From Pseudomonas sp. (lineage in GTDB: Bacteria; Pseudomonadota; Gammaproteobacteria; Pseudomonadales; Pseudomonadaceae): a DNA stretch of 64,000 nucleotides. A program made the translations under genes and the position numbers. The stretch is from contig VMRT01000021.1 in assembly GCA_007713455.1 (NCBI GenBank), positions 1 through 64,000 of the forward strand, in the 5' to 3' direction. Below the pieces are notes generated by a model that did no database searches, was not told where the DNA came from, and saw only the letters and a program-made list of their open reading frames with translations. Shown one piece after another: positions 1 through 64,000 of the stretch; the stretch's first letter is position 1; each line of letters opens with the position of its first letter.

Positions 1-110
1 ACATGCGCCCCCGTAAGCGCTTCGACTTCAAGTGTCCGATCGAGGTTATGGACGAGGTGATGCAGGAAGCTATGGCTATGCGGCATGATGCTCCAGCTTC
101 AATTCAATAA
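1..110 (+). mobile_element. 3' end of an IS30-family transposase gene (partial)
   Basis: The reading frame is open from the window edge and closes with TAA at 108-110. The visible 35 residues begin with a MRPRKRFDFKCPIEV stretch. IS30-family transposases end with a very similar Arg-Pro-Arg-Lys-Arg block followed by a K-x-P-x-E-V motif, so this is taken as the C-terminus of such a DDE transposase, with the body to the left of the window. The sequence after the stop, up to about 139, is GC-mixed and ends in CTGTAACCGCCC; it could be the terminal inverted repeat of the element, but the left end is not visible so this cannot be confirmed. Whether the transposase is intact cannot be judged. Confidence 0.7.
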
Positions 111-453
111 CCGTGTTGCACTCAGCTCCTGTAACCGCCCATACTACTTCGTAAAATTGCTTCTAACTCAGGATTTCGACGATATTCAAAAAGGTTTGAC
201 GCGGGGGCGACTTCTTGAGGAAATCCGAAAAATACATCATCGACCTGAAGATGTCAGGTCCAGTGACCTTGGGCAATTTCTACATAATCTAACTCAGCAT
301 CAGATAGCGAAGCGGATTCAACCACCGTTTGTGGATTACGATCGCGGTGGTAAAGTTCTCAAGATAATTGATTCCTCCCTATACTTCTTTCTGCGGCACT
401 GCGATCGAGAAGAGATACTTGCGGATATACCTAATCCAATCGAAGAAATCTAA
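85..453 (+). pseudogene. 3' fragment of an interrupted gene, read-through from the IS30 end
   Basis: The frame (122 codons) opens with an ATG inside the transposase tail and continues to a stop at 453. The first 18 or so residues come from the insertion sequence end; from about 140 onward the sequence is protein-like, with a charged helical region and a C-terminal segment ending in residues such as YFFLRHCDREEILADIPNP. The most economical reading is that IS30 inserted into a gene and left its C-terminal third (about 105 residues) attached to a chance start. The preserved part looks like a winged-helix-type domain, but I do not recognise the family. GC content is clearly below that of the rest of the window, which suggests acquired DNA. 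Confidence 0.45.
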
Positions 454-566
454 CCACTAAATTTAAAGTGGCGGAAAGGAAATGCAAGCAAAAGCAAGCC
501 TGTAGGCAAATAAAGTCGCTCTCATATGAAGAGCACAGATTAACTTTTGAGGTAACGAGGTGAGTT

Positions 567-905
567 GTGAAGTATCAAGGTGAGTTGTATTTTGAAGATG
601 ATGACGTCATCGATGTCATATCTTTTATTGTTCGCGATGATAGATCATCTGTAGCTTTCGAGGTCATAGCCAGTTGGGGTGGTCAAGGGAAATGGCGGCG
701 TTCTGGAGTGGCTCAGTTACGAAGTGATTTTTTCGAATCTGACATGGCGAACTCTCGACAAGAGGAAACGGGGCAGCAAGGTGTGCCATGCAGGCTAAGA
801 TTTCGGTTATTGGAGGACGCGGATAAGTACTTATCGATTTCAGGATGTTGGATTGAAGAGGGTAGTGAATATGCATTTGAAGGCGACCTAGAGCTTAAAT
901 TCTAA
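567..905 (+). CDS. Hypothetical acidic protein, low-GC orphan
   Basis: The gene encodes 112 residues starting at a GTG; a GAGGT stretch at about 549-553 lies a little far upstream to be a strong ribosome site. The product is acidic, has no signal peptide or membrane segment, and shows alternating hydrophobic residues suggestive of a beta-rich fold. I do not recognise the family. The gene sits between the IS30 remnant and the first gene with normal host composition, and its low GC and AT-rich third positions set it apart. Small beta-rich acidic orphans in such a place are sometimes immunity proteins, but nothing in the sequence proves that. Confidence 0.5.
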   Translation: MKYQGELYFEDDDVIDVISFIVRDDRSSVAFEVIASWGGQGKWRRSGVAQLRSDFFESDMANSRQEETGQQGVPCRLRFRLLEDADKYLSISGCWIEEGSEYAFEGDLELKF

Positions 906-906
906 A

Positions 907-933
907 GAAGCTGCTGATGCGGCTAGCTTTTTT
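907..933 (+). terminator. Possible weak rho-independent terminator
   Basis: Just after the orphan stop codon, AAGCT at 908-912 can pair with AGCTT at 925-929, followed by a run of six T at 928-933. The stem is short and the loop imperfect, so this is a weak call. Confidence 0.3.
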
Positions 934-1055
934 GCTGGAATGTTTACCCGGCCTGCCTTAAAAAAGAAGAAAGAATTACTTACCTTCAGGTAGATAGGTC
1001 CAACAAGTAAAGCTGTCACCTAATCGGCGTAGATCGCCTCTCTCAAGGTAAACCT

Positions 1056-1622
1056 ATGCAGCTAACAACCCTCCTCGTCCCAACCTACACGCAAATGCTC
1101 AAAACCCTCTCCGGCTGGCTAACGAAGGCGCAGGCCCAGCTACCGGAAGCGGAGGCGCAGGCGTTGTTATCCGCGCGGCTGGCACCGGATATGTTTCCGC
1201 TGTCGACGCAGGTTCGCTTTGCCTGTGTGCAGGCGCGGGAGGCAGTGTGTCGGCTGAGAGGCGAGGCCTTTCCGGCTGCGATCAACGAGCTACTGGACGA
1301 AGGGCGGCAGGCGGGTGAGCGGCCGGGTACGCTGGCTGATGCCTATGCCCGGATCGATGAGACGGTGGCATTGCTCGACGGCCTCGCCGCCGATGCGCTG
1401 GATATGGACGCGGACAAGCCAATCGCCCACGAGCTGGCAAACGGAATGATCTTCGACCTGACCGCTGAGCAATACGCCCGCGACTGGACGCTGGCGCAGT
1501 TCTATTTCCACGTGATGACCGCGTATTCGATCCTGCGTAAGGAAGGGATCGAGCTGGGCAAGGCGGATTACGTGGCGCATATGCTGCCCTATCTGCGGCC
1601 GGAATCGGTTCCGAAGGGGTAG
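1056..1622 (+). CDS. DUF1993 family protein
   Basis: The 188-residue product matches the DUF1993 pattern: an N-terminal MxxLTTLLVPTYTQMLKTL helix, a central LAPDMFPLSTQVRFACVQA segment with the conserved Met-Phe-Pro-Leu, and a C-terminal FYFHVMTAYSILRKEGIELGKADY block. Family members are soluble four-helix proteins related to the DinB/YfiT fold with no established biochemical role. Length is normal for the family. It is a single gene with host-like composition, and a small inverted-repeat cluster follows it. The start ATG is preceded by CAAGGTAAACCT, giving an AAGGT ribosome site at suitable distance. Confidence 0.85.
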   Translation: MQLTTLLVPTYTQMLKTLSGWLTKAQAQLPEAEAQALLSARLAPDMFPLSTQVRFACVQAREAVCRLRGEAFPAAINELLDEGRQAGERPGTLADAYARIDETVALLDGLAADALDMDADKPIAHELANGMIFDLTAEQYARDWTLAQFYFHVMTAYSILRKEGIELGKADYVAHMLPYLRPESVPKG

Positions 1623-1626
1623 CCGG

Positions 1627-1832
1627 GTAGGGTGGGCTTTAGCCCACCGGGGCGGTTCGGTTATGGGGTTGGTGGGCTGAAGCCCACCCTACGGTGCTGC
1701 GCTCGGGCAGGCAGCGAGGTGGTCTGAACGTAACGCGTGGAAAAGGCTTCGCCGTTTTCCACCCTACGCATGCGCGGTGTCGGCAGAGGAGGCGGAGTGG
1801 CGTAGGGTGGACAACGCTGCGCTTGTCCACCG
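1627..1832. repeat. Cluster of REP-type palindromes
   Basis: Four palindromic units lie here. A GTAGGGTGGGC...AGCCCACC unit at 1627-1648 is followed by its inverted counterpart at 1671-1694. A third unit with GTGGAAAA...TTTTCCACCCTACG lies at about 1737-1769, and a fourth, CGTAGGGTGGACAACGC...TTGTCCACC, at 1801-1831. Each forms a hairpin and all share the GTAGGGTGG edge. Similar units recur elsewhere in the window (6271-6305, 23140-23166, 35978-36013, 36054-36084 and 59046-59290). This is the pattern of REP/BIME elements, which are mobilised by RAYT proteins; no RAYT gene is present here. Confidence 0.8.
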
Positions 1833-1964
1833 ATGCGAATCAACGGGCAGGGCAGGTGGTTGGCGAAACGCTCGCGGGCTCGGGGCGTCCAACCGGGATG
1901 CCGCGCCGGAGCGGTCGTATTTGCGAATGACGTTCGCCCACCTCGCCACAAAGCAGACCTCCCC

Positions 1965-3800
1965 ATGCTGTTCCACCGTTTCGAAAATCTGATCGATGTC
2001 TTCAAGCCCAGCCCGGACGTCGCGCCGCCGGCCGGGATGCTGCGCTTCTATGCGCATTATCTGAAGCAGGTCTGGCCACTGATGACCGCCGTGTTGGTGA
2101 TCGGCTTCTTCGCGGCGCTGATCGAGGTGGCGCTGTTCAGCTTTCTCGGCCAACTGATCGACATGGCCCAGACGACCGATGACGCGCGGACCTTCTTTGC
2201 CGAGCACCGCAACGAACTGCTGTGGATGGCGGCGGTGGCGCTGGTCATCCGGCCGCTGGTGTTCGGCCTGCACAACCTGCTGACGCATCAGGCGATCAAC
2301 CCAGGGCTGACCAATCTGATCCGCTGGCAGAACCACCGCTACGTGCTCAAGCAGAGCCTGAACTTCTTCCAGAACGATTTCGCCGGGCGCATCGCCCAGC
2401 GCGTGATGCAGACTGGGCCGTCGCTGCGCGATTCGGCCATGCAGGTGATCGATGCGCTGTGGCATGTGGTGGTCTATGCCGGCAGCGCGCTGTACCTGTT
2501 CGCCGCCGCCGACCTGCGCCTGATCGTGCCCTTGCTGCTGTGGATTGTCGGCTACAGCGCCGCGCTCTGGTACTTCGTGCCGCGTATCCGCGCGCGTTCG
2601 GCGGCGGCGTCCGCGGCGCGTTCGAAGGTGATGGGTCGGGTGGTGGACGGCTACAGCAACGTCGCCACGCTCAAGCTGTTCGCCCATTCGCGGGAGGAGG
2701 AGAGCTACGCCCGCGAGGCGATGCAGGAGCTGCTCGGCAAGTTCCGCCTGCAGTCGCGGGTGATCACCAGCCTGGATTTCCTGATTACCTGCATGAACGG
2801 CCTGTTGATCGTCGGCACCGGCGCGCTGGCGCTGTGGCTGTGGAGCGAGGCGCTGATCACCACAGGCGCCATCGCCCTGGCGCTGGGCCTGGTGATCCGC
2901 ATCAACAACATGGCCGAGTGGATCATGTGGGTGGTCAACGGCATCTTCGAGAACGTCGGCACCGTGCAGGACGGCATGAAGAGCATCGTCCGGCCGCGTG
3001 ATGTGCTCGACCCTGAGGACGCTAGGCCGTTGCAGGTGGAGCAGGGCGGCGTGCGCTTCGAGGATGTGCATTTCCACTACGGCAAAAGCGGCGGGGTGAT
3101 CAGCGGGCTGACCATCGATATTCGCCCGGGCGAGAAGATCGGCCTGGTCGGGCCGTCGGGTGCGGGCAAGTCGACGCTGGTCAACCTGCTGCTGCGCCTC
3201 TATGACCTGGAGAGCGGGCGCATCCTCATCGATGGGCAGAACGTCGCCGAGGTCAGCCAGGAAAGCCTGCGCGCCAATATCGGCGTGGTCACCCAGGACA
3301 CCTCGCTGCTGCACCGTTCCATCCGCGACAACCTGCGCTACGGCAAGCCCGACGCCACGGAAGAAGAGCTCTGGGCCGCGGCGCGCAAGGCCCGCGCGGA
3401 TGCGTTCATCGAGACCCTGGACGACAGCCAGGGCGGCAAGGGCTTCGAGGCGATGGTGGGCGAGCGCGGCGTGAAGCTCTCCGGCGGGCAACGGCAACGC
3501 ATCGCCATCGCCCGGGTGCTGCTCAAGGATGCGCCGATTCTGGTGCTCGATGAAGCCACCTCGGCGCTGGATTCGGAGGTCGAGGCGGCGATTCAGGAGA
3601 GCCTGGATACCCTAATGGAAGGCAAGACGGTGATTGCCATCGCCCACCGGCTGTCCACCATCGCCCGTATGGACCGGTTGGTAGTGATCGATGGAGGCCA
3701 GGTGATCGAGACCGGCACCCATGCTGAGCTGATCGCGCGCGGTGGCCTCTATGCGCGGCTGTGGCAGCACCAGACGGGTGGGTTTGTCGGGGTGGATTGA
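1965..3800 (+). CDS. ABC transporter, fused permease and ATP-binding protein (exporter type)
   Basis: The 611-residue protein has an N-terminal six-helix ABC exporter transmembrane domain (about residues 25-330) and a C-terminal nucleotide-binding domain. Visible motifs are Walker A GPSGAGKST near residue 396, the LSGGQ signature near 505, Walker B ILVLDEA near 526 and an IAHRLS switch histidine near 560, so it should hydrolyse ATP. It resembles lipid/drug half-transporters of the MsbA type that work as homodimers in the inner membrane; the substrate is unknown. The frame is open further upstream, but that part reads through the REP cluster, so the ATG at 1965 giving MLFHRFENLIDVF is preferred. 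A second, related exporter lies at 21107-22912. Confidence 0.88.
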   Translation: MLFHRFENLIDVFKPSPDVAPPAGMLRFYAHYLKQVWPLMTAVLVIGFFAALIEVALFSFLGQLIDMAQTTDDARTFFAEHRNELLWMAAVALVIRPLVFGLHNLLTHQAINPGLTNLIRWQNHRYVLKQSLNFFQNDFAGRIAQRVMQTGPSLRDSAMQVIDALWHVVVYAGSALYLFAAADLRLIVPLLLWIVGYSAALWYFVPRIRARSAAASAARSKVMGRVVDGYSNVATLKLFAHSREEESYAREAMQELLGKFRLQSRVITSLDFLITCMNGLLIVGTGALALWLWSEALITTGAIALALGLVIRINNMAEWIMWVVNGIFENVGTVQDGMKSIVRPRDVLDPEDARPLQVEQGGVRFEDVHFHYGKSGGVISGLTIDIRPGEKIGLVGPSGAGKSTLVNLLLRLYDLESGRILIDGQNVAEVSQESLRANIGVVTQDTSLLHRSIRDNLRYGKPDATEEELWAAARKARADAFIETLDDSQGGKGFEAMVGERGVKLSGGQRQRIAIARVLLKDAPILVLDEATSALDSEVEAAIQESLDTLMEGKTVIAIAHRLSTIARMDRLVVIDGGQVIETGTHAELIARGGLYARLWQHQTGGFVGVD

Positions 3801-3970
3801 TTCGAACGGGCGTGGGATCGGTAGCGGGTGAGTTCGTCCAGGCGGTAGGAACATGGTGCACGCGCGGCATTCCCACGCAGCGCAGCAGGTCTGTATCAGC
3901 TATCCGGCCGTTTTCTCAAGAAGCAGGGGGGGGCTTGCGAGCCCAAATCCAATCGAGCGCAGAGGTGACC

Positions 3971-4597
3971 ATGAATATCTTCCTGACATCCTCCTTTGCT
4001 GAGGTCGTGGACTTGTTTGTCAGGTTCACCGGAGGCGAGTGCCGCGGCAGGACGGTTACGCTGATTCCTACGGCAAGCCTTGCCGAGGAGGTCAATTCCT
4101 ACCTTGTTGCGGCCAGGGACGCGCTTATCAAAGCCGGGCTGGTGATTGATGAACTCGAAGTTTCAACCGCAACTCAGGACGAGATCGTCAGCAAGCTCGA
4201 ACGTGGCGATTACATCTATGTGTCAGGCGGCAACACGTTCTTTCTGTTGCAGGAGCTGAAGCGTACAGGCGCGGACAGGTTGATCGCGGAACAGGTCAGG
4301 GCCGGGAAGTGCTATATCGGCGAATCCGCCGGCTCCGCGATACTCGCTCCGAGCATCGACTATATTCGGGCGCTGGACGACGTCACTGCCGCGCCTGAGC
4401 TGGAGTCCTATACCGCCCTGGGGCTGGTCGATTTCTACCCGCTGCCGCATTACCGGAATGCGCCGTTCGACGAGGCCGTCGAGCAGGTGCTGAAAGAGCA
4501 CGGGCAGGTGTTGGCGCTTCGCCCATTCAGCAATAACCAGGCGATCGTCGTGTCGGGCGGTTACGCTGAAATCCAAACGAGCGGCGAACGAGGCTAA
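3971..4597 (+). CDS. Peptidase S51 family protein (dipeptidase E-like)
   Basis: The 208-residue product carries the S51 catalytic motif G-E-S-A-G-S at residues 117-122, placing the nucleophile at Ser119, and a possible catalytic histidine near 158 in PLPHYRN. A segment YVSGGNTFFLLQELK near residue 78 is typical of the PepE/cyanophycinase fold. Dipeptidase E cleaves Asp-X dipeptides, but residue-level specificity cannot be read here, so a peptidase role is inferred from the family. The ATG at 3971 is preceded by GAGGTGACC, a good ribosome site; upstream codons in the same frame are spacer. It stands alone, with no obvious operon partner. Confidence 0.82.
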   Translation: MNIFLTSSFAEVVDLFVRFTGGECRGRTVTLIPTASLAEEVNSYLVAARDALIKAGLVIDELEVSTATQDEIVSKLERGDYIYVSGGNTFFLLQELKRTGADRLIAEQVRAGKCYIGESAGSAILAPSIDYIRALDDVTAAPELESYTALGLVDFYPLPHYRNAPFDEAVEQVLKEHGQVLALRPFSNNQAIVVSGGYAEIQTSGERG

Positions 4598-4809
4598 CGC
4601 CAGCTTCAAGGCCTGCCTGCTCTGCCAAGCCTCTATCAGTTACCAAATGCCTTGCCGCCGCTACCTCTGGAGCAGTGGCATGGCGCGGGCTTGCAAGGCC
4701 CTGAGCAACGCGCACGGCGCATTCCGGTTCGTCGTCGCGCTACCTGAACCCTCATACACTGCGCCCACTCGTACCTCTAGCGCAGTCATTAACTGAGAGG
4801 GAGCCCGCC

Positions 4810-5103
4810 ATGAGCGATCGACAAGCCAGCGTCCGCCACGATGCCGCGCAGCAGCGCTATGAGTTGCTGGTCGACGGCCAGCCGCTCGGCTTTGCCGAGT
4901 ACAGCGAGCAGGGCGAGCGGATGGTCTTTACCCATACCGAGGTCGACCCCAGCCTGTCCGGGCAGGGGCTTGGCAGCGTGTTGGCCGAGGGCGCGCTGGA
5001 GGATGCGCGGCGCCGCAGCAAGCGGGTGGTGCCGCAATGCGAGTTCATCGCCAGGTACATCGATCGCCACGAGCAATGGCAGGACCTGGTCGATCCGGCC
5101 TGA
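4810..5103 (+). CDS. GNAT-family small N-acetyltransferase-like protein
   Basis: The 97-residue product belongs to the short GCN5-related family (YjdJ/Gtn type). It has FTHTEVDPSLSGQGLGSVLAEGALEDARR, which contains the acetyl-CoA binding Q-x-x-G-x-G/A-like loop (SGQGLGS), and a conserved C-terminal CEFIARYIDRHEQW stretch. Proteins of this size keep the acetyl-CoA loop but lack much of the usual substrate-binding part, and their acceptor is generally unknown. A GAGAGGGAGCCCGCC tract just before the ATG supplies the ribosome site. The gene stands alone. Confidence 0.85.
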   Translation: MSDRQASVRHDAAQQRYELLVDGQPLGFAEYSEQGERMVFTHTEVDPSLSGQGLGSVLAEGALEDARRRSKRVVPQCEFIARYIDRHEQWQDLVDPA

Positions 5104-5221
5104 GCGGCACACCCTTCCAGGCGGGATTTATTGCCGGGGCTGATGCTCTTATCTGAGTGGATTGCTGCCGCCCGCCGGCACGGCATCGCACCAGCAGCTG
5201 GTTTCGTCAGAGGGCAATCGC

Positions 5222-5626
5222 GTGGATGGTCGAGAGTTTGTCTGGGCGCATTTCAAGCTCAATGCCGAGCAGCGCCTGCGTGGCTTCAACTTCTTCGTGG
5301 TGCTGGCGATCTTCGCCGATGGTGGCGTGCTGGCGGCGCTGCAGCGCGGCTTCTCGCCCGGGCTGCTGATCCTGCTCGGCGCCTTTACCGTCTTGCTGGC
5401 GCAGGTGTTCTGGCTGGTGGATGCACGCAGCCGGCAGCTGCTGGAGCTGACCATCACCGCGCTGAAGGAGATGGAGGCCGAGTTTCCCGAGAGCCACCGG
5501 CTGTTCGCTGCCGATGCGCTGGGGCAGAGCCGGGTGATCAGCTACACCTTCGCCATCCGCGCGCTGTTGCTGGCGCAGATGGGCTTTGGCCTTGGCGTGT
5601 TTGCTTACGGGCTTTACCAGTGGTGA
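5222..5626 (+). CDS. Small integral membrane protein, function unknown
   Basis: From the GTG at 5222 the product has 134 residues. There are two adjacent hydrophobic segments, roughly residues 20-40 and 47-67, a charged central part, and a third segment at the C-terminus ending in GLGVFAYGLYQW. The frame is open to an ATG at 5162, but the extra residues are polar and unlike a protein start, and AGAGGG at 5211-5216 supports the GTG. I do not recognise the family. It lies between a GNAT gene and a DUF4126 gene, both on the same strand, without overlaps. Confidence 0.6.
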   Translation: MDGREFVWAHFKLNAEQRLRGFNFFVVLAIFADGGVLAALQRGFSPGLLILLGAFTVLLAQVFWLVDARSRQLLELTITALKEMEAEFPESHRLFAADALGQSRVISYTFAIRALLLAQMGFGLGVFAYGLYQW

Positions 5627-5723
5627 GTACTGCGAGCGTGTCATCCGTCGCTGGCTGCGCTTCGCAGCCGAACGCTGGCGGCGGGCGCCCGGTCGGTATT
5701 GGTAACCACCGGGAGATCTGACG

Positions 5724-6227
5724 ATGTCGACTTCGAGCAATCTGTTATGGGCCGCCCTGGCGATCGGGGCGGTGACGGGCATGCGCAGCATGCTGGCGCC
5801 GACACTGGTCAGCCGGGCGTTGAGCGAGCGCGATGACCTCGCCGGGGCGGGGGAGGCCGCGCAACTGCTGACGTCGGACACCGCGCAGACCTTTCTGCCA
5901 ACGCTCGCGGCCAGCGAGATGATCGGCGACAAGATGCCCTTTGCGCCGGATCGCACCATCGTGCCGTCGATGATGTTTCGTGCGCTGTCCGGCGGCGTCA
6001 GCGCGGCGGCGTTGGCGGGTGTCCGTCGCGAGCCGGTGCTGGTGCCCGCGTTGCTCGGTGCGACGGCGGCGCTGGTCGCATCCAAGGTCGGGCTGAGCCT
6101 GCGCAAGCCCTATCAGCCGAGGCCGCTAGTGAATGCGGCGCTGGGTGCGGCGGAGGAATGTCTGGCGTTGGTGATTGGCCGAGCCGGGCTGCGGCGGGCG
6201 TTGGGCGAGGGTCGGCGCGGGCGCTAG
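5724..6227 (+). CDS. DUF4126 family membrane protein
   Basis: The 167-residue protein starts MSTSSNLLWAALAIGAVTGMRSMLAP and has several Ala/Gly-rich hydrophobic stretches, including a C-terminal one around ALVIGRAG. The GMRS-x-x-AP motif near residue 20 and the EMIGDKMP motif near residue 72 are characteristic of DUF4126, a family of small inner-membrane proteins of unknown function. GGGAGATCTGACG before the ATG is the likely ribosome site. A REP-type palindrome follows at 6271-6305. Confidence 0.82.
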   Translation: MSTSSNLLWAALAIGAVTGMRSMLAPTLVSRALSERDDLAGAGEAAQLLTSDTAQTFLPTLAASEMIGDKMPFAPDRTIVPSMMFRALSGGVSAAALAGVRREPVLVPALLGATAALVASKVGLSLRKPYQPRPLVNAALGAAEECLALVIGRAGLRRALGEGRRGR

Positions 6228-6270
6228 GAAGCCGTGAACTCTTCGCGTTTCGTGGTGCGGTGATGTGGAC

Positions 6271-6305
6271 GCGTGGAAAAGGCGTTGCCGTTTTCCACCC
6301 TACGC
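6271..6305. repeat. REP-type palindrome
   Basis: A hairpin of the form GCGTGGAAAA(loop)TTTTCCACCCTACGC lies between two converging genes. It matches the third unit of the cluster at 1737-1769 and so belongs to the same dispersed family. Confidence 0.75.
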
Positions 6306-6324
6306 GGGTTGCCCTCGGGACCCG

Positions 6325-6720
6325 TCAGTCCTGGCTGATCTCGGTCTTGTGCGGATTGCTCTGCAGCAAGCGCGCGTGGGCTTCGGGGTAGCGGTAGGCG
6401 AATGTGGCGTGCTGCGCGGCGACTTCCGCCTGCATGGCTTCGCGCTCATGGGCCGGCAGTTTGGCCAGGTATTTCCGGGTAATGGCGTATTTGGCGGCCA
6501 TCAGCTCGTTCTCGGCTTCCCGTACCTCCACTTCGTAGGCTCTCGCGCGACGTTCCCGCAGCGCCGCCTGGTCGGTGTGCATGTTGCCGCCCTCATGCAG
6601 GACGAAGGCACTCTTCGAGTCGCCTTCCGTCTGTTCCATGGCGGGTTGCGCGGCCCAGACACCGGTGAATACCGACACGCACAGCAGCAGGCAGGACGGA
6701 ACGATTGTCGGCAGATGCAT
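6325..6720 (-). CDS. Secreted hypothetical protein
   Basis: The 131-residue protein begins with a clear Sec signal peptide (MHLPTIVPSCLLLCVSVFTGVWAAQP, cleavage after about residue 24). The mature part is charged and mostly helical, with an acidic-basic LRERRARAYEVEVREAENELMAAKYAITRKY stretch likely to form a coiled coil. I do not recognise a named domain. The ATG at 6720 is preceded by GCGAGGGCC on the coding strand, and longer frames upstream are not protein-like. It is probably periplasmic; its partner is unknown. Confidence 0.65.
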   Translation of the reverse strand: MHLPTIVPSCLLLCVSVFTGVWAAQPAMEQTEGDSKSAFVLHEGGNMHTDQAALRERRARAYEVEVREAENELMAAKYAITRKYLAKLPAHEREAMQAEVAAQHATFAYRYPEAHARLLQSNPHKTEISQD

Positions 6721-6964
6721 GACTTGGCCCTCGCAGGACGTGGCAGCACTCGGGCCGCCGGATGAATCCAGCATACGCCAGCGGCAGCGGGCTCTCACCA
6801 CCCCGGCACTGCGCCAATCGCCGCAGGGCTTGGGGCTTGCAGGGTGTCTGCGTCGGGCTGCCGTGCTCTTCCGAACGCCAGAAGTGCGGCGAGGACCGGG
6901 TGAGGTAAGCGGCGGCAAAACAACGGGCCGCATTGTGCGGCCCGTGGGTTACCCGAGGTCTGGG

Positions 6965-7816
6965 TCAGCTCGGTCGCTGGATCACGCAGATGCGGTCGCG
7001 GCTGAGGCCCGCGTCGGCGGTACCGACACCGGGCGTCACTTCGGGTGCGTCGAGGCTGGTGCCGTGGCCGGTGGTTCCTGCGCCGGTCGGGACGCTAGTG
7101 GCGGTGGTATCCGGATAGTCAGTGCCGGCGCGCTTGGCCGCGCCGCCGATGTCATAGCGACCGGTATCGGCAGAGCTGCGGTCGTTGTACTCGGTCGACG
7201 TGGTGGCGGGGCCGGCGACTTCGGCAGAGGCACTGGTGCCGGCACCCTCACCGAACCGTTCGTTGGCCGAATGCAGTCCGGCGCCTGTCGTGCCGGCCAT
7301 ACCAGCGGTGCGGGTCGCGCCAGTGCCCGTTCCGGGCGTGGCGAAATGCTTGTCCAGGTGGCTGTCGCCGCCGGTGGCGCCAGCATAGGGGCTGCTCGGG
7401 CCTGGATAGCCTTCGACTGTGCCGGTGCCGCCGCGCTCGTTGATGTCGATGGCACCGTTGTATTCCAGGGCATCGCGCGCCTTGGCCAGCTGATCTTCAT
7501 CGTCGACATCCACGGCGATCACCAGGGCGCCGCGGCGTACGGCATCTGGATAGGCGGTGGCGTAGTGGCGGTGCGTTTCGTGCGGTTCGTGGCCGAACAG
7601 CGATTTGAAGAAATGCGTGATCTTGGACTCGTGATGCGTGCGGTCCACCGGGGTGTCCGGCGTGGTGGTGTAGGGCGCATCGTAGGCATGGATATCGGCG
7701 CTCTCGGCGCCAATGGCGTGAATCTGTTCCCGCGCTATGCCCCGCGACATCAGGTCACCGCGGGTGCGGTTGGCGTCGGTCAGCGTTGCGAACGCTGCTA
7801 CCAGTGTATGTCTCAT
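6965..7816 (-). CDS. General stress protein 17M/YflT-like domain protein with low-complexity tail
   Basis: The 283-residue product opens with MRHTLVAAFATLTDANRTRGDLMSRGIAREQIHAIG, which fits the small alpha/beta 'general stress protein 17M' (YflT) domain; a second half-domain with GALVIAVDVDDEDQLAKARDALEYNGAIDI follows near residues 98-130. From about residue 135 to the end the sequence is Gly/Thr/Ala/Ser-rich and of low complexity, with a last hydrophobic bit CVIQRPS. No catalytic residues are visible. The ATG at 7816 is preceded by GTGAGGTGG on the coding strand, a much better ribosome site than the start four codons upstream. Stress induction is a guess from the family name. Confidence 0.65.
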   Translation of the reverse strand: MRHTLVAAFATLTDANRTRGDLMSRGIAREQIHAIGAESADIHAYDAPYTTTPDTPVDRTHHESKITHFFKSLFGHEPHETHRHYATAYPDAVRRGALVIAVDVDDEDQLAKARDALEYNGAIDINERGGTGTVEGYPGPSSPYAGATGGDSHLDKHFATPGTGTGATRTAGMAGTTGAGLHSANERFGEGAGTSASAEVAGPATTSTEYNDRSSADTGRYDIGGAAKRAGTDYPDTTATSVPTGAGTTGHGTSLDAPEVTPGVGTADAGLSRDRICVIQRPS

Positions 7817-8085
7817 GATCCACCTCACGTTGTGTTGAACAACCGGGATGTGAGCGCTGCGCGTGTCGCGATGATGGCGGCCCGAGTGCTGGCGAGGCCG
7901 CGCCGGTCGCGGGTTTCGCGGCGCTCATAGACATTGGGTCGGAGCGCACCGGCATAGTTCAGCGTGGAGGATCAGCGGTCGGAGGAGGGCAGTGCAGTCG
8001 CTGCGCGGAGGACTGCGCGGCGATGAGGGAGCGTTGAAGCAGGACCCCTCGGCAGACGGGGCCGGGCAGCCTGCCAGGGCAAGAT

Positions 8086-8125
8086 AGCGGGCGGTGGAAA
8101 GGCTTCGCGCCTTCCACCGCCCGCT
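8086..8125 (-). terminator. Strong hairpin downstream of the YghU-type gene
   Basis: AGCGGGCGGTGGAA (8086-8099) and TTCCACCGCCCGCT (8112-8125) form a near-perfect 14 bp stem enclosing GGCTTCGCGCC-type inner pairs. It sits 12 bp past the stop of the minus-strand gene. No T-run follows on the minus strand, so it may be a terminator, an RNA-stabilising hairpin, or a REP-like unit. The remaining 7817-8085 spacer shows no gene. Confidence 0.55.
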
Positions 8126-8136
8126 CGGGTTGCGGT

Positions 8137-8979
8137 TCAGTCCAGGTCAGCAGCGCTGTGGCGCTCGGGGGCCTGTTTGGACTCATCGCCCCAGGTGCGA
8201 TTGACCTTGCGCCCGCGGATCACGGCCGGGCGCTCGGCGACCTCCGCGGCCCAGCGCTGGACGTGCTTGTAGTCCTGCACGGAAAGGAATTCGCCAGCGT
8301 CGTACAGCTCGCCCCGCGCCAGCACGCCATACCAGGGCCAGATCGCCATGTCGGCGATGCTGTAGTCGTCACCGGCCACGTAGCGGTTCTCCGCCAGCTG
8401 GCGGTCGAGCACGTCGAGCTGGCGCTTGACCTCCATGGCGTAGCGGTTGATCGGGTATTCGTACTTCTCCGGCGCGTAGGCATAGAAATGGCCGAAGCCG
8501 CCGCCGAGGAAGGGCGCCGAACCCATCTGCCAGAACAGCCAGTTCAGCGTCTCGGTACGCGCACGGATTTCCGTGGGCAGGAAGGCGCCGAACTTCTCCG
8601 CCAGGTAGACCAGGATCGAACCGGACTCGAACACCCGTAGCGGCTTGCCGTCGACGCTGTGATCGGCCAGCGCGGGGATCTTCGAGTTCGGATTGATCTC
8701 GACGAAGCCGCTGCCGAACTGATCGCCCTCACCGATGTTGATCAGCCAGGCATCGTACTCGGCGCCGCTGTGGCCGGCGGCGAGCAGCTCTTCGAGCATG
8801 ATCGAGACCTTCACGCCATTGGGCGTGGCCAGCGAGTAGAGCTGCAGCGGATGTTTGCCCACCGGCAGCACCTTCTCCTCCCGCGCACCGGCGGTGGGGG
8901 CATTGATGCTGGCGAACTTGCCGCCCGAAGGCGCGTCGTGGGTCCAGACCTTCGGCGGGACGTAAGGGGTATCAGGCAT
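8137..8979 (-). CDS. yghU: YghU-type glutathione-dependent disulfide-bond oxidoreductase
   Basis: The 280-residue protein is a member of the Nu-class glutathione transferase-like group. The N-terminal extension KVWTHDAPSGGKFASINAPTAGAREEKVLPVGKHPLQLYS is characteristic of YghU and YfcG relatives, and is followed by the thioredoxin-like domain (NSKIPALAD with the cis-Pro, ESGSILVYLAEKFG binding the glutathione gamma-glutamyl group) and the helical C-terminal domain with SIADMAIWPWYG. Known members reduce disulfides with two glutathiones. The ATG at 8979 has GAGGAGATTGTT in front; the open frame extends upstream into non-coding DNA. It is divergent from hipBA. Confidence 0.9.
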   Translation of the reverse strand: MPDTPYVPPKVWTHDAPSGGKFASINAPTAGAREEKVLPVGKHPLQLYSLATPNGVKVSIMLEELLAAGHSGAEYDAWLINIGEGDQFGSGFVEINPNSKIPALADHSVDGKPLRVFESGSILVYLAEKFGAFLPTEIRARTETLNWLFWQMGSAPFLGGGFGHFYAYAPEKYEYPINRYAMEVKRQLDVLDRQLAENRYVAGDDYSIADMAIWPWYGVLARGELYDAGEFLSVQDYKHVQRWAAEVAERPAVIRGRKVNRTWGDESKQAPERHSAADLD

Positions 8980-9120
8980 GAACAATCTCCTCGGTGGCTC
9001 TGGGGATGTGCAGGGCATGCTACGCCCTCGGCCAGCGCTGTCGAAATCAAGCGGGTCGATATTGGTCATCGATGGGCGATGGTTTGTTCTGAGGGTTTTT
9101 TTGAGCGAACTAGAAAATTT

Positions 9121-9218
9121 TTTTCCCGATCGGTAAAAAATCCAGTGCACCGGCCAGCAGTGGAGAGTATTTTCCCTATTGGGAAAAAAGCGGAAATAAG
9201 CTGTTTCCGAACGGCAAA
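9121..9218 (+). promoter_or_regulatory. Tandem HipB-type operators in front of hipBA
   Basis: Three inverted repeats of the form TTTTCCC-N4-GGGAAAA lie in the AT-rich spacer. They are TTTTCCCGATCGGTAAAA at 9121-9138, the perfect TTTTCCCTATTGGGAAAA at 9170-9187, and a weaker TTTCCGAACGGCAAA at 9204-9218. A further GGAACGGGAAAA half site precedes the ATG. HipB repressors bind tandem TATCC-type palindromes, so these are read as autoregulatory operators. The spacer is far richer in A/T than the flanking genes. Confidence 0.65.
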
Positions 9219-9235
9219 TTGTACGGAACGGGAAA

Positions 9236-9472
9236 ATGGGTGGACCTACCGAATTTGTATCAATGGCCGAGCTGGGCAAGATGATCCAGCGCACCCGCAA
9301 GGGTCAGGGGCTGCGTCTGGTGGACGCTGCCGGCCTATGTGGCGTGAGCGTGCGCTTTCTGAGCGAGCTGGAAAATGGCCGCGAGAGCTGTTCGTTCGGG
9401 CGGGTGCTGAACGTGTGTCATACGCTTGGCATCGAGCTGTTGGCGGCTAGACGTGACGGGAGCGACCTGTGA
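9236..9472 (+). CDS. hipB: HipB-type antitoxin, XRE helix-turn-helix
   Basis: The 78-residue product is a single helix-turn-helix domain of the HipB group: residues 12-32 (GKMIQRTRKGQGLRLVDAAG) begin the fold, and the recognition segment is LCGVSVRFLSELENGRES. HipB neutralises HipA by binding it and represses the operon. The stop overlaps the GTG of hipA in a GTGA arrangement, so the two genes are translationally coupled. An alternative ATG at 9263 (MAELG) would give a 69-residue protein nearer the helix-turn-helix; the ATG at 9236 sits inside the GGGAAAATG tract. Tandem operators lie just upstream. Confidence 0.88.
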   Translation: MGGPTEFVSMAELGKMIQRTRKGQGLRLVDAAGLCGVSVRFLSELENGRESCSFGRVLNVCHTLGIELLAARRDGSDL

Positions 9473-10710
9473 GCGGACTGCTCGGCGTCTACCGGGGTGA
9501 TTGCCGTATCGGTGAGCTTTGGCTGGGTGACGATGGCCGCAGCATGGGTTTTCGTTATAGCGAAGCAGCGCGGTTTGCAATCTCCCATAGCTTGCCGCTT
9601 GCAACCGGTATGTTTGCGCCAACGCTCGGCACGGCACACAACTGGTTTGCCAATCTGCTTCCCGAAGAAGCTTCGCGGCAGTTGCTGGTGAACCGGCTTG
9701 GGATCGCTGATGACGACTTTTCGCTGTTGGCCGCCATCGGTGGTGATTGTGCCGGTGCGTTGCGCATTGTTGACCCGGAGCGGGCCGATGCGTTGATCGA
9801 ATCTGGCCAGGAGCCGGTCGACCCCAATCAGCTGGCGCGCTGGGCGCAGGGTAAGGAGCGCTACGCCTTGTTCCAGCCGGGCAAGGCGACACGGCTTTCG
9901 CTTGCCGGCGCCCAGGACAAGATTCCCGTAATCCTCGAAGGCGGCCAGCTCTACCTCCCGAGCGGTGCCGCCGCTTCTTCGCATCTGATCAAGTTCTCGC
10001 TAAAGCCGGCGTTGGTTTTCAACGAGCTCTATATGAACCGCCTGGCTCGGATCGCTGGGCTTGTGGTTCCCGACTCGCACGCAGGTCAGGCAGGGAAGGC
10101 TCACTATCTTGCTGTGACTCGTTACGATCGTGAGCGAGTGGATAACCGGATCGAGCGTGTGCACCAGGAGGACATGTGTCAGGCGCTTGGCTATCCGCGG
10201 CGGCTAAAGTACCAGGAAGAGGGCGGCCCGACGCTGGCTGCCTGCGCAGGCCTGTTGCGCGCGGTGGCGGCCACGCCGGCGCTGCAGGTGCGCCAGCTGC
10301 TGCGCTGGCAGATATTCAACGTGCTGGCCGGCAACAGCGATGGCCATGCCAAGAACATTTCGCTGTTACAAGACGCCAAGGGCCGCTGGTCATTGGCGCC
10401 GGCCTATGACCTGGTATGTACGATGGTGCTGCCATACAGCCCCAGTCTTGGTTTCGCGGTTGGCGGTAACTTCCATCCGCAGCAGCTGCGCAGAGCCGAT
10501 TGGGAAGAGCTGGCGCGCCACATGGGCCTCGCGCCGCCGTTCGTACTTCGGGAGCTGCGGCAAATGCTGGATCTGCTCGAGCCAGCTGCCAATAGCGCCG
10601 AGTTGCAAGCTGAACTGCAGACGGTTGGCATGGATGAGGTGGCTTGGGCGAAGGTGCAGCATGTGCGCAAATACGTCGTTCAGCAGTGCCGCCGCTACCG
10701 CAAGCTGTAG
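9469..10710 (+). CDS. hipA: HipA-type serine/threonine kinase toxin
   Basis: The 413-residue protein has the HipA layout: an N-terminal domain (residues 1-110), then the kinase core. RLSLAGAQDK places a serine at residue 144, where E. coli HipA has its autophosphorylated Ser150. The catalytic NSDGHAKN motif is at residues 289-296 and APAYDL, holding the magnesium-binding Asp, is near 314. HipA phosphorylates glutamyl-tRNA synthetase (or related targets) and stops growth; HipB blocks it. The GTG start overlaps the hipB stop. All catalytic landmarks are present, so the toxin appears intact. HipA subfamilies differ in target, and this one cannot be assigned by eye. Confidence 0.92.
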   Translation: MSGLLGVYRGDCRIGELWLGDDGRSMGFRYSEAARFAISHSLPLATGMFAPTLGTAHNWFANLLPEEASRQLLVNRLGIADDDFSLLAAIGGDCAGALRIVDPERADALIESGQEPVDPNQLARWAQGKERYALFQPGKATRLSLAGAQDKIPVILEGGQLYLPSGAAASSHLIKFSLKPALVFNELYMNRLARIAGLVVPDSHAGQAGKAHYLAVTRYDRERVDNRIERVHQEDMCQALGYPRRLKYQEEGGPTLAACAGLLRAVAATPALQVRQLLRWQIFNVLAGNSDGHAKNISLLQDAKGRWSLAPAYDLVCTMVLPYSPSLGFAVGGNFHPQQLRRADWEELARHMGLAPPFVLRELRQMLDLLEPAANSAELQAELQTVGMDEVAWAKVQHVRKYVVQQCRRYRKL

Positions 10711-10915
10711 CGCCCAGGGTCCTCCTTCATGAATGCCTACAGCCCACGCTAGCGCCTCGCTGTGTGAGATTGCTGCGAGCGTGGCAACCATGGTCAGTAA
10801 TCGATCAGTGGTACTGACAACAAGCGGTGCCGACGGTCCGGCATGCAGCGGTCGCGCTAGACTCCTTCCTACTGTCCCATCCACTCGGGGCCTAACCCGG
10901 ATACAGGACGGCACG

Positions 10916-11287
10916 ATGCCCCTCAGCAAACGCGACCAGACCCGTATGGAACGGCAACTTGCCAGTTGCCTGAGCCAGGCCTGCGAGGCGGGCAAGGCGG
11001 AGGTCGTCGGATTCAGCTGGCTCACCCATGAGGTCGATTACGCGCGCTTTCCCGAGAGCCTGCAGGTCACCTGGGTATTCGTCACGGAGGCGCAGCGCGC
11101 TCTGGCGATTGGCCAAGGTCAGGGCGCACGCATGCAGGCGCTTACCCGGGCGGCACTCGCTGAGGCGGGTGTGGACATGGATGCCCTGATTGCACCGGTG
11201 CGCTTCGACAGCGAGGAAGCCTGCAAGCGCGACGATGGCGGTGACTGGCAACGCCGCCTGGCCCGCAACGCCACGACACGGCACTGA
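10916..11287 (+). CDS. Conserved Pseudomonas protein, sometimes labelled Fis-family regulator
   Basis: The 123-residue product starts MPLSKRDQTRMERQLASCLSQACEAGKAEVVGFSWLTHEVDY. This sequence type is widespread in Pseudomonas and often labelled a Fis-family transcriptional regulator, but I see no clear helix-turn-helix of Fis type, so that label is doubtful. A VTWVFVTEAQRALA block suggests an alpha/beta fold. The ATG at 10916 follows CAGGACGGCACG; longer in-frame starts run through spacer. It is followed by DUF1289 at a 2 bp gap, probably as one operon. Confidence 0.65.
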   Translation: MPLSKRDQTRMERQLASCLSQACEAGKAEVVGFSWLTHEVDYARFPESLQVTWVFVTEAQRALAIGQGQGARMQALTRAALAEAGVDMDALIAPVRFDSEEACKRDDGGDWQRRLARNATTRH

Positions 11288-11289
11288 CC

Positions 11290-11475
11290 ATGGGTAAGGA
11301 CGTCGAGAATCCGTGCATTTCCGTCTGCAAGCTCACTGACGAACTCTGTACCAGCTGCGGCCGCACCAAGGACGAGATCCGCAAATGGAAACGCATGAAG
11401 CGCCCGGACAAAAAGGCCACGGTAGAGCGCGCGGCGCAGCGGTTGAAGGCCCTGAAAAAGAAGAAAAAGAAGTGA
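11290..11475 (+). CDS. DUF1289 family small cysteine-rich protein
   Basis: The 61-residue protein has the DUF1289 pattern: N-P-C-I-S-V-C-K-L near residues 7-15 and L-C-T-S-C-G-R-T near 19-26, giving four cysteines that likely bind a metal, plus the W-K-R-M-K/R motif after them. It ends in a lysine-rich tail (seven lysines). Family members are probably regulatory or Fe-S/zinc proteins of unknown function. The start codon lies 2 bp after the upstream gene's stop. Confidence 0.85.
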   Translation: MGKDVENPCISVCKLTDELCTSCGRTKDEIRKWKRMKRPDKKATVERAAQRLKALKKKKKK

Positions 11476-11533
11476 TGGCTGAGCGATGGGACGCCTCGCT
11501 GCCGATGCGCCTCAGGTTGCAGAGGCGACGCAA

Positions 11534-11863
11534 TCAATCCACCACGAAAAGCTTTGCCCCAACTTCGGTAGATGAGCGATGCGGCTCGGCGCCGTCGGCG
11601 ACCTGGTAGCTCATGCCCGGCGTAAGGATGAAGCGGCGCCCATCAGGAAGCTCGGTGTGCAGTTCGCCTTCCAGGCACAGCAGGATATGGCCCTTGCTGC
11701 ACCAGTGGTCGGCCAGATAACCCGGGGTGTACTCGACCATGCGCACGCGGATGGGGCCAAACTGGCGGGTGCGCCAGTAAGCGCTGCCGGTTTCGCCTGG
11801 ATGCAGGATGGGTTCAATAGTCGCCCAGTCGGTAGTACCGAAGGGGAGGTCGTTGATGTCCAT
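11534..11863 (-). CDS. DHCW-motif cupin protein
   Basis: The 109-residue protein is a single cupin domain. It carries the DHWCSKGHILLCLEGELHTEL block (a DHCW-type motif at about residues 50-58), which gives the family name, and a second cupin strand region with GMSYQVADGAEPHRSST. Histidines and glutamate typical of metal-binding cupins are present (H52, H58, E65 region). Function is not established for this family. The ATG at 11863 gives MDINDLPFG, matching family starts; longer frames upstream are spacer. It runs convergent with DUF1289. Confidence 0.85.
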   Translation of the reverse strand: MDINDLPFGTTDWATIEPILHPGETGSAYWRTRQFGPIRVRMVEYTPGYLADHWCSKGHILLCLEGELHTELPDGRRFILTPGMSYQVADGAEPHRSSTEVGAKLFVVD

Positions 11864-11992
11864 GTCTGACGCCTGTAGGCAATGAGTGAATGGTCTTGCA
11901 GAAAAGCAGTGGTGATAGATGCGGCGCCGTGGTGGCTTGAAGCCCACCGGATAGGCCATTCCTGAGGCAACGAACGCCCGGTACACGAACGA

Positions 11993-12028
11993 AAAAGCCG
12001 CTGCCCTCTAACGGGAGCAGCGGCTTTT
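11993..12028 (-). terminator. Rho-independent terminator of trpBA
   Basis: AAAAGCCGCTGC (11993-12004) pairs with GCAGCGGCTTTT (12017-12028) in a perfect 12 bp stem with a 12-nt loop. On the minus strand it is followed by a run of T, directly after the trpA stop. The A/T edges on both sides would allow it to act on both strands. Confidence 0.9.
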
Positions 12029-12047
12029 CGGTTACGGCACTAAAGCC

Positions 12048-12869
12048 TCAACCGCGGGCGCCGCGTACTCCGGCGCTGAGCTGGCGGCACAGGCCGAGCA
12101 CACCTTCCACCGCGTCTTCCGGGCTCTTGGCCCCGGCGATCTGGTCGATCAGTGCCGAGCCCACCACCACGCCTTCGGTAAGCCGTGCGATGGCGGCGGC
12201 TTGTTCCGGCGTGCGGATGCCGAAGCCGACGCACACCGGCAGGTCAGTGTGGCGCTTGAGGCGCGCTACCGCTTCCTCGACGTGTTCCAGGGTGGCGGAA
12301 CCTGCACCGGTCACGCCGGCCACCGAGACGTAGTAGACGAAGCCCGAGCTGCCGTTGAGCACGACCGGCAGGCGCTGGTCGTCGGTGGTCGGGGTGGTCA
12401 GGCGGATGAAGTCGATGCCGGCGCTCTGGGCCGGGTCGCAGAGTTCGTCGTTATGCTCCGGCGGCAGGTCGACGACGATCAGGCCGTCGACACCGGCTTC
12501 TTTCGCATCGCTGACGAAGCGCTCGACGCCGTAGGCGAAGATCGGGTTGTAGTAGCCCATCAATACCAGCGGGGTGCTGCTGTTGGTTTCGCGGAATTCA
12601 CGGACCATCTGCAGCGTCTTCGGCAGGTTCTGCTTGGCCGCCAGAGCGCGGATGTTGGCCAGCTGGATCGCCGGGCCGTCAGCCATCGGGTCGGTGAACG
12701 GCATGCCCAGCTCGATGACGTCGGCACCGGCGTCCGGCAGGCCCTTGAGGATGGCGAGCGAGGTGGCGTAGTCCGGGTCACCGGCGGTCACGAAAGTCAC
12801 CAGCGCGGCGCGGTCTTCCTGCTTCAGCTGTGCGAAGCGCGTCTGCAGGCGGGAGTTCACCGAGCTCAT
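12048..12869 (-). CDS. trpA: Tryptophan synthase alpha chain
   Basis: The 273-residue TIM-barrel enzyme cleaves indole-3-glycerol phosphate into indole and glyceraldehyde 3-phosphate; indole is channelled to TrpB. The active-site region [18 protein letters not shown] contains the catalytic Glu near residue 51 and the conserved D-P-M-A-D-G-P motif; the second catalytic Asp lies in VVDLPPEHN, and the phosphate loop FGIRTPEQ and GSALID are present. The ATG overlaps the trpB stop (ATGA), so the pair is translationally coupled. Length is normal. Confidence 0.97.
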
Positions 12870-14077
12870 ATATGTTCTTCCTGTTCGTCGTAGTGGTGCA
12901 TGACGGTTTGCATGTCCTTGTCCCCGCGGCCGGAGAGGTTGACCACCATCAGGTGATCCCTGGGCAGCTTCGCCGCGCGCTTGAAGGCTTCGGCCAGGGC
13001 GTGGGCGGATTCCAGCGCGGGGATGATGCCTTCCAGGCGGCAGCACTGGTGGAACGCGGCCAGGGCTTCGTCATCGGTGCATGGCACATATTCGACGCGC
13101 TTGATCTCGTGCAACCAGGCGTGCTCAGGGCCGACGCCTGGGTAGTCGAGGCCGGCGGAGATGGAGTGTGCGTCGGTGATCTGGCCGTCGGCGTCCTGCA
13201 AGAGGAAGGTGCGGTTGCCGTGCAGCACGCCCGGCGCACCGCCGGCCATGCTGGCGGCGTGCTTGCCGGTGTCGATGCCGTGACCGGCCGCTTCGACGCC
13301 GACGATCTGCACGGACTCGTCATCGAGGAACGGGTGGAACAGGCCGATGGCGTTGGAGCCGCCGCCGATGCAGGCGACCAGCGAGTCGGGCAGGCGGCCT
13401 TCCTTCTGCATGATCTGCTCGCGTACTTCGTTGCCGATCACCGACTGGAAGTCGCGCACCATGGCCGGGTAGGGGTGCGGGCCGGCGGCGGTGCCGATCA
13501 GGTAGAAGGTGTTGTGGACGTTGGTCACCCAGTCGCGCAGGGCCTCGTTCATCGCGTCCTTCAGCGTGCCGGTGCCGGCGGTGACCGGGATCACCTCGGC
13601 GCCCAAGAGCTTCATGCGGAAGACGTTGGCCTGCTGGCGCTCGATGTCGGTGGTGCCCATGTAGACCACGCACTGCATGCCGAAGCGCGCGGCCACGGTG
13701 GCGGTGGCCACGCCGTGCATGCCGGCACCGGTCTCGGCGATGATGCGCTGCTTGCCCATGCGCTTGGCCAGCAGGATCTGGCCGATGCAGTTGTTGATCT
13801 TGTGCGCGCCGGTGTGGTTCAGGTCTTCGCGCTTGAGGTAGATCTTCGCGCCGCCGAACTGCTCGGTCAGGCGCTCGGCGAAGTACAGCGGGCTGGCGCG
13901 GCCAATGTAGTCACGCTGGAAATAGGCCAGCTCCTCGAGGAAGGCCGGATCGCTCTTGGCCTTCTCGTACTCGGCAGCCAGCTGGTTGATCAGCGGCATC
14001 AGGGTTTCGGCGACGAACTGGCCGCCGAAGCGGCCGAACAGGCCGCGGTCGTCGGGACCGCTGCGGTATGACGTCAT
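12866..14077 (-). CDS. trpB: Tryptophan synthase beta chain
   Basis: The 403-residue PLP enzyme condenses indole with serine to give tryptophan. [10 protein letters not shown] contains the PLP-binding lysine (Lys93), the GGGSNA phosphate-binding motif is near residue 237, and a catalytic Glu sits in [15 protein letters not shown] (AETGAG loop). It starts [22 protein letters not shown], a standard beginning, with GGAGCC just upstream as ribosome site. It is first in the trpBA operon and divergent from trpI, the arrangement known in Pseudomonas, where TrpI activates trpBA in response to indoleglycerol phosphate. Confidence 0.97.
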
Positions 14078-14259
14078 GTGAGGCTCCTGTAACGGTTGCC
14101 AGGCCGGTGCTCGGGTACTTGTCCTGAACGCGTTTCGGCGCATTCGCGGTCAAGACCGCTGCCACAGGCGACGGATGATGCGATGGCCTCAGGGTACGGC
14201 TATGGGCGCCGGGTTAAAAGCGATAAGATCGCCACGACCTGTCAGGAAAACTCACACTT
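14078..14259. promoter_or_regulatory. Divergent trpBA/trpI promoter region
   Basis: This 182 bp spacer separates trpB and trpI. In other Pseudomonas the TrpI activator binds here. A small inverted repeat, GCGATAAGATCGC (14219-14231), lies close to the trpI start and GTCAGGAAAACTC just before the ATG acts as ribosome site. I cannot define the TrpI sites exactly from the sequence alone. Confidence 0.6.
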
Positions 14260-15162
14260 ATGGCTCAGGATCTTCCCGCTCTCAATGCCCTGCGTGCCTT
14301 CGAATCGGCCGCCCGCCTGGGTAGTGTCAGCGAAGCGGCGCGCGAGCTGCATGTCACCCACGGGGCCGTCAGTCGGCAGGTCAAGCAGCTCGAGGAGCAG
14401 CTGGGCATAGGCCTTTTCATCAAGGAAGGTCGTGGCGTAAAACTCACCGATGCCGGGGTGCGCCTGCGCGATGCCGCCAGCGAGGCCTTCGAGCGCCTGC
14501 GCAGCACCTGTGCCGAGCTGCAGCGGCAGACGGCCGAGGCGCCGTTCGTCCTCGGTTGTCCCGGCAGCCTGCTGGCGCGCTGGTTCATCCCGCGGTTGGA
14601 TCGGCTCAATCGCGACCTGCCCGAGCTGCGTCTGCAGCTGTCCGCCAGCGAGGGCGAGCTGGATCCACGCAAACCGGGGCTGGATGCCACGCTGTGGTAC
14701 GCCGAGCCGCCGTGGCCAGCGGACATGCAGGTGTTCGAGTTGGCCGTCGAGCGCATCGGCCCGGTGCTCAGCCCCTACCATCCGCGCTGTGCCGAACTGC
14801 GCAGCGCACCGCCCGCGGCACTGCTCAACGAAGCGCTGCTGCATACCGCCTCGCGCCCGCAGGCCTGGCCGAGCTGGGCTCGCCAGCAGCAGCTGGACCC
14901 CACGCAGCTGCGCCTCGGGCAGAGCTTCGAGCACCTGTACTTCCTCCTGGAGGCGGCACTGGCCGGGCTGGGTGTGGCTATCGCGCCGCAGCAGCTGGTC
15001 GCCGACGATCTGAAATTGGGGCGGCTGCTCACGCCCTGGGGTTTCGTCGAAACCAGCGCCCGGCTGGCGCTCTGGGTGCCGGCACGGCGGCTGGATCGGC
15101 GTGCCGAGCGCCTGGCGGAGTGGCTGCGAGACGAGCTGCGCGGTGCGCAGAAGCCTGGGTAG
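14260..15162 (+). CDS. trpI: LysR-family regulator TrpI
   Basis: The 300-residue protein has an N-terminal LysR helix-turn-helix ([44 protein letters not shown], residues 7-54) and a C-terminal ligand-binding domain with a region [21 protein letters not shown]. Its gene is divergent from trpBA, the classical position of TrpI, which activates trpBA when indoleglycerol phosphate builds up. The ligand assignment rests on position and overall similarity. Confidence 0.93.
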
Positions 15163-15461
15163 AGTCAGGCGGAAAGCACCGGCGTGGCTGTCGCGATCGA
15201 GATCGCTCCACAGAACAAGCTCCTTTGGCTGCGGTACGTTCATTGAAATGAGTGCGGCGATTGGAAAGCGCAGATCGCTACGGGCGCGAACAGTGGGTGG
15301 TTACTCGCGCGTGCTGCATGACGCAACTCGCCGTGACCGCGCGCCCGCGGCGGCTTGAACTCGGTCGTCGCCATCGAGTCCTACGCCGCACGGCAGCGGA
15401 GCGATCAACGATCGCAGCGGTTTTTTCCGATGCCTTCTTCTGCCTCTAAAGGACTTAGCGA
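15163..15461. other. Intergenic spacer, no gene seen
   Basis: About 300 bp between trpI and the DUF3060 gene. I see no convincing reading frame, no terminator with a T-run, and no strong repeat. A TAAAGGACTTAGCG stretch directly before the DUF3060 ATG is its likely ribosome site. Confidence 0.5.
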
Positions 15462-15962
15462 ATGAATGCTTGCGCTTCTGCTGCGATGCTCGCGGCCGGC
15501 CTGCTGTTGGCGGCGGCTGCCCATGCTCAACCGATCGAACTGGATGGCATCGAGCTGTCACGGGATGTGCCCTGCCTTGGCAAGGACGTAAACATCTCCG
15601 GTAACGCCAACAAGATCAGCCTTACCGGGGACTGTGGTGTGGTGCAGGTCTACGGGACAGACCATGAGATCAGCCTTGAAAAGGCTTCCGCGCTGGAAGT
15701 GTCGGGCATCGGAAACAGCGTAACGGCGAAGTCCGTCGACCGCCTGACCGTGGACACCAACAAGAACCATATCCGCACCACCATCCTCGGGCGTGGCCAG
15801 ACGGCGATCGTCGAAGTGTCAGGCGCCGAGCATGGGCTGGAGCTGGCGTTCGACGGCCCGGCGCAGGTCACCCTGGATGGCATCGACAACCGCTTGCAGT
15901 GGAGCGGTGATGAGCCGGCGATGTCCTTGTCCGGCGCTGGTCATCAGATCGACCGGCAATAG
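15462..15962 (+). CDS. DUF3060 family secreted protein
   Basis: The 166-residue product starts with a Sec signal peptide (residues 1-22, ending AHAQ). The mature part is a short series of beta-helix-like repeats: VNISGNANKISLTGDCGVVQVYGTDHEISLEKASALEVSG and following blocks each carry N/G-rich turns and alternating V/I strands. This is the DUF3060 pattern, a periplasmic or surface family without known activity. The gene converges with galE. Confidence 0.85.
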   Translation: MNACASAAMLAAGLLLAAAAHAQPIELDGIELSRDVPCLGKDVNISGNANKISLTGDCGVVQVYGTDHEISLEKASALEVSGIGNSVTAKSVDRLTVDTNKNHIRTTILGRGQTAIVEVSGAEHGLELAFDGPAQVTLDGIDNRLQWSGDEPAMSLSGAGHQIDRQ

Positions 15963-15992
15963 GGCGGCCTTCGCCGTCCGGGCACCCGGGGC

Positions 15993-17054
15993 TCAGCTGG
16001 CCAGGGCGGTCTGCGAAGCGACCTCTGCGGCGGCGACTTTTTCCTCGGCGTAGCCGCGCGGGTTGCGGCTCTGCCAGCGCCAGGCGTCGGCAAGCATGGT
16101 GGTCAGGTCTTTCTCGGCACGCCAGCTGAGTTCCAGTTCGGCCTTGGTCGGGTCGGACCAGCATTGGGCGATGTCGCCACTGCGGCGCGGCTTGATCACG
16201 TGGGGCAGGGAGCGCCCGGTGACTTCCTCGAAGGCGGTGATCATCTCGCGTACCGAGTAGCCCTTGCCGGTGCCGAGGTTCCACGTGGAAACACCATGAA
16301 TCAGCTGCAAGCGCTCCAGGGCTTTCAGATGACCTCTGGCCAGGTCGACCACATGGATGTAGTCGCGGATACCGGTGCCATCGGGTGTCGGATAGTCGTT
16401 GCCATAGACATTCAGTTGCTTTCGCCGGCCCACCGCCACCTGCAGCATGTACGGCAGCAGATTGTTCGGCACGCCGTTGGGGTCTTCGCCGATCAGCCCT
16501 GACTCGTGGGCGCCGATGGGGTTGAAGTAGCGCAGCAGGCCGATCGACCAGCGCGGATCGGAGTCGGCCAGGCCCTTGAGCACGTTCTCGGCCATCAGCT
16601 TGGACTGGCCGTAGGGGTTGGTCGGCACGCCGGTGGGGCGGTCCTCGGTGATCGGCATCACCGGCGATTCACCGTAGACCGTCGCCGATGAGCTGAACAC
16701 CAGCTTGAACACGCCGGCTTCGGCCATCGCCTGGCACAGCGCGATGCTGCCTCCGACGTTGGTTTCGTAGTAGCGCAGCGGCTCGCGCACGCTTTCGCCA
16801 ACAGCCTTGAGGCCAGCGAAGTGCATCACCGCGCTGATCGGGTAGGCAGCGAACAGCGCCTTGAGCAGCGAGCGATTGCGCACGTCGCCCCTGACGAACT
16901 GCAGCGGTCGCCCGGCGAGCTGCTCGACGCGGTCCAGAGCCGCCTGCGAGCTGTTGCACAGATTGTCCAGCACCAGCACTTCATGCCCGGCCTGCAGCAG
17001 TTCGAGCACCGCGTGTGAGCCGATGTAGCCGGCTCCTCCTGTTACCAGAATCAT
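15993..17054 (-). CDS. galE: UDP-glucose 4-epimerase
   Basis: The 353-residue SDR enzyme interconverts UDP-glucose and UDP-galactose with bound NAD. The NAD-binding motif TGGAGYIGSH is at residues 5-14, and a YxxxK catalytic pair is in NPYGQSKLMAE near residues 147-151; the VFSSSATVYG active serine/threonine region is present. It lies divergent from the glycosyltransferase/UDP-galactopyranose mutase operon, whose enzyme Glf uses UDP-galactose. The two transcripts could therefore supply the same pathway. The ATG at 17054 gives the standard MILVTGGAGYIGSH start; upstream in-frame codons are spacer. Confidence 0.95.
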   Translation of the reverse strand: MILVTGGAGYIGSHAVLELLQAGHEVLVLDNLCNSSQAALDRVEQLAGRPLQFVRGDVRNRSLLKALFAAYPISAVMHFAGLKAVGESVREPLRYYETNVGGSIALCQAMAEAGVFKLVFSSSATVYGESPVMPITEDRPTGVPTNPYGQSKLMAENVLKGLADSDPRWSIGLLRYFNPIGAHESGLIGEDPNGVPNNLLPYMLQVAVGRRKQLNVYGNDYPTPDGTGIRDYIHVVDLARGHLKALERLQLIHGVSTWNLGTGKGYSVREMITAFEEVTGRSLPHVIKPRRSGDIAQCWSDPTKAELELSWRAEKDLTTMLADAWRWQSRNPRGYAEEKVAAAEVASQTALAS

Positions 17055-17473
17055 CTGTCTACCTCCGCATTCGCTGTCTTTTCGACACGCTCGGGACACT
17101 GCGGCTGGCCAGTGAATGGCGCTGCATGAGTCTCCGTAATCTGGAATCGGCGAAACGGAACGGGACGGCGACGACGAGCTGCGCGCTTGGGTTCCGGTGC
17201 CGGTGTTAAGGCGTCCTGTTGATACGGACGGGGCAAGGTTCTGGCGAGTTCCATCCAGCCGCCGGACGGCCGACGGGCTGCGCTATCGGATGATTGGCGG
17301 GAACCCGAACCGCCGATTGCCGTCCACTACCGGCGGACGACGCGGGTTGCAGGCTATCTGACGGCTCGTAATCGTGGCGCGATGACACGCCTTACGCAGG
17401 GCAGCGCTGGCATTGACGTGGCATGGTGAGTGGGCAGGAACGCCCGGGCACGGCTACCGAAATGAGGTGCTAC
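17055..17473. promoter_or_regulatory. Divergent promoter region of galE and the glf operon
   Basis: This 419 bp spacer has no convincing gene. It contains GC-rich inverted repeats (CCGCCGGACGGCCGACGG and GGCGGGAACCCGAACCGCC). Both flanking transcripts must start here. No sigma-70 or ECF consensus stood out enough to call, so control of the operon is unknown. Confidence 0.4.
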
Positions 17474-18658
17474 ATGAGTTGGGCCGGCCCGTTCCAGTAC
17501 GACATCGGTAAATCCCGCAATGCGCAGCAGGCGCCGGCCGAAGTGGTCTTCGACGATCAGATTCCAACGCTGCTGTGCCTCTCGCACCTGCGCTGGAGCT
17601 TCGTCTACCAGCGCCCGCAGCACCTGATGTCGCGCTTCGCCCGCGACTACAACGTGCTCTTCCAAGAAGAACCCATCCCCACAGAAGACGCCGAACCCTG
17701 GCTGGAAGTGCGACCCGAAGAGAACGGCGTGCAGGTGCTGATCCCGCGGCTGCCCGCCGGTTGCGAGGGGGAGGATGCCACCCGCGTGCAGCGCCAGTTG
17801 CTCGATGGCTACCTGGAGAAGCTCGGCGTCAGCGAGCTGATGCTCTGGTACTACACACCGATGAGCCTGGCGTTCTCCGATCATCTGGCACCGAACCTGA
17901 TCGTCTACGACTGCATGGACGAACTCTCGGCCTTTCGCGGTGCACCACCGCAGCTGATCGAGCGCGAAGTGGAGTTGATGTGTCGCGCCAATCTGGTCTT
18001 TACCGGCGGCTACAGCCTCTACGAGGCCAAGCGCCAGCGCCACGACAATGCGCATCCGTTCCCCAGCAGCGTGGATGTCGAGCACTTCGCCGCCGCGCGC
18101 CGGCCGCAGCATGACCCGGACGACCAGGCGGAAATCCCCCATCCGCGCCTGGGCTTCTACGGCGTGATCGACGAGCGTCTCGATCTCGAGCTGATCGAGC
18201 AGGTGGCGCGTATGAAGCCGGAGTGGCAGATCGTGCTGATCGGCCCGGTGGTCAAGATCGACCCAGCCGAGCTGCCGCGCCGCGACAACATCCACTACCT
18301 CGGCGGCAAGACCTACGATGAGCTGCCGCAGTACCTGTCCGGCTGGGACGTGGCGATCATGCCGTTCGCATTGAACGAGTCGACCCGCTTCATCAGCCCG
18401 ACCAAGACCCCCGAATACCTCGCCGGCGGCTGCCCGGTGGTGTCCACGCCGATCACCGACGTGGTGCGTACCTACGGTGACACCGGCATCGTGCGCATCG
18501 CCGACAGCGCCGAGGCGTTCGTCGCCGCCACCGAAGCCGCCCTGGCCGATGCCGAGGACCGCGATGCGCTGTTGGCCAAGGCCGACGAGATCCTCGGTGA
18601 TATGTCTTGGGACCACACCTGGAGCCTGATGAAGGAGAAGATGCAATGCGCGATATGA
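17474..18658 (+). CDS. GT-B fold glycosyltransferase (family 1/4 type)
   Basis: The 394-residue protein has the two-domain GT-B layout. The N-terminal acceptor domain starts with PTLLCLSHLRWSFVYQRPQHLMSRFA and VLFQEEP, typical of this group, and the C-terminal donor domain carries RLGFYGVIDERLD, WQIVLIGP and the P-TKTPEYLAGGCPVVSTP region that ends with the EX7E-like donor-binding motif. It probably transfers a hexose to a cell-surface or small-molecule glycan. The ATG at 17474 has ATGAGGTGC in front. The gene overlaps glf by 13 bp, suggesting that Glf's UDP-galactofuranose could be its donor. Confidence 0.85.
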   Translation: MSWAGPFQYDIGKSRNAQQAPAEVVFDDQIPTLLCLSHLRWSFVYQRPQHLMSRFARDYNVLFQEEPIPTEDAEPWLEVRPEENGVQVLIPRLPAGCEGEDATRVQRQLLDGYLEKLGVSELMLWYYTPMSLAFSDHLAPNLIVYDCMDELSAFRGAPPQLIEREVELMCRANLVFTGGYSLYEAKRQRHDNAHPFPSSVDVEHFAAARRPQHDPDDQAEIPHPRLGFYGVIDERLDLELIEQVARMKPEWQIVLIGPVVKIDPAELPRRDNIHYLGGKTYDELPQYLSGWDVAIMPFALNESTRFISPTKTPEYLAGGCPVVSTPITDVVRTYGDTGIVRIADSAEAFVAATEAALADAEDRDALLAKADEILGDMSWDHTWSLMKEKMQCAI

Positions 18659-19866
18659 CCCCGCAAGACAGCAACCCGGAACGTCTCGGCGGTGGTGCCG
18701 GCGAAGAGCCGCAGGCGCGCAGGCGTGGCTTCGACTACCTCATCGTCGGCGCCGGTTTTGCCGGCAGCGTGCTGGCCGAGCGCCTGGCCGCCGGCTTGAA
18801 CAAGCGCGTGCTGGTGGTCGACCGCCGTCCGCATATCGGCGGCAATGCCTATGACCATTACGACGAAGCGGGGGTGCTGATCCATCGCTATGGTCCGCAC
18901 ATCTTCCACACCAACGCCCAGCGCATCGTCGACTACCTTTCGCAGTTCACCGAGTGGCGCCCCTACGAGCATCGCGTGCTCGCACAGGTGGATGGGCAGG
19001 AAGTACCGATCCCGATCAACATGACCACGCTGAACAAGCTCTACGGTCTGAACATGACCACCGAAGAGGAAGCGGCAGATTTCCTCGCCAGCCGTGCCGA
19101 GCCGGTGGAGAACATCCAGACCAGCGAAGACGTGGTGATCAACGGCATCGGCCGCGAGCTGTACCAGAAGTTCTTCCGCGGCTACACCCGCAAGCAGTGG
19201 GGTCTGGACCCGTCGCAGCTGGACAAGTCGGTGACCTCGCGCATCCCCACGCGCACCAATACCGACGATCGCTACTTCACCGACAGCTTCCAGCAGATGC
19301 CCAAGTACGGCTACACCCGGATGTTCGAGAAGATGCTCGCGCATCCGAACATCAAGGTGATGATCAACACCGATTACCGCGAAATCCGCGACGAGGTGCA
19401 GTACGACCACGTGATCTTTTGCGGCCCGATCGACGAATACTTCGACTACCGCTTCGGCAAGCTGCCGTACCGCTCGCTGAAATTCGAGCACAAGCAGCTC
19501 GAGCAGGAGCAGTTCCAGTCGGTCGGTACGGTCAACTACCCCAGCGAAGACGTGCCCTACACGCGCATCAGCGAGTACAAACACCTCACCGGGCAGGTTC
19601 ACCCGAAAACCAGCGTCACCTATGAGTACCCCGCGGCCGAGGGCGACCCCTACTACCCGATCCCGCGTCCCGAGAACGCCGAGCTGTACAAGCGCTACCA
19701 GCAGCTGGCGGACCAGACGCCCGGCGTGACCTTCGTCGGCCGTCTGGGCACCTACAAGTACTACAACATGGATCAGGTGGTCGGGCAGGCGCTGGCGCTG
19801 TACAAGCGCATCGAGGAAGCCGAGCTGGCAACGCAGCCGCAAGCGGTGCCCGAGCAACTCGGCTGA
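18646..19866 (+). CDS. glf: UDP-galactopyranose mutase
   Basis: The 406-residue flavoenzyme interconverts UDP-galactopyranose and UDP-galactofuranose. The FAD motif LIVGAGFAGSVLAERLA lies at about residues 31-48, and the family hallmarks HIGGNAYDHYDEAG, YGPHIFHTNA, FFRGYTRKQWG and RIPTRTNTDDRYFTD follow. A short N-terminal extension of about 28 polar residues is unusual for the family. It overlaps the upstream glycosyltransferase by 13 bp (ATG at 18646, ribosome site GAAGGAGAA). Galactofuranose is absent from many Pseudomonas, so the gene marks a specific glycan pathway here. Confidence 0.95.
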   Translation: MRDMTPQDSNPERLGGGAGEEPQARRRGFDYLIVGAGFAGSVLAERLAAGLNKRVLVVDRRPHIGGNAYDHYDEAGVLIHRYGPHIFHTNAQRIVDYLSQFTEWRPYEHRVLAQVDGQEVPIPINMTTLNKLYGLNMTTEEEAADFLASRAEPVENIQTSEDVVINGIGRELYQKFFRGYTRKQWGLDPSQLDKSVTSRIPTRTNTDDRYFTDSFQQMPKYGYTRMFEKMLAHPNIKVMINTDYREIRDEVQYDHVIFCGPIDEYFDYRFGKLPYRSLKFEHKQLEQEQFQSVGTVNYPSEDVPYTRISEYKHLTGQVHPKTSVTYEYPAAEGDPYYPIPRPENAELYKRYQQLADQTPGVTFVGRLGTYKYYNMDQVVGQALALYKRIEEAELATQPQAVPEQLG

Positions 19867-19955
19867 AGCGCAGCGGTCGTTATGCCTGAGGCTCGCCGCG
19901 CGCCGGCGAGTCTTCGGCCACGCGGGCGGCCACCGAGTCATCCATGAGGTAAACG

Positions 19956-21110
19956 ATGCACCATCCCTCCCTGTTCAAGAGTTTCTTCCTTGGTGGTTTC
20001 GAGTGTTCGAACCACCGGCGCAGCGACGGCCGCCGTCTCGACCTGATCGCCGCGACCGGCCACGACCGCTGGGCCGCGCACGACTATGCCGAGCTGCACC
20101 GCCACGGCCTGCACAGCGTGCGCGACGGTCTGCGCTGGCACCTGATCGAGCGCCAGCCGGGGCAATATGACTGGTCGAGTTTCCTGCCGATGCTGCAGGC
20201 CGCGCAGCGCCAGGGCACCCAGGTGATCTGGGATTTGTGCCATTACGGCTGGCCGGACGACATCGATATCTGGCGACCGCAGTTCGTCGAGCGCTTCGCC
20301 CGCTATGCTGCGGCAGCCGCGCAGCTGATCAGGGACGAGACCGGTGAGGTGCCGTTCTACGCGCCGCTCAACGAGATCTCCTTCTGGGCCTGGGCCGGTG
20401 GCGACGAGGCCTATTTCAATCCAATGGCCCGCGGCCGTGGTTTCGAGCTCAAGCACCAGCTGGTGCGCGCCACCATCGCCGCGATGCAGGCGATCCGCGC
20501 GGTCGAGCCACGGGCGCGCTTCGTCCAGGTCGATCCGGCCATCCATGTGGTCGCGGGCAACGACCGGCCCGGCCCACAGCGCGACGCCGAGCGCTTCCGC
20601 CAATCGCAGTTCGAGGCCTGGGACATGCTCTGCGGCGAGCAATGGCCGGGGCTTGGCGGCGCGCCGGAGTACCTCGACGTGCTGGGCATCAACTACTACT
20701 CGAACAACCAGTGGTACCACGGTGATGGCCGTACCATCGAGCGCGACAACCCGGATTACCGACCATTCAAGGGCATCCTGCGGGAAATCCATCAGCGTTA
20801 TGGGCGGCCGCTGCTGATTGCCGAAACCGGCGCCGAAGGCGACGTGCGCGGCGACTGGCTGCGGTACGTCAGCGAGCAGGCCGGCCTGGCCATGCAGGCC
20901 GGGGTGCCGGTGGAAGGCATTTGCCTGTATCCGGTGCTCGACTATCCGGGCTGGACCGACGAACGCCACTGCCCGGTCGGGCTGCTCGGCTTCCCTGACG
21001 AAAACGGCAAGCGCTGCGTGCATGAAGGGCTGGCCGACGAACTGCGGCTGCAGCAGATGCGTTTCAGCCACTCCAGCCCGACTCTACAGCTAGCCGAAGC
21101 CACGCCATGA
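19956..21110 (+). CDS. Clan-A glycoside hydrolase-like protein (GH1/GH5-type fold)
   Basis: The 384-residue protein is a TIM-barrel glycosidase relative. The acid/base motif FYAPLNEISFW has Glu140 and the nucleophile motif LLIAETG has Glu290, both in the positions expected of retaining clan-A enzymes; WDLCHYGWP near residue 92 is reminiscent of GH1 beta-glucosidases. No signal peptide is visible, so it should be cytoplasmic. It sits between glf and an ABC exporter, with the next gene's ATG overlapping its stop. A role in trimming or building the glf-linked glycan is likely but unproven; some such proteins are synthases or lack activity. Confidence 0.75.
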   Translation: MHHPSLFKSFFLGGFECSNHRRSDGRRLDLIAATGHDRWAAHDYAELHRHGLHSVRDGLRWHLIERQPGQYDWSSFLPMLQAAQRQGTQVIWDLCHYGWPDDIDIWRPQFVERFARYAAAAAQLIRDETGEVPFYAPLNEISFWAWAGGDEAYFNPMARGRGFELKHQLVRATIAAMQAIRAVEPRARFVQVDPAIHVVAGNDRPGPQRDAERFRQSQFEAWDMLCGEQWPGLGGAPEYLDVLGINYYSNNQWYHGDGRTIERDNPDYRPFKGILREIHQRYGRPLLIAETGAEGDVRGDWLRYVSEQAGLAMQAGVPVEGICLYPVLDYPGWTDERHCPVGLLGFPDENGKRCVHEGLADELRLQQMRFSHSSPTLQLAEATP

Positions 21111-22912
21111 ACCAGGCGGCCGCCGTGCCTCAGGCCAAGCCGGACGAGCTGCCGCTACCCAGCCGCCCGGTGGCCTTTCTCTGGCATTACATCTGTGCCC
21201 GGCCCTGGCATTTCGGTGGCTTGCTGGCGCTGATCATCGGTGCCGCCAGCTGCGCGGTGGCGGTGCAATACGGCATGAAATTGCTGGTCGATGCCATGGC
21301 CCAGGGCACTGCGGATCGCGGCTCGGCCAACGTCTGGTGGCCGCTGGGGCTGTTCATCGGCCTGATCGTCACCGAGAACGTGTTCTGGCGCCTGGGTGGC
21401 TGGCTGGGCTGCCGCACCGTGGTGGCCAGCGTGGTGGATATCCGCGTCGACCTGTTCAAGCACCTGACTGGCCACCCGATGCGTTATTTCACCGAGCATT
21501 TCGCCGGCTCGCTGGGCAATCGCATCTCCGCCGTTGGCCAGGCGGCTGGCGCCATCTACGGCGGGATGGCCTGGAAGATCGTGCCGCCGATCGTCGACTT
21601 CCTCGGTGCGGTGGTGGTGCTGCTCACGGTGGATGTGCGCATGGCCGTGGCGCTGATCCTGTTCGTCGCCATCGTCGCCGTTTTGATCACCGGGTTCGGT
21701 ATTCGTGGTCGCTACAAGCATCAGCGATTCGCTGCGCAGTCGGCGCGGGTCGGCGGCGAGCTGGTGGATGCAGTCTCCAACGTCTGGACCATCAAGGCCT
21801 TCTCCGCCCGTGATCGCGAGGCCGAGCGCCTGGCCCACGAGATCGGCTTCGAGGCCCGCGCCCAGCGGCGCAGCTGGATGTACCTGGAAAAGGCCCGGGT
21901 GATGCACGACATCTGCCTGTCGGTGATGGCCGGCGGCATGCTGATCTGGGCGATCCAGCTGTGGGTAGGTGGCGAGGTCACGGCCGGCGACGTGGTGCTG
22001 GTCAGCGCACTGACCTTTCGCATCCTGCATGGCTCGCGGGACCTGGCACTGGCGCTGGTGGATGCCACGCAGCAGATCGGTGCCATCGACGACACCCTGC
22101 GCATCATCGTCCAGCCCCATGGCCTGGACGACAGCGACAACCAGCTGATGCTCGCCGAAGGCGACATCACCTTTGAGCGCATCAGCTTCAGCTACCCGGA
22201 CCGCGGCGCCGTCTTCGAGGGCCTGGACCTGCACATTCCGGCTGGGCAGAAGGTCGGTGTGGTGGGTTCGTCTGGGGCCGGCAAGTCGACCCTGATCAAC
22301 CTGATCCAACGCCTCGACGATGTGCAGAGCGGCCGCATTCTCATCGACGGCCAGGACGTCCGCAGCGTCAGCCAGGACAGCCTGCGCGAGAAGATCGCCG
22401 TGGTGCCGCAGGAAACCGCACTGTTCAACCGCAGCATCCGCGAGAACATCCGCTACGGCCGCCCGGACGCCAGCGACGAGGAAGTGGTTGCGGCCGCGCG
22501 CAGTGCTTTCTGTGATGGCTTCATCCGCGAGCTGCCGCAGGGTTACGACACCCTGGTCGGCGAGCGCGGGGTGATGCTCTCCGGTGGCCAGCGCCAGCGC
22601 CTGGGCATCGCCCGCGCGTTCCTCAAGGACGCACCGATCCTGATTCTCGACGAGGCGACCTCGGCGCTGGATACCCAGTCCGAGGGCGAGATCCAGGCGG
22701 CACTCAACCTGCTGGTGCACAACCGCACCGTGGTCGCGGTGGCGCACCGCTTGTCCACGCTTGCGAGCTTCGACCGCATCATCGTGCTGCGTGACGGCCG
22801 CATCGTCGAAGACGGCCCGCCGCAGGAGCTGCGCCGCCACGGCGGTGAGTTCGATGCGCTGTGGCGCATGCAGGCCGACGGCTTCGCCCAGCAAGCCGAT
22901 CCCAGCGCATGA
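21107..22912 (+). CDS. ABC exporter of the glf operon
   Basis: The 601-residue protein is a fused permease/ATPase half-transporter. Six transmembrane helices occupy about residues 20-320. Walker A GSSGAGKST lies near residue 387, LSGGQRQRLGIARAFL near 490 and Walker B ILILDEATSALD near 514. Its start overlaps the glycosidase stop (ATGA), and the KTSC gene follows in the same manner. By context it is the best candidate to export the glycan or glycolipid made by the upstream enzymes. It shares overall layout with the exporter at 1965-3800 but is clearly a separate gene. Confidence 0.88.
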   Translation: MNQAAAVPQAKPDELPLPSRPVAFLWHYICARPWHFGGLLALIIGAASCAVAVQYGMKLLVDAMAQGTADRGSANVWWPLGLFIGLIVTENVFWRLGGWLGCRTVVASVVDIRVDLFKHLTGHPMRYFTEHFAGSLGNRISAVGQAAGAIYGGMAWKIVPPIVDFLGAVVVLLTVDVRMAVALILFVAIVAVLITGFGIRGRYKHQRFAAQSARVGGELVDAVSNVWTIKAFSARDREAERLAHEIGFEARAQRRSWMYLEKARVMHDICLSVMAGGMLIWAIQLWVGGEVTAGDVVLVSALTFRILHGSRDLALALVDATQQIGAIDDTLRIIVQPHGLDDSDNQLMLAEGDITFERISFSYPDRGAVFEGLDLHIPAGQKVGVVGSSGAGKSTLINLIQRLDDVQSGRILIDGQDVRSVSQDSLREKIAVVPQETALFNRSIRENIRYGRPDASDEEVVAAARSAFCDGFIRELPQGYDTLVGERGVMLSGGQRQRLGIARAFLKDAPILILDEATSALDTQSEGEIQAALNLLVHNRTVVAVAHRLSTLASFDRIIVLRDGRIVEDGPPQELRRHGGEFDALWRMQADGFAQQADPSA

Positions 22913-23124
22913 AACGCGCAGCGGTGACCTCGCGCAGCCTGCGCTCGCTTGGCTACGACCCCGAGCAGCGGGTGCTGGAAGTGGAATTCAGCAGCGGCGC
23001 GCTGTACCGCTATGAAGAGGTCCCGCCCGATGCGGTGCAGGCCTTGCTCGAAGCCGACTCGCTGGGTCGGCATTTCAATCAGGTGTTCAAGCCGCAGCAC
23101 TACCGCTATCGGCGCGTGGAGTGA
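22909..23124 (+). CDS. KTSC-domain small protein
   Basis: The 71-residue protein has the KTSC pattern: a short beta-alpha fold with S-R-S-L-R-S-L-G-Y-D near the start, LEVEFSSGALYRYEEVP in the middle, and D-SLGRHFNQVFKPQHYRY at the end. The family is thought to bind nucleic acid or act as a small adaptor, without certain function. The ATG overlaps the exporter's stop (ATGA), tying it to the glf operon. A REP-type palindrome follows at 23140-23166. Confidence 0.8.
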   Translation: MKRAAVTSRSLRSLGYDPEQRVLEVEFSSGALYRYEEVPPDAVQALLEADSLGRHFNQVFKPQHYRYRRVE

Positions 23125-23139
23125 TCGTGCCGGGAACCC

Positions 23140-23166
23140 CGTGGATAAGCTGCGCGTTATCCACCA
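23140..23166. repeat. REP-type palindrome
   Basis: CGTGGATAAGCTGCGCGTTATCCACC forms a hairpin shortly after the KTSC stop, likely at the end of the glf operon. It is of the same type as the units at 36054-36084 and 59210-59240, though without the CCCTACG edge. Confidence 0.6.
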
Positions 23167-23294
23167 GGGTGATTCGCCGCCCGCCATCGGCGGATCGACC
23201 GTTCCGCTGAACTTCCGGGGCGCTCTGCGGGCCTCAATCAACAGGACGCGTCATTACCGAGCGGAGGCTCTTCAGACCAGAAGGGGATTGTTCA

Positions 23295-23510
23295 ATGTCG
23301 GATCATCACACGTACAAGAAGATTGAAATCGTCGGCTCCTCGCGCAACAGCGTCGACGAAGCGATTCAAAACGGCATCGCCGAAGCCAGCAGCAAGCTGC
23401 AGAACGTCGAGTGGTTCGAGGTTGGCGAGATTCGCGGCCACGTCGAGAACGGCAAGGTCGGGCACTTCCAGGTGACCATGAAGGTCGGCTTCCGCCTCGA
23501 GAACAGCTGA
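23295..23510 (+). CDS. Dodecin family flavin-binding protein
   Basis: The 71-residue protein matches the dodecin family: HTYKKIEIVGSSRNSVDEAIQNGIAEASS, with the conserved E-I-V-G-x-S motif and a central helix, then WFEVGEIRGHVENGKVGHFQVTMKVGFRLE, where the W (near residue 38) stacks on flavin. Dodecins assemble as twelve-subunit shells that bind FMN or riboflavin and protect cells from flavin photochemistry. Length is normal. It converges with the antiporter gene after a 20 bp gap. Confidence 0.92.
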   Translation: MSDHHTYKKIEIVGSSRNSVDEAIQNGIAEASSKLQNVEWFEVGEIRGHVENGKVGHFQVTMKVGFRLENS

Positions 23511-23530
23511 TCGCCACGCGCGGCCGCCGT

Positions 23531-24883
23531 TCAGTCGGCGGCAGCGCGGCTGCGTTCGTAGCGACGCAGTAGCGGCTGGGTGCTGAGTCCGTGCAGCACG
23601 ATGCTCAGCGCTACCACCGATAACACCAGGCCGATGATGGTATGCGCTTCGTCCGGCAGCAGGCCGTGGGTCACCGCGTAGCTCAGGTAGTACAGGCTGC
23701 CGATGCCACGAATGCCGAACCAGCCGGCCGTCAGGCTCTGGGCGCGGTCGAGGTAGCGCCGCGGCATCAGCAGCATCACGCTCAGCGGCCTAATCAGCAG
23801 GAACAGCGCCAGGCCGAGCGGCACCGCACGCCAGTCCCAGTGCACCGAGACCAGCACCCCGAGCATGGTCACCAGCAGCACTTCCAGGCTGCGCTCCAGT
23901 TGTCCGCCAAACGCCAGCACATCGCCGATCAGCACGCCCGCGGCGACCCGCGGTTGTCCGAGCTGTCGGTCATCCAGTGACAGAGCGCGCGGCGCTAGAC
24001 CCCCTTCGGCAAGATGCGGCACGGCATCGTTGATCAGCTCTTCGGACGGCGTCTCCGAATCATCGGCGGCGGCCATTTCCGCATGGCGCAGGCCGAGGCC
24101 CGCGGCGAACACGGCGAGAAAGCCCCAGGCACCGGCCAGTTCGGCGCCGACGTAGGCCAGGGCGATCAGCGCCAGGGCCAGCGAGTCGTTGGGCGACATC
24201 GCCGTATCGGTGTGTCGTGCGCGCAGGTAGATGGCCACGCGGCCGACCAACTTGCCGAGCAGAAAGCCGATCAGCAGCCCCGCCGGCACCGCCCACAGCA
24301 GCCGGTGCAGCGCCCACTCGCCGACCCAGTCGGCCTCCAGCTGGCCCTGGGCGATGAGCATCAGGCCGAAGACCACGAAGGGAAACGCGGTGCCGTCGTT
24401 GAAGCCCGCCTCGCCGGACAGGCCGTAGCGCAGGCGGTCGCTGTCGCGGGCATCGTTGACCTGCACCAGGCTCGCCAGCACCGGATCGGTGGGTGCCAGG
24501 ATCGCCCCGATCAGCACCGCGACACCCCAGCTCAGGCCGAACACGTAGTGGCAGAGCAGGGTGACGCCGCCGATGCAGGCGAGCATCACCGGCCCAGCCA
24601 GTACATAGGCGCTCTTCCACGCCGGATGCCGCAGCGGCATGCGCAGCTTGAGACCGCTGACGAACAGCGAGACCAGCACGGCGACTTCGGTGAGGTGTTC
24701 CATCCAGCCGGCGATATGCAGGAATTCCATCTCCCACAGGCCGATGCCGAGCTGGCCGATGAGCACGCCGAAACCGAGGTAGATCAGGGACGTGGTGATT
24801 GGCAGCCAGCGCAGGAAGGCCGAGGCGAGGGCGAGGATCAGCAGCAGGACGCCGAGCACGGCCATCCATTCGAGAAAATTCAT
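23531..24883 (-). CDS. CPA1-type cation:proton antiporter
   Basis: The 450-residue membrane protein has about 12 hydrophobic segments. The motifs GAILAPTDPVLASLVQ (near residue 127) and LSGEAGFNDGTAFPFVVFG (near 155) hold the conserved Asp residues (TDP and NDG) of CPA1 Na+/H+ exchangers. It would exchange monovalent cations for protons across the inner membrane; the ion cannot be decided from sequence. No C-terminal regulatory domain is present, so it is a short member. Confidence 0.85.
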   Translation of the reverse strand: MNFLEWMAVLGVLLLILALASAFLRWLPITTSLIYLGFGVLIGQLGIGLWEMEFLHIAGWMEHLTEVAVLVSLFVSGLKLRMPLRHPAWKSAYVLAGPVMLACIGGVTLLCHYVFGLSWGVAVLIGAILAPTDPVLASLVQVNDARDSDRLRYGLSGEAGFNDGTAFPFVVFGLMLIAQGQLEADWVGEWALHRLLWAVPAGLLIGFLLGKLVGRVAIYLRARHTDTAMSPNDSLALALIALAYVGAELAGAWGFLAVFAAGLGLRHAEMAAADDSETPSEELINDAVPHLAEGGLAPRALSLDDRQLGQPRVAAGVLIGDVLAFGGQLERSLEVLLVTMLGVLVSVHWDWRAVPLGLALFLLIRPLSVMLLMPRRYLDRAQSLTAGWFGIRGIGSLYYLSYAVTHGLLPDEAHTIIGLVLSVVALSIVLHGLSTQPLLRRYERSRAAAD

Positions 24884-25008
24884 GCGTGTTCCGATGGCGG
24901 GGCGCGGTGTTGCGCCCAGGGGTGTGTGCCATTGGAGCGGTGGCCGGCGGCAGGGTTCGCCGACAGGGCCGAGGTAGGCCGCCGCCGGTCAGGGCAGCGG
25001 CCGGTTTT

Positions 25009-26007
25009 CTACTGGCGCAGCTCGGCGACGATCTCGAAGGCGCGATGGCGGTCGGCGGTTTCGTAGAGGTCGCAGGTGAAGATCAGCTCGTCGGCCTGGG
25101 TTTGCTCGAGCAGTACGTCGAGACGCGCGCGAACCTTCTCCGGGCCGCCGATCAGCGCCAGGCCGAGGAAGTCGCCCACGGCCTGCTGCTCATGCGGCAG
25201 CCACAGGCCCTGCATGCTCTGCACCGGCGGGCGCAGCACCAGGCTCTGGCCGCGGATCAGCGAGAGAATGCGCTGATAGACACTGGTCACCAGGTACTCG
25301 GCGTGCTCGTCGCTGTCGGCGGCGATCAGCGGCACGCCGAGCATCACGTAGGGTTTGTCGAGCACCGCCGAAGGCTTGAAGTTGTCTCGGTAGAGCTTGA
25401 TCGCCTGGTGCATGTAGCGCGGCGCGAAGTGCGAGGCGAAGGCGTAGGGCAGGCCCTTGGCCGCGGCCAGCTGGGCGCTGAACAGGCTGGAGCCGAGCAG
25501 CCAGATCGGTATGTTGCTGTTCACTCCCGGCATGGCGATGACGCGCTGATTGGGCTGGCGCGGACCGAGCAGCAGCTCCAGCTCCTCGACGTCCTGCGGG
25601 AAGTCGTCGGCGCTGCCCATGCGGTCGCGGCGCAGTGCATGGGCGGTGAACTGATCGGCGCCGGGGGCGCGACCGAGCCCGAGGTCGATGCGGCCCGGGT
25701 AGAGCGCTTCCAGCGTGCCGAACTGCTCGGCGATCACCAGCGGCGAGTGATTCGGCAGCATCACCCCGCCGGCACCGAGACGGATGCGCGTGGTGTTGGC
25801 GGCCAGGTAGCCGAGCAGCACTGCGGTGGCGGCGCTGGCGATGCCGTCCATGTTGTGGTGCTCGGCGACCCAGAAGCGCTGGAAGCCGAGCCCCTCGACG
25901 TGACGCGCCAGGGCCAGGGCATTGTGCAGCGCCTGGGCCGGCGTGCCGTCATCGCGGATCGGCGCCAGGTCGAGAGCGGAGAAGCGGGTGTTTGCAATGC
26001 GGGACAT
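25009..26007 (-). CDS. LLM-class flavin-dependent oxidoreductase (luciferase-like)
   Basis: The 332-residue protein is a luciferase-like TIM-barrel. Typical points are [44 protein letters not shown] at the N-terminus, [43 protein letters not shown] in the middle, and a flavin-binding Arg/Gly-rich turn. Members use FMNH2 and oxygen to attack diverse substrates; the substrate here is unknown. It is a single gene between the antiporter and lipoprotein genes. Confidence 0.88.
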
Positions 26008-26047
26008 CGTTTACCTCATGACGTAAGGCGGTCGGGTGCGAGCGGGC

Positions 26048-26464
26048 TCAGTGGCAATGCTCAGCCTCGGCCTCGACCAGCACGTTGCGCTGTTCGTCGC
26101 GCAACCAGCCTTGCGGGGTGAAACCCAGCGAGCGGGCCTGGAGCAGGTAGCGCTGGCCGGGTTGGAAGTCGTCGTAGCGGATCACCAGGGTGCAGCGAAT
26201 GGTGTGGGTTTCGCCGAACAGGCCGAAGTCGCCCCCTGTCACTTCGAATTCGTAGCGCGCTTCGAGTTCATGGGCGCCCGGCGGGACCTGGAAATAGCGG
26301 CCGTCGGGGGTGCGTTTGCCGTCCAGCTGGTCGGACATGAAGATATCGCTGGGCTGCGCGGTCATGTCGACCCAGGCCATGTTCGGGTCGGGTTGCGGCA
26401 ATGGCCCGGCACAGCCGGCGAGGGCGAGAAGGGCGGGCAGGACGAGGGGGAGTGCGCGACGCAT
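26048..26464 (-). CDS. Lipoprotein, paralogue A of a tandem pair
   Basis: The 138-residue product has a lipoprotein signal peptide ending LALAGC, with the lipidated Cys at residue 18. The mature part aligns closely with the neighbour at 26558-26983 (shared PDPxxAW, DxRYFQVPPG, L/ExRYxFEV and AxSLGFxP-type blocks), so the two arose by duplication. It is probably anchored in the outer membrane. The fold looks like a small beta-rich domain, and I do not recognise the family. Confidence 0.7.
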   Translation of the reverse strand: MRRALPLVLPALLALAGCAGPLPQPDPNMAWVDMTAQPSDIFMSDQLDGKRTPDGRYFQVPPGAHELEARYEFEVTGGDFGLFGETHTIRCTLVIRYDDFQPGQRYLLQARSLGFTPQGWLRDEQRNVLVEAEAEHCH

Positions 26465-26557
26465 GGCTGGATCCTCGGCGAATGGCGGGGTGAGACGCGC
26501 TGCGCCTCACCGATGCTGCCGAGGGTGCGCCAGATGACGGCGCATTTCAACGCGCAC

Positions 26558-26983
26558 TCAGCGGCCGGCGAGGTCGCCGCAGCCCTTTTCCTCGGCGCGG
26601 GCCAGCACGTACTGGTGCTGGTCGTAGAGCTTGGCCCAGGGACGGAAGCCATAGCCGCCGGCCACCAGGCGATAGCGAGCGCCGGCAGTGAACTTGTCGT
26701 ATTCCAGGGTCAGCTTGCAGTCGCGAGGCAGCGGGTTGCTGCCGGGGCCGACGTTGGCGCCATTGACCTCGAAGCGGTAGCGCATCTCCAGCTTGCGGCT
26801 GCCGGGCGGTACCTGGAAATAGCGATCGTCCTCCAGCGTCTTGCCGTCCACGGCGACCGCCTGCAGCTGGGTCTCGCCGTTCGGGTTGAGCTCGACCCAG
26901 GCCTGCTCGGGATCGGGCTTGGGCATCCACATGGAGCAGCCGGCCAGGCTGGCGAGCAGGGTGACGAGAAGGAAACCGCGCAT
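26558..26983 (-). CDS. Lipoprotein, paralogue B of a tandem pair
   Basis: The 141-residue protein begins MRGFLLVTLLASLAGC, with the lipobox Cys at residue 16. It shares YFQVPPGSRKLEMRYRFEVNGAN with its neighbour 94 bp downstream on the same strand. The ATG at 26983 has GGAGCC upstream; a TTG two codons earlier is less likely. A pair of short secreted lipoproteins next to a lipoprotein metallopeptidase suggests envelope roles, but their function is unknown. Confidence 0.7.
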   Translation of the reverse strand: MRGFLLVTLLASLAGCSMWMPKPDPEQAWVELNPNGETQLQAVAVDGKTLEDDRYFQVPPGSRKLEMRYRFEVNGANVGPGSNPLPRDCKLTLEYDKFTAGARYRLVAGGYGFRPWAKLYDQHQYVLARAEEKGCGDLAGR

Positions 26984-27128
26984 GTACAAGGCTCCAGCCG
27001 GTGGTCAGTGGCCGGCAAGGGTTCGATTGAGGACGTCATGGGCTGCCGCAGGTTGCAATCGGCAGCACGGCCTTTGTAGGGTGCGCTACGCGCGCCGGCG
27101 CCAGCCCGACAACTGAGCGGTACACCCG

Positions 27129-28187
27129 ATGCCCAAGCCCAACGCCGCCTCCATCGACAGCCGCAGCCTGCGCTGGGTTCCCCTGCTGCTTGCCGTCTGT
27201 CTGAATGGTTGCAGTTATTACGGCCAGCTCGCCGCCGGTCAGCTGGAGTTGCTGCGCCAGCGCGAACCCATCGAGGCGCTGATCGTCGATGAATCGCGCG
27301 ATGCGGCGTTGCGCCAACGGCTGGACGAGGTGTTGCAGGCGCGTCGCTTCGCCAGCCAGGCGCTGGAGTTGCCGGACAACGACAGCTATCGGCTCTATGC
27401 CGAACTCGGTCGGCCCTATGTGGTGTGGAATCTGTTCGCCACCGAGGAGTTCTCGGTCAAGCCGCTGGAGCACTGCTTTCCCATCGCCGGCTGCGTTGCC
27501 TATCGCGGCTACTTTCGCCAGGGCGCAGCACGCGGCGAGGCGGCGCGGCTGCGGTTGAGCGGGCTGGATACCCATATGGCGGGCGTCGAGGCCTATTCCA
27601 CGCTGGGCTGGTTCGCCGACCCGCTGCTCAGCTCGATGCTGCGGCGCAACGACGAGCAGCTGGCGGCGTTGATCTTTCACGAGCTGTCCCATCAACAGCT
27701 CTACCTGCCCGGTGATACGGCCTTCAACGAGTCCTACGCCACCTTTGTCGAGCGCGAGGGCCTGCGCCAGTGGCGTGCCCATCGCGACCTGCCGCAGCGG
27801 GATGAACAGGCGCGGGTGCGTTATCGGCAACTGGTTGAGCTGCTGCTCGATACCCGCCAGCGGCTGGACCAGCTGTATGCCTCGGGTCGCTCGGCAACCG
27901 AGTTGCGCGCGCTGAAGCAGGCCGAGTTCGCGACGCTGCGTCAGCGCTATCGACATTTGCGCGACAGCCAGTGGAACGGCGATGCGCGCTTCGATCGCTG
28001 GTTCACCCAGCCACTGAACAACGCCACGCTGTTGCCGTTCGGCCTGTATGACCGCTGGGTACCGGCCTTTGCTGCTCTGTTCGAGCGGTGCGAGCGGGAC
28101 TGGGCGCGCTTTCACCAGGCGGTTGCGGAGCTAACGGAACTGCCTGCCGACGAGCGGGAAGCCAGGCTTTCGAAACTGACTGACTGA
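27129..28187 (+). CDS. Lipoprotein zinc metallopeptidase (putative aminopeptidase, PF10023 type)
   Basis: The 352-residue product has a lipoprotein signal ending LNGC (Cys28). The zinc-binding motif H-E-L-S-H lies at residues 184-188 in AALIFHELSHQQLYLPGDTAFNESYATFVEREG; the ES-Y-A-T-F-VE segment supplies the third ligand. This is the pattern of the predicted aminopeptidase family common in Pseudomonas. It should sit on the periplasmic side of a membrane. It is divergent from the two tandem lipoproteins. Confidence 0.82.
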   Translation: MPKPNAASIDSRSLRWVPLLLAVCLNGCSYYGQLAAGQLELLRQREPIEALIVDESRDAALRQRLDEVLQARRFASQALELPDNDSYRLYAELGRPYVVWNLFATEEFSVKPLEHCFPIAGCVAYRGYFRQGAARGEAARLRLSGLDTHMAGVEAYSTLGWFADPLLSSMLRRNDEQLAALIFHELSHQQLYLPGDTAFNESYATFVEREGLRQWRAHRDLPQRDEQARVRYRQLVELLLDTRQRLDQLYASGRSATELRALKQAEFATLRQRYRHLRDSQWNGDARFDRWFTQPLNNATLLPFGLYDRWVPAFAALFERCERDWARFHQAVAELTELPADEREARLSKLTD

Positions 28188-28403
28188 ACAAGCGAAACGG
28201 CGCGGCCTGTTGCCGTGGGCGTTACACGCCGTTATGGCTCTTGCGTCGAAAATCTCCGATCTGCCGTTCATCGGCTGCGATAACTCTGTCCGCTGAACGG
28301 TGCGAATCCTTTCTCCAGCTCTCCGGTCCTCTTTACTAGGTCGCCGATTCATACGGCGGCGATCCACCTATGCCTGATATCCACGCATAACAACGGAGGC
28401 TCC

Positions 28404-29573
28404 ATGGAGACCATTTCCGGAATTTTCGACAACAAAGGCACGCCACTGGAGAAGCAGAAATTCACATGGAAGGAAATGGCCGGCAAGCCGATCAGCAAGC
28501 TCGATGACGATGCCTTTACCCGTGTCCGCATCATCCTCATGAACGGGGTCGAGACCGACGCCCTGCGCCTGAGCCACGGCATCGCCCGCTTCAACAAGGA
28601 ACTGCGCCTGCCGCTGGCGCAGATCCGGCGTACCGAGCAGCACCAGGCGACCATGATCAACTGGCTGATCGGCGCCGACCACTCGCCACTGGAAACCACC
28701 GTCGCCTACGAACAGGTGGCCATCGAGGTGACCGCCGCCGTGGCACAGAACGAGCCCGACCCCTACCAGGCGCAGACCTATCGCTTCGGCTTGCTGGAGG
28801 ACTTCGACCACCTGTACCGCTACTCGGCGATGCTCGATCGCCTCGAGGGCAAGGATGCCAACAACATCCTGCAGGGCTATACCGACATCGTTCCCGGCCG
28901 CAAGACGTCCGAGCACCACCGGCACCCGGAGAACGATATCCGCGACAACTACGAGAAGGACAGCGCGGCGCTGATCACCAAGATCCACGCGGCGCTGATC
29001 ACCGGCGCGGAATACCAGACCCACGACTACTACATGAACATCGGCCCGCTGTTCGCCGACCCGCTGGCGCGCCAGCTGTATGCCGAGATCGCCTCGGTGG
29101 AAGAGCAGCACGTGACCCAGTACGGCTCGCTATCCGACCCCAGCGAAAGCCATATCGAGAAGTGGCTGGTGCACGAGGCGATGGAGGTCTACATGTACGC
29201 CAGCTGCGCCGAGCAGGAGGCCAACCCGCGGATCAAGGCCATGTGGGAGCGCTTCCTCGATTACGAGCTGGGCCACCTCAATGTCGCCTGCGAATGGTTC
29301 AAGAAGCTCGAGCGCCGCGACCCGGCCGAGATTCTCGCTGGCCCGCTGCCGAAGATGGTCGAGTTCAAGAGCCAGCGCGATTTCGTCCGCCAGGTGCTGG
29401 CCGCCGAGGTCAACCTGCGCACTGCCGGTCCGGCCTATGTGGACAAGGCCAAGGAGCCGCAGTCCTCGCTCGATTACCGCCACCACCTCGCCTCGGAAGG
29501 GCTCGCCTCGGACATCGTCTCGGCGGGTTACCAGTGGGCGCCGGGTGGCGAACTGATGCGCAAGGCTTCCTGA
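28404..29573 (+). CDS. Ferritin-like diiron-type protein (large partner)
   Basis: The 389-residue protein contains several helices with ferritin-like residues: RTEQHQATMINWLIG near residue 74, VEEQHVTQYGSL near 232, and YASCAEQEANPRIKAMWERFLDYELGHLNVACEWF near 260-300, where E-x-x-H and D-Y-E-L-G-H look like metal ligands. A ferritin-like/rubrerythrin-type bundle is therefore likely. The next gene encodes a smaller ferritin-like protein 10 bp away, so the two are co-transcribed and may form one complex. The function is unknown; iron storage, oxygen or peroxide chemistry are all possible. Confidence 0.6.
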   Translation: METISGIFDNKGTPLEKQKFTWKEMAGKPISKLDDDAFTRVRIILMNGVETDALRLSHGIARFNKELRLPLAQIRRTEQHQATMINWLIGADHSPLETTVAYEQVAIEVTAAVAQNEPDPYQAQTYRFGLLEDFDHLYRYSAMLDRLEGKDANNILQGYTDIVPGRKTSEHHRHPENDIRDNYEKDSAALITKIHAALITGAEYQTHDYYMNIGPLFADPLARQLYAEIASVEEQHVTQYGSLSDPSESHIEKWLVHEAMEVYMYASCAEQEANPRIKAMWERFLDYELGHLNVACEWFKKLERRDPAEILAGPLPKMVEFKSQRDFVRQVLAAEVNLRTAGPAYVDKAKEPQSSLDYRHHLASEGLASDIVSAGYQWAPGGELMRKAS

Positions 29574-29583
29574 GGAGACGAAC

Positions 29584-30303
29584 ATGGCTACTGCAGCGAA
29601 AGTAGGTACCAATTACACCGGCGTGCAGATGTCCCCGAAGGACACCAAGCGCCTGCTCGATGCCGTCAACGACATCCACCCGGACGTGCCGGGTGATGAG
29701 CGCGGCATGCTCGTCGAGCGTGCCGAACGCAACGAAGAGGCCGACCGCATCGGCTCCGTGCCGGTGCCTGGCTCGGCCAAGGGCATGCTCAAGACCAGCT
29801 TCGACATGATGAAGGGCAAGAGCCCCGAGGTGTTCATTGACAAGCTCGGCGAGCGCCTGGCCTTCGAACGCAACGGCGTGCGCCTGTATGAGGCGATGAT
29901 CGCCAAGGCGCGCAACCTGGACTCGGGCAACGACCTGGTGGGCGTGCTGCAGCACATCCGCGACGAAGAGTTCGAGCACATGATGCTGGTGCATGCGGCG
30001 ATGGAAAAACTCGGCGCCGACCCCACCGCGCAGACGCCGAGCGCGGATGTCGCCGGGGTCATGGCGATGGGCATCATGCAGGTGCTGACCGATCCGCGGA
30101 CCAACGTCGCGCAGTGCATGAACGCACTGCTGACGGCCGAGCTGGCTGACAACGCCGCCTGGGAACTGCTGATCGAACTGGCGCAGGCGGCCGGTCATCC
30201 GAACATCGCCGATAGCTTCGTTCATGCGAAGACTCAGGAAGACGACCATCTGGTGAAGATCAAGACGCTGATGCGGCGGGATCTGATCATGCAGACCAAG
30301 TAA
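29584..30303 (+). CDS. Ferritin-like diiron protein (small partner)
   Basis: The 239-residue product has a four-helix ferritin-like core. Candidate metal ligands follow the E...ExxH...E...ExxH order: FERNGVRLYEAMI near residue 100, IRDEEFEHMMLVH near 137, LLTAELADNAAWELL near 185, and AKTQEDDHLVKIK near 220. The N-terminal 60 residues are outside the core and charged. The set is complete enough for a diiron site. It is the second gene of a two-gene operon with the larger ferritin-like protein, and a terminator follows its stop. Confidence 0.7.
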   Translation: MATAAKVGTNYTGVQMSPKDTKRLLDAVNDIHPDVPGDERGMLVERAERNEEADRIGSVPVPGSAKGMLKTSFDMMKGKSPEVFIDKLGERLAFERNGVRLYEAMIAKARNLDSGNDLVGVLQHIRDEEFEHMMLVHAAMEKLGADPTAQTPSADVAGVMAMGIMQVLTDPRTNVAQCMNALLTAELADNAAWELLIELAQAAGHPNIADSFVHAKTQEDDHLVKIKTLMRRDLIMQTK

Positions 30304-30326
30304 TAGCGTGCGAGTGGGACGCTTTG

Positions 30327-30361
30327 GCGCACATCACCGAAAGGGGTGTGCGTCTTTTTTT
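30327..30361 (+). terminator. Rho-independent terminator of the ferritin-like operon
   Basis: GCGCACATCACC (30327-30338) pairs with GGGTGTGCG (30344-30352) around a GAAA loop, followed by a run of seven T (30355-30361). It begins about 24 bp after the stop of the second ferritin-like gene. Confidence 0.8.
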
Positions 30362-30456
30362 CTGGGCTCTGGAAAAAGCTGATGCGGCGTTTGGGGAGCG
30401 GGCTGGGCTGTGGGTGTTGTGTTTTTTGGACTATTTTGTGAGGTGCTTGGGAGGTT

Positions 30457-31180
30457 GGTTTCGCCCTGCTGGGCGAGTTCCTTTTGGCAGTCGCCCCAAA
30501 AGGAACCAAAAAGTCTTGCCCCTGCATCCGGGTCTCGCTGCGCTCGACTTCCCTCGTTCCATCGTCGCTCCGGGGCTGGCGTACAAGGGCCATCCATGGC
30601 CCTTTACGCCTCTCGCGGCATCCATGCCGCTCGCTCCCCTGCGCAACGATTCCACTCGGCCTCCTGAAAGGGGCGAATGGCATCGCCTGATAGCGTGTGC
30701 ACAGGAAACCAAGTAAAGCGGACGATGGTGGCCACGCTCCTGCCTGAGCATGCCGTACAGATGTTCGCGCTCTTGATGCAAGTACGAGGGATGAGCCCGC
30801 GCATATGAACGTGGAGCTTTGGAGCCATAAAGTGAACATCTGAACGCCGGGTAAATCGGACCATCTGTTCATCTTGCACAGCCTTCCAGGCGACTCCAAA
30901 CGCCCCTTCAGGAGGGTGAACGGAGCCGTCGCGCAGAGGGGTGAGCCGCAGGGATGCGGCGAGAGCCGTAAAGGGCCATGGATGGCCCTTGTACGGCGAC
31001 CCTCGGAGCGGCGGCGTAGTGAAACGGAGCGTAGCGGAGTAACAGCCGCAGGCTGGCCCGAAGGGCGAGCGAAGCGAGTAACGAACCCGGAGCGAAGCGC
31101 AGGGCCGGATGCAGGGGCAAAGCGTTTTTGGTTACTTTTTCGGCGTTTGGAAAAAGTGACTCGCCCAGCAGGGCGAAACC
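30457..31180. repeat. Long imperfect inverted repeat in non-coding DNA
   Basis: Two arms of roughly 230-280 bp face each other over a spacer of about 210 bp. Perfect complementary blocks include 30457-30478 with 31159-31180 (22 bp), 30516-30529 with 31107-31120 (14 bp) and 30581-30608 with 30967-30994 (28 bp). In between are weaker matches, such as the CCCCTGCGCAACG block with its partner. No gene is convincing in the region. Repeats starting with TTTCGCCCTGCTGGGCGAG are common between genes in Pseudomonas, so this is probably a degenerate repeat element. Confidence 0.75.
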
Positions 31181-31265
31181 AGGCTTTCAGGCGACTCGCC
31201 AATGAGCATGAAGCAAAAATTTCATTCAACGCAGCATGTCGCTGATGAAATGGTGAAAAACCAAA

Positions 31266-31296
31266 GAAAAAGGGGTGCCGCTTGCGCGAACACCCC
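31266..31296 (-). terminator. Rho-independent terminator of the TRAP operon
   Basis: GGGGTG (31272-31277) and CACCCC (31291-31296) form a short stem with a 13-nt loop, and five A precede it on the plus strand, giving a T-run on the minus strand. It lies about 25 bp after the DUF1850 stop. Confidence 0.75.
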
Positions 31297-31321
31297 TCTC
31301 CAACGATCACCGGCCAGCCGG

Positions 31322-31725
31322 TCAATCGTTCCCGACACTCGCCGTTTGCACGGTACAGCCCCAGACTTCCAGCGCCGGCTGGTCCGCTTGTGGCGGGCCT
31401 AGCCATTCGCTCATCGCGTGGCAACGCTGGTCAAAACACAGTTGGTAATCCCCTGCCTCGGGGGTTCGCCCCAGGCGCAGGAGTGGCAACGCAGGCATCT
31501 GGCGCTGGTAGTGCCAGGCCCCGTCGCGCAGTTCGGCGTCATCCGGGATTTCCATCCCGGCACCAGAACCCTTGACCCGCGCTTCGCCGAGCAGCAGCCC
31601 GTCCGGCGTCACGCGGTAATCCTCTTCCCAGCGGATCTTCTCGATGGTGTGGTTCCACGCCAGGGTGAAGGCGGGGGCGGGCACTTCGGCCCACACCACG
31701 CCTGCCAACCCCAGGCACAGACCGA

Positions 31726-31729
<4 letters not shown>
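31322..31729 (-). CDS. DUF1850 family protein of a TAXI-TRAP operon
   Basis: The 135-residue protein starts with a signal peptide (MIGLCLGLAGVVWAE) and continues with FTLAWNHTIEKIRWEEDYRVTPDGLLLGEARVKGSGAGMEIP, the DUF1850 hallmark in which a H-T-I/V-E-K-x-x-W-E-E motif is followed by a G-x-G-M-E-x-P motif. DUF1850 proteins are repeatedly found next to TAXI-type TRAP transporters and are presumed accessory factors. The start overlaps the transporter gene's stop by 4 bp (ATGA). Confidence 0.88.
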
Positions 31730-33753
<2,024 letters not shown>

Positions 33754-33890
33754 GGGAATCACTCTCTCACTGCAAGGTGGGGCCTGTAGAAGCAGGCTTG
33801 CCAACGAGGCAACGCGGGCAAGCCTGCTGCTACAAGGATGCGGGCTGGAGCAGGCCGCAGGGCCCGCTCCGCCCGTCTGTCAGCGCTGGG

Positions 33891-34844
33891 TTACTTGAGA
33901 ACCCCGGCTTCCTTGTAGAAGCGCTCGGCACCCGGGTGCAGCGGAATCGGCAGGTTCTTGGTGGCGTTTTCCAGCTTGATGTCCTTGGCGGCGGAGTGGG
34001 CGTTGCCCAGGGACGACAGGTTGTCGAACATCAGTTTGGTCATCTGGTAGGCCACTTCATCGGAGACCTTCTCGTGGCTGACCAGGATGTTGGTGATGGC
34101 CACGGTCGGAACGTCGGCATCCTGACCGTCGTAGGTGCCGGCCGGAATCACGCCGGCCTGGTAGGCGTCGCTCTCGATCTTCTCGACCACGGCGGCCGGA
34201 ATCTCGACGAAGGTTACCGGCATGGTGCTGGCAAGGTCGCGGATGGCGGCCATGCCCAGGCCCGAGGACTGCAGCGTGGCGTCCAGCTGGCGGTTCTTGA
34301 TCAGCTCGACCGACTCGGCGTAGGGCAGGAACTCGACGCGGCCCATGTCCTTGTAGTCCAGACCGGCGGCCTTGAAGATCGCGCGGGCGTTCAGCTCGGT
34401 GCCGGATTTCGGCGCGCCGACGGAGATGCGCTTGCCCTTGAGGTCTTCCAGGGTCTTGATGCCGGACTCTTCGCTGGCAACGATCTGGATGTAGTTGTTG
34501 TAGGTACCGGCGATGGCGCGCAGGCGCTTGAGCGGAGCCTTGAAGCCGGCGTCCTCGACACCGTTCCAGGCGTCGGCAACCGAGTCACCCAGGGAGAAGG
34601 CCAGCTCGCCACGGCCGGCCTGCAGCAGGTTGAGGTTTTCCACCGAAGCCTTGGTGGCCTGCACGGAAGTCTTGGCGCCATCGATCTTGTTGTACTGCTG
34701 CGACAGGGCCACGCCGATCGGGTAGTACACACCGCTGGTGCCGCCGGTGAGGATGTTGATGAAGGTCGGCGCAGCGACGGCCGCGGTGCTGGCAGTGAAG
34801 GCCGCAGCGGCAGCGAGCAGGCCCAGGCGTTTGGTCAGTCTCAT
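33891..34844 (-). CDS. TAXI family TRAP solute-binding protein
   Basis: The 317-residue protein has a Sec signal peptide (residues 1-24, cleavage around AVAAP). The mature part starts with INILTGGTSGVYYPIGVALSQQYNK, the TAXI-family hallmark T-G-G-T-S-G-x-Y-Y-P-x-G, and continues with GELAFSLGDSVADAWNG and GKRISVGAPKSGTELNARAIFKAAG. It captures the substrate in the periplasm and hands it to the fused permease downstream. ATG at 34844 has GGAGATCC just upstream. It is the first gene of the TRAP operon. Confidence 0.92.
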   Translation of the reverse strand: MRLTKRLGLLAAAAAFTASTAAVAAPTFINILTGGTSGVYYPIGVALSQQYNKIDGAKTSVQATKASVENLNLLQAGRGELAFSLGDSVADAWNGVEDAGFKAPLKRLRAIAGTYNNYIQIVASEESGIKTLEDLKGKRISVGAPKSGTELNARAIFKAAGLDYKDMGRVEFLPYAESVELIKNRQLDATLQSSGLGMAAIRDLASTMPVTFVEIPAAVVEKIESDAYQAGVIPAGTYDGQDADVPTVAITNILVSHEKVSDEVAYQMTKLMFDNLSSLGNAHSAAKDIKLENATKNLPIPLHPGAERFYKEAGVLK

Positions 34845-35196
34845 GGTGGATCTCCGTTTCGTTTTTATTGGTTGACGCAGCATGTTGACGATAGACGATG
34901 CCACGTTCGGGAACGCGCCAGACGAACAAGCAGAGGGGCGATGACACCGGAGAGTCCGGAGGATGGATATCGCTGGTAGCTCTTCTTGTCGTTGGAATCG
35001 CATCGAGCACATTGCCATTAGCAGAAGCCGTGCCAGTCTGTCGCGACGCTCTGGATCAGCCTTCGCCGGCATCCTTGGGTGGGTCATCGGCAAGAATCCG
35101 CCTATTGTTGTCGGGGCGTGGGCGGAAAACCGCTCATTGCTGTGCGAACCCCTGTCCGTCGCGGCCTTCGAATGACTGGACGAACGCGGAGGCGGT
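34845..35196. other. Intergenic region upstream of the TRAP operon, no gene seen
   Basis: The 350 bp spacer separates the divergent TRAP operon and HhH-domain gene. Short frames exist on both strands but none is protein-like. It must hold the two promoters. I see no named operator. Confidence 0.4.
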
Positions 35197-35625
35197 ATGA
35201 CTGCAGAAATAGGCACAGAGGATCTGGGCATCGACGTGACCCGCGGCGAGGCGGAGCTGTTCAAGTGGTTCGTCGCCAGCTTTCTATTCGGCAAGCGCAT
35301 CCAGCGCGACATCGCTGCGGAGGCCTACCGGGTACTGGTGGAGCGCAACCGGCTCGACACGCCGCACAAGCTGCGTGACTGTGGCCAGCGTCGGTTGGTC
35401 CAGCTGCTCGGCCAGGCGCGCTACGTGCGCTACGACGAGTCCACTGCCGCGCGCCTGTTGAAGCTCGGCGACAAGCTGCTGACCGAGTACGACGGTAGGC
35501 TGGGTCGCCTGCGTGAGCTCGGTGAGACGCACGACGGGGTGGAGAAGCGGCTGCTGGCGTTCGAGGGCGTCGGGCCGAAGACCGTGGAAATCTTCCTGCG
35601 CGAGGCGGCGCGGGTCTGGTTCTGA
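35197..35625 (+). CDS. HhH-domain DNA-binding protein (endonuclease III-like fragment)
   Basis: The 142-residue protein ends in ETHDGVEKRLLAFEGVGPKTVEIFLREAARVWF. L-A-F-E-G-V-G-P-K-T is a helix-hairpin-helix motif, as in HhH-GPD DNA glycosylases. The length is far below a complete glycosylase, and I see no clear catalytic Lys/Asp pair or Fe-S cysteines, so it may bind DNA without base excision. It is conserved in Pseudomonas, sometimes labelled DNA methylase, a label I would not support. It starts at a GCGGTATG-type site. Confidence 0.6.
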   Translation: MTAEIGTEDLGIDVTRGEAELFKWFVASFLFGKRIQRDIAAEAYRVLVERNRLDTPHKLRDCGQRRLVQLLGQARYVRYDESTAARLLKLGDKLLTEYDGRLGRLRELGETHDGVEKRLLAFEGVGPKTVEIFLREAARVWF

Positions 35626-35696
35626 GCGCGCCGGACGGCGCTTGCCAAGGCCAGCCGAAGGGTTAGAGTGGCGCCATCGCACCGCCGAAGTCCGCC

Positions 35697-35939
35697 ATGC
35701 GCATTTTCCTGCTCGCCCTCAGTCTGTTCCTGCCCATCGCCGCCAGCGCCGCGCCGGCGCCCTATTACCAATGGCAGAGCAAGCTCGACGGCACCATCAT
35801 CTGCCGCCAGACCTCGCCGGGCGATGGCTGGGAGAAGCTCGACGGCCGCCCGTTCCGAGACCTCAATTGCAGCATGCCGGCCGCGCGGGTCGACCGCCCG
35901 AGCAGCGTGCCGGGTTTCCGCCCGCAGCCGGGGCGCTGA
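35697..35939 (+). CDS. Small secreted protein
   Basis: The 80-residue product has a Sec signal peptide (MRIFLLALSLFLPIAASAAP; cleavage after about 19). The mature 60 residues include YYQWQSKLDGTIICRQTSPGDGWEKLDGRPFRDLNC, with two cysteines that could form a disulfide. It is probably periplasmic. I do not recognise a domain name. REP palindromes follow it. Confidence 0.7.
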   Translation: MRIFLLALSLFLPIAASAAPAPYYQWQSKLDGTIICRQTSPGDGWEKLDGRPFRDLNCSMPAARVDRPSSVPGFRPQPGR

Positions 35940-35977
35940 GCCGACGTCAGCCCGGAATCCGCTCCATGCTTCATGGC

Positions 35978-36084
35978 CGTAGGGTGGAAAACCGCGAAGC
36001 GTTTTCCACGCGTCGGAGGCCCTGCCCGACGTTTCGCCATGCAACGGACCCATGGTGGATAAGCTTCGCGTTATCCACCCTACG
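35978..36084. repeat. Two REP-type palindromes
   Basis: CGTAGGGTGGAAAACC...GTTTTCCACGCG (35978-36013) and GGTGGATAAGCTTCGCGTTATCCACCCTACG (36054-36084) form two hairpins of the dispersed family in opposite orientation. The second has the same core as the unit at 59210-59240. Confidence 0.75.
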
Positions 36085-36087
36085 ATC

Positions 36088-36129
36088 CCATCGCCATCGC
36101 CATCGCCATCGCCATCGCCATCGCCATCC
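36088..36129 (+). repeat. CCATCG microsatellite, six full copies
   Basis: The hexamer CCATCG is repeated six times without error from 36088 to 36123, then a seventh copy reads CCATCC. It lies in the spacer between the REP units and phnP. A reading frame through it on the minus strand encodes only a W-R repeat and is not a gene. Confidence 0.9.
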
Positions 36130-36222
36130 GCGCAGCGTTTTCCAGGCGTTGCGAGCAGGCGGCTCGGTGTTTCGTCCGCTGCTGGACGATGGAAGCCGCA
36201 AGCTCGGTTTCTCTCCTAAGCG

Positions 36223-36972
36223 CTAGAGCGTCATCCCGTCGTATGCCAGGCACACGTTGTCCGGCAGTTGCCGTGACGCCTGCATGAACCAGGCATCCAG
36301 CTCGTGGCCGATATGGGTCAGCACGGCTTGCGCCGGTTGCAGCTCCTCGATGCTCTGCAATGCGCGGGTCAGGTCGTTGTGGTTACGCGGTGGCGTATCG
36401 CGCGGTGGTGTCGAGCAGTCCAGCACAAGCACGTCCAGCGCGGTGTCCTGCAGCAGTTCGCGCGTGCTGTCCGGCAGGCCGACGGTGTCGGTGAGGTAGG
36501 CGATGCAGCGGCTGTGTCCTTCCAGCAGGTAACCGAAGGTGGGTTTCGAGTGCACCAGTGGTAGCGCCGTGACGCGCAGCGTGCCGAGCATGCGTTGTTC
36601 GAAGGCGGCGAATGGTTCGCTGAAATCGAGGATGCCGGGGTGTTTGTAGAGGTCGGCGAGGCCCTCTGCGTCGTCCGGGCCGAGCACCGGAATGTGCAGC
36701 CCGGTGCCCCAGCGCAGTTGCAGCAGGCCCTGGGCATGATCGGCGTGGTAATGGGTCTGCAGGATGCCGCTGAAGCTGCCCGGGGCGAAGCGCTCGCAGA
36801 GGTCCGGCAGGCCGCTGTCGAGCAGCCAGCGCTGGCCGCCACAGTCCACCAGCGCCGAGCAGGCACGGCGGCGGCGACTCGGGTCGAGCTGCGCGGCACG
36901 GCAGGCCGGACAGGCGCAGTTGTACACCGGCACCTGCGCGGCGCCGCCGGTGCCGAGCAGGGTCAGCCGCAT
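36223..36972 (-). CDS. phnP: Phosphoribosyl 1,2-cyclic phosphodiesterase
   Basis: The 249-residue metallo-beta-lactamase-fold enzyme hydrolyses the cyclic ribose phosphate made by C-P lyase to ribose 1,5-bisphosphate. The metal motif H-Y-H-A-D-H is at residues 74-79, and Cys19, Cys21 and Cys24 in VYNCACPAC are the structural zinc cysteines typical of PhnP. Downstream histidines in LTHIGHELD complete the site. Its start overlaps the phnN end by 10 bp. It is the last gene of the phn operon. Confidence 0.95.
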   Translation of the reverse strand: MRLTLLGTGGAAQVPVYNCACPACRAAQLDPSRRRRACSALVDCGGQRWLLDSGLPDLCERFAPGSFSGILQTHYHADHAQGLLQLRWGTGLHIPVLGPDDAEGLADLYKHPGILDFSEPFAAFEQRMLGTLRVTALPLVHSKPTFGYLLEGHSRCIAYLTDTVGLPDSTRELLQDTALDVLVLDCSTPPRDTPPRNHNDLTRALQSIEELQPAQAVLTHIGHELDAWFMQASRQLPDNVCLAYDGMTL

Positions 36973-37517
36973 TGACGGTGCTCGTCGATCAGTTGCAGTA
37001 GGCACTCGACGCTGCGCTCCAGCGAGGCGGAATTGTCCAGGCGGATGTAGTCGTCCAGCTCGCCGCTGAACAGCGCGTTGCGCGCCAGGCGCGCCTCGAT
37101 CTGCTCGGGCGTCTCCCGGCCGCGGGTCAGCAGGCGCTCGCGCAGCACGTCCTGTTCGACGGTCAGCAGCACCGCCAGCAGATCCGGGTAGCGCCTGCGC
37201 GCCTCGGGCAGATAACCACGCGAGCCATTGACCAGCACATCCTCGCCGGCCGTCAACCAGGCGTCGATTTCGGCGGGGATGCCATAGGCCAGCCCGTTGG
37301 CGCGCCAGCTGAGAGCAAAGGCCTGCTCGGCCTCCATGCGTTCGAACTGCTCGGCGCTCACCGAATGCGCGGCTTCACCGATGGCCTCGGCCGAGCGGGT
37401 GATGACCCGCCGGGCGATGCGCACGCCACGCTCGGCGAGCGCTGCGCGTGCGGCATCGAGCAGACTGTCCTTGCCGGCGCCGGATGGCCCGGTCAGGTAG
37501 ATCAAACGGCCTTGCAT
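36963..37517 (-). CDS. phnN: Ribose 1,5-bisphosphate kinase
   Basis: The 184-residue P-loop kinase phosphorylates ribose 1,5-bisphosphate to PRPP, closing the C-P lyase route. GPSGAGKDSLL (Walker A) lies at about residues 10-20 and the guanylate-kinase-like fold continues with R-V-I-T-R-S and S-W-R-A-N-G-L-A-Y-G-I-P. The ATG at 37517 has GGGAGTAACCTG upstream; longer frames are spacer. It follows phnM after about 98 bp. Confidence 0.93.
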   Translation of the reverse strand: MQGRLIYLTGPSGAGKDSLLDAARAALAERGVRIARRVITRSAEAIGEAAHSVSAEQFERMEAEQAFALSWRANGLAYGIPAEIDAWLTAGEDVLVNGSRGYLPEARRRYPDLLAVLLTVEQDVLRERLLTRGRETPEQIEARLARNALFSGELDDYIRLDNSASLERSVECLLQLIDEHRQCG

Positions 37518-37615
37518 CAGGTTACTCCCGAGGGTCGAAAGCCGAGGGTGGGCGGGCAGTATAGAGCCCGCCGCGGTTGCAGGGGCGGCGCGCTCGACAG
37601 GCTGTGGTCGGCGCA

Positions 37616-38761
37616 TTAGAACACCCTCCGGCCCTGGCGCCAGACCTGGCCAATCACCGGCTGGCCCTTGTGCACCTGTGCCTGGACCAGGTCGGCGCGC
37701 AGCCCGACGGCGATCTCGCCGCGATCATCCAGCCCGGCCGCGCGTGCCGGCGCCAGGCTGATGGTGGCGATGGCGCGCGGCAGGTCGTAGCCGTTGTCCT
37801 GCTCGGCCAGGCCCAGCGCCGCCTGCAGCAGGCTCGCCGGGTAGTAGTCGCTGGAGAGGATGTCCAGCACGCCGCGTTGCGCCAGGTCGGCAGCGGCGAT
37901 ATTGCCCGAATGCGAGCCGCCGCGAACGATGTTCGGCGCGCCCATCAGCACCTTCAGACCGCGCGCGTGGCTGGCCTCGGCGGCCTCGAAGGTGGTCGGG
38001 AATTCGGCGATGGCCATGCCGTAGTCGGCCGACTCAGTAACGTGCTCCAGGGTCGCGTCGTCGTGGCTGGCCAGCGCCAGTTCGCGGCTGCGGCAGAGAT
38101 CGACGATGGCCGCGCGCTGCTGGTCGCTGTGCCGCGCCGAGTTGGCCAGCTGCTCGCTGACGAAATGATCCATCTCCGCCGGGCTCAGGTGGTACTTGCC
38201 CATGTAGTACTCGCGGTACTTCTCCATGCGCGCGAACTGGCGCTGGCCCGGCGCGTGGTCCATCACCGAGACCAGCTGCACCAGCGGCTGCTCGACCAGC
38301 TCCCGGAACAGCTCCAGGCACTGCGGATGGCTGACTTCGCAGCGCAGGTGCAGGCGGTGTTCGGCGCGGGTCTGCCCGGCCGCTTCGGCCGCGGCGATGG
38401 CCTCGAGCATCACCCCGAGCTGCTGCATGCGCTTGCCCTTGGGATTGATGTCGCCGATCGACAGCGCATCGAACACCGTGGTGATACCGGCGGCGACGAT
38501 CTGCGCGTCATGGGTCAGCACTGCCGAGGCGGATGGCCAGTCCACGCCCGGACGCGGGCTCATGTGCTTTTCCAGGTTGTCGGTGTGCAGTTCCACCAGC
38601 CCCGGCAGCAGCAGGTCGCCGCCCAGGTCCTGGGCCTGCGGCAGGCTGCTGGCGCCTGCGCTGATGTCGGCGATCAGGCCGTCGCGGATCAGCAGGCTGC
38701 CGTGGATCACCTGATCGGCCAGCACCAGTCGGGCGTTGCTGAGTATCTGTTCAGCTGGCAT
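37616..38761 (-). CDS. phnM: C-P lyase pathway diphosphatase
   Basis: The 381-residue amidohydrolase-fold enzyme converts ribose 1-methylphosphonate 5-triphosphate to the 5-phosphate and pyrophosphate. [15 protein letters not shown] near residue 53-67 carries the metal-binding H-T-D-N-L-E-K-H motif; further ligands are in [11 protein letters not shown] and [11 protein letters not shown]. Its ATG overlaps the end of phnL by 11 bp. Length is normal. Confidence 0.96.
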
Positions 38762-39455
38762 GGGCCAGGTCCTCCTGCGTCATGTCCAGGTAACGGTCGG
38801 CGACCGCCTCGCGGATCGCGCGGTCGTGGAAGATGCCGATCAGCGCGCTGCCGGCGGCCTTGGCATCATCGATCAGTTCCAGCACCACGCGGGCGTTGGC
38901 TTCGTCCAGCGAGGCGGTGGGCTCGTCGAGCAGCATCACCGGCCAGCTGACCATGAAGCCGCGCGCCAGGTTGACGCGCTGCTGCTCGCCGCCGGAAAAG
39001 GTACCGGGGGCCAGCTGCCAGAGCCGTTCGGGAATGTTCAGCCGGGTCAGCAGCGCCTTGGCCCGCGCCTCGGCGTCGGCACGGCTCCAGCCGCGCGCCA
39101 GCGCCGGTTCCATCACCACTTCCAGCGCCGGCACCCGTGGGATCACCCGCAGGAACTGGCTGACATAGCCCAGCGTCTGCCGGCGCACGGCGAGTACCTG
39201 GCGCGGCTCGGCACCGACCAGCTCCAGCCAGTCACCGGCATGGCGGATACGGATGCTGCCGCCAGCGGGCAGGTAGTTGCCATACAGCGTGCGCAGCAGG
39301 GTCGACTTGCCGGCGCCGGACTGGCCGTGCAGCACCAGGCATTCGCCGGCGGCGACGGTGAAGCTCAGCCCGCGCAGCACCTGCAGGCTGACGCCGTGCT
39401 GCTGGTGCAGAGTGAAGGTCTTGGCGAGGTCACGGACCTCAATCAGCGTGTTCAT
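38751..39455 (-). CDS. phnL: C-P lyase ABC-type protein PhnL
   Basis: The 234-residue protein is an ABC ATPase without membrane partner. Walker [13 protein letters not shown] lies near residue 43, the [14 protein letters not shown] signature near 153 and Walker [12 protein letters not shown] near 178. PhnL works with PhnK and PhnGHIJ in the C-P lyase complex, not in transport. The start at 39455 has AAGGAATCCGTC in front; an ATG at 39470 overlapping the phnK stop is an alternative that would add five residues. Confidence 0.94.
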
Positions 39456-39466
39456 GACGGATTCCT

Positions 39467-40279
39467 TCATGGCTGCAGCACCGAGGACACCAGCAGCTGC
39501 GTATAGGGATGCTGCGGGTCGTCGAGAATCTGGTCGGTCAGACCGGACTCCACCACCCGCGAACGGCGCATCACCATCAGCCGGTCGGCCAGGAGGCGTG
39601 CCACGGCGAGGTCGTGGGTCACGATCACCACCGCCAGGTCCAGCTCGCGCACCAGCCCGCGCAAGAGGTCGAGCAGGCGTGCCTGCACCGACACGTCGAG
39701 GCCGCCGGTGGGTTCGTCCATGAACACCAGCTTCGGGCTGGAAACCAGGTTGCGGGCGATCTGCAGGCGCTGCTGCATGCCGCCGGAGAAGGTCCGCGGC
39801 AGGTCGTCGATGCGCGCCGGGTCGATCTCCACCTGTTGCAGCCAGTCCAGCCCGGCGGCGCGCAGCTGGCCGTAATGCCTGACGCCCTGGGCCATCAGCC
39901 GCTCGCCGATGTTGGCGCCGGCGGAAACGCCCATGCGCAGGCCGTCGCGCGGGTTCTGTTCGACGAAGCCCCATTCGGTGCGCAGCAGCGTGCGCCGCTC
40001 GGCCTCGCTGGCGGCGTAGAGGTCGAGCCAGTCGCCGGCACCATCGCGGTACTGCACGCTGCCGCGATCCGGCGGGCAGCGGCCGCAGAGCAGCGAGAGC
40101 AGGGTGGACTTGCCCGAGCCGGACTCGCCGACGATGCCCAGCACTTCGCCGGGGTAGAGCTCGAAGGAAACGCCCTGGCAGCCCTTTTCCGGGCCGTACA
40201 GGCGGGTCAGGTCGCGTACCGCGAACAGCGGCTCGGTGCCGACGCTCGTGGCGGGCAGCAGTTGTTCGGCGGCGCTCAT
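39467..40279 (-). CDS. phnK: C-P lyase ABC-type protein PhnK
   Basis: The 270-residue ABC ATPase binds to the PhnGHIJ core. Walker [13 protein letters not shown] lies near residue 54, the [14 protein letters not shown] signature near 166 and Walker [13 protein letters not shown] near 189. Its start overlaps the phnJ end (ATGA). It resembles dipeptide transporter ATPases but lies inside the phn operon, where the transporter ATPase is PhnC. Confidence 0.95.
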
Positions 40280-41145
40280 GGGCGGCTCTCCTGTTGCTGG
40301 GCGCGCTGCGCGCAATAGTCGGTATCCGAGCAGACGAACTGCTTGCTGCCGGCGTCGTCGACGATCAGCTCGTCGAGGTAGGAATCGCCGCTGCCGCAGA
40401 TGGCGCAGCACTGCTCCCATTGCTGGATCTGGAACGGGTGATCCTCGAAATCCAGGCTGACCACGCGGGTGTACGGCGGCACGGCGTAGAGGCGCTTCTC
40501 GCGGCCGGCGCCGAACAGCATCAGCGCCGGGCTGCGGTCCAGCTTGGGGTTGTCGAATTTGGGAATCGGCGACGGGTCCATCACGTAGCGCCCGTCCACC
40601 GTCACCGGGTAGGCGTAGCTGGTGGCGATGTGGCCGAAGGTGGCGATGTCCTCGTAGAGCTTCACGTGCATCACGCCGTAGTCGCCCAGCGCGTGCATGG
40701 TGCGCGTCTCGGTTTCCGACGGCTCGATGAAGCGCAGCGGCTCGGGGATCGGCACCTGATAGACCATGATCTGCCCGGCGGCGAGCGGGGTTTCCGGGAT
40801 GCGGTGGCGGGTCTGGATCACCGTCGCAGCGGGGGTGCGCTCGGTGGTGGCGACCCCGGCGGTGCGAGCGAAGAAGCGGCGGATCGACACCGCGTTGGTG
40901 GTGTCGTCGGCGCCCTGGTCGATCACCTTGAGCACGTCGTCGGCGCCGAGAATCGCCGCGGTCAGCTGCATGCCGCCGGTGCCCCAGCCATAGGGCAGCG
41001 GCATCTCGCGGCCACCGAAGGGCACCTGATAACCGGGAATGGCGACCGCCTTGAGCAGTGCGCGGCGGATCATGCGCTTGGTCTGCTCGTCGAGGTAGGC
41101 GAAGTTGTAGCCCGCATCGCTGGCGGGAATGGCCTGGGCATTCAT
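40276..41145 (-). CDS. phnJ: Carbon-phosphorus lyase, radical SAM subunit
   Basis: The 289-residue protein is the C-P bond-breaking subunit, using S-adenosylmethionine and a 4Fe-4S cluster. The C-terminal cysteines at residues 247, 250, 272 and 278 have exactly the spacing of E. coli PhnJ Cys241, 244, 266 and 272. The substrate core [37 protein letters not shown] is near the N-terminus. Its start overlaps the phnI stop (ATGA), and phnK follows in the same way. Function is well established for the family. Confidence 0.97.
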
Positions 41146-42251
41146 GCGCGTTTCTCCTTCGCTGGCGTCGCGGCGTCGGCTTCGGTCGGCTCGGCCTGCG
41201 GCTGGCGCAGCTTGCGGATCAGCTCCAGCTCGGATTGGAAGTCGACGTAGTGCGGCAATTTCAGGTGCGAGACGAAGCCGGCAGCCTCGACGTTGTCGCA
41301 GTGCATCAGGACGAATTCCTCCTGCTGCGCCGGGCCCTGCACCTCCTCGCCGTACTCGCCGGCACGCAGCGCGCGGTCGACCAGCGCCATGCCCATCGCC
41401 TTGCGCTCGGCATAACCGAAGGCAAGGCCGTAGCCGCGGGTGAACTGCGCCTGCGCGGCGCTCTCGCCGACGAACTGGTTGACCATCTCGCACTCGGTCA
41501 GCTCGATGTCGCCGAGGCAGATCGGGAAGCCCAGCTCCTTTGGCTCGATCCACACCTCGGCGGTGCCGATGCGAATCTCGCCGGCGAACGGGTGGTTGCG
41601 GCCGTAGCCGCGCTGGGTCGAATAGCCCAGCGCCAGGAGAAAGCCCTCGTCGCCGCGCGCCAGTGCCTGCAGGCGTTCGGCGCGGCTGCAGGGCAGCTCC
41701 AGCGGCTCGCGGGTGAGGTCCGGCACCGGCTCGCCGCGGTCGATTTCCGGCGTCATCAGGCCTTCCTCGCCGAGCAGGCCGAGTACCCGCGGGCAATTGC
41801 TCAGCGTGGTGTTTTCATCCACCGGCGGGCCGGGGCGTTCGCCTTCGGCGAGCAGGGCGAAGTCCAGCAGGCGGTGGGTGTAGTCGAAGGTCGGGCCGAG
41901 CAGCTGGCCGCCGGGCACGTCCTTGAAGGTCGCCGAGATGCGCCGGCTGAGCTGCATGGCGCCGGTGTCCAGCGGCAGGCTTTCGGCGAAGCGCGGCAGC
42001 GTGGTGCGGTAGGCGCGCAAGAGGAAGATCGCCTCGACCAGATCGCCGGCGGCCTGCTTGATCGCCAGCGCGGCGAGCTCCTCGTCATACAGCGAACCCT
42101 CGCTCATCACCCGCGCCACGGCGAGCGGCAGCTGCTGGCGAATCTGCTCGACGCCGAGTTCGGCGATAGCGGTGTCGCCGCGGCGCTTCTTCGCCAGCAG
42201 GGCGTGGGCGTTGTCGATGGCCTGTTCGCCACCCTTGACTGCGACGTACAT
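41142..42251 (-). CDS. phnI: C-P lyase core subunit PhnI
   Basis: The 369-residue protein starts MYVAVKGGEQAIDNAHALLAKKRRGD, the typical PhnI start. PhnI, with PhnG, H and L, attaches the phosphonate to ribose from ATP, releasing adenine. RGYGRNHPFAGEIRIG and GYGLAFGYAERKAMGMALVDRALRA are conserved blocks. A C-terminal tail rich in Glu, Ala and Lys follows. Both ends overlap neighbours in ATGA fashion. Confidence 0.96.
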   Translation of the reverse strand: MYVAVKGGEQAIDNAHALLAKKRRGDTAIAELGVEQIRQQLPLAVARVMSEGSLYDEELAALAIKQAAGDLVEAIFLLRAYRTTLPRFAESLPLDTGAMQLSRRISATFKDVPGGQLLGPTFDYTHRLLDFALLAEGERPGPPVDENTTLSNCPRVLGLLGEEGLMTPEIDRGEPVPDLTREPLELPCSRAERLQALARGDEGFLLALGYSTQRGYGRNHPFAGEIRIGTAEVWIEPKELGFPICLGDIELTECEMVNQFVGESAAQAQFTRGYGLAFGYAERKAMGMALVDRALRAGEYGEEVQGPAQQEEFVLMHCDNVEAAGFVSHLKLPHYVDFQSELELIRKLRQPQAEPTEADAATPAKEKRA

Positions 42252-42859
42252 CAGGCCACCTCCTGCAGCGAATCGCCGATGCGGGTGCTGCGCGGCAGGC
42301 CGAGCACTTCGCCTTCGGCGCAGAACAGTGCGTCGAGCCCGCGCGGGAAGTCGTTGCGTGCGGCGCGCTGCTGCCAGAACGCCGGTTTCAGCGGCAGGCC
42401 GACCAGGCGGCTGCCGTCGATGCCCGGGCCCTGCCAGCTCAGCGCCGGGCCGCGGTCGAGACGCTCGAGCTGGATCAGCAGCGTGCAGGACTGGTCCGGG
42501 TAGCGTTCGCTGCCGGCGTAGAAGCCGGAGAGGTCGTCCAGCGCAGCGGCATCAAGCAGGGCGAACATCGCCTCCTCGCGTGCCTCGACGATCGGACAGC
42601 CACAGTGGAAGGCCAGGTTGGCGCGAATCGCCGGAGTGTCGAAGGCCGGCGCCAGCCACAGCGGCGTGTCGTTATCCAGCAGGCTCAGGCACAGCGCATA
42701 GCCGGCGGCCTGCAGCGGCTCGATGGCGGCGACGCTGACCAGCGTCTGGCGCGTGCCCGGCTCGGACAAAGCCTTGAGCGCGGCGCGGAAGCACTTCTGC
42801 GCGTCCAGCACCGGGTCGGCGAATGCGGCCTGCAACAGGTCGGATGGGGCGCGATTCAT
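42251..42859 (-). CDS. phnH: C-P lyase core subunit PhnH
   Basis: The 202-residue product starts after phnG with an ATGA overlap. LLQAAFADPVLDAQKCFRAALKALSEPGTRQTLV is the PhnH N-terminal pattern, and FDTPAIRANLAFHCGCPIV and GPALSWQGPGIDG follow. PhnH is a structural subunit of the C-P lyase core without an obvious active site. Length fits the family. Confidence 0.94.
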   Translation of the reverse strand: MNRAPSDLLQAAFADPVLDAQKCFRAALKALSEPGTRQTLVSVAAIEPLQAAGYALCLSLLDNDTPLWLAPAFDTPAIRANLAFHCGCPIVEAREEAMFALLDAAALDDLSGFYAGSERYPDQSCTLLIQLERLDRGPALSWQGPGIDGSRLVGLPLKPAFWQQRAARNDFPRGLDALFCAEGEVLGLPRSTRIGDSLQEVA

Positions 42860-43317
42860 CAGTCTTCTCCTCGCAGCAGCGTGAAGAACTCCACGCGGGT
42901 AGTAGCGGTTTCGGCAGCCTTTTGCGCGGCGCGTCGGGCCTGCGCGGCGGCCAGCGGTTCGATCAGTTCATTGAGCCAGCGGCTCTGCTGTGGGCCCTGC
43001 AGGTGGGCGTCGGCGAGCGCGGCGAGCTCGGCCTGGCGCTTGTCGCGGCCGGCGCGGTAGCTGTAGCCGGTGCTGCCGTCGGCCAGGCGCACCACACAGC
43101 GGGTGACGCTCATCTCGCCGAGGTTGAACGGCGCGCCGGTGCCGCCCATGCGGCCGCGTACCAGGGTCATGCCGATTTCCGCGGGGCGGATCAGCTGGTA
43201 GGTGCAGTCGCGCAGGGCGCGCTCGAAAGGCGCCAGTTCGGCAGCGCTGGCGCGTGCCAGCACGGCCATCCAGCGCTGGCGGGGGGATTGTTCGCGGGTG
43301 TGCATGGGGTTCTCCAT
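42859..43317 (-). CDS. phnG: C-P lyase core subunit PhnG
   Basis: The 152-residue subunit starts with MENPMHTREQSPRQRWMAVLARASAAELAPF and contains PAEIGMTLVRGRMGGTGAPFNLGEMSVTRCVVRL, the family core. PhnG works with PhnH, I and J. The ATG at 43317 overlaps the phnF stop (ATGA); an in-frame ATG at 43305 preceded by GGAG would shorten it by four residues. Confidence 0.93.
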   Translation of the reverse strand: MENPMHTREQSPRQRWMAVLARASAAELAPFERALRDCTYQLIRPAEIGMTLVRGRMGGTGAPFNLGEMSVTRCVVRLADGSTGYSYRAGRDKRQAELAALADAHLQGPQQSRWLNELIEPLAAAQARRAAQKAAETATTRVEFFTLLRGED

Positions 43318-44024
43318 CAGGTGGCGACCTGGTACTGGAAGCGGTCGGAACGGCTGGCCGAGAGGGCGATCTCCACCGGTCGCCCGGCGGCATCGCAGGA
43401 CAGGGTGAACACCGACAGCAGCGGCATGCGCAGGGGCATCAGCAGCTGTGCGGCCTCGTCGCGATCGGCCAGGCGTGCGCCGATCAGGCTGAAACGGCGC
43501 GTCAGCGGCAGGCCGCGTTCGCCGAGGTAGCGGCGCAGCGAGCCGCCCTGATAGTCGGCGAGGCGTTCGGCGTGACTGGCGCAGTAGCGGTGGCGGATCA
43601 GGCTGACCGGCTCGCCGTCGAGCAGGCGCAGGGTGCTCAGCTCGATCAGCGCGGCGCCTTCGGCCAGTTGCAGGTGGCGTGCCTCCTCGGCGCTGGCGCT
43701 GAGCTGGCGACGCGCGAGCAGGCGCGCCTCGGTGCGCACGCCGAGGGCGGCAAGCGCATCGCTGTAGGCGCTGTCGGCCTGCAGCGGATAGACCAGCGGG
43801 CGTTGCAGCACCTGGGTTCCCTTGCCCTGGCGGCGCAGCAGGCGGCCTTCCTGTACCAGCTCGTCGACGGCGCGGCGCAGGGTGTGGCGGTTGACCGCGA
43901 AGCGGCGCGCCAGCTGCATCTCGCCGGGGAGGAAGTCGCCGATGCGGTAGTGGCGCAACTCGCCGCGCAGCACCTGGGCCAGTTCGAGGTAGAGCGGTTC
44001 GCTGGGTTGTCTAGACAACTGCAT
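43317..44024 (-). CDS. phnF: GntR/HutC-family phosphonate regulator PhnF
   Basis: The 235-residue repressor has a GntR helix-turn-helix ([48 protein letters not shown], about residues 26-73) and a C-terminal UTRA-type ligand domain. Its start MQLSRQPSEPLYLELAQ matches other PhnF proteins, so the ATG at 44024 is used though an upstream frame is open. A perfect GTTGTCTAGACAAC palindrome occupies its own codons 2-6 and matches a site upstream of phnC, so PhnF may control both. Confidence 0.92.
   Translation of the reverse strand: MQLSRQPSEPLYLELAQVLRGELRHYRIGDFLPGEMQLARRFAVNRHTLRRAVDELVQEGRLLRRQGKGTQVLQRPLVYPLQADSAYSDALAALGVRTEARLLARRQLSASAEEARHLQLAEGAALIELSTLRLLDGEPVSLIRHRYCASHAERLADYQGGSLRRYLGERGLPLTRRFSLIGARLADRDEAAQLLMPLRMPLLSVFTLSCDAAGRPVEIALSASRSDRFQYQVAT
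44006..44019 (-). promoter_or_regulatory. PhnF-type palindrome inside phnF
   Basis: GTTGTCTAGACAAC is a perfect palindrome spanning codons 2-6 of phnF. The TTGTCTAGACAA core matches the site ahead of phnC (TTGTCTAGACGA) at 11 of 12 bases. HutC-group GntR regulators bind short palindromes of this length and A/T-flanked T-A-G-A type; binding here is inferred. Coding constraint alone does not explain the perfect symmetry. Confidence 0.6.
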
Positions 44025-44058
44025 GGTTTTTTCGAAGGCCGCGCAGGCCCTCACTCCG

Positions 44059-44853
44059 TCAGATGAAGAGCTTGCGCAGGCGCTGGGAGAGCAGGTCGAT
44101 CAGGCTCACCACGGCGATGATGATCAGCAGCAGGGCGGCGGTCTGGCCGAACTGGAAACCGCGGATGGCTTCCCAGAGAATCACGCCGATGCCGCCGGCG
44201 CCGACCATGCCGACCACCGTGGCCGAGCGCACGTTGGATTCGAAGCGGTACAGCGAGTAGGAAATCCACAGCGGCAGCACCTGCGGAATCACCCCGAAGA
44301 TGACTTCCTGCAGCGCACTGGCACCGGTGGCGCGCACGCCTTCCACGGGGCCCGGCTCGATGGCTTCTACGGCTTCAGCGAACAGCTTAGCGAGCACGCC
44401 GGTGGTGCTGATCCACAGCGCCAGCACGCCGGCGAAGGGGCCGAGGCCGACGGCGACGACGAAGAGCATGGCGAAGACCATCTCGTTGATTGACCGGCAG
44501 GCGTCCATCAGTCGGCGCACCGGCTGGTAAACCCACCAGGGCACAATGTTCTCGGAGCTGAGGATGCCCAGCGGGATGGCGCAGACGATCGCCAGCAGGG
44601 TGCCCCAGAGGGCGATGTGCACCGTGGTGACCATCTCCTTGAGGTACAGCTGCCAGTTGCTGAAATCCGGCGGGAAGAAGTCGGCGGCGAAGGTCGCCAT
44701 GTTGGCGCTGTCGCGGATCAGCAGCAGCGGATTCATCTCCGCGCCCTGCCAGGACCAGGCCAGCACGGCCAGGCACAGGCCCCAGCCGAACAGGCGCAGC
44801 CAGCTGCGCTTGTCGTTGCCCGCCAGTGGCGGTGTGGTGCTCAGAGTGGTCAT
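44059..44853 (-). CDS. phnE: Phosphonate ABC transporter permease PhnE
   Basis: The 264-residue permease has about six hydrophobic segments and the ABC permease EAA-like loop [22 protein letters not shown] near the C-terminus. It forms the membrane channel for phosphonates with PhnC and PhnD. Only one permease gene is present, as in most phn operons. It follows phnD after 62 bp; phnF begins 34 bp downstream. Confidence 0.95.
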
Positions 44854-44915
44854 GTTCGGTTCTCAAAAACGGCGCGGACGGGAGCATGGCGCCAGCGCGC
44901 CACGCCCGGCGTTGC

Positions 44916-45920
44916 TCAGCTGGCCTTGGCGGCGGCGTTCTTCTGCTCGCGCTCGGCCATGCGCTGCTCCAGCTTGGCCAGCTCCTGGTCGATGCCCTGC
45001 AGCTGCGCCTGGCGGTCGCTGTCGGAGAGCTTGCTGTCGGCGGCGACTTCGCTGCGCTTCTTGAACAGTTCCAGCTGGCGGATCGGCAGCAGCTGGTCGT
45101 TGTCGGAGGCGCGGAACGGTGCCCACTGCAGGCCGGCGAGGATTTCCTTCTCGGCCGGCTTGGCGCCGTAGCTCATGAAGAACTCGCGCAGCCTGTTCTT
45201 CTGCTCGTCGCTCAGGCTCTTGCGCCACACCAGCGGGTCGGCCGGGATCAGCGGCGAGGTCCAGACGATCTTCAGTTGCGCGGCCTTGTCCGGCGCGGTG
45301 ATCTCAAGACGCTCCATGCCTTCGCTGTTGAAGGTGCCGACATCGACCTGCTTGTTCGCCACCGACAGCGCGTTCACTTCGTGGCTGCCGTTGAGGCTGC
45401 GCTTGAAGGCCTGGCCGGCGTCGACCTTGTTCTTGGCGAATACGTAGTAGCCGGGCACCAGGTAGCCGGAGGTGGAGTTCGGGTCGCCGTTGGCGAAGGT
45501 CAGGCTCTTGGCGTTCTTCAGCACGTCCTCGACGGAGTTCAGGGCGCTGTCCTTGTGCACGATCAGATGGCTGTAGTAGCCCGGGCTGCCGTTGGCGGCG
45601 ACGGTCTGGGCGAAGATTTCGCCGCCGGCGCGATCCACCGCTTCCATCGCCGACTTGTTGCCGTACCAGGCCAGATCGACCTTGTCGAAGCGCATGCCCT
45701 GGATGACCCCGGCGTAATCGGGGGCGAAGAAGGCCTTCACCTCATAGCCGGTCTGCTTGCTCATGTCGGCGAGGAAGGGTTCCCAGACGCTGCGCAGGTT
45801 CTGCGAGGACTCGGTGGAAATGATGCCGAAGGTGATGGTCTCGGCGGCTTGAGCGGTGCCGGCGAGGGCACCGGCCAGCAGCGTGGAGGCGGCGAGAGCA
45901 CGACTGAAGCGTTTCAACAT
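44916..45920 (-). CDS. phnD: Phosphonate-binding protein PhnD
   Basis: The 334-residue protein has a Sec signal peptide (residues 1-26, ending AQAAE). ETITFGIISTESSQNLRSVWEPFLADMSKQTGYEVKAFFAPDYAGVIQGMRF is a typical PhnD start. A C-terminal helical tail of about 45 residues (LFKKRSEVAAD to the end, rich in Glu, Lys, Gln and Ala) may form a coiled coil and mediate dimers. The ATG at 45920 has GGAGGTC-like sequence nearby. It captures phosphonates in the periplasm. Confidence 0.95.
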   Translation of the reverse strand: MLKRFSRALAASTLLAGALAGTAQAAETITFGIISTESSQNLRSVWEPFLADMSKQTGYEVKAFFAPDYAGVIQGMRFDKVDLAWYGNKSAMEAVDRAGGEIFAQTVAANGSPGYYSHLIVHKDSALNSVEDVLKNAKSLTFANGDPNSTSGYLVPGYYVFAKNKVDAGQAFKRSLNGSHEVNALSVANKQVDVGTFNSEGMERLEITAPDKAAQLKIVWTSPLIPADPLVWRKSLSDEQKNRLREFFMSYGAKPAEKEILAGLQWAPFRASDNDQLLPIRQLELFKKRSEVAADSKLSDSDRQAQLQGIDQELAKLEQRMAEREQKNAAAKAS

Positions 45921-45967
45921 GGAGGTCACTCCTTGGGTGTGGCGTTGGTTGTCGGGTGGCGTGGGGC

Positions 45968-46798
45968 TCAGCCGTTGACCAGCTGCAACGACCGCGGCTC
46001 GGCATTGCGGGCACGGTCGGAGAACAGCAGGCTGGCGTCCAGATCGGCGCCGTAGAGGTCGTTGAGCAGGCGGTCGCTGAGCGCCGCCGAGGGGCCGTCG
46101 TAATGGATGCGCCCGCCCTTGAGCGCCACGGCGCGGGAGCAGTAGCGCAGGGCGTAATCGACCTGATGCAGGGTCACCACCACGGTCTTGCCGTCCTGGC
46201 GGTTGATGTCGGCGAGGATTTCCATGACCTTGCGCGCCGACTCCGGGTCGAGCGAGGCGATGGGTTCGTCGGCGAGGATCACCTCGGCCTGCTGGGTCAG
46301 CGCACGGGCGATCGCCACCCGCTGCTGCTGGCCGCCGGAGAGCGTCGAGGCGCGCTGCGCGGCGCGCTCGGCGAGGCCGACGCGCTCCAGTGCGGCCATG
46401 GCCTGGCGCTTCTGCTCGTCGCTGAACATGCCCAGCGATCCGCGCCAGCGCGGCATGCGGCCGAGAAAGCCGAGCAGGACGTTGTCCAGCACGCTGAGGC
46501 GGGTGACCAGGTTGAACTGCTGGAAGATGTAGCCGATGTCGGCGCGCAGGCGGCGGACCTCGCCATGCAGTCGGCCGGTGGCCTGTACCTCGCGGCCGAG
46601 CACCTCGATGCGTCCGCCGGCGGAGCGGTCGCAGCAGGCCAGGCCGGCCAGGTGGCGCAACAGCGTGGACTTGCCGGAACCGGACGCGCCGATCAGCGCC
46701 ACCATCTCGCCCGGCTGTATCGCCAGGCCCAGGTCGAACAGCGCCTGCTTGCCGGCGAAGGTCTTGTTCAGTCGCTCGACTCGAATAGCCGCATTCAT
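45968..46798 (-). CDS. phnC: Phosphonate ABC transporter ATPase PhnC
   Basis: The 276-residue ATPase powers phosphonate import. Walker [17 protein letters not shown] is near residue 39, the [15 protein letters not shown] signature near 153, and Walker [13 protein letters not shown] near 173. It is first in the operon phnCDEFGHIJKLMNP, so the promoter lies directly upstream, with a PhnF-type palindrome about 45 bp before the ATG. The terminal residues are unusual (long C-terminal tail ending RSLQLVNG). Confidence 0.95.
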
Positions 46799-47813
<1,015 letters not shown>

Positions 47814-47986
47814 TCGGCTCCAGGAGGCGTGGCGTGCAACGCGCCGCGCCTGCTGCATCCCCGGCAAACCGGCCGTCCAGACATATCGTTAACCCAAACG
47901 TAACGATTGCGTCCGCTGCTTGATTGATGACCCTTCGGTCACGTCCCTACTGTGCGCTCCACAAGCGGAAAAACTGTGGAGTCGCC

Positions 47987-49654
47987 ATGACAACAACAAT
48001 CTCCCCACCGCCGCAGTGGTCGCGTCGTCGCGCTGAAAAAGCCCGTCGTCTCGATCAGGTGCGCAGCCTCGCCGATGGCGTGGTGCTGCCCAGCGAGCGG
48101 ATCGTCGAGGCCCTGGAACTCTTGATCGCCCCTGGGGACCGGGTGGTGCTCGAGGGCAACAACCAGAAGCAGGCGGACTTTCTCTCCCGCTCCCTGGCCC
48201 AGGCCGATCCCGGCAAGCTGCATGACCTGCACATGATCATGCCGAGCGTCAGCCGCGCCGAGCACCTGGACCTGTTCGAACGGCAGATCGCGCGCAAGCT
48301 CGACTTCTCCTTTGCCGGCCCGCAGAGCCTGCGCATCAGCCAGCTGCTCGAAGACGGCCTGCTGGAAGTCGGCGCCATCCACACCTACATCGAACTCTAT
48401 TCGCGCCTGTTGGTGGACCTGATTCCCAACGTCGCGCTGGTCGCCGGCTTCCAGGCCGACCGCCACGGCAACATCTACACCGGTCCCAGCACCGAGGACA
48501 CCCCGGCGCTGGTGGAGCCCACCGCGTTCAGCGACGGCATCGTGATCTTCCAGGTCAACGAGATCGTCGACGAGCTGCCGCGCGTGGACATCCCGGCCAG
48601 CTGGGTCGATTTCGTCGTGGTCGCCGACAAGCCGTTCTATATCGAGCCGCTGTTTACCCGCGACCCGCGCCATATCAAGCCGGTGCACGTGCTGATGGCG
48701 ATGATGGCGATCCGCGGCATCTATGAAAAACACAGCGTGCAGTCGCTCAACCATGGCATCGGCTTCAACACCGCCGCCATCGAATTGATCCTGCCGACCT
48801 ACGGCGAATCCCTCGGCCTGAAAGGCAAGATCTGCCGCAACTGGACGCTCAACCCGCACCCGACGCTGATCCCGGCCATCGAGACCGGCTGGGTCGAGAG
48901 CGTGCATTGCTTCGGCACCGAGCTGGGCATGGAGAACTACATCGCCCAGCGCCCGGACGTGTTCTTCACCGGTCGCGACGGCTCGATGCGTTCGAACCGC
49001 ATGATGTGCCAGCTGGCCGGGCAGTACGCCGTGGACCTGTTCATCGGCGCCACCCTGCAGGTCGATGGTGATGGCCATTCCTCCACCGTTACCCGCGGGC
49101 GTCTGGCCGGTTTCGGCGGCGCGCCGAACATGGGCCACGACCCGCGCGGTCGCCGCCATCCGACCCCGGCCTGGCTGGACATGGCCATGCCCGGCGGCGA
49201 GGCCCCGGTGACCATGCTCGAGCGCGGCAAGAAGCTCGTGGTGCAGATGGTCGAGACTTTCCAGGAGGGTGGCAAACCCACCTTCGTCGAGCAGCTCGAC
49301 GCGGTGGAGGTGGCGAAGAAGAGCGGCATGCCGCTGGCGCCGATCATGATCTACGGCGACGACGTCACCCATCTGCTCACCGAGGAAGGCATCGCCTACC
49401 TGTACAAGGCCCGCTCGCTGGAGGAACGCCAGGCGATGATCGCCGCGGTGGCCGGCGTCACCAGCATCGGCCTGCGGCACAACCCGAAGGACACCGAGCG
49501 CATGCGCCGCGAAGGGCTGATCGCCCTGCCGGAAGACCTCGGCATCCGCCGCAACGACGCGACCCGCGAGCTGCTGGCGGCCAAGAGCATCGCCGAGCTG
49601 GTGGAGTGGTCCGGCGGCCTCTACAACCCGCCTGCCAAGTTCAGGAGCTGGTGA
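47987..49654 (+). CDS. mdcA: Malonate decarboxylase alpha subunit (ACP transferase)
   Basis: The 555-residue protein exchanges the acetyl group on the ACP for malonyl, making malonyl-ACP and acetate. It resembles CoA-transferases: [42 protein letters not shown] near the N-terminus and [21 protein letters not shown] near the middle. The ATG at 47987, following GTGGAGTCGCC, gives [21 protein letters not shown]; the longer frame begins upstream in spacer. It starts the operon mdcABCDEGH-madLM, a common order in Pseudomonas. Confidence 0.96.
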
Positions 49655-50526
49655 TGAGCGCACTCATTGCACGACAGGCGCCGTCCGCGGCCGAGCGCCT
49701 GGCCGATCTGGCGGTGCAGGCGCTGGTCGACGAGGCCGACCTGTCGCCCAAGCCGGGGCTGGTCGACCGGCGCGGCAGTGGCGCGCACAGCGATCTGCAC
49801 CTGGGGCTGATGCACGCCTCGGCGCAGTCGCTGTGGCCGGCGTTCGCCGCCATGGCCGATGCCGCGCGGCGCGAAGGACGGGTCAGCCAGGCGCTGCGGG
49901 AAACCCTCGGCCAGCTGGGCCGCGACGGCGAAGCGGAGATGCTGCGCGTCACCGCCGGGGTCAACACCCATCGCGGCGCGATCTGGGCGCTGGGGCTGCT
50001 CAGCGCGGCGGCCATGCTGGAAAGCGGCGCTTCGGCCGGCGAGATCGCCGCCAGCGCGGCCGCCCTGGCGCGGCTGGACGACCCGGCCGCGCCGCACAAC
50101 CCGGACAGCCATGGCGCGCGGGTCTGCCGTCGCTACGGCGTGCTCGGCGCACGGGAGCAGGCGCAGCATGGCTTTCCTGCCGTCATCGAACAGGGCCTGC
50201 CGCAGCTGCTGGTAAGTCGCCGCGGCGGTGCCGGCGAGCAGAACGCCCGGCTCGATGCGTTGCTGGCGATCATGACCGAGCTCAGCGACACCTGCGTGCT
50301 GCACCGCGCTGGCCTCGACGGCCTGACCCGGATGCAGCAGGGCGCCCGTGCCGTACTGGCTGCCGGCGGTTGCGCCAGCCTCGCCGGGCGCCGCCAGCTG
50401 CGCGCGTTGGAAGGCGAGATGTTGTCGCTGCGTGCCTCGCCGGGCGGTGCCGCCGACCTGCTGGCCGCCACCTTATTCCTCGACCGTCTGGCGCCCGCCG
50501 CGTCGGCGCCGACTGGGAGCTACTGA
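49654..50526 (+). CDS. mdcB: Triphosphoribosyl-dephospho-CoA synthase MdcB
   Basis: The 290-residue enzyme makes 2'-(5''-triphosphoribosyl)-3'-dephospho-CoA, the precursor of the MdcC prosthetic group. [47 protein letters not shown] contains the family motifs (S-P-K-P-G-L-V-D and H-x-D-L). [15 protein letters not shown] holds another conserved block. Its ATG overlaps the mdcA stop by one base (TGATG), giving coupled translation. Confidence 0.95.
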
Positions 50527-50528
50527 AC

Positions 50529-50828
50529 ATGGAAACCCTGTCTTTCGAATTCGCCGCCGGGCAACCCGCCCGCGGCAAAGCCCTGGTCGGCGTGGTCGGC
50601 TCGGGCGATCTGGAAGTGCTGCTGGAACCCGGCCAGGCCGGCAAGCTGGCGATCCAGGTGGTCACCTCGGTCAATGGTGCCGAGCAGCGCTGGAAGAGCC
50701 TGTTCGAGCGGATGTTCCGCGAGCAGAACCTGCCGGCACTGAACATCGATATTCACGATTTTGGGGCCACGCCCGGCGTAGTGCGTCTGCGCCTGGAGCA
50801 GGGACTGGAGGAGGTCGGCCATGATTGA
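50529..50828 (+). CDS. mdcC: Malonate decarboxylase acyl carrier protein MdcC
   Basis: The 99-residue carrier has GVVGSGDLEVLLEPGQAGK, in which Ser25 is the site that receives the dephospho-CoA-derived prosthetic group, as known for Klebsiella MdcC. Malonyl is carried on this arm. It starts 3 bp after mdcB and overlaps mdcD by 8 bp. The gene lies in the frame where a longer reading frame begins within mdcB, so the correct ATG is 50529. Confidence 0.96.
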   Translation: METLSFEFAAGQPARGKALVGVVGSGDLEVLLEPGQAGKLAIQVVTSVNGAEQRWKSLFERMFREQNLPALNIDIHDFGATPGVVRLRLEQGLEEVGHD

Positions 50829-51687
50829 TGTGTCCGCTAACACCGTGGCCCGTTTACTCGAGTCGCGCAGCTTCGTCGAGCTCGGCGCCCGCCAGCGTGC
50901 CCGCGCACTGCTGGACGAAGGCAGCTTCCGCGAACTGCTCGATCCGTTCGATCGCGTCACCTCGCCCTGGCTGCCGAAGCAGGGCATCGTCACCCAGGCC
51001 GACGACGGCGTGGTGGTCGCCAAGGGCACCATCGACGGCCAGCCGGCGGTGATCGCCGCCATCGAAGGCGCCTTCCAGGGCGGCAGCATGGGCGAGGTCG
51101 GCGGTGCGAAGATTGCCGGCGCGCTGGAACTGGCTGCCGAAGACAACCGCAACGGCATCCCGACCCGCGCCGTGCTCTTGCTGGAAACCGGTGGCGTGCG
51201 TCTGCAGGAAGCCAACCTGGGCCTGGCCGCCATCGCCGAGATCCAGGCGGCCATCGTCGAGCTGCGCGACTACCAGCCGGTGATCGGCGTGGTCGCCGGT
51301 TCCGTCGGCTGCTTCGGTGGCATGTCCATCGCCGCCGGGTTGTGCAGCTACCTGATCGTTACCCGTGAGGCCCGCATCGGCCTCAATGGCCCGCAGGTGA
51401 TCGAGCAGGAAGCCGGGCTCGACGAGTACGACTCCCGCGACCGCCCGTTCATCTGGAGCCTGACCGGCGGCGAGCAGCGCTACGCCTCGGGTCTGGTGGA
51501 CGCCTACGTTGCCGACGACACCGATGCGATCCGCGCGCAGCTGCATGAGCTGTTCGCCCTCGGCAAGCCGCTGCAGCCGCGCAGCCGCCGCTACGCCTGG
51601 TTCCTCCAGCGCCTGGCCGATGTCGACACCCGCACGCAGCTCGATGCCGCCGCCGTGCGAACCCTCTACGAAGGAGATGCCCAATGA
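50821..51687 (+). CDS. mdcD: Malonate decarboxylase beta subunit MdcD
   Basis: The 288-residue carboxyltransferase-fold subunit decarboxylates malonyl-ACP with MdcE. GIVTQADDGVVVAKGTIDGQPAVIAAIEGAFQGGSMGEVGGAKIAGALELA and RAVLLLETGGVRLQEANLGLAAIAEI contain the acyl-binding Gly-rich loops. It overlaps mdcC by 8 bp and mdcE by 4 bp (ATGA). Confidence 0.96.
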   Translation: MIDVSANTVARLLESRSFVELGARQRARALLDEGSFRELLDPFDRVTSPWLPKQGIVTQADDGVVVAKGTIDGQPAVIAAIEGAFQGGSMGEVGGAKIAGALELAAEDNRNGIPTRAVLLLETGGVRLQEANLGLAAIAEIQAAIVELRDYQPVIGVVAGSVGCFGGMSIAAGLCSYLIVTREARIGLNGPQVIEQEAGLDEYDSRDRPFIWSLTGGEQRYASGLVDAYVADDTDAIRAQLHELFALGKPLQPRSRRYAWFLQRLADVDTRTQLDAAAVRTLYEGDAQ

Positions 51688-52469
51688 GCCGTGGACTGAA
51701 CTGGTTGCAAGCCCTGGCCGGCGGTCAGGCACTGGCGGGCTATCCGGCCTCGGTGAAGGTGGTCGATGGCACCCTCGGTAATTGCGCCGCCCGCTATATC
51801 GCCGTGGTGCCGGATGCCGAGAATCCCTTCCCGCGCGCGCGCAACGGCGAGGTCGGCCTGCTCGAAGGCTGGGCGCTGGGCCAGGCGCTGGACGAGGTGA
51901 TCGCCGCCGATCGCGACAAAGCGGACAAGCGCGTGGTGGTTGCCGTGGTCGACGTGCCGAGCCAGGCCTATGGCCGCCGCGAAGAGGCGCTGGGCATTCA
52001 CCAGGCGCTGGCCGGTGCGGTGGACGGCTATGCCCGTGCGCGGCTGGCCGGACATCCGGTGATCGCGTTGCTGGTGGGCAAGGCGATGTCCGGCGCCTTT
52101 CTCGCCCACGGTTATCAGGCCCAGCGGATCATCGCCCTGCGCGATCCGGGCGTGATGGTGCATGCCATGGGCAAGGCCGCCGCGGCGCGCATCACCCTGC
52201 GCAGCGTCGAGGAGCTGGAAGCGCTGGCCGAGTCGGTACCGCCGATGGCCTACGACATCGACAACTACGCCACCCTCGGCCTGCTCTGGGAAACCCTTTC
52301 GGTGGACAGCATCGAGCAGCCCTCGGCGGACGACCTGCAGCGGGTGCGCGACTGTCTCGCCAAGGCCGTGGCGGACATTGGCAGCAGCAGCGACCTGCGC
52401 GGCCGACTCGGTGCGCCGAACCGCGAGGCGTCGTCGCGGGTGCGCGAGCTGTTGCGCGCGCAGTGGTAG
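51684..52469 (+). CDS. mdcE: Malonate decarboxylase gamma subunit MdcE
   Basis: The 261-residue crotonase-like subunit pairs with MdcD to form the decarboxylase proper. VPSQAYGRREEALGIHQALAGAVDGYARARLAGHPVIALLVGKAMSGAFLAHGYQAQRIIALRDPGVMVHAMGKAAAARIT holds the characteristic G-K-A-M-S-G-A-F-L-A-x-G and V-H-A-M-G-K-A-A-A-A-R blocks. ATGA overlap with mdcD. Length normal. Confidence 0.95.
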   Translation: MSRGLNWLQALAGGQALAGYPASVKVVDGTLGNCAARYIAVVPDAENPFPRARNGEVGLLEGWALGQALDEVIAADRDKADKRVVVAVVDVPSQAYGRREEALGIHQALAGAVDGYARARLAGHPVIALLVGKAMSGAFLAHGYQAQRIIALRDPGVMVHAMGKAAAARITLRSVEELEALAESVPPMAYDIDNYATLGLLWETLSVDSIEQPSADDLQRVRDCLAKAVADIGSSSDLRGRLGAPNREASSRVRELLRAQW

Positions 52470-52540
52470 CGAACACCTGAGCGGCCGTATCCGCCGAACC
52501 CATCAGCGACTCGACAACAACAATCACGAGGAGGCTGTAG

Positions 52541-53158
52541 ATGCACGACACTCCCCGCCCCCACGACCTGCTCTGGGGCATGCGTCCCGAGCAACTGCCG
52601 GACGATGCGCCCGCCTGGGCGGTCGCCGTGCTCGCGGCTGGCCAGCCGGTGGTGGTGCGGCGTGCGCGTGTGGCTGCCGGCCTGGTTGCGGTCGGGTTGC
52701 GGGGGGCGACGCGTGATCAACGCCTGGCCGCGCTGATGCCGGTTGAGGCGATTGGTCATCGGCTGGCGCCGGAAGATCTGCTCGCTCGTCAGGCCAGTGA
52801 GGATCTGCCGGTGTTCCGCGTGCTGGCCGAGCTACGCCCGTTGCTCGATGCGCTGGGGTATGTCTGGGGCGTCACTGGCTCGGCGGGCTTTCAGCTCGCC
52901 ACCGGACTGCCGACGGCGCACCCAGACAGCGATCTCGATCTGCTCCTCAGAACCGAGCATCCGCTGCCACGCAGCGAGGCGCGCCCGTTGCTGCAGCTGC
53001 TGGAACGCCGCGCCTGCCGCGTCGACCTGCAGCTGGAAACCCCGCTGGGCGGTGTGGCGCTCAGGGAATGGGCCGGTGACGGCGCGCGGGTGCTGGTCAA
53101 GACCGCGGATGGCCCCCGGCTGGTCGGCGATCCCTGGCAAGCGGAGCGTGCGGCATGA
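52541..53158 (+). CDS. mdcG: Phosphoribosyl-dephospho-CoA transferase MdcG
   Basis: The 205-residue nucleotidyltransferase-type enzyme attaches the prosthetic group to MdcC. It starts MHDTPRPHDLLWGMRPEQLPDDAPAWA and contains LATGLPTAHPDSDLDLLLRTEHPL, where G-x-x-S-D-L-D-L is the metal-binding nucleotidyltransferase motif. It follows mdcE after 71 bp and overlaps mdcH by 4 bp (ATGA). All parts of the holo-ACP assembly (MdcB, MdcG, MdcH) are therefore present. Confidence 0.93.
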   Translation: MHDTPRPHDLLWGMRPEQLPDDAPAWAVAVLAAGQPVVVRRARVAAGLVAVGLRGATRDQRLAALMPVEAIGHRLAPEDLLARQASEDLPVFRVLAELRPLLDALGYVWGVTGSAGFQLATGLPTAHPDSDLDLLLRTEHPLPRSEARPLLQLLERRACRVDLQLETPLGGVALREWAGDGARVLVKTADGPRLVGDPWQAERAA

Positions 53159-54081
53159 GCAGCCTGTTCGCCTTTCCGGGCCAGGGCGCGCAGAAACCCG
53201 GCATGCTCCAGCGCCTGCCGCAGGAGCCCGAAGTGCACGAATGCCTGACGCAAGCCAGTGCGGTGCTGGGTGAGGATGCGCTGCTGCTTGATTCGGCCGA
53301 CGCGTTGCAATCGACCCGAGCCGTGCAGCTCTGCCTGCTGATCGCCGGTGTCGCCGGAGCGCGGCTGCTGATGCGCGATGGCCAGCGCCCGGACTATGTC
53401 GCCGGGCTGTCCATCGGTGCCTATGCCGCGGCGGTGGTCGCCGGGGCGCTGGACTATCGCGATGCGGTGCGACTGGTTGCGCTGCGTGGCGAGCTGATGC
53501 AGCGGGCCTACCCGCACGGCTACGGAATGACCGCCATCCTCGGCCTGTCGCTGACCACGGTCGAGGGTCTGCTGACGGAGGCCGCGGAGCCCGCCTACCT
53601 GGCCAATATCAACGCCGACAACCAGCTCGTCATCGCCGGCAGCGACGCTGCCATGGCCGCAGTCGCCGCCCGCGCCAAGGCTCTCGGCGCCTCCTGTGCG
53701 CGGCGCCTGGCGATGAGCGTGCCCTCGCATTGCGCGTTGCTCGAGCAGCCGGCGCGGCAGCTGGCCGAAGCCTTCGCCGACGTCAGCCTGCGCGCTCCGC
53801 AAGTTCGCTATCTGAGCAGCTCGTCCGCACGTCCGATATTCGATAGCGAGCGTCTGCGGGACGACCTGGCCTTCAACATGTGCCGCGTCGTCGACTGGCA
53901 CGGCACCCTGCGCACCGCCTACGAACGCGGCGTGCGTCTGCATATCGAACTGCCCCCGGGCTCGGTACTGACCGGCCTGGCACGACGGGTTTTCGAACAG
54001 GGTACGCTGGCCGCATTCGACGGCGCCCGGCTCGACACACTGGACGCCTTGCTGCGTCAGGAGGGCAGCCAGAGCCGATAG
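53155..54081 (+). CDS. mdcH: Malonyl-CoA:ACP transacylase MdcH
   Basis: The 308-residue transacylase loads malonyl from malonyl-CoA onto MdcC to prime the enzyme. FAFPGQGAQKPGMLQ is the family start, the nucleophile is Ser86 in the G-L-S-I-G motif, and the catalytic His is in SVPSHCALL near residue 194. It follows mdcG with ATGA overlap. It resembles FabD but is specific to mdc clusters. Confidence 0.95.
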   Translation: MSSLFAFPGQGAQKPGMLQRLPQEPEVHECLTQASAVLGEDALLLDSADALQSTRAVQLCLLIAGVAGARLLMRDGQRPDYVAGLSIGAYAAAVVAGALDYRDAVRLVALRGELMQRAYPHGYGMTAILGLSLTTVEGLLTEAAEPAYLANINADNQLVIAGSDAAMAAVAARAKALGASCARRLAMSVPSHCALLEQPARQLAEAFADVSLRAPQVRYLSSSSARPIFDSERLRDDLAFNMCRVVDWHGTLRTAYERGVRLHIELPPGSVLTGLARRVFEQGTLAAFDGARLDTLDALLRQEGSQSR

Positions 54082-54201
54082 ACCGCGTGCACATTCAGCG
54101 CGAGCAAGCCTTACTCGCGGCTGATCGATGGATAAAAACAACTACCTCGACAACACGCGCCAAGCCCTCTGCAGGCGGCGCAACCAAAAAGGACAAGAAC
54201 A

Positions 54202-54600
54202 ATGATCATCTTTGGTGTGGCCTTCCTGGCCTTGTGTACCCTCACCGGCATTTTCGCCGGCGAGCTGCTCGGCAAGCTGCTGGGCGTACCGGCAAACGTC
54301 GGCGGCGTGGGTATCGCCATGGTCCTGCTGATCCTGCTCGGCAGCTACCTGAAGAAGCGCGGCCTGTTCAACATGGAGACCGAACAGGGGGTGAAATTCT
54401 GGAGTGCCGTGTACATCCCGATCGTGGTCGCGATGGCGGCGCAACAGAACGTCTACGGCGCCCTCAGCGGCGGCCCGATGGCCATTCTCGCCGGTGTGGC
54501 GGCTGTCGCAGTGGCCTTCGCGCTGGTGCCGGTGCTCGACCGGATCGGCCGAAAAAAGCTTGAAGCCGATGAAGCCAAGCCACTGACCACGGAGGGTTGA
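54202..54600 (+). CDS. madL: Malonate transporter subunit MadL
   Basis: The 132-residue protein has four hydrophobic segments (e.g. residues 1-17, 28-52, and near 68-112) and ends with a charged tail. MIIFGVAFLALCTLTGIFAGELLGKLLGVPANVGGVGIAMVLLILLGSYLKKRG is typical MadL. With MadM it forms the Na+-coupled malonate uptake system. It lies 3 bp before madM and 120 bp after mdcH. Confidence 0.94.
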   Translation: MIIFGVAFLALCTLTGIFAGELLGKLLGVPANVGGVGIAMVLLILLGSYLKKRGLFNMETEQGVKFWSAVYIPIVVAMAAQQNVYGALSGGPMAILAGVAAVAVAFALVPVLDRIGRKKLEADEAKPLTTEG

Positions 54601-54603
54601 TCC

Positions 54604-55368
54604 ATGTACGAATCTCTGATGAAAGTGATCTCCGGCTACGGCCTGATCAGCGGCTTCGCCATCATCGGCGCGACCATGTGGATCTCCTACTGGCTGTCGG
54701 ACAAGCTCACCAAGGGCCGCCTGCACGGCTCGGCGGTCGCCATCCTCATCGGCCTGTTGCTGTCGTACATCGGCGGCGTGGTGACCGGCGGGCAGAAGGG
54801 CCTGGTGGATATCGCCCTTTTCTCCGGCATCGGCCTGCTCGGCGGCGCCATGCTGCGTGACTTCGCCATCGTCGCCACCGGTTTCGGTGTCAGCGTGGAA
54901 GAGCTCAAGCGCGCCGGGATGGTGGGCGTGCTGGCGCTGTTCGTCGGCGTGTTCTCCTCCTTCATCGCCGGCGTCGCGGTGGCCATGGCGTTCGGCTACA
55001 CCGACGCGGTCAGCCTGACCACCATCGGCACGGGCGCTGTGACCTACATCGTCGGCCCGGTAACCGGCGCGGCGATTGGTGCGAGTTCAGAGGTCATGGC
55101 GCTGTCTATCGCTGCCGGTCTGGTCAAGGCAATCCTGGTGATGATCGCGACGCCGTTCGTCGCACCGATGATCGGCCTGAACAACCCCCGTGCGGCGGTG
55201 ATCTTCGGCGGCCTGATCGGTACCTCCAGCGGTGTGGCCGGCGGCCTGGCGGCCACCGATGCCCGCCTGGTGCCTTACGGCTGCCTGACTGCGGCGTTCT
55301 ACACCGCGCTGGGCTGCCTGCTCGGACCATCGCTGCTGTTCTTCGTCATGCGCGGATTGTTGGGCTGA
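54604..55368 (+). CDS. madM: Malonate transporter subunit MadM
   Basis: The 254-residue membrane protein has about seven hydrophobic segments, with motifs ALFSGIGLLGGAMLRDFAIVATGFGVSVEELKRAG and TIGTGAVTYIVGPVTGAAIGASSEVMALS. Together with MadL it transports malonate; both proteins are required in the family. It ends the mdc-mad operon, and a hairpin follows its stop. Confidence 0.95.
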   Translation: MYESLMKVISGYGLISGFAIIGATMWISYWLSDKLTKGRLHGSAVAILIGLLLSYIGGVVTGGQKGLVDIALFSGIGLLGGAMLRDFAIVATGFGVSVEELKRAGMVGVLALFVGVFSSFIAGVAVAMAFGYTDAVSLTTIGTGAVTYIVGPVTGAAIGASSEVMALSIAAGLVKAILVMIATPFVAPMIGLNNPRAAVIFGGLIGTSSGVAGGLAATDARLVPYGCLTAAFYTALGCLLGPSLLFFVMRGLLG

Positions 55369-55402
55369 GCCGTCCTCCGCTGTAGTTCCCCGCCATACGC
55401 AG

Positions 55403-55424
55403 CGCGCCCGTCAGGGCGCGTTTG
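55403..55424 (+). terminator. Hairpin terminator after madM
   Basis: CGCGCCC (55403-55409) and GGGCGCG (55414-55420) form a perfect 7 bp stem with a GTCA loop, followed by TTTGCG. The T-run is short, so termination may be partial. It is placed 35 bp after the madM stop. Confidence 0.6.
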
Positions 55425-55446
55425 CGTTCATCAAGGAATGCCTAAG

Positions 55447-57368
55447 ATGAACTCTCTCAAGGTCAGCCACAAACTGGCCCTTGGCTTCGCCGCCGTTCTG
55501 GCACTGACCATCGCCGTTGCACTGATCGGTATCTATGGCATGGATGCATTGATCTCTCGCAGCGACAAGGCGCAGAGCGCAGCCAGTCTGCTCGACGAGG
55601 CCAATCGCATCCGTTACGCCCAGGTCAGCTTCGAGACCCGCGGCGATCCCCGTCATGTGGAAGCGGTCGAGCAGTCGGTGGCCCGAGTCGTCGAGCTGGT
55701 GCAGCAGCAGAAGGCTGAATTCAGCGATCCGCAGGACCTGCAGCGTCTGGAGGTGATCGCCAATGAGGCCCAGCACTACCGCCAGCGCTTCCTCGAACTG
55801 GCCGGGCTCTGGGAGCGCAAGGTGAAGACGCGCAGCAGCTGGGTCGAGGCCGGTAACACGTCCGATGCACTGATCGCCGAGCTGGAGGCGCGCTGGGCCG
55901 GCACGCCGGACGCACCGGTCATGCATGAGGATCCGCGTAGCGCAGCCATCGGCCTGCAGGCCGGTGAAGTCTCCAAGCACAACCGCATGGTGCGCTTCAT
56001 GGTGCGCGGCTACCTGATGACTGAGACCGAGCAGTCGCTGCAGCAATTGCAGCAACAGTTCAGCACGCTGCAGGCGGCGGTGGACAGGCTGGATGCCCAA
56101 CTGGCCGGCGCCCCCGGCGTCGATCTGCAGCCTCTGCGTGACTCGGTGGCGACTATATCCGCCAGTTCGGCCAGCTGCCGCCTATCGTCGCCGCCCAGGC
56201 GCAGGCGCGCGAAGAAATGCAGAGCATCTTCGACAGCATCTACCGCAACACCAGCGAAATCGTGCAGATCCAGACCGACAAGCGCAGCGCCGAAGCCGGG
56301 CAGAAAAAGGCGCTGCTGCTGGCAATCACGCTGCTGGCGGTGGCGCTGGGGTCGCTGATCAGCTGGCTCATCGTGCGTCAGCTGATGCAACCGCTGGCCC
56401 AGGCCGTGGCGATCGCCGCGCGCATCGGTGCCGGCGACATGACCGAGCAGCCGCGGCAGCGGCGCAGCGACGAGTTTGGCCAGCTACTCGATGCGCTGGA
56501 CCGCACCCGTGACAATCTGCGTGACCTGATCGGCCGCATGAGCGGCATCGCCGGCCAGCTGGCCAGCGCGGCGGAGGAGCTTTCGGCGGTGACCGAACAG
56601 ACCAGCGCGGGCATCCAGAGCCAACGCCTGGAGACCGATCAAGTCGCCACCGCCATGCACGAGATGGCCGCGACCGTGCAGGAGGTGGCGCGCAATGCCG
56701 ACGAGGCGTCCAGCGCCGTGCAGCATGCCGACCGCCAGGCGGCGCAGGGTGATGTGGTGGTGCAGCGGGCCCTGACGCAGATAGACCGCCTGTCCTCCCA
56801 GGTCGGGCTGTCGGCCGAGGCAATGGCGCAGCTGAACCAGGAAACTGCCGGTATCAGCACAGTGCTCACGGTGATCAACGGCATTGCCGAACAGACCAAC
56901 CTGCTCGCCCTCAATGCCGCCATCGAGGCGGCCCGCGCTGGTGACGCCGGTCGCGGTTTCGCCGTGGTGGCCGACGAGGTGCGCGGCCTGGCGTTGCGCA
57001 CCCAGCAGTCGACGGCGCAGATCGAGGAGCTGATCGGCAACCTGCAGAAGGGCGCGCTGCATGCCTCGTCGCTGATGGACAGCAGCCGTGGCCTGGCCGA
57101 TGAGACGGTCAGGCTGGCGCGTGATGTCGGCGACGAGCTGCAGGCCATTACCCGCACGATCTCGACCATCCAGGCGATGAACATGCAGATCGCTACGGCG
57201 TCCGAAGAGCAGAGTTCGGTGGCTGAAGACATCAACCGCAGCGTGCTCAGCGTGCGCGATGTGGCCGAGCAGTCGGCCGCGGCCGCGCAGCAGACCGCGG
57301 CCTCGACGGTGCAGCTGGCGCGACTGGGCAGCGAGCTGCAGGAGCTGACCGCGCGCTTCCAGGTCTGA
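55447..57368 (+). pseudogene. Methyl-accepting chemotaxis protein, disrupted by a one-base frameshift
   Basis: The first part (frame 1) encodes MNSLKVSHKLALGFAAVL, a first membrane helix, and about 220 residues of ligand-binding domain. At 56148-56151 the frame is lost: continuing in frame gives a stop at 56356-56358 with a Ser/Arg-rich tail, whereas the frame beginning GAC TAT ATC at 56151 continues the domain, then a second membrane helix (near 56315), a HAMP region and a full MCP signalling domain ending at 57368. One missing base (a GGG reading GG at 56148-56149) restores a normal protein of about 640 residues. The about 255-residue sensing domain fits the helical bimodular type. Confidence 0.85.
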
Positions 57369-57537
57369 AGCGATCCGCACAGCCGGTGCGGGGTGCGATC
57401 TGCTGCGCCCTTCGCCCGGCCTCTCGTCTCCTCGGTCCAACGTCGGGGGTTACAGCGGTAGGTTTTTCTGGCAGGGTGTCCCTGCGATTGCGTGACGATT
57501 TGCCACAGCTGGCGGTCGACGCTAATCGATGTGATTG

Positions 57538-57714
57538 CGGGAGAGACTGCCGCATGGCAGCGCCGAAGGAGCAACCGCCCCGGAAACTCTCAGGCAAAAG
57601 GACCGCTATCACTGCTGACACTCTGAAGAGCCGCCCGGTTTTCGTCGCCGGGCGCACCGAAGGAGCAAGCGAGCCGTCACGCGCTCGTGAATCTCTCAGG
57701 TCCAGAACAGAGGG
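57538..57714 (+). ncRNA. Tandem glycine riboswitch
   Basis: Two aptamer-like units lie in series before the DadA-like gene. The first has GGAGAGACTGCC, GCCGAAGGAGCAA and AACTCTCAGGCAAAAGGACC, and the second has ACTCTGAAGAGCC, CACCGAAGGAGCAAGCG and AATCTCTCAGGTCCAGAACAGAGGGG. These are the conserved blocks of glycine riboswitch aptamers (CCGAAGGRGCAA and YYTCTCAGG). A short linker separates the units. In other bacteria the tandem form senses glycine and usually turns on glycine breakdown. The start codon follows about 60 bp after the second aptamer. Confidence 0.95.
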
Positions 57715-57775
57715 GGCGCCCGCCGCGCGTTGGGCGCACGGGCTATGACCCCCTTGACGTTCTGGAGCGACAACA

Positions 57776-59035
57776 ATGAAAACAATCGCAGTCATCGGTG
57801 GCGGTATCACCGGCGTCACCACCGCCTATGCCCTGGCCAAGCGCGGCTTCGCCGTCACCCTGCTGGAAAAGCACCGCTACGCGGCGATGGAAACCTCGTT
57901 CGCCAATGGCGGCCAGCTGTCGGCCTCCAATGCCGAGGTCTGGAACCACTGGTCGACCATCGTCAAAGGACTCAAGTGGATGCTCAAGAGCGATGCGCCG
58001 CTGCTGGTCAATCCCAAGCCCAGCTGGCACAAGCTCTCCTGGTTCGCCGAGTTCATCGGCTCGATCCCCAACTACCGGCAGAACACCGTCGAGACCGCAC
58101 GCCTGGCGATCGCCGCGCGCGAGCACCTGTTCGCCTGGGCGGAAGCCGAAGGCATCGACTTCGACCTGAAGAAGAAGGGCATCCTGCACATCTACCGCGA
58201 CAAGGCCGGCTTCGAGCATGCCGGCCAGGTCTCGCGCCTGCTTGCCGAAGGCGGCCTGCCGCGGCGCAGCGTGACGCCGGAGGAGATGCGCGCCATCGAG
58301 CCGACTTTGGCCGGCACCTACTACGGTGGCTACTTCACCGAGTGCGACTCCACCGGCGACATCCACAAGTTCACCCATGGCCTGGCCATGGCGATCGAGC
58401 GCCTCGGCGTGCGTTGCCTGTATGGCGAGGACGTGCAGGCGGTGGCTACCGACGGCAAGCGCGCGACCGTGACGCTGGGCGGCGTTGCCGGTGGCGAGCG
58501 TCTGGAGTTCGACGGCCTGGTGATCTGCGCCGGCACCGCCAGCCGTGGACTAGCCGCGCAGCTCGGCGACCGGGTGAACATCTATCCGGTCAAGGGCTAT
58601 TCGATCACGGTCAACCTGGCCGACGAAGTCAGCCGCGCCTCGGCACCCATCGTCAGCCTGCTCGACGATGAAACCAAGCTGGTCAGCAGCCGCCTCGGCG
58701 ACGACCGCTTCCGCGTCGCCGGCACCGCCGAGTTCAACGGCTACAACCGCGACATCCGTGCCGATCGCATCCGCCCGCTGGTGGACTGGGTCAACCAGTG
58801 CTTCCCCGGCGTCAACACCCGCAGCGTAGTGCCCTGGGCCGGCCTGCGGCCGATGATGCCGAACATGATGCCCAAGGTCGGCCGCGGCAGTTCGCCCTGC
58901 GTGTTCTACAACACCGGCCACGGGCACCTGGGCTGGACGCTGAGCGCGATCACCGCGGACATGGTCGGTGACGTGGTGGCGCAAAGCCTGGGCCGGCCGG
59001 CTCCGGTCGCATCCGGGCAGACAGCCGTCGCCTAA
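57776..59035 (+). CDS. dadA: FAD-dependent D-amino acid dehydrogenase-like oxidoreductase
   Basis: The 419-residue flavoprotein begins with MKTIAVIGGGITGVTTAYALAKRGFAVTLLEKHRYAAMETSFANGGQLSASNAEVWNHW, containing the GxGxxG FAD motif and the S-F-A-N-G-G-Q motif of DadA. It ends with GHGHLGWTLSAITADMVGDVVAQS, typical of the DadA/glycine oxidase class. It oxidises an amino acid to a 2-oxo acid, passing electrons to the quinone pool in the inner membrane. The glycine riboswitch directly upstream suggests that glycine, or a D-amino acid mimic of glycine surplus, is the relevant substrate. Confidence 0.9.
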   Translation: MKTIAVIGGGITGVTTAYALAKRGFAVTLLEKHRYAAMETSFANGGQLSASNAEVWNHWSTIVKGLKWMLKSDAPLLVNPKPSWHKLSWFAEFIGSIPNYRQNTVETARLAIAAREHLFAWAEAEGIDFDLKKKGILHIYRDKAGFEHAGQVSRLLAEGGLPRRSVTPEEMRAIEPTLAGTYYGGYFTECDSTGDIHKFTHGLAMAIERLGVRCLYGEDVQAVATDGKRATVTLGGVAGGERLEFDGLVICAGTASRGLAAQLGDRVNIYPVKGYSITVNLADEVSRASAPIVSLLDDETKLVSSRLGDDRFRVAGTAEFNGYNRDIRADRIRPLVDWVNQCFPGVNTRSVVPWAGLRPMMPNMMPKVGRGSSPCVFYNTGHGHLGWTLSAITADMVGDVVAQSLGRPAPVASGQTAVA

Positions 59036-59045
59036 TGCGGCGGTC

Positions 59046-59290
59046 GTAGGGTGGAAGACGGCGAAGCCTCTTCCACTGTTGCGCGCCGGCTCTGCACCCA
59101 CGGTGTGGCTGGCTTCACGTCGGGTGCAGGCTTGTGCGTTCCGGCCCTGCGTTGATTGGCCATGTGGGGCACGGGCGTCATCGTAATCCTGCGGCGTTGC
59201 GAAAGACTGCGTGGATAAGCTTCGCGTTATCCACCCTACGTTCTGCCCCACAAAGGTCGTAGGGTGGAAGACGGCGAAGCCTCTTCCACC
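59046..59290. repeat. REP-type palindromes (three units)
   Basis: GTAGGGTGGAAGACGGCG...TCTTCCAC at 59046-59076 is repeated in the same orientation at about 59258-59290, and GTGGATAAGCTTCGCGTTATCCACCCTACG at 59210-59240 lies between them in opposite orientation. They belong to the family described at 1627-1832. The spacer between dadA and the LysR gene (59036-59347) otherwise contains no gene. Confidence 0.75.
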
Positions 59291-59347
59291 GCTGCGGCGC
59301 CTATCTAATCATCTTCCCGTCCCGCTCGGCCGCATGCGGACGCCGCT

Positions 59348-60265
59348 TCAGCTCGGATGTTTCAAGCTGTACATCCGGCATTCGGCGAGCAGCGCCAGCA
59401 GGTTGGGGTCGCGCTCCTTGGCCTTGAGGAACACCACGCCGATATGCTGCTGCAGGTGATAACGCGCCTGTAGTGGGATCAGCCGCACCCGCGATTCGTA
59501 GACCATGCCCACGCGCCCCGGAAGCAGCGCGTAGCCGACCCCGGAATTGACCATGCTGAGCAGGGTGAAGATGTCGTTCACCTGCATCGCCACCTTCGGC
59601 TCGAAGCCCGCCAGCTGGAACACCCGGTTGCCGTCCTGGTGGGTGGCGAAGCCCTGCGACAGGGTGATGAAAGTGGCGTCGCGCAGGTCGCTGAGGTCCA
59701 CCTCGCTCTGATTGGCGAAGGGCGAGTCGGCCGGCGCGGCGAGGAAGATGTCGTCGGAAAACAGCTGCACCTGCGCGCAGTCCGGATCGGCGACGCTCTC
59801 GTTGAGCGACACCAGAATGGCGTCCAGCTCCATGTTCTTCAGCTTGTAGAGCAGGTCGACGTTGGAGCCGAGGATCAGGTCGATGTTGAGTTCGCTGCGG
59901 CGCAGTTTCAGACCCATGATCAGCTGCGGCACGGTCTTCACCGTCAGCGAGTACAGCGCGCCGAGCTTGAAGCGCTCGGCCGAGAAGCCGGCGGCTTCGC
60001 GGGTCTGGCGCACCGTCTCAAGCACGTCCTTGACCAGCTGCTGGGCGCGCTCTTCCAGCACGTAGGCGCTTTCCAGCGGGATCAGGTTGCGCCCCTCGTG
60101 CTTGAACAGCGGGCAGCGCAGCGCGCTTTCCAGGGAGTGAATGGCGCGGTGCACGCTGACGTTGCTGGTGTTCAGCTCCACCGCCGCCTTGCCCAGATTG
60201 CCGCTGCGCATGAAGGCCAGAAACACTTCCAGCTTCTTCAGGGTCAGTTCTTCGTCGATCTGCAT
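59348..60265 (-). CDS. LysR-family regulator, MdcR-like
   Basis: The 305-residue LysR protein has its helix-turn-helix at about residues 8-52 (LKKLEVFLAFMRSGNLGKAAVELNTSNVSVHRAIHSLESALRCPLF). It resembles the malonate regulators MdcR of Pseudomonas, which lie close to the mdc operon. Here it is about 4 kb beyond madM, after the frameshifted chemoreceptor and dadA, and on the opposite strand. The ATG at 60265 fits the family start MQIDEELTLKKLEVF. Malonate sensing is inferred. Confidence 0.7.
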   Translation of the reverse strand: MQIDEELTLKKLEVFLAFMRSGNLGKAAVELNTSNVSVHRAIHSLESALRCPLFKHEGRNLIPLESAYVLEERAQQLVKDVLETVRQTREAAGFSAERFKLGALYSLTVKTVPQLIMGLKLRRSELNIDLILGSNVDLLYKLKNMELDAILVSLNESVADPDCAQVQLFSDDIFLAAPADSPFANQSEVDLSDLRDATFITLSQGFATHQDGNRVFQLAGFEPKVAMQVNDIFTLLSMVNSGVGYALLPGRVGMVYESRVRLIPLQARYHLQQHIGVVFLKAKERDPNLLALLAECRMYSLKHPS

Positions 60266-60323
60266 GGCTTTGGCTCCGCGGGCGGGTCGACGATTATGCC
60301 GGACCAGGACGCACTGCGGCGCC

Positions 60324-60965
60324 TCACCAGCGCAGCAGGCGCGGCCCGAGGAGTGTACCGAGCACGCCGGGCAGCAAGATGCCGAGCAGGTACCAGAGCG
60401 CCCAGAACGGCACCGCCATTTCCGGGCAGTGCAGGCTGTAGGCGAGGGCCGCGATGCTGCCGGCGAGCAGGCCGGCAGCGCCGCCGGCCAGGCGCGGGCG
60501 CGTCGGCGCCAGCCCGCGCAACGCCCAGAACGCGGCGATGAAGGCGGGCATCGACAGCAGCACAATATTCGCCAGGCACTCGCGCCAGGTGTTGCCGAGC
60601 AGCAGCGGCATGCCTGCGTCGGCCGGGGCGGTAATCAGAATCACAAGTGCGACGACCCAGACGATCACTACCGGCGCCGCCAGCAGCGCCCAGCTACGAC
60701 CCACCTGCGTGCCGGGGCGGGCCATGCGCGCGGTCAGCAACAGGGCACCGAAGAGCAGGGTCGCCGGCAGTGCCAGCTTGGCCCAGAACAGTGGTGTCCC
60801 GGCGATGGTCGCCAGGTCGGCGCGAATGCCGTACGCGGTCACGATCAGCAACAGCGCGCCGGCCAGGCCGCACAGCAGCGCCGTGGCGAAGCGCTTGGCG
60901 AGGACGTGCCGGTCCACCGGTGCAACCTCGCTGGCGAGTAGGGCGATCAGGTCATCGGTTTTCAT
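60324..60965 (-). CDS. nrsF: NrsF-type membrane anti-sigma factor (DUF1109)
   Basis: The 213-residue protein starts with a short cytoplasmic part ([26 protein letters not shown]) and has six hydrophobic segments. It matches DUF1109/NrsF, a membrane anti-sigma factor that holds SigF in Caulobacter and relatives. Its ATG overlaps the sigF stop (ATGA). Such proteins are thought to respond to metal or oxidative stress; conserved cysteines in the loops (e.g. SLHCPEMAVPF) may act as sensors. Confidence 0.85.
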   Translation of the reverse strand: MKTDDLIALLASEVAPVDRHVLAKRFATALLCGLAGALLLIVTAYGIRADLATIAGTPLFWAKLALPATLLFGALLLTARMARPGTQVGRSWALLAAPVVIVWVVALVILITAPADAGMPLLLGNTWRECLANIVLLSMPAFIAAFWALRGLAPTRPRLAGGAAGLLAGSIAALAYSLHCPEMAVPFWALWYLLGILLPGVLGTLLGPRLLRW

Positions 60966-61531
60966 GCGCCACCTCGAATCTTCGCCGCCAGGGCCTTGAG
61001 CCCGCGATGGATGCCGACCTTGATCGCCGAGCTGGAAAGCCCGGTCAGACGCGCAGTTTCTTCCACCGAGCGGCCCTCCAGTTTGACGTGAACGATGGGT
61101 AGTCGCTGGCGTGGCGGCAGCTGCTGGAGCAGCTTGCCCAGGTCGCGGCGGGCCTCGGCCTGCGCGTTGTCCTGTACGGCGAGCAGCTCGTCGGCCTCGT
61201 CCAGCCAGTCCGTTTGCGCGGCCTGACGGCCACGGGTGCGGTAGTGGTCGGCCAGCTTGTAGCGACAGATCGCCTGCACCCAGACCGTCAGCGGCTGCTC
61301 AGCGCGATAGGTCTGCCGCGCATTGTGCACCGCCAGCAGTACCTCCTGCAGAGCGTCCTCCAGCTCGCTCGACTGCGACAGGCGGCGACGCAGAAAACCG
61401 CGCAGATGGCCGCCGAGCTGGTCGAGGAATGCCCGGTAGGCCTTCGCATCGCCATCCAGCCCGCGCAGCAGCAGCGCACGCAGCTCGTTCTCGCGGGCCT
61501 GGAGTGTCTCCTGAGAGGTAGTTCGTTCCAT
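60962..61531 (-). CDS. sigF: ECF sigma factor SigF
   Basis: The 189-residue sigma-70-type factor has region 2 ([63 protein letters not shown]) and region 4 ([45 protein letters not shown]). It is the partner of the downstream NrsF. The assigned ATG at 61531 lies inside an exact GTAACC-N16-CGAA promoter-like motif (61522-61547, minus strand) and lacks a strong ribosome site, so the true start may differ; the region before [12 protein letters not shown] is poorly conserved. Confidence 0.85.
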
Positions 61532-61547
61532 CGGCTGCTCTGGTTAC
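61522..61547 (-). promoter_or_regulatory. SigF-type promoter motif overlapping the sigF start
   Basis: On the minus strand GTAACC (61547-61542) is followed, after exactly 16 bases, by CGAA (61525-61522). The ATG assigned to sigF lies within the spacer. This is the same motif as at 61636-61661 and equals the consensus described for Caulobacter SigF-controlled promoters, suggesting autoregulation. It may instead mean the sigF start codon is placed wrongly, or that the match is a coincidence. Confidence 0.5.
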
Positions 61548-61635
61548 AGGTGGAACCGCGAAATGTCCGCCGCCCGTCGGCCAGGGTCACGGTAGGGACG
61601 TCGCGAGAAAATCTCAAAATAATTTTTCGCCGACT

Positions 61636-61661
61636 GTAACCACCACGACTGACGCAGCGAA
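61636..61661 (+). promoter_or_regulatory. SigF-type promoter of the buf operon
   Basis: GTAACC at 61636-61641 and CGAA at 61658-61661 are separated by exactly 16 bases and point at bufA, whose ATG begins 62 bases after the CGAA. With sigF directly beside it, this is the expected site for SigF-dependent expression of the metallophore operon. Confidence 0.8.
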
Positions 61662-61722
61662 TTACCTCACGAGCCATCTGCAGATTCGCCGATGGCCACT
61701 CAACGATTGCGGAGAATCCAAC

Positions 61723-61995
61723 ATGAAGGCTCTCAACCTTGCGGCTGCCGCCATTGCCCTGGCTTCGATCGCCGCTGGCGCTCAGGCAGGCGAGAACGAC
61801 AAAGGCGACATGGAAAAATGCTACGGCGTCGCGCTGGCCGGACAGAACGATTGCAAGGCCGGTGCCGGCACCAGTTGCGCCGGCAGTTCCAAGCGCGATT
61901 ACCAAGGCAACGCCTGGAAACTGGTGCCCGTCGGTACCTGCACCTCGATCGAGACGCCCAAGGGAATGGGCTCGCTGACGCCGGTCGAGCGCTGA
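61723..61995 (+). CDS. bufA: Bufferin-type precursor (DUF2282)
   Basis: The 90-residue protein has a Sec signal peptide (residues 1-22) and a mature part with four cysteines, at residues 33, 44, 52 and 73, spaced as in the DUF2282 family ([14 protein letters not shown], then S-C-A-G-S-S and G-T-C). In related bufferins a partner enzyme turns two of the four cysteines into thiooxazole rings that bind copper in the periplasm. It is followed 7 bp on by the DUF692 gene, then by its helper, so the complete set is present. A SigF-type promoter lies upstream. Confidence 0.88.
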
Positions 61996-62002
61996 GCCTA
62001 GC

Positions 62003-62839
62003 GTGCCGGCCATGCAGATTCTCGGAGCAGGACTAGGGCTAAAACCCGAGCATTACACGGACGCCTGCGCCTGCGTGGCGGACGGGCTGTGGTTCGAGGT
62101 CCATCCGGAAAACTACATGGTCGGCGGCGGCCCACGGCTCGACTGGCTGGAGGCAGTGGGCGCGCAGCACCCGCTGTCGCTGCACGGTGTGTCGCTGTCG
62201 CTGGCTGCCGACTGTGCGCCGGATGAGACGCACCTGCAGCGGCTCAAGGCGCTGGCCGAACGTGTGCGGCCGGCGTTGATCTCCGAACACCTGGCCTGGT
62301 CGAGCTGGCGCGGAAATTACCATCCTGATCTGTTGCCTTTTCCGCGGACCACGGCGGCGTTGAGGCGAATCGCGGCGAATATCGAGCGCACCCAGGAGAT
62401 GCTTGGGCAGCGCATCGCCATCGAGAATCCCAGCCATTACCTGCGCTTCGAGCAGCACCAGTGGGACGAGATCGATTTTCTCGCCGAGCTCAGCCAGCGC
62501 ACCGGCTGCGGCCTGCTGCTGGACGTCAACAACGTGCAGGTCAGCGCGCACAACCTGGGCTTCGATGCGGCCGCCTACCTGCGGCGCTTTCCCGCCGCGC
62601 CGATCATGGAGGTCCACCTGGCCGGGCACAGCCAGGATGACGCATCCTCGCTGCTGATCGACACCCACGATGCACCGGTGGACGCGGCGGTCTGGGCGCT
62701 CTATCGGCAACTGATCGAGCGTATCGGCCCGCGCCCGACGCTGATCGAACGCGACGACGAGCTGCCCGCCTTCGAGACGCTGCTGGCCGAGCGCACCCGC
62801 GCGCAGCAGGTGCTCGATGAAGTGAGGAGCTGGCAATGA
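62003..62839 (+). CDS. bufB: DUF692 multinuclear iron enzyme (bufferin-modifying)
   Basis: The 278-residue TIM-barrel protein (GTG start; an ATG three codons on at 62012 is an alternative) belongs to DUF692/MbnB. Likely metal ligands are in [54 protein letters not shown] and [11 protein letters not shown], in the order seen in MbnB-type enzymes. These use iron and oxygen to convert peptide cysteines into heterocycles. Here the precursor is BufA and the helper BufC. Confidence 0.9.
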
Positions 62840-63627
62840 GCGGCTCTCTGGCGGCATTTCAGGACGCCTTCGTCGCGGCGCTGACCGACGCGCCCGATAG
62901 TTCGGCGGGCGAGGTCGCTGAGCTGGTCGCGCAGCCGGGTTTCGCGGTCTACCGCAACACCCTGTCCAAGGGCTGTGTCGATGCGCTGCGCGCCAATTTC
63001 CCTGCCGTCGAACGACTGGTGGGGGAGGCGTGGTTTGCCGCCGCCGCGACGCTGTACGCGCGCGAAATGCTGCCGCGCAGTGGCCCGTTGCTTGAGTACG
63101 GTGAGGATTTTCCGGCGTTCCTGCAGGGCTTCGAACCGGCGCGCGAGCTGCCCTATCTGTCTGGCGTCGCGCTGTTGGACCGGCTCTGGCTCGAGGCATT
63201 CAGCGCCGTGGAGCAACCGGTCCTTGCGCTCGCTGCCCTGGCGACGCACACCCCGCAGCAGCTGGCCCGGCAGACGCTCGTTCCTCGCGCTGCGCTGCGC
63301 TGGCGGTGGTTCGTCGAACTGCCGGTGTACAGCATCTGGAGCTGCACCCGCGAGCAGCGCGAGGTGCCGCCGACGCTGGTCTGGCAAGGCGAAGGGGTAC
63401 TGCTGAGCCGAAGCGCCGGCCGCATCGGCTGGCAGCCGCTCGAACGCGGCGGCTGTACCTTTCTCGATGCCTGCGCCGCTGGCCGGTCGCTGGAGCAGGC
63501 AGCCGAACTGGCGCTGGCGGTACAGCCGCAACTCGACTTCAACGACCTGCTCGGCCGGCTGCTGGCGGCAGGCGCGTTCGCCGCGCTGGTGCCGACGACG
63601 CAATCCACATTGAGGAAACCGTCATGA
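62836..63627 (+). CDS. bufC: DUF2063 partner protein (BufC)
   Basis: The 263-residue protein starts with [76 protein letters not shown], the DUF2063 (HvfC/BufC) N-terminal domain, whose Y-R-N-x-x-x-x-x-x-x-x-A-L-x-x-x-F-P motif is typical. A C-terminal domain follows. It is the partner of DUF692 enzymes and probably presents the BufA precursor. Its ATG overlaps bufB by 4 bp. Confidence 0.88.
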
Positions 63628-64000
63628 ACGCCATGCACAACCTGCCGCTGCGTCTGCGTCAGCAATGGAACGGGGTCGCTCAGCGGTTGCAGCGGCTGCT
63701 CGGCGATTCGCTGCTGAATCTGCTGGCACGCTTGGCCATCGCGGCGATCTTCCTGCTCTCCGGGCGCACCAAGGTGAGCGGCGTGCTGGACATCACCCCG
63801 GGCACGTTCGAGCTGTTTCGCAGCGAGTACGCCTTGCCGTTACTGCCACCGCATGTCGCGGCGCACCTGGCCACCTATGCCGAGCACCTGTTCCCGCTGT
63901 TGCTGGTGCTCGGCCTGTTCACCCGGCTGTCGGCGCTGGCGCTGCTGCAGATGACGCTAGTGATCCAGCTGTTCGTCTACCCCGACGCCTGGTCGACTCA
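63624..64000 (+). CDS. DoxX-family membrane protein (partial at window end)
   Basis: The visible 125 residues start [51 protein letters not shown] and contain at least two hydrophobic segments. This matches the DoxX/DoxD small quinone-linked membrane family, which often follows bufABC. Its ATG overlaps the bufC stop (ATGA), so it belongs to the operon and may supply electrons or act in assembly. The C-terminus lies outside the window. Confidence 0.8.

Follow-up and report, generated by a model that had tools for sequence, protein, structure and literature searches.

A Buf1 bufferin operon in a Stutzerimonas genome and a sigma-F site around the sigF start codon

The DNA analyzed here (the window) comprises positions 1–64,000 of contig VMRT01000021.1, assembly GCA_007713455.1, and its host is a Stutzerimonas genome. 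Judged from its genes, the cluster near the end of the window is a Buf1 bufferin operon, complete and an ordinary copy of a widespread kind. We consider it highly probable (roughly 0.9) that the locus works, as a whole, as a pathway in which metal stress is relayed through NrsF and SigF to bufABCD and gives rise to a thiooxazole-containing, copper-binding BufA. The buf gene set is already known; the new detail is a sigma-F site around the sigF start codon. Statements on published systems follow the available portions of the cited papers.

The locus and its genes

According to the ORF list, the operon runs from bufA through bufB and bufC to the start of bufD (61723–64000, + strand), divergent from sigF-nrsF on the − strand.

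61723–61995, + strand: bufA, Buf1 (DUF2282) precursor of 90 aa with Cys33, Cys44, Cys52, and Cys73 (PF10048, 8.6e-26)
61723–61788, + strand: likely Sec signal peptide of BufA, 22 residues, cleavage after AQA (judged by eye)
62003–62839, + strand: bufB, MNIO (formerly DUF692) bufferin maturase, GTG start (PF05114, 3e-97; NF050167)
62836–63627, + strand: bufC, DUF2063 partner protein (PF09836, 5.1e-21)
63624–64000, continuing to 64085 of the contig, + strand: bufD, DoxX-family membrane protein (PF07681, 7.1e-18 for the window part)
60962–61531, − strand: sigF, ECF sigma factor of 189 aa (Sigma70 regions 2 and 4)
60324–60965, − strand: nrsF, membrane anti-sigma factor with Cys130 and Cys180 (PF06532, 1.3e-73)

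An earlier note on this DNA had grouped a DUF2282 precursor with a DUF692 enzyme, a DUF2063 partner, and a DoxX protein, divergent from sigF-nrsF; both the ORFs and Pfam agreed with this, and the four precursor cysteines had been placed exactly. The note had also regarded the cluster as complete, which holds for the contig: bufD is cut by the window end, and its full ORF ends at 64085.

All six gene products exceeded the curated Pfam cut-offs. BufB also scored above the cut-off of the NCBIfam BufB maturase model NF050167 (360 versus 310 bits), and SigF above that of PRK12536 (286 versus 250 bits). BufA remained below the NCBIfam BufA2 cut-off (27.6 versus 60) and matched no Buf1 model, and the bufC product, the window part of bufD, and NrsF were below the NCBIfam cut-offs of HvfC (19.7 versus 142), HvfX (45.2 versus 80), and the equivalog NF042994 (150 versus 300), respectively. 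The assignment to the Buf1 bufferins is borne out by the Pfam families, the BufB maturase cut-off, and conservation; the earlier note had likewise named a bufferin operon. The locus contains (i) a DUF2282 gene with four conserved cysteine codons, (ii) an MNIO gene directly after it, and (iii) the gene order bufABC followed by DoxX, and its ECF sigma gene is followed by an NrsF/DUF1109 gene with two conserved cysteine codons. One DUF2282 gene and one MNIO gene were found in the whole genome. On inspection by eye, the N-terminus of BufA has Lys2, a hydrophobic stretch, and AQA, and bufB has an alternative ATG at 62012, three codons after its GTG.

Spread of the cluster and conserved residues

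Species genomes were scanned for BufB relatives. This identified 489 coding stretches, the closest named relatives being those of Stutzerimonas kunmingensis (96%) and S. chloritidismutans. DUF2282 occurred in 24 of 56 genomes of the genus, including the present one, and thousands of bufferins are described in the available text of PMC12452194. The earlier note took bufferins to be little known beyond a few species, which these numbers contradict; clusters of this type are not rare, and as a bufferin cluster the present one is one further example in a family of thousands.

The comparison set contained 104 loci picked by similarity: the window's own contig (L002), 23 loci of the genus, and the best 80 of the 489 stretches. 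The genus loci and the named ones probably overlap in species to some extent. Gene matches were obtained for bufA and bufB in 104 loci, bufC in 103, sigF and nrsF in 94, and bufD in 79; the last number is low because the 23 genus loci, at 3.2 kb, do not extend as far as bufD.

Alignment of BufA showed cysteines 33, 44, 52, and 73 to be invariant across 78/78 distinct proteins, drawn from the window and the 99 usable loci among the 103 others. H61, H96, E141, D174, H205, D220, H222, and E249 of BufB were conserved in 88/88 distinct proteins (102 of the 103 other loci usable). N176/N177, D220, and H222 belong to two motifs, LDVNN and DTH, with aligned counterparts in PDB 3BWW; exchanging N175, D242, or H244 of HvfB for alanine is reported to abolish activity (PMC13419390), the matching of residue numbers between BufB and HvfB being our own. 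In NrsF, Cys130 was found in 81/81 and Cys180 in 80/80 distinct proteins (91 of the 103 other loci usable). These cysteines correspond to residues 131 and 181 of Caulobacter NrsF, where the joint replacement of C131 and C181 moves SigF into the soluble fraction (PMC3511200).

SigF promoter sites

The SigF promoters of Caulobacter have the form GTAACC-N16-CGAA (PMC3511200). Matches to this motif were found at both the target operon and sigF.

61636–61661, + strand: putative sigma-F promoter of bufABCD, GTAACC-N16-CGAA followed by TTA, exact match
61522–61547, − strand: putative sigma-F site of sigF-nrsF, GTAACC-N10-ATG-NNN-CGAA, exact match

These are the only two exact sites in the window, and both lie in the gap between bufA and sigF, facing both ways. 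When one mismatch was allowed, the window contained six matches versus 1.49 expected, and none of 100 shuffles reached six. The exact site at bufA was present in 101 of the 104 loci, L075, L080, and L099 being the exceptions, and in 93 of these 101 it was followed by CTA or TTA. The distance from the site end to the bufA ATG is 61 bases; in Caulobacter, the transcription start of CC3254 has been mapped at −61 (PMC3511200). Genome-wide, GTAACC-N15-17-CGAA gave 24 matches, no more than the 29 of a backwards control, and it is thus only their position and conservation that give the two sites meaning. A wider SigF regulon was considered and rejected, as the genome has only one other exact match to the extended motif (CGAANTA), and this falls within a PIN-like reading frame.

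The genes, their families, the conserved residues, and the exact promoter sites with their conservation are established in this genome. SigF control of the operon, as the earlier note had proposed, appears well supported by the families, the exact sites, and their conservation.

Predicted pathway

The proposed order of events is as follows. Periplasmic metal stress, probably from copper, would perturb NrsF via its two conserved cysteines and free SigF, which would then use the 61636 site to transcribe bufABCD. BufB and BufC may oxidize the central cysteines 44 and 52 of BufA to thiooxazoles in the cytoplasm, and after Sec export the outer cysteines 33 and 73 would form a disulphide. The modified BufA is predicted to bind copper in the periplasm, with DoxX in a helper role. 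If cleavage occurs after AQA, the calculated mass of mature BufA is 6993.26 Da in the reduced, unmodified form, 6985.19 Da when carrying two thiooxazoles, and 6983.18 Da when the disulphide is formed as well. We infer the inducer, the modification, and the copper binding from Caulobacter and other bufferins: the central cysteines of bufferins are the modified ones (PMC12452194), the thiooxazole chemistry is taken from bufferin 1 of Caulobacter, a bufferin assigned a 5-thiooxazole, with absorbance near 305 nm (PMC12668002), and copper induction from the Caulobacter SigF regulon. That regulon (DUF2282, DUF692, and DoxX genes) is copper-induced, and a sigF::Tn5 mutant is copper-sensitive, as reported in the available part of PMC8224329.

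Copper is possibly not the only signal for SigF/NrsF. Caulobacter SigF also responds to chromate and cadmium (PMC3511200), in Azospira suillum the SigF/NrsF pair governs YedY1 and a peptide that scavenges hypochlorite (PMC5748585), and for a further genus resistance to hypochlorous acid is described as regulated by an ECF sigma/anti-sigma system. The operon could thus be a SigF-driven defence against oxidants or reactive chlorine in which BufA scavenges oxidants or another metal and copper is secondary. We regard this as improbable, since the neighbouring genes are the bufferin gene set, the one further extended sigma-F motif of the genome is the match in the PIN-like frame, and both copper induction and copper sensitivity have been reported for Caulobacter (PMC8224329).

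A sigma-F site overlapping the sigF start codon

Searching by similarity, we found no sigF in 10 of the 104 loci, in L101 because the contig ends there. An exact site lay within 150 bases of sigF in 88 of the 94 loci with a sigF match, and six had none. In 81 of the 88, the window included, the sigF ATG is placed between the −35 and −10 elements, at base 17; the exceptions are L073, L074, L087, L108, L113, L116, and L117.

In sigF genes aligned from residue 1 and unfiltered for the motif, codon 3 was CGA in 87/87 and codon 4 was ACT in 76/87, whereas in codons 20–185 CGA accounts for 5.8% of Arg codons and ACT for 7.8% of Thr codons. Among 63 distinct sigF 5′ sequences, the third base of codon 4 was T in 61, with a variable second base; the ten motif bases of these sequences are exact by selection, so that codon 3 is uninformative there. 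The pattern of codons 3–4 reads as the extended −10 element CGAANTA, as at bufA. In codons 7 and 8 the first two bases are largely kept and the third is variable, which makes the stretch look translated and ATG 61531 the true start.

Since the ATG lies inside the site, a SigF-driven transcript must begin downstream of it. At the spacing usual for ECF promoters, about 5–9 bases past CGAA, its 5′ end would fall near 61515. Between codon 1 and codon 68, the window sigF has no in-frame ATG, GTG, or TTG. The nrsF ATG is preceded by GAGGTGG in the window and by a Shine-Dalgarno-like match in 83 of 93 loci; before the ATG at 61531, a crude match found no Shine-Dalgarno sequence in 32 of the 63 distinct regions. 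The gap in start codons within sigF and the ribosome-site match at nrsF together imply that a SigF-driven transcript should give NrsF without SigF. Such a transcript could encode NrsF but, in the clade of the window, apparently not full-length SigF.

We therefore propose, tentatively and at somewhat less than even odds, that in Stutzerimonas, Pseudomonas, and some Burkholderiales SigF may promote the synthesis of NrsF but not of itself, and that SigF would be made only from an upstream housekeeping promoter. If this is true, the bufferin response is a self-limiting pulse, not a self-amplifying switch. The earlier note had pointed to a sigma switch directly beside the operon. Such a switch is present, but it looks to be wired otherwise than positive switching would require. 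The overlap predicts negative feedback and allows the wiring of metal-stress ECF systems in pseudomonads to be tested cheaply. Among the titles and abstract openings listed by searches of open-licence literature, we found no account of a SigF site overlapping the sigF start codon.

Natural variants and alternative readings of the site

Four near-identical loci (L089, L091, L092, and L093; from P. ceruminis, P. alcaligenes, P. otitidis, and one MAG) have a duplicated arrangement. Here, a sigF with a one-mismatch site (GTAACT) accompanies the first bufA, and 4 kb further on a second nrsF stands alone behind an exact site, adjoining a second bufA. Two nrsF genes were found in the records of L089 and L091 and three in that of L092, and one nrsF of these records lies just past the locus end, directly after sigF. 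The possibility that sigF of the P. otitidis group has lost its nrsF is thereby ruled out; the arrangement reflects the gain of an nrsF and no relocation of sigF. In the Collimonas and Trinickia loci (L084 and L086), nrsF is the first gene behind an exact site. Lone nrsF genes behind exact sites support SigF control of nrsF.

The phylum sample consisted of 30 loci, the best matches from 81 of 398 genomes; in one of the 30, no nrsF match to the window protein was found. Eleven loci had an exact site before sigF. Five of these, the window among them, carry an in-frame ATG at offset 16, and the other six have a possible start codon at offset 37–45, two of them (L150 and L161) with in-frame starts inside the site as well. 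The downstream starts in six of the eleven limit the NrsF-only reading to some lineages. A pattern search across the family had matches in 78 of 298 genomes, some of them due to chance, since the backwards control gave matches too.

The site at the sigF start could be an inactive relic or a coding coincidence, and close relatives do share it by descent. We consider this unlikely: the preference for CGA and ACT at codons 3 and 4 is far from that in later codons, codon 4 keeps its third base while its second varies, and nrsF lies behind an exact site with no sigF ahead in L084, L086, and the P. otitidis group. Another possibility, doubtful but of real weight, is positive autoregulation, with SigF made either from a non-AUG start within the gene, near codon 9/10, or from an unrecognized start. 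The six phylum loci with downstream starts would allow it, sigF and nrsF of Caulobacter show about equal induction by copper (PMC8224329), and an in-frame ATG, GTG, or TTG falls within codons 6–25 in 53 of the 63 distinct sigF 5′ regions. Short forms of SigF are possible in sequences with such codons, many Pseudomonas among them; the window sigF, however, lacks one before codon 68, and codons 7 and 8, which look translated, are upstream of any such start. TTG at codon 10 is found in 33/63 versus 15.4% of Leu codons in codons 20–185, but codon 10 is not special, with TTG in 24/63 at codon 20, and the clade of the window has CTC. A usual start of SigF at codon 10 was therefore rejected.

A candidate promoter upstream of sigF

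If SigF makes NrsF but not itself, the SigF-driven transcript lacks SigF, and SigF would need a promoter further upstream.

61589–61617, − strand: candidate housekeeping promoter of sigF, TTGAGA-N17-TACCGT (motif in related regions)

Of 64 distinct related regions, 34 contained TTGAGR-N16-18-TAMCGT, and none had it on the other strand; the count is partly circular, since the motif had first been spotted by eye in the alignment of these very sequences. Sigma-70 scores of at least 8 of 12 were obtained in 44/64 regions on the sigF strand, 16/64 on the other strand, and approximately 38% of shuffles, and scores of at least 9 in only 2/64 regions versus approximately 8% of shuffles. A consensus promoter scan called no promoter at sigF, the TTGAGA candidate included.

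Comparison with known systems

The present locus shares six genes and the promoter motif with Caulobacter CC3252–CC3257 (sigF-nrsF and the bufferin 1 operon). The Caulobacter regulon also includes a further buf operon and an MsrPQ-like sulfoxide-reductase pair, whereas here there is one DUF2282 gene and one MNIO gene. The Pep1 cluster of P. fluorescens, described in 2021 (PMC8719888), has DUF2282, DUF692, DUF2063, and DoxX genes as here, the four showing no difference in the available text, and the Buf1 clusters of PMC12452194 contain sigma and NrsF genes, as does the present one.

For the proposed feedback, the logic is the same as in SigH/RshA of Corynebacterium glutamicum, where housekeeping promoters give both sigma and anti-sigma factor and a sigma-dependent promoter gives the anti-sigma factor only (PMC3489674). 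The organism and the signal differ, and in the present locus the proposed promoter overlaps the sigma start codon itself. Streptomyces sigR likewise has two promoters at one ECF gene with different products (PMC4921905); there, the sigma-dependent promoter lies upstream and yields a longer SigR that is unstable, whereas here the transcript would begin downstream of the start codon.

Predicted regulation of buf operons by SigF

Neither sigF (ECF sigma factor) nor nrsF (membrane anti-sigma factor) was matched within the locus for the buf operons of L068, L075, L080, L081, L082, L085, L095, L102, and L104. The exact sigma-F site (GTAACC-N16-CGAA) was kept upstream of bufA in seven of these nine loci, which suggests from sequence that the SigF serving them should act from outside the locus.

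Since the sigF ATG of L073 and L074 (P. morbosilactucae and P. chlororaphis) lies 8 bases 3' of CGAA, through a short duplication, the sigma-F site is predicted to yield a leaderless sigF mRNA in these loci.

Variation in locus organization

The nearly identical loci L089, L091, L092, and L093 (positions 1–4800 in L092) carry bufA and nrsF in two sets, only one of which contains sigF; by eye, a chemoreceptor-like gene and an HD-GYP-like gene separate the sets. Approximately 1.35 kb separates bufA from the maturase gene bufB in S. chloritidismutans AW-1 and in G004, a further genome from the window's own species (L041, 3650–5000; L031). The L041 spacer contains a 374-aa ORF, transposase-like by eye, and BufB residues 1–4 were unmatched in this locus.

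The genes flanking the window's buf/sigF region were:

57776–59035, D-amino acid dehydrogenase gene, past nrsF (NCBIfam NF009074, 741 bits)
59348–60268, LysR-type regulator gene, past nrsF
contig 64873–68527 (L002 8874–12528), read by eye as a LysM-like protein gene and a type VI secretion gene of VgrG-like type

No bufferin link was seen for the dehydrogenase and LysR-type regulator genes. The LysM-like and VgrG-like genes lie 3' of bufD (DoxX protein) and reach the contig end.
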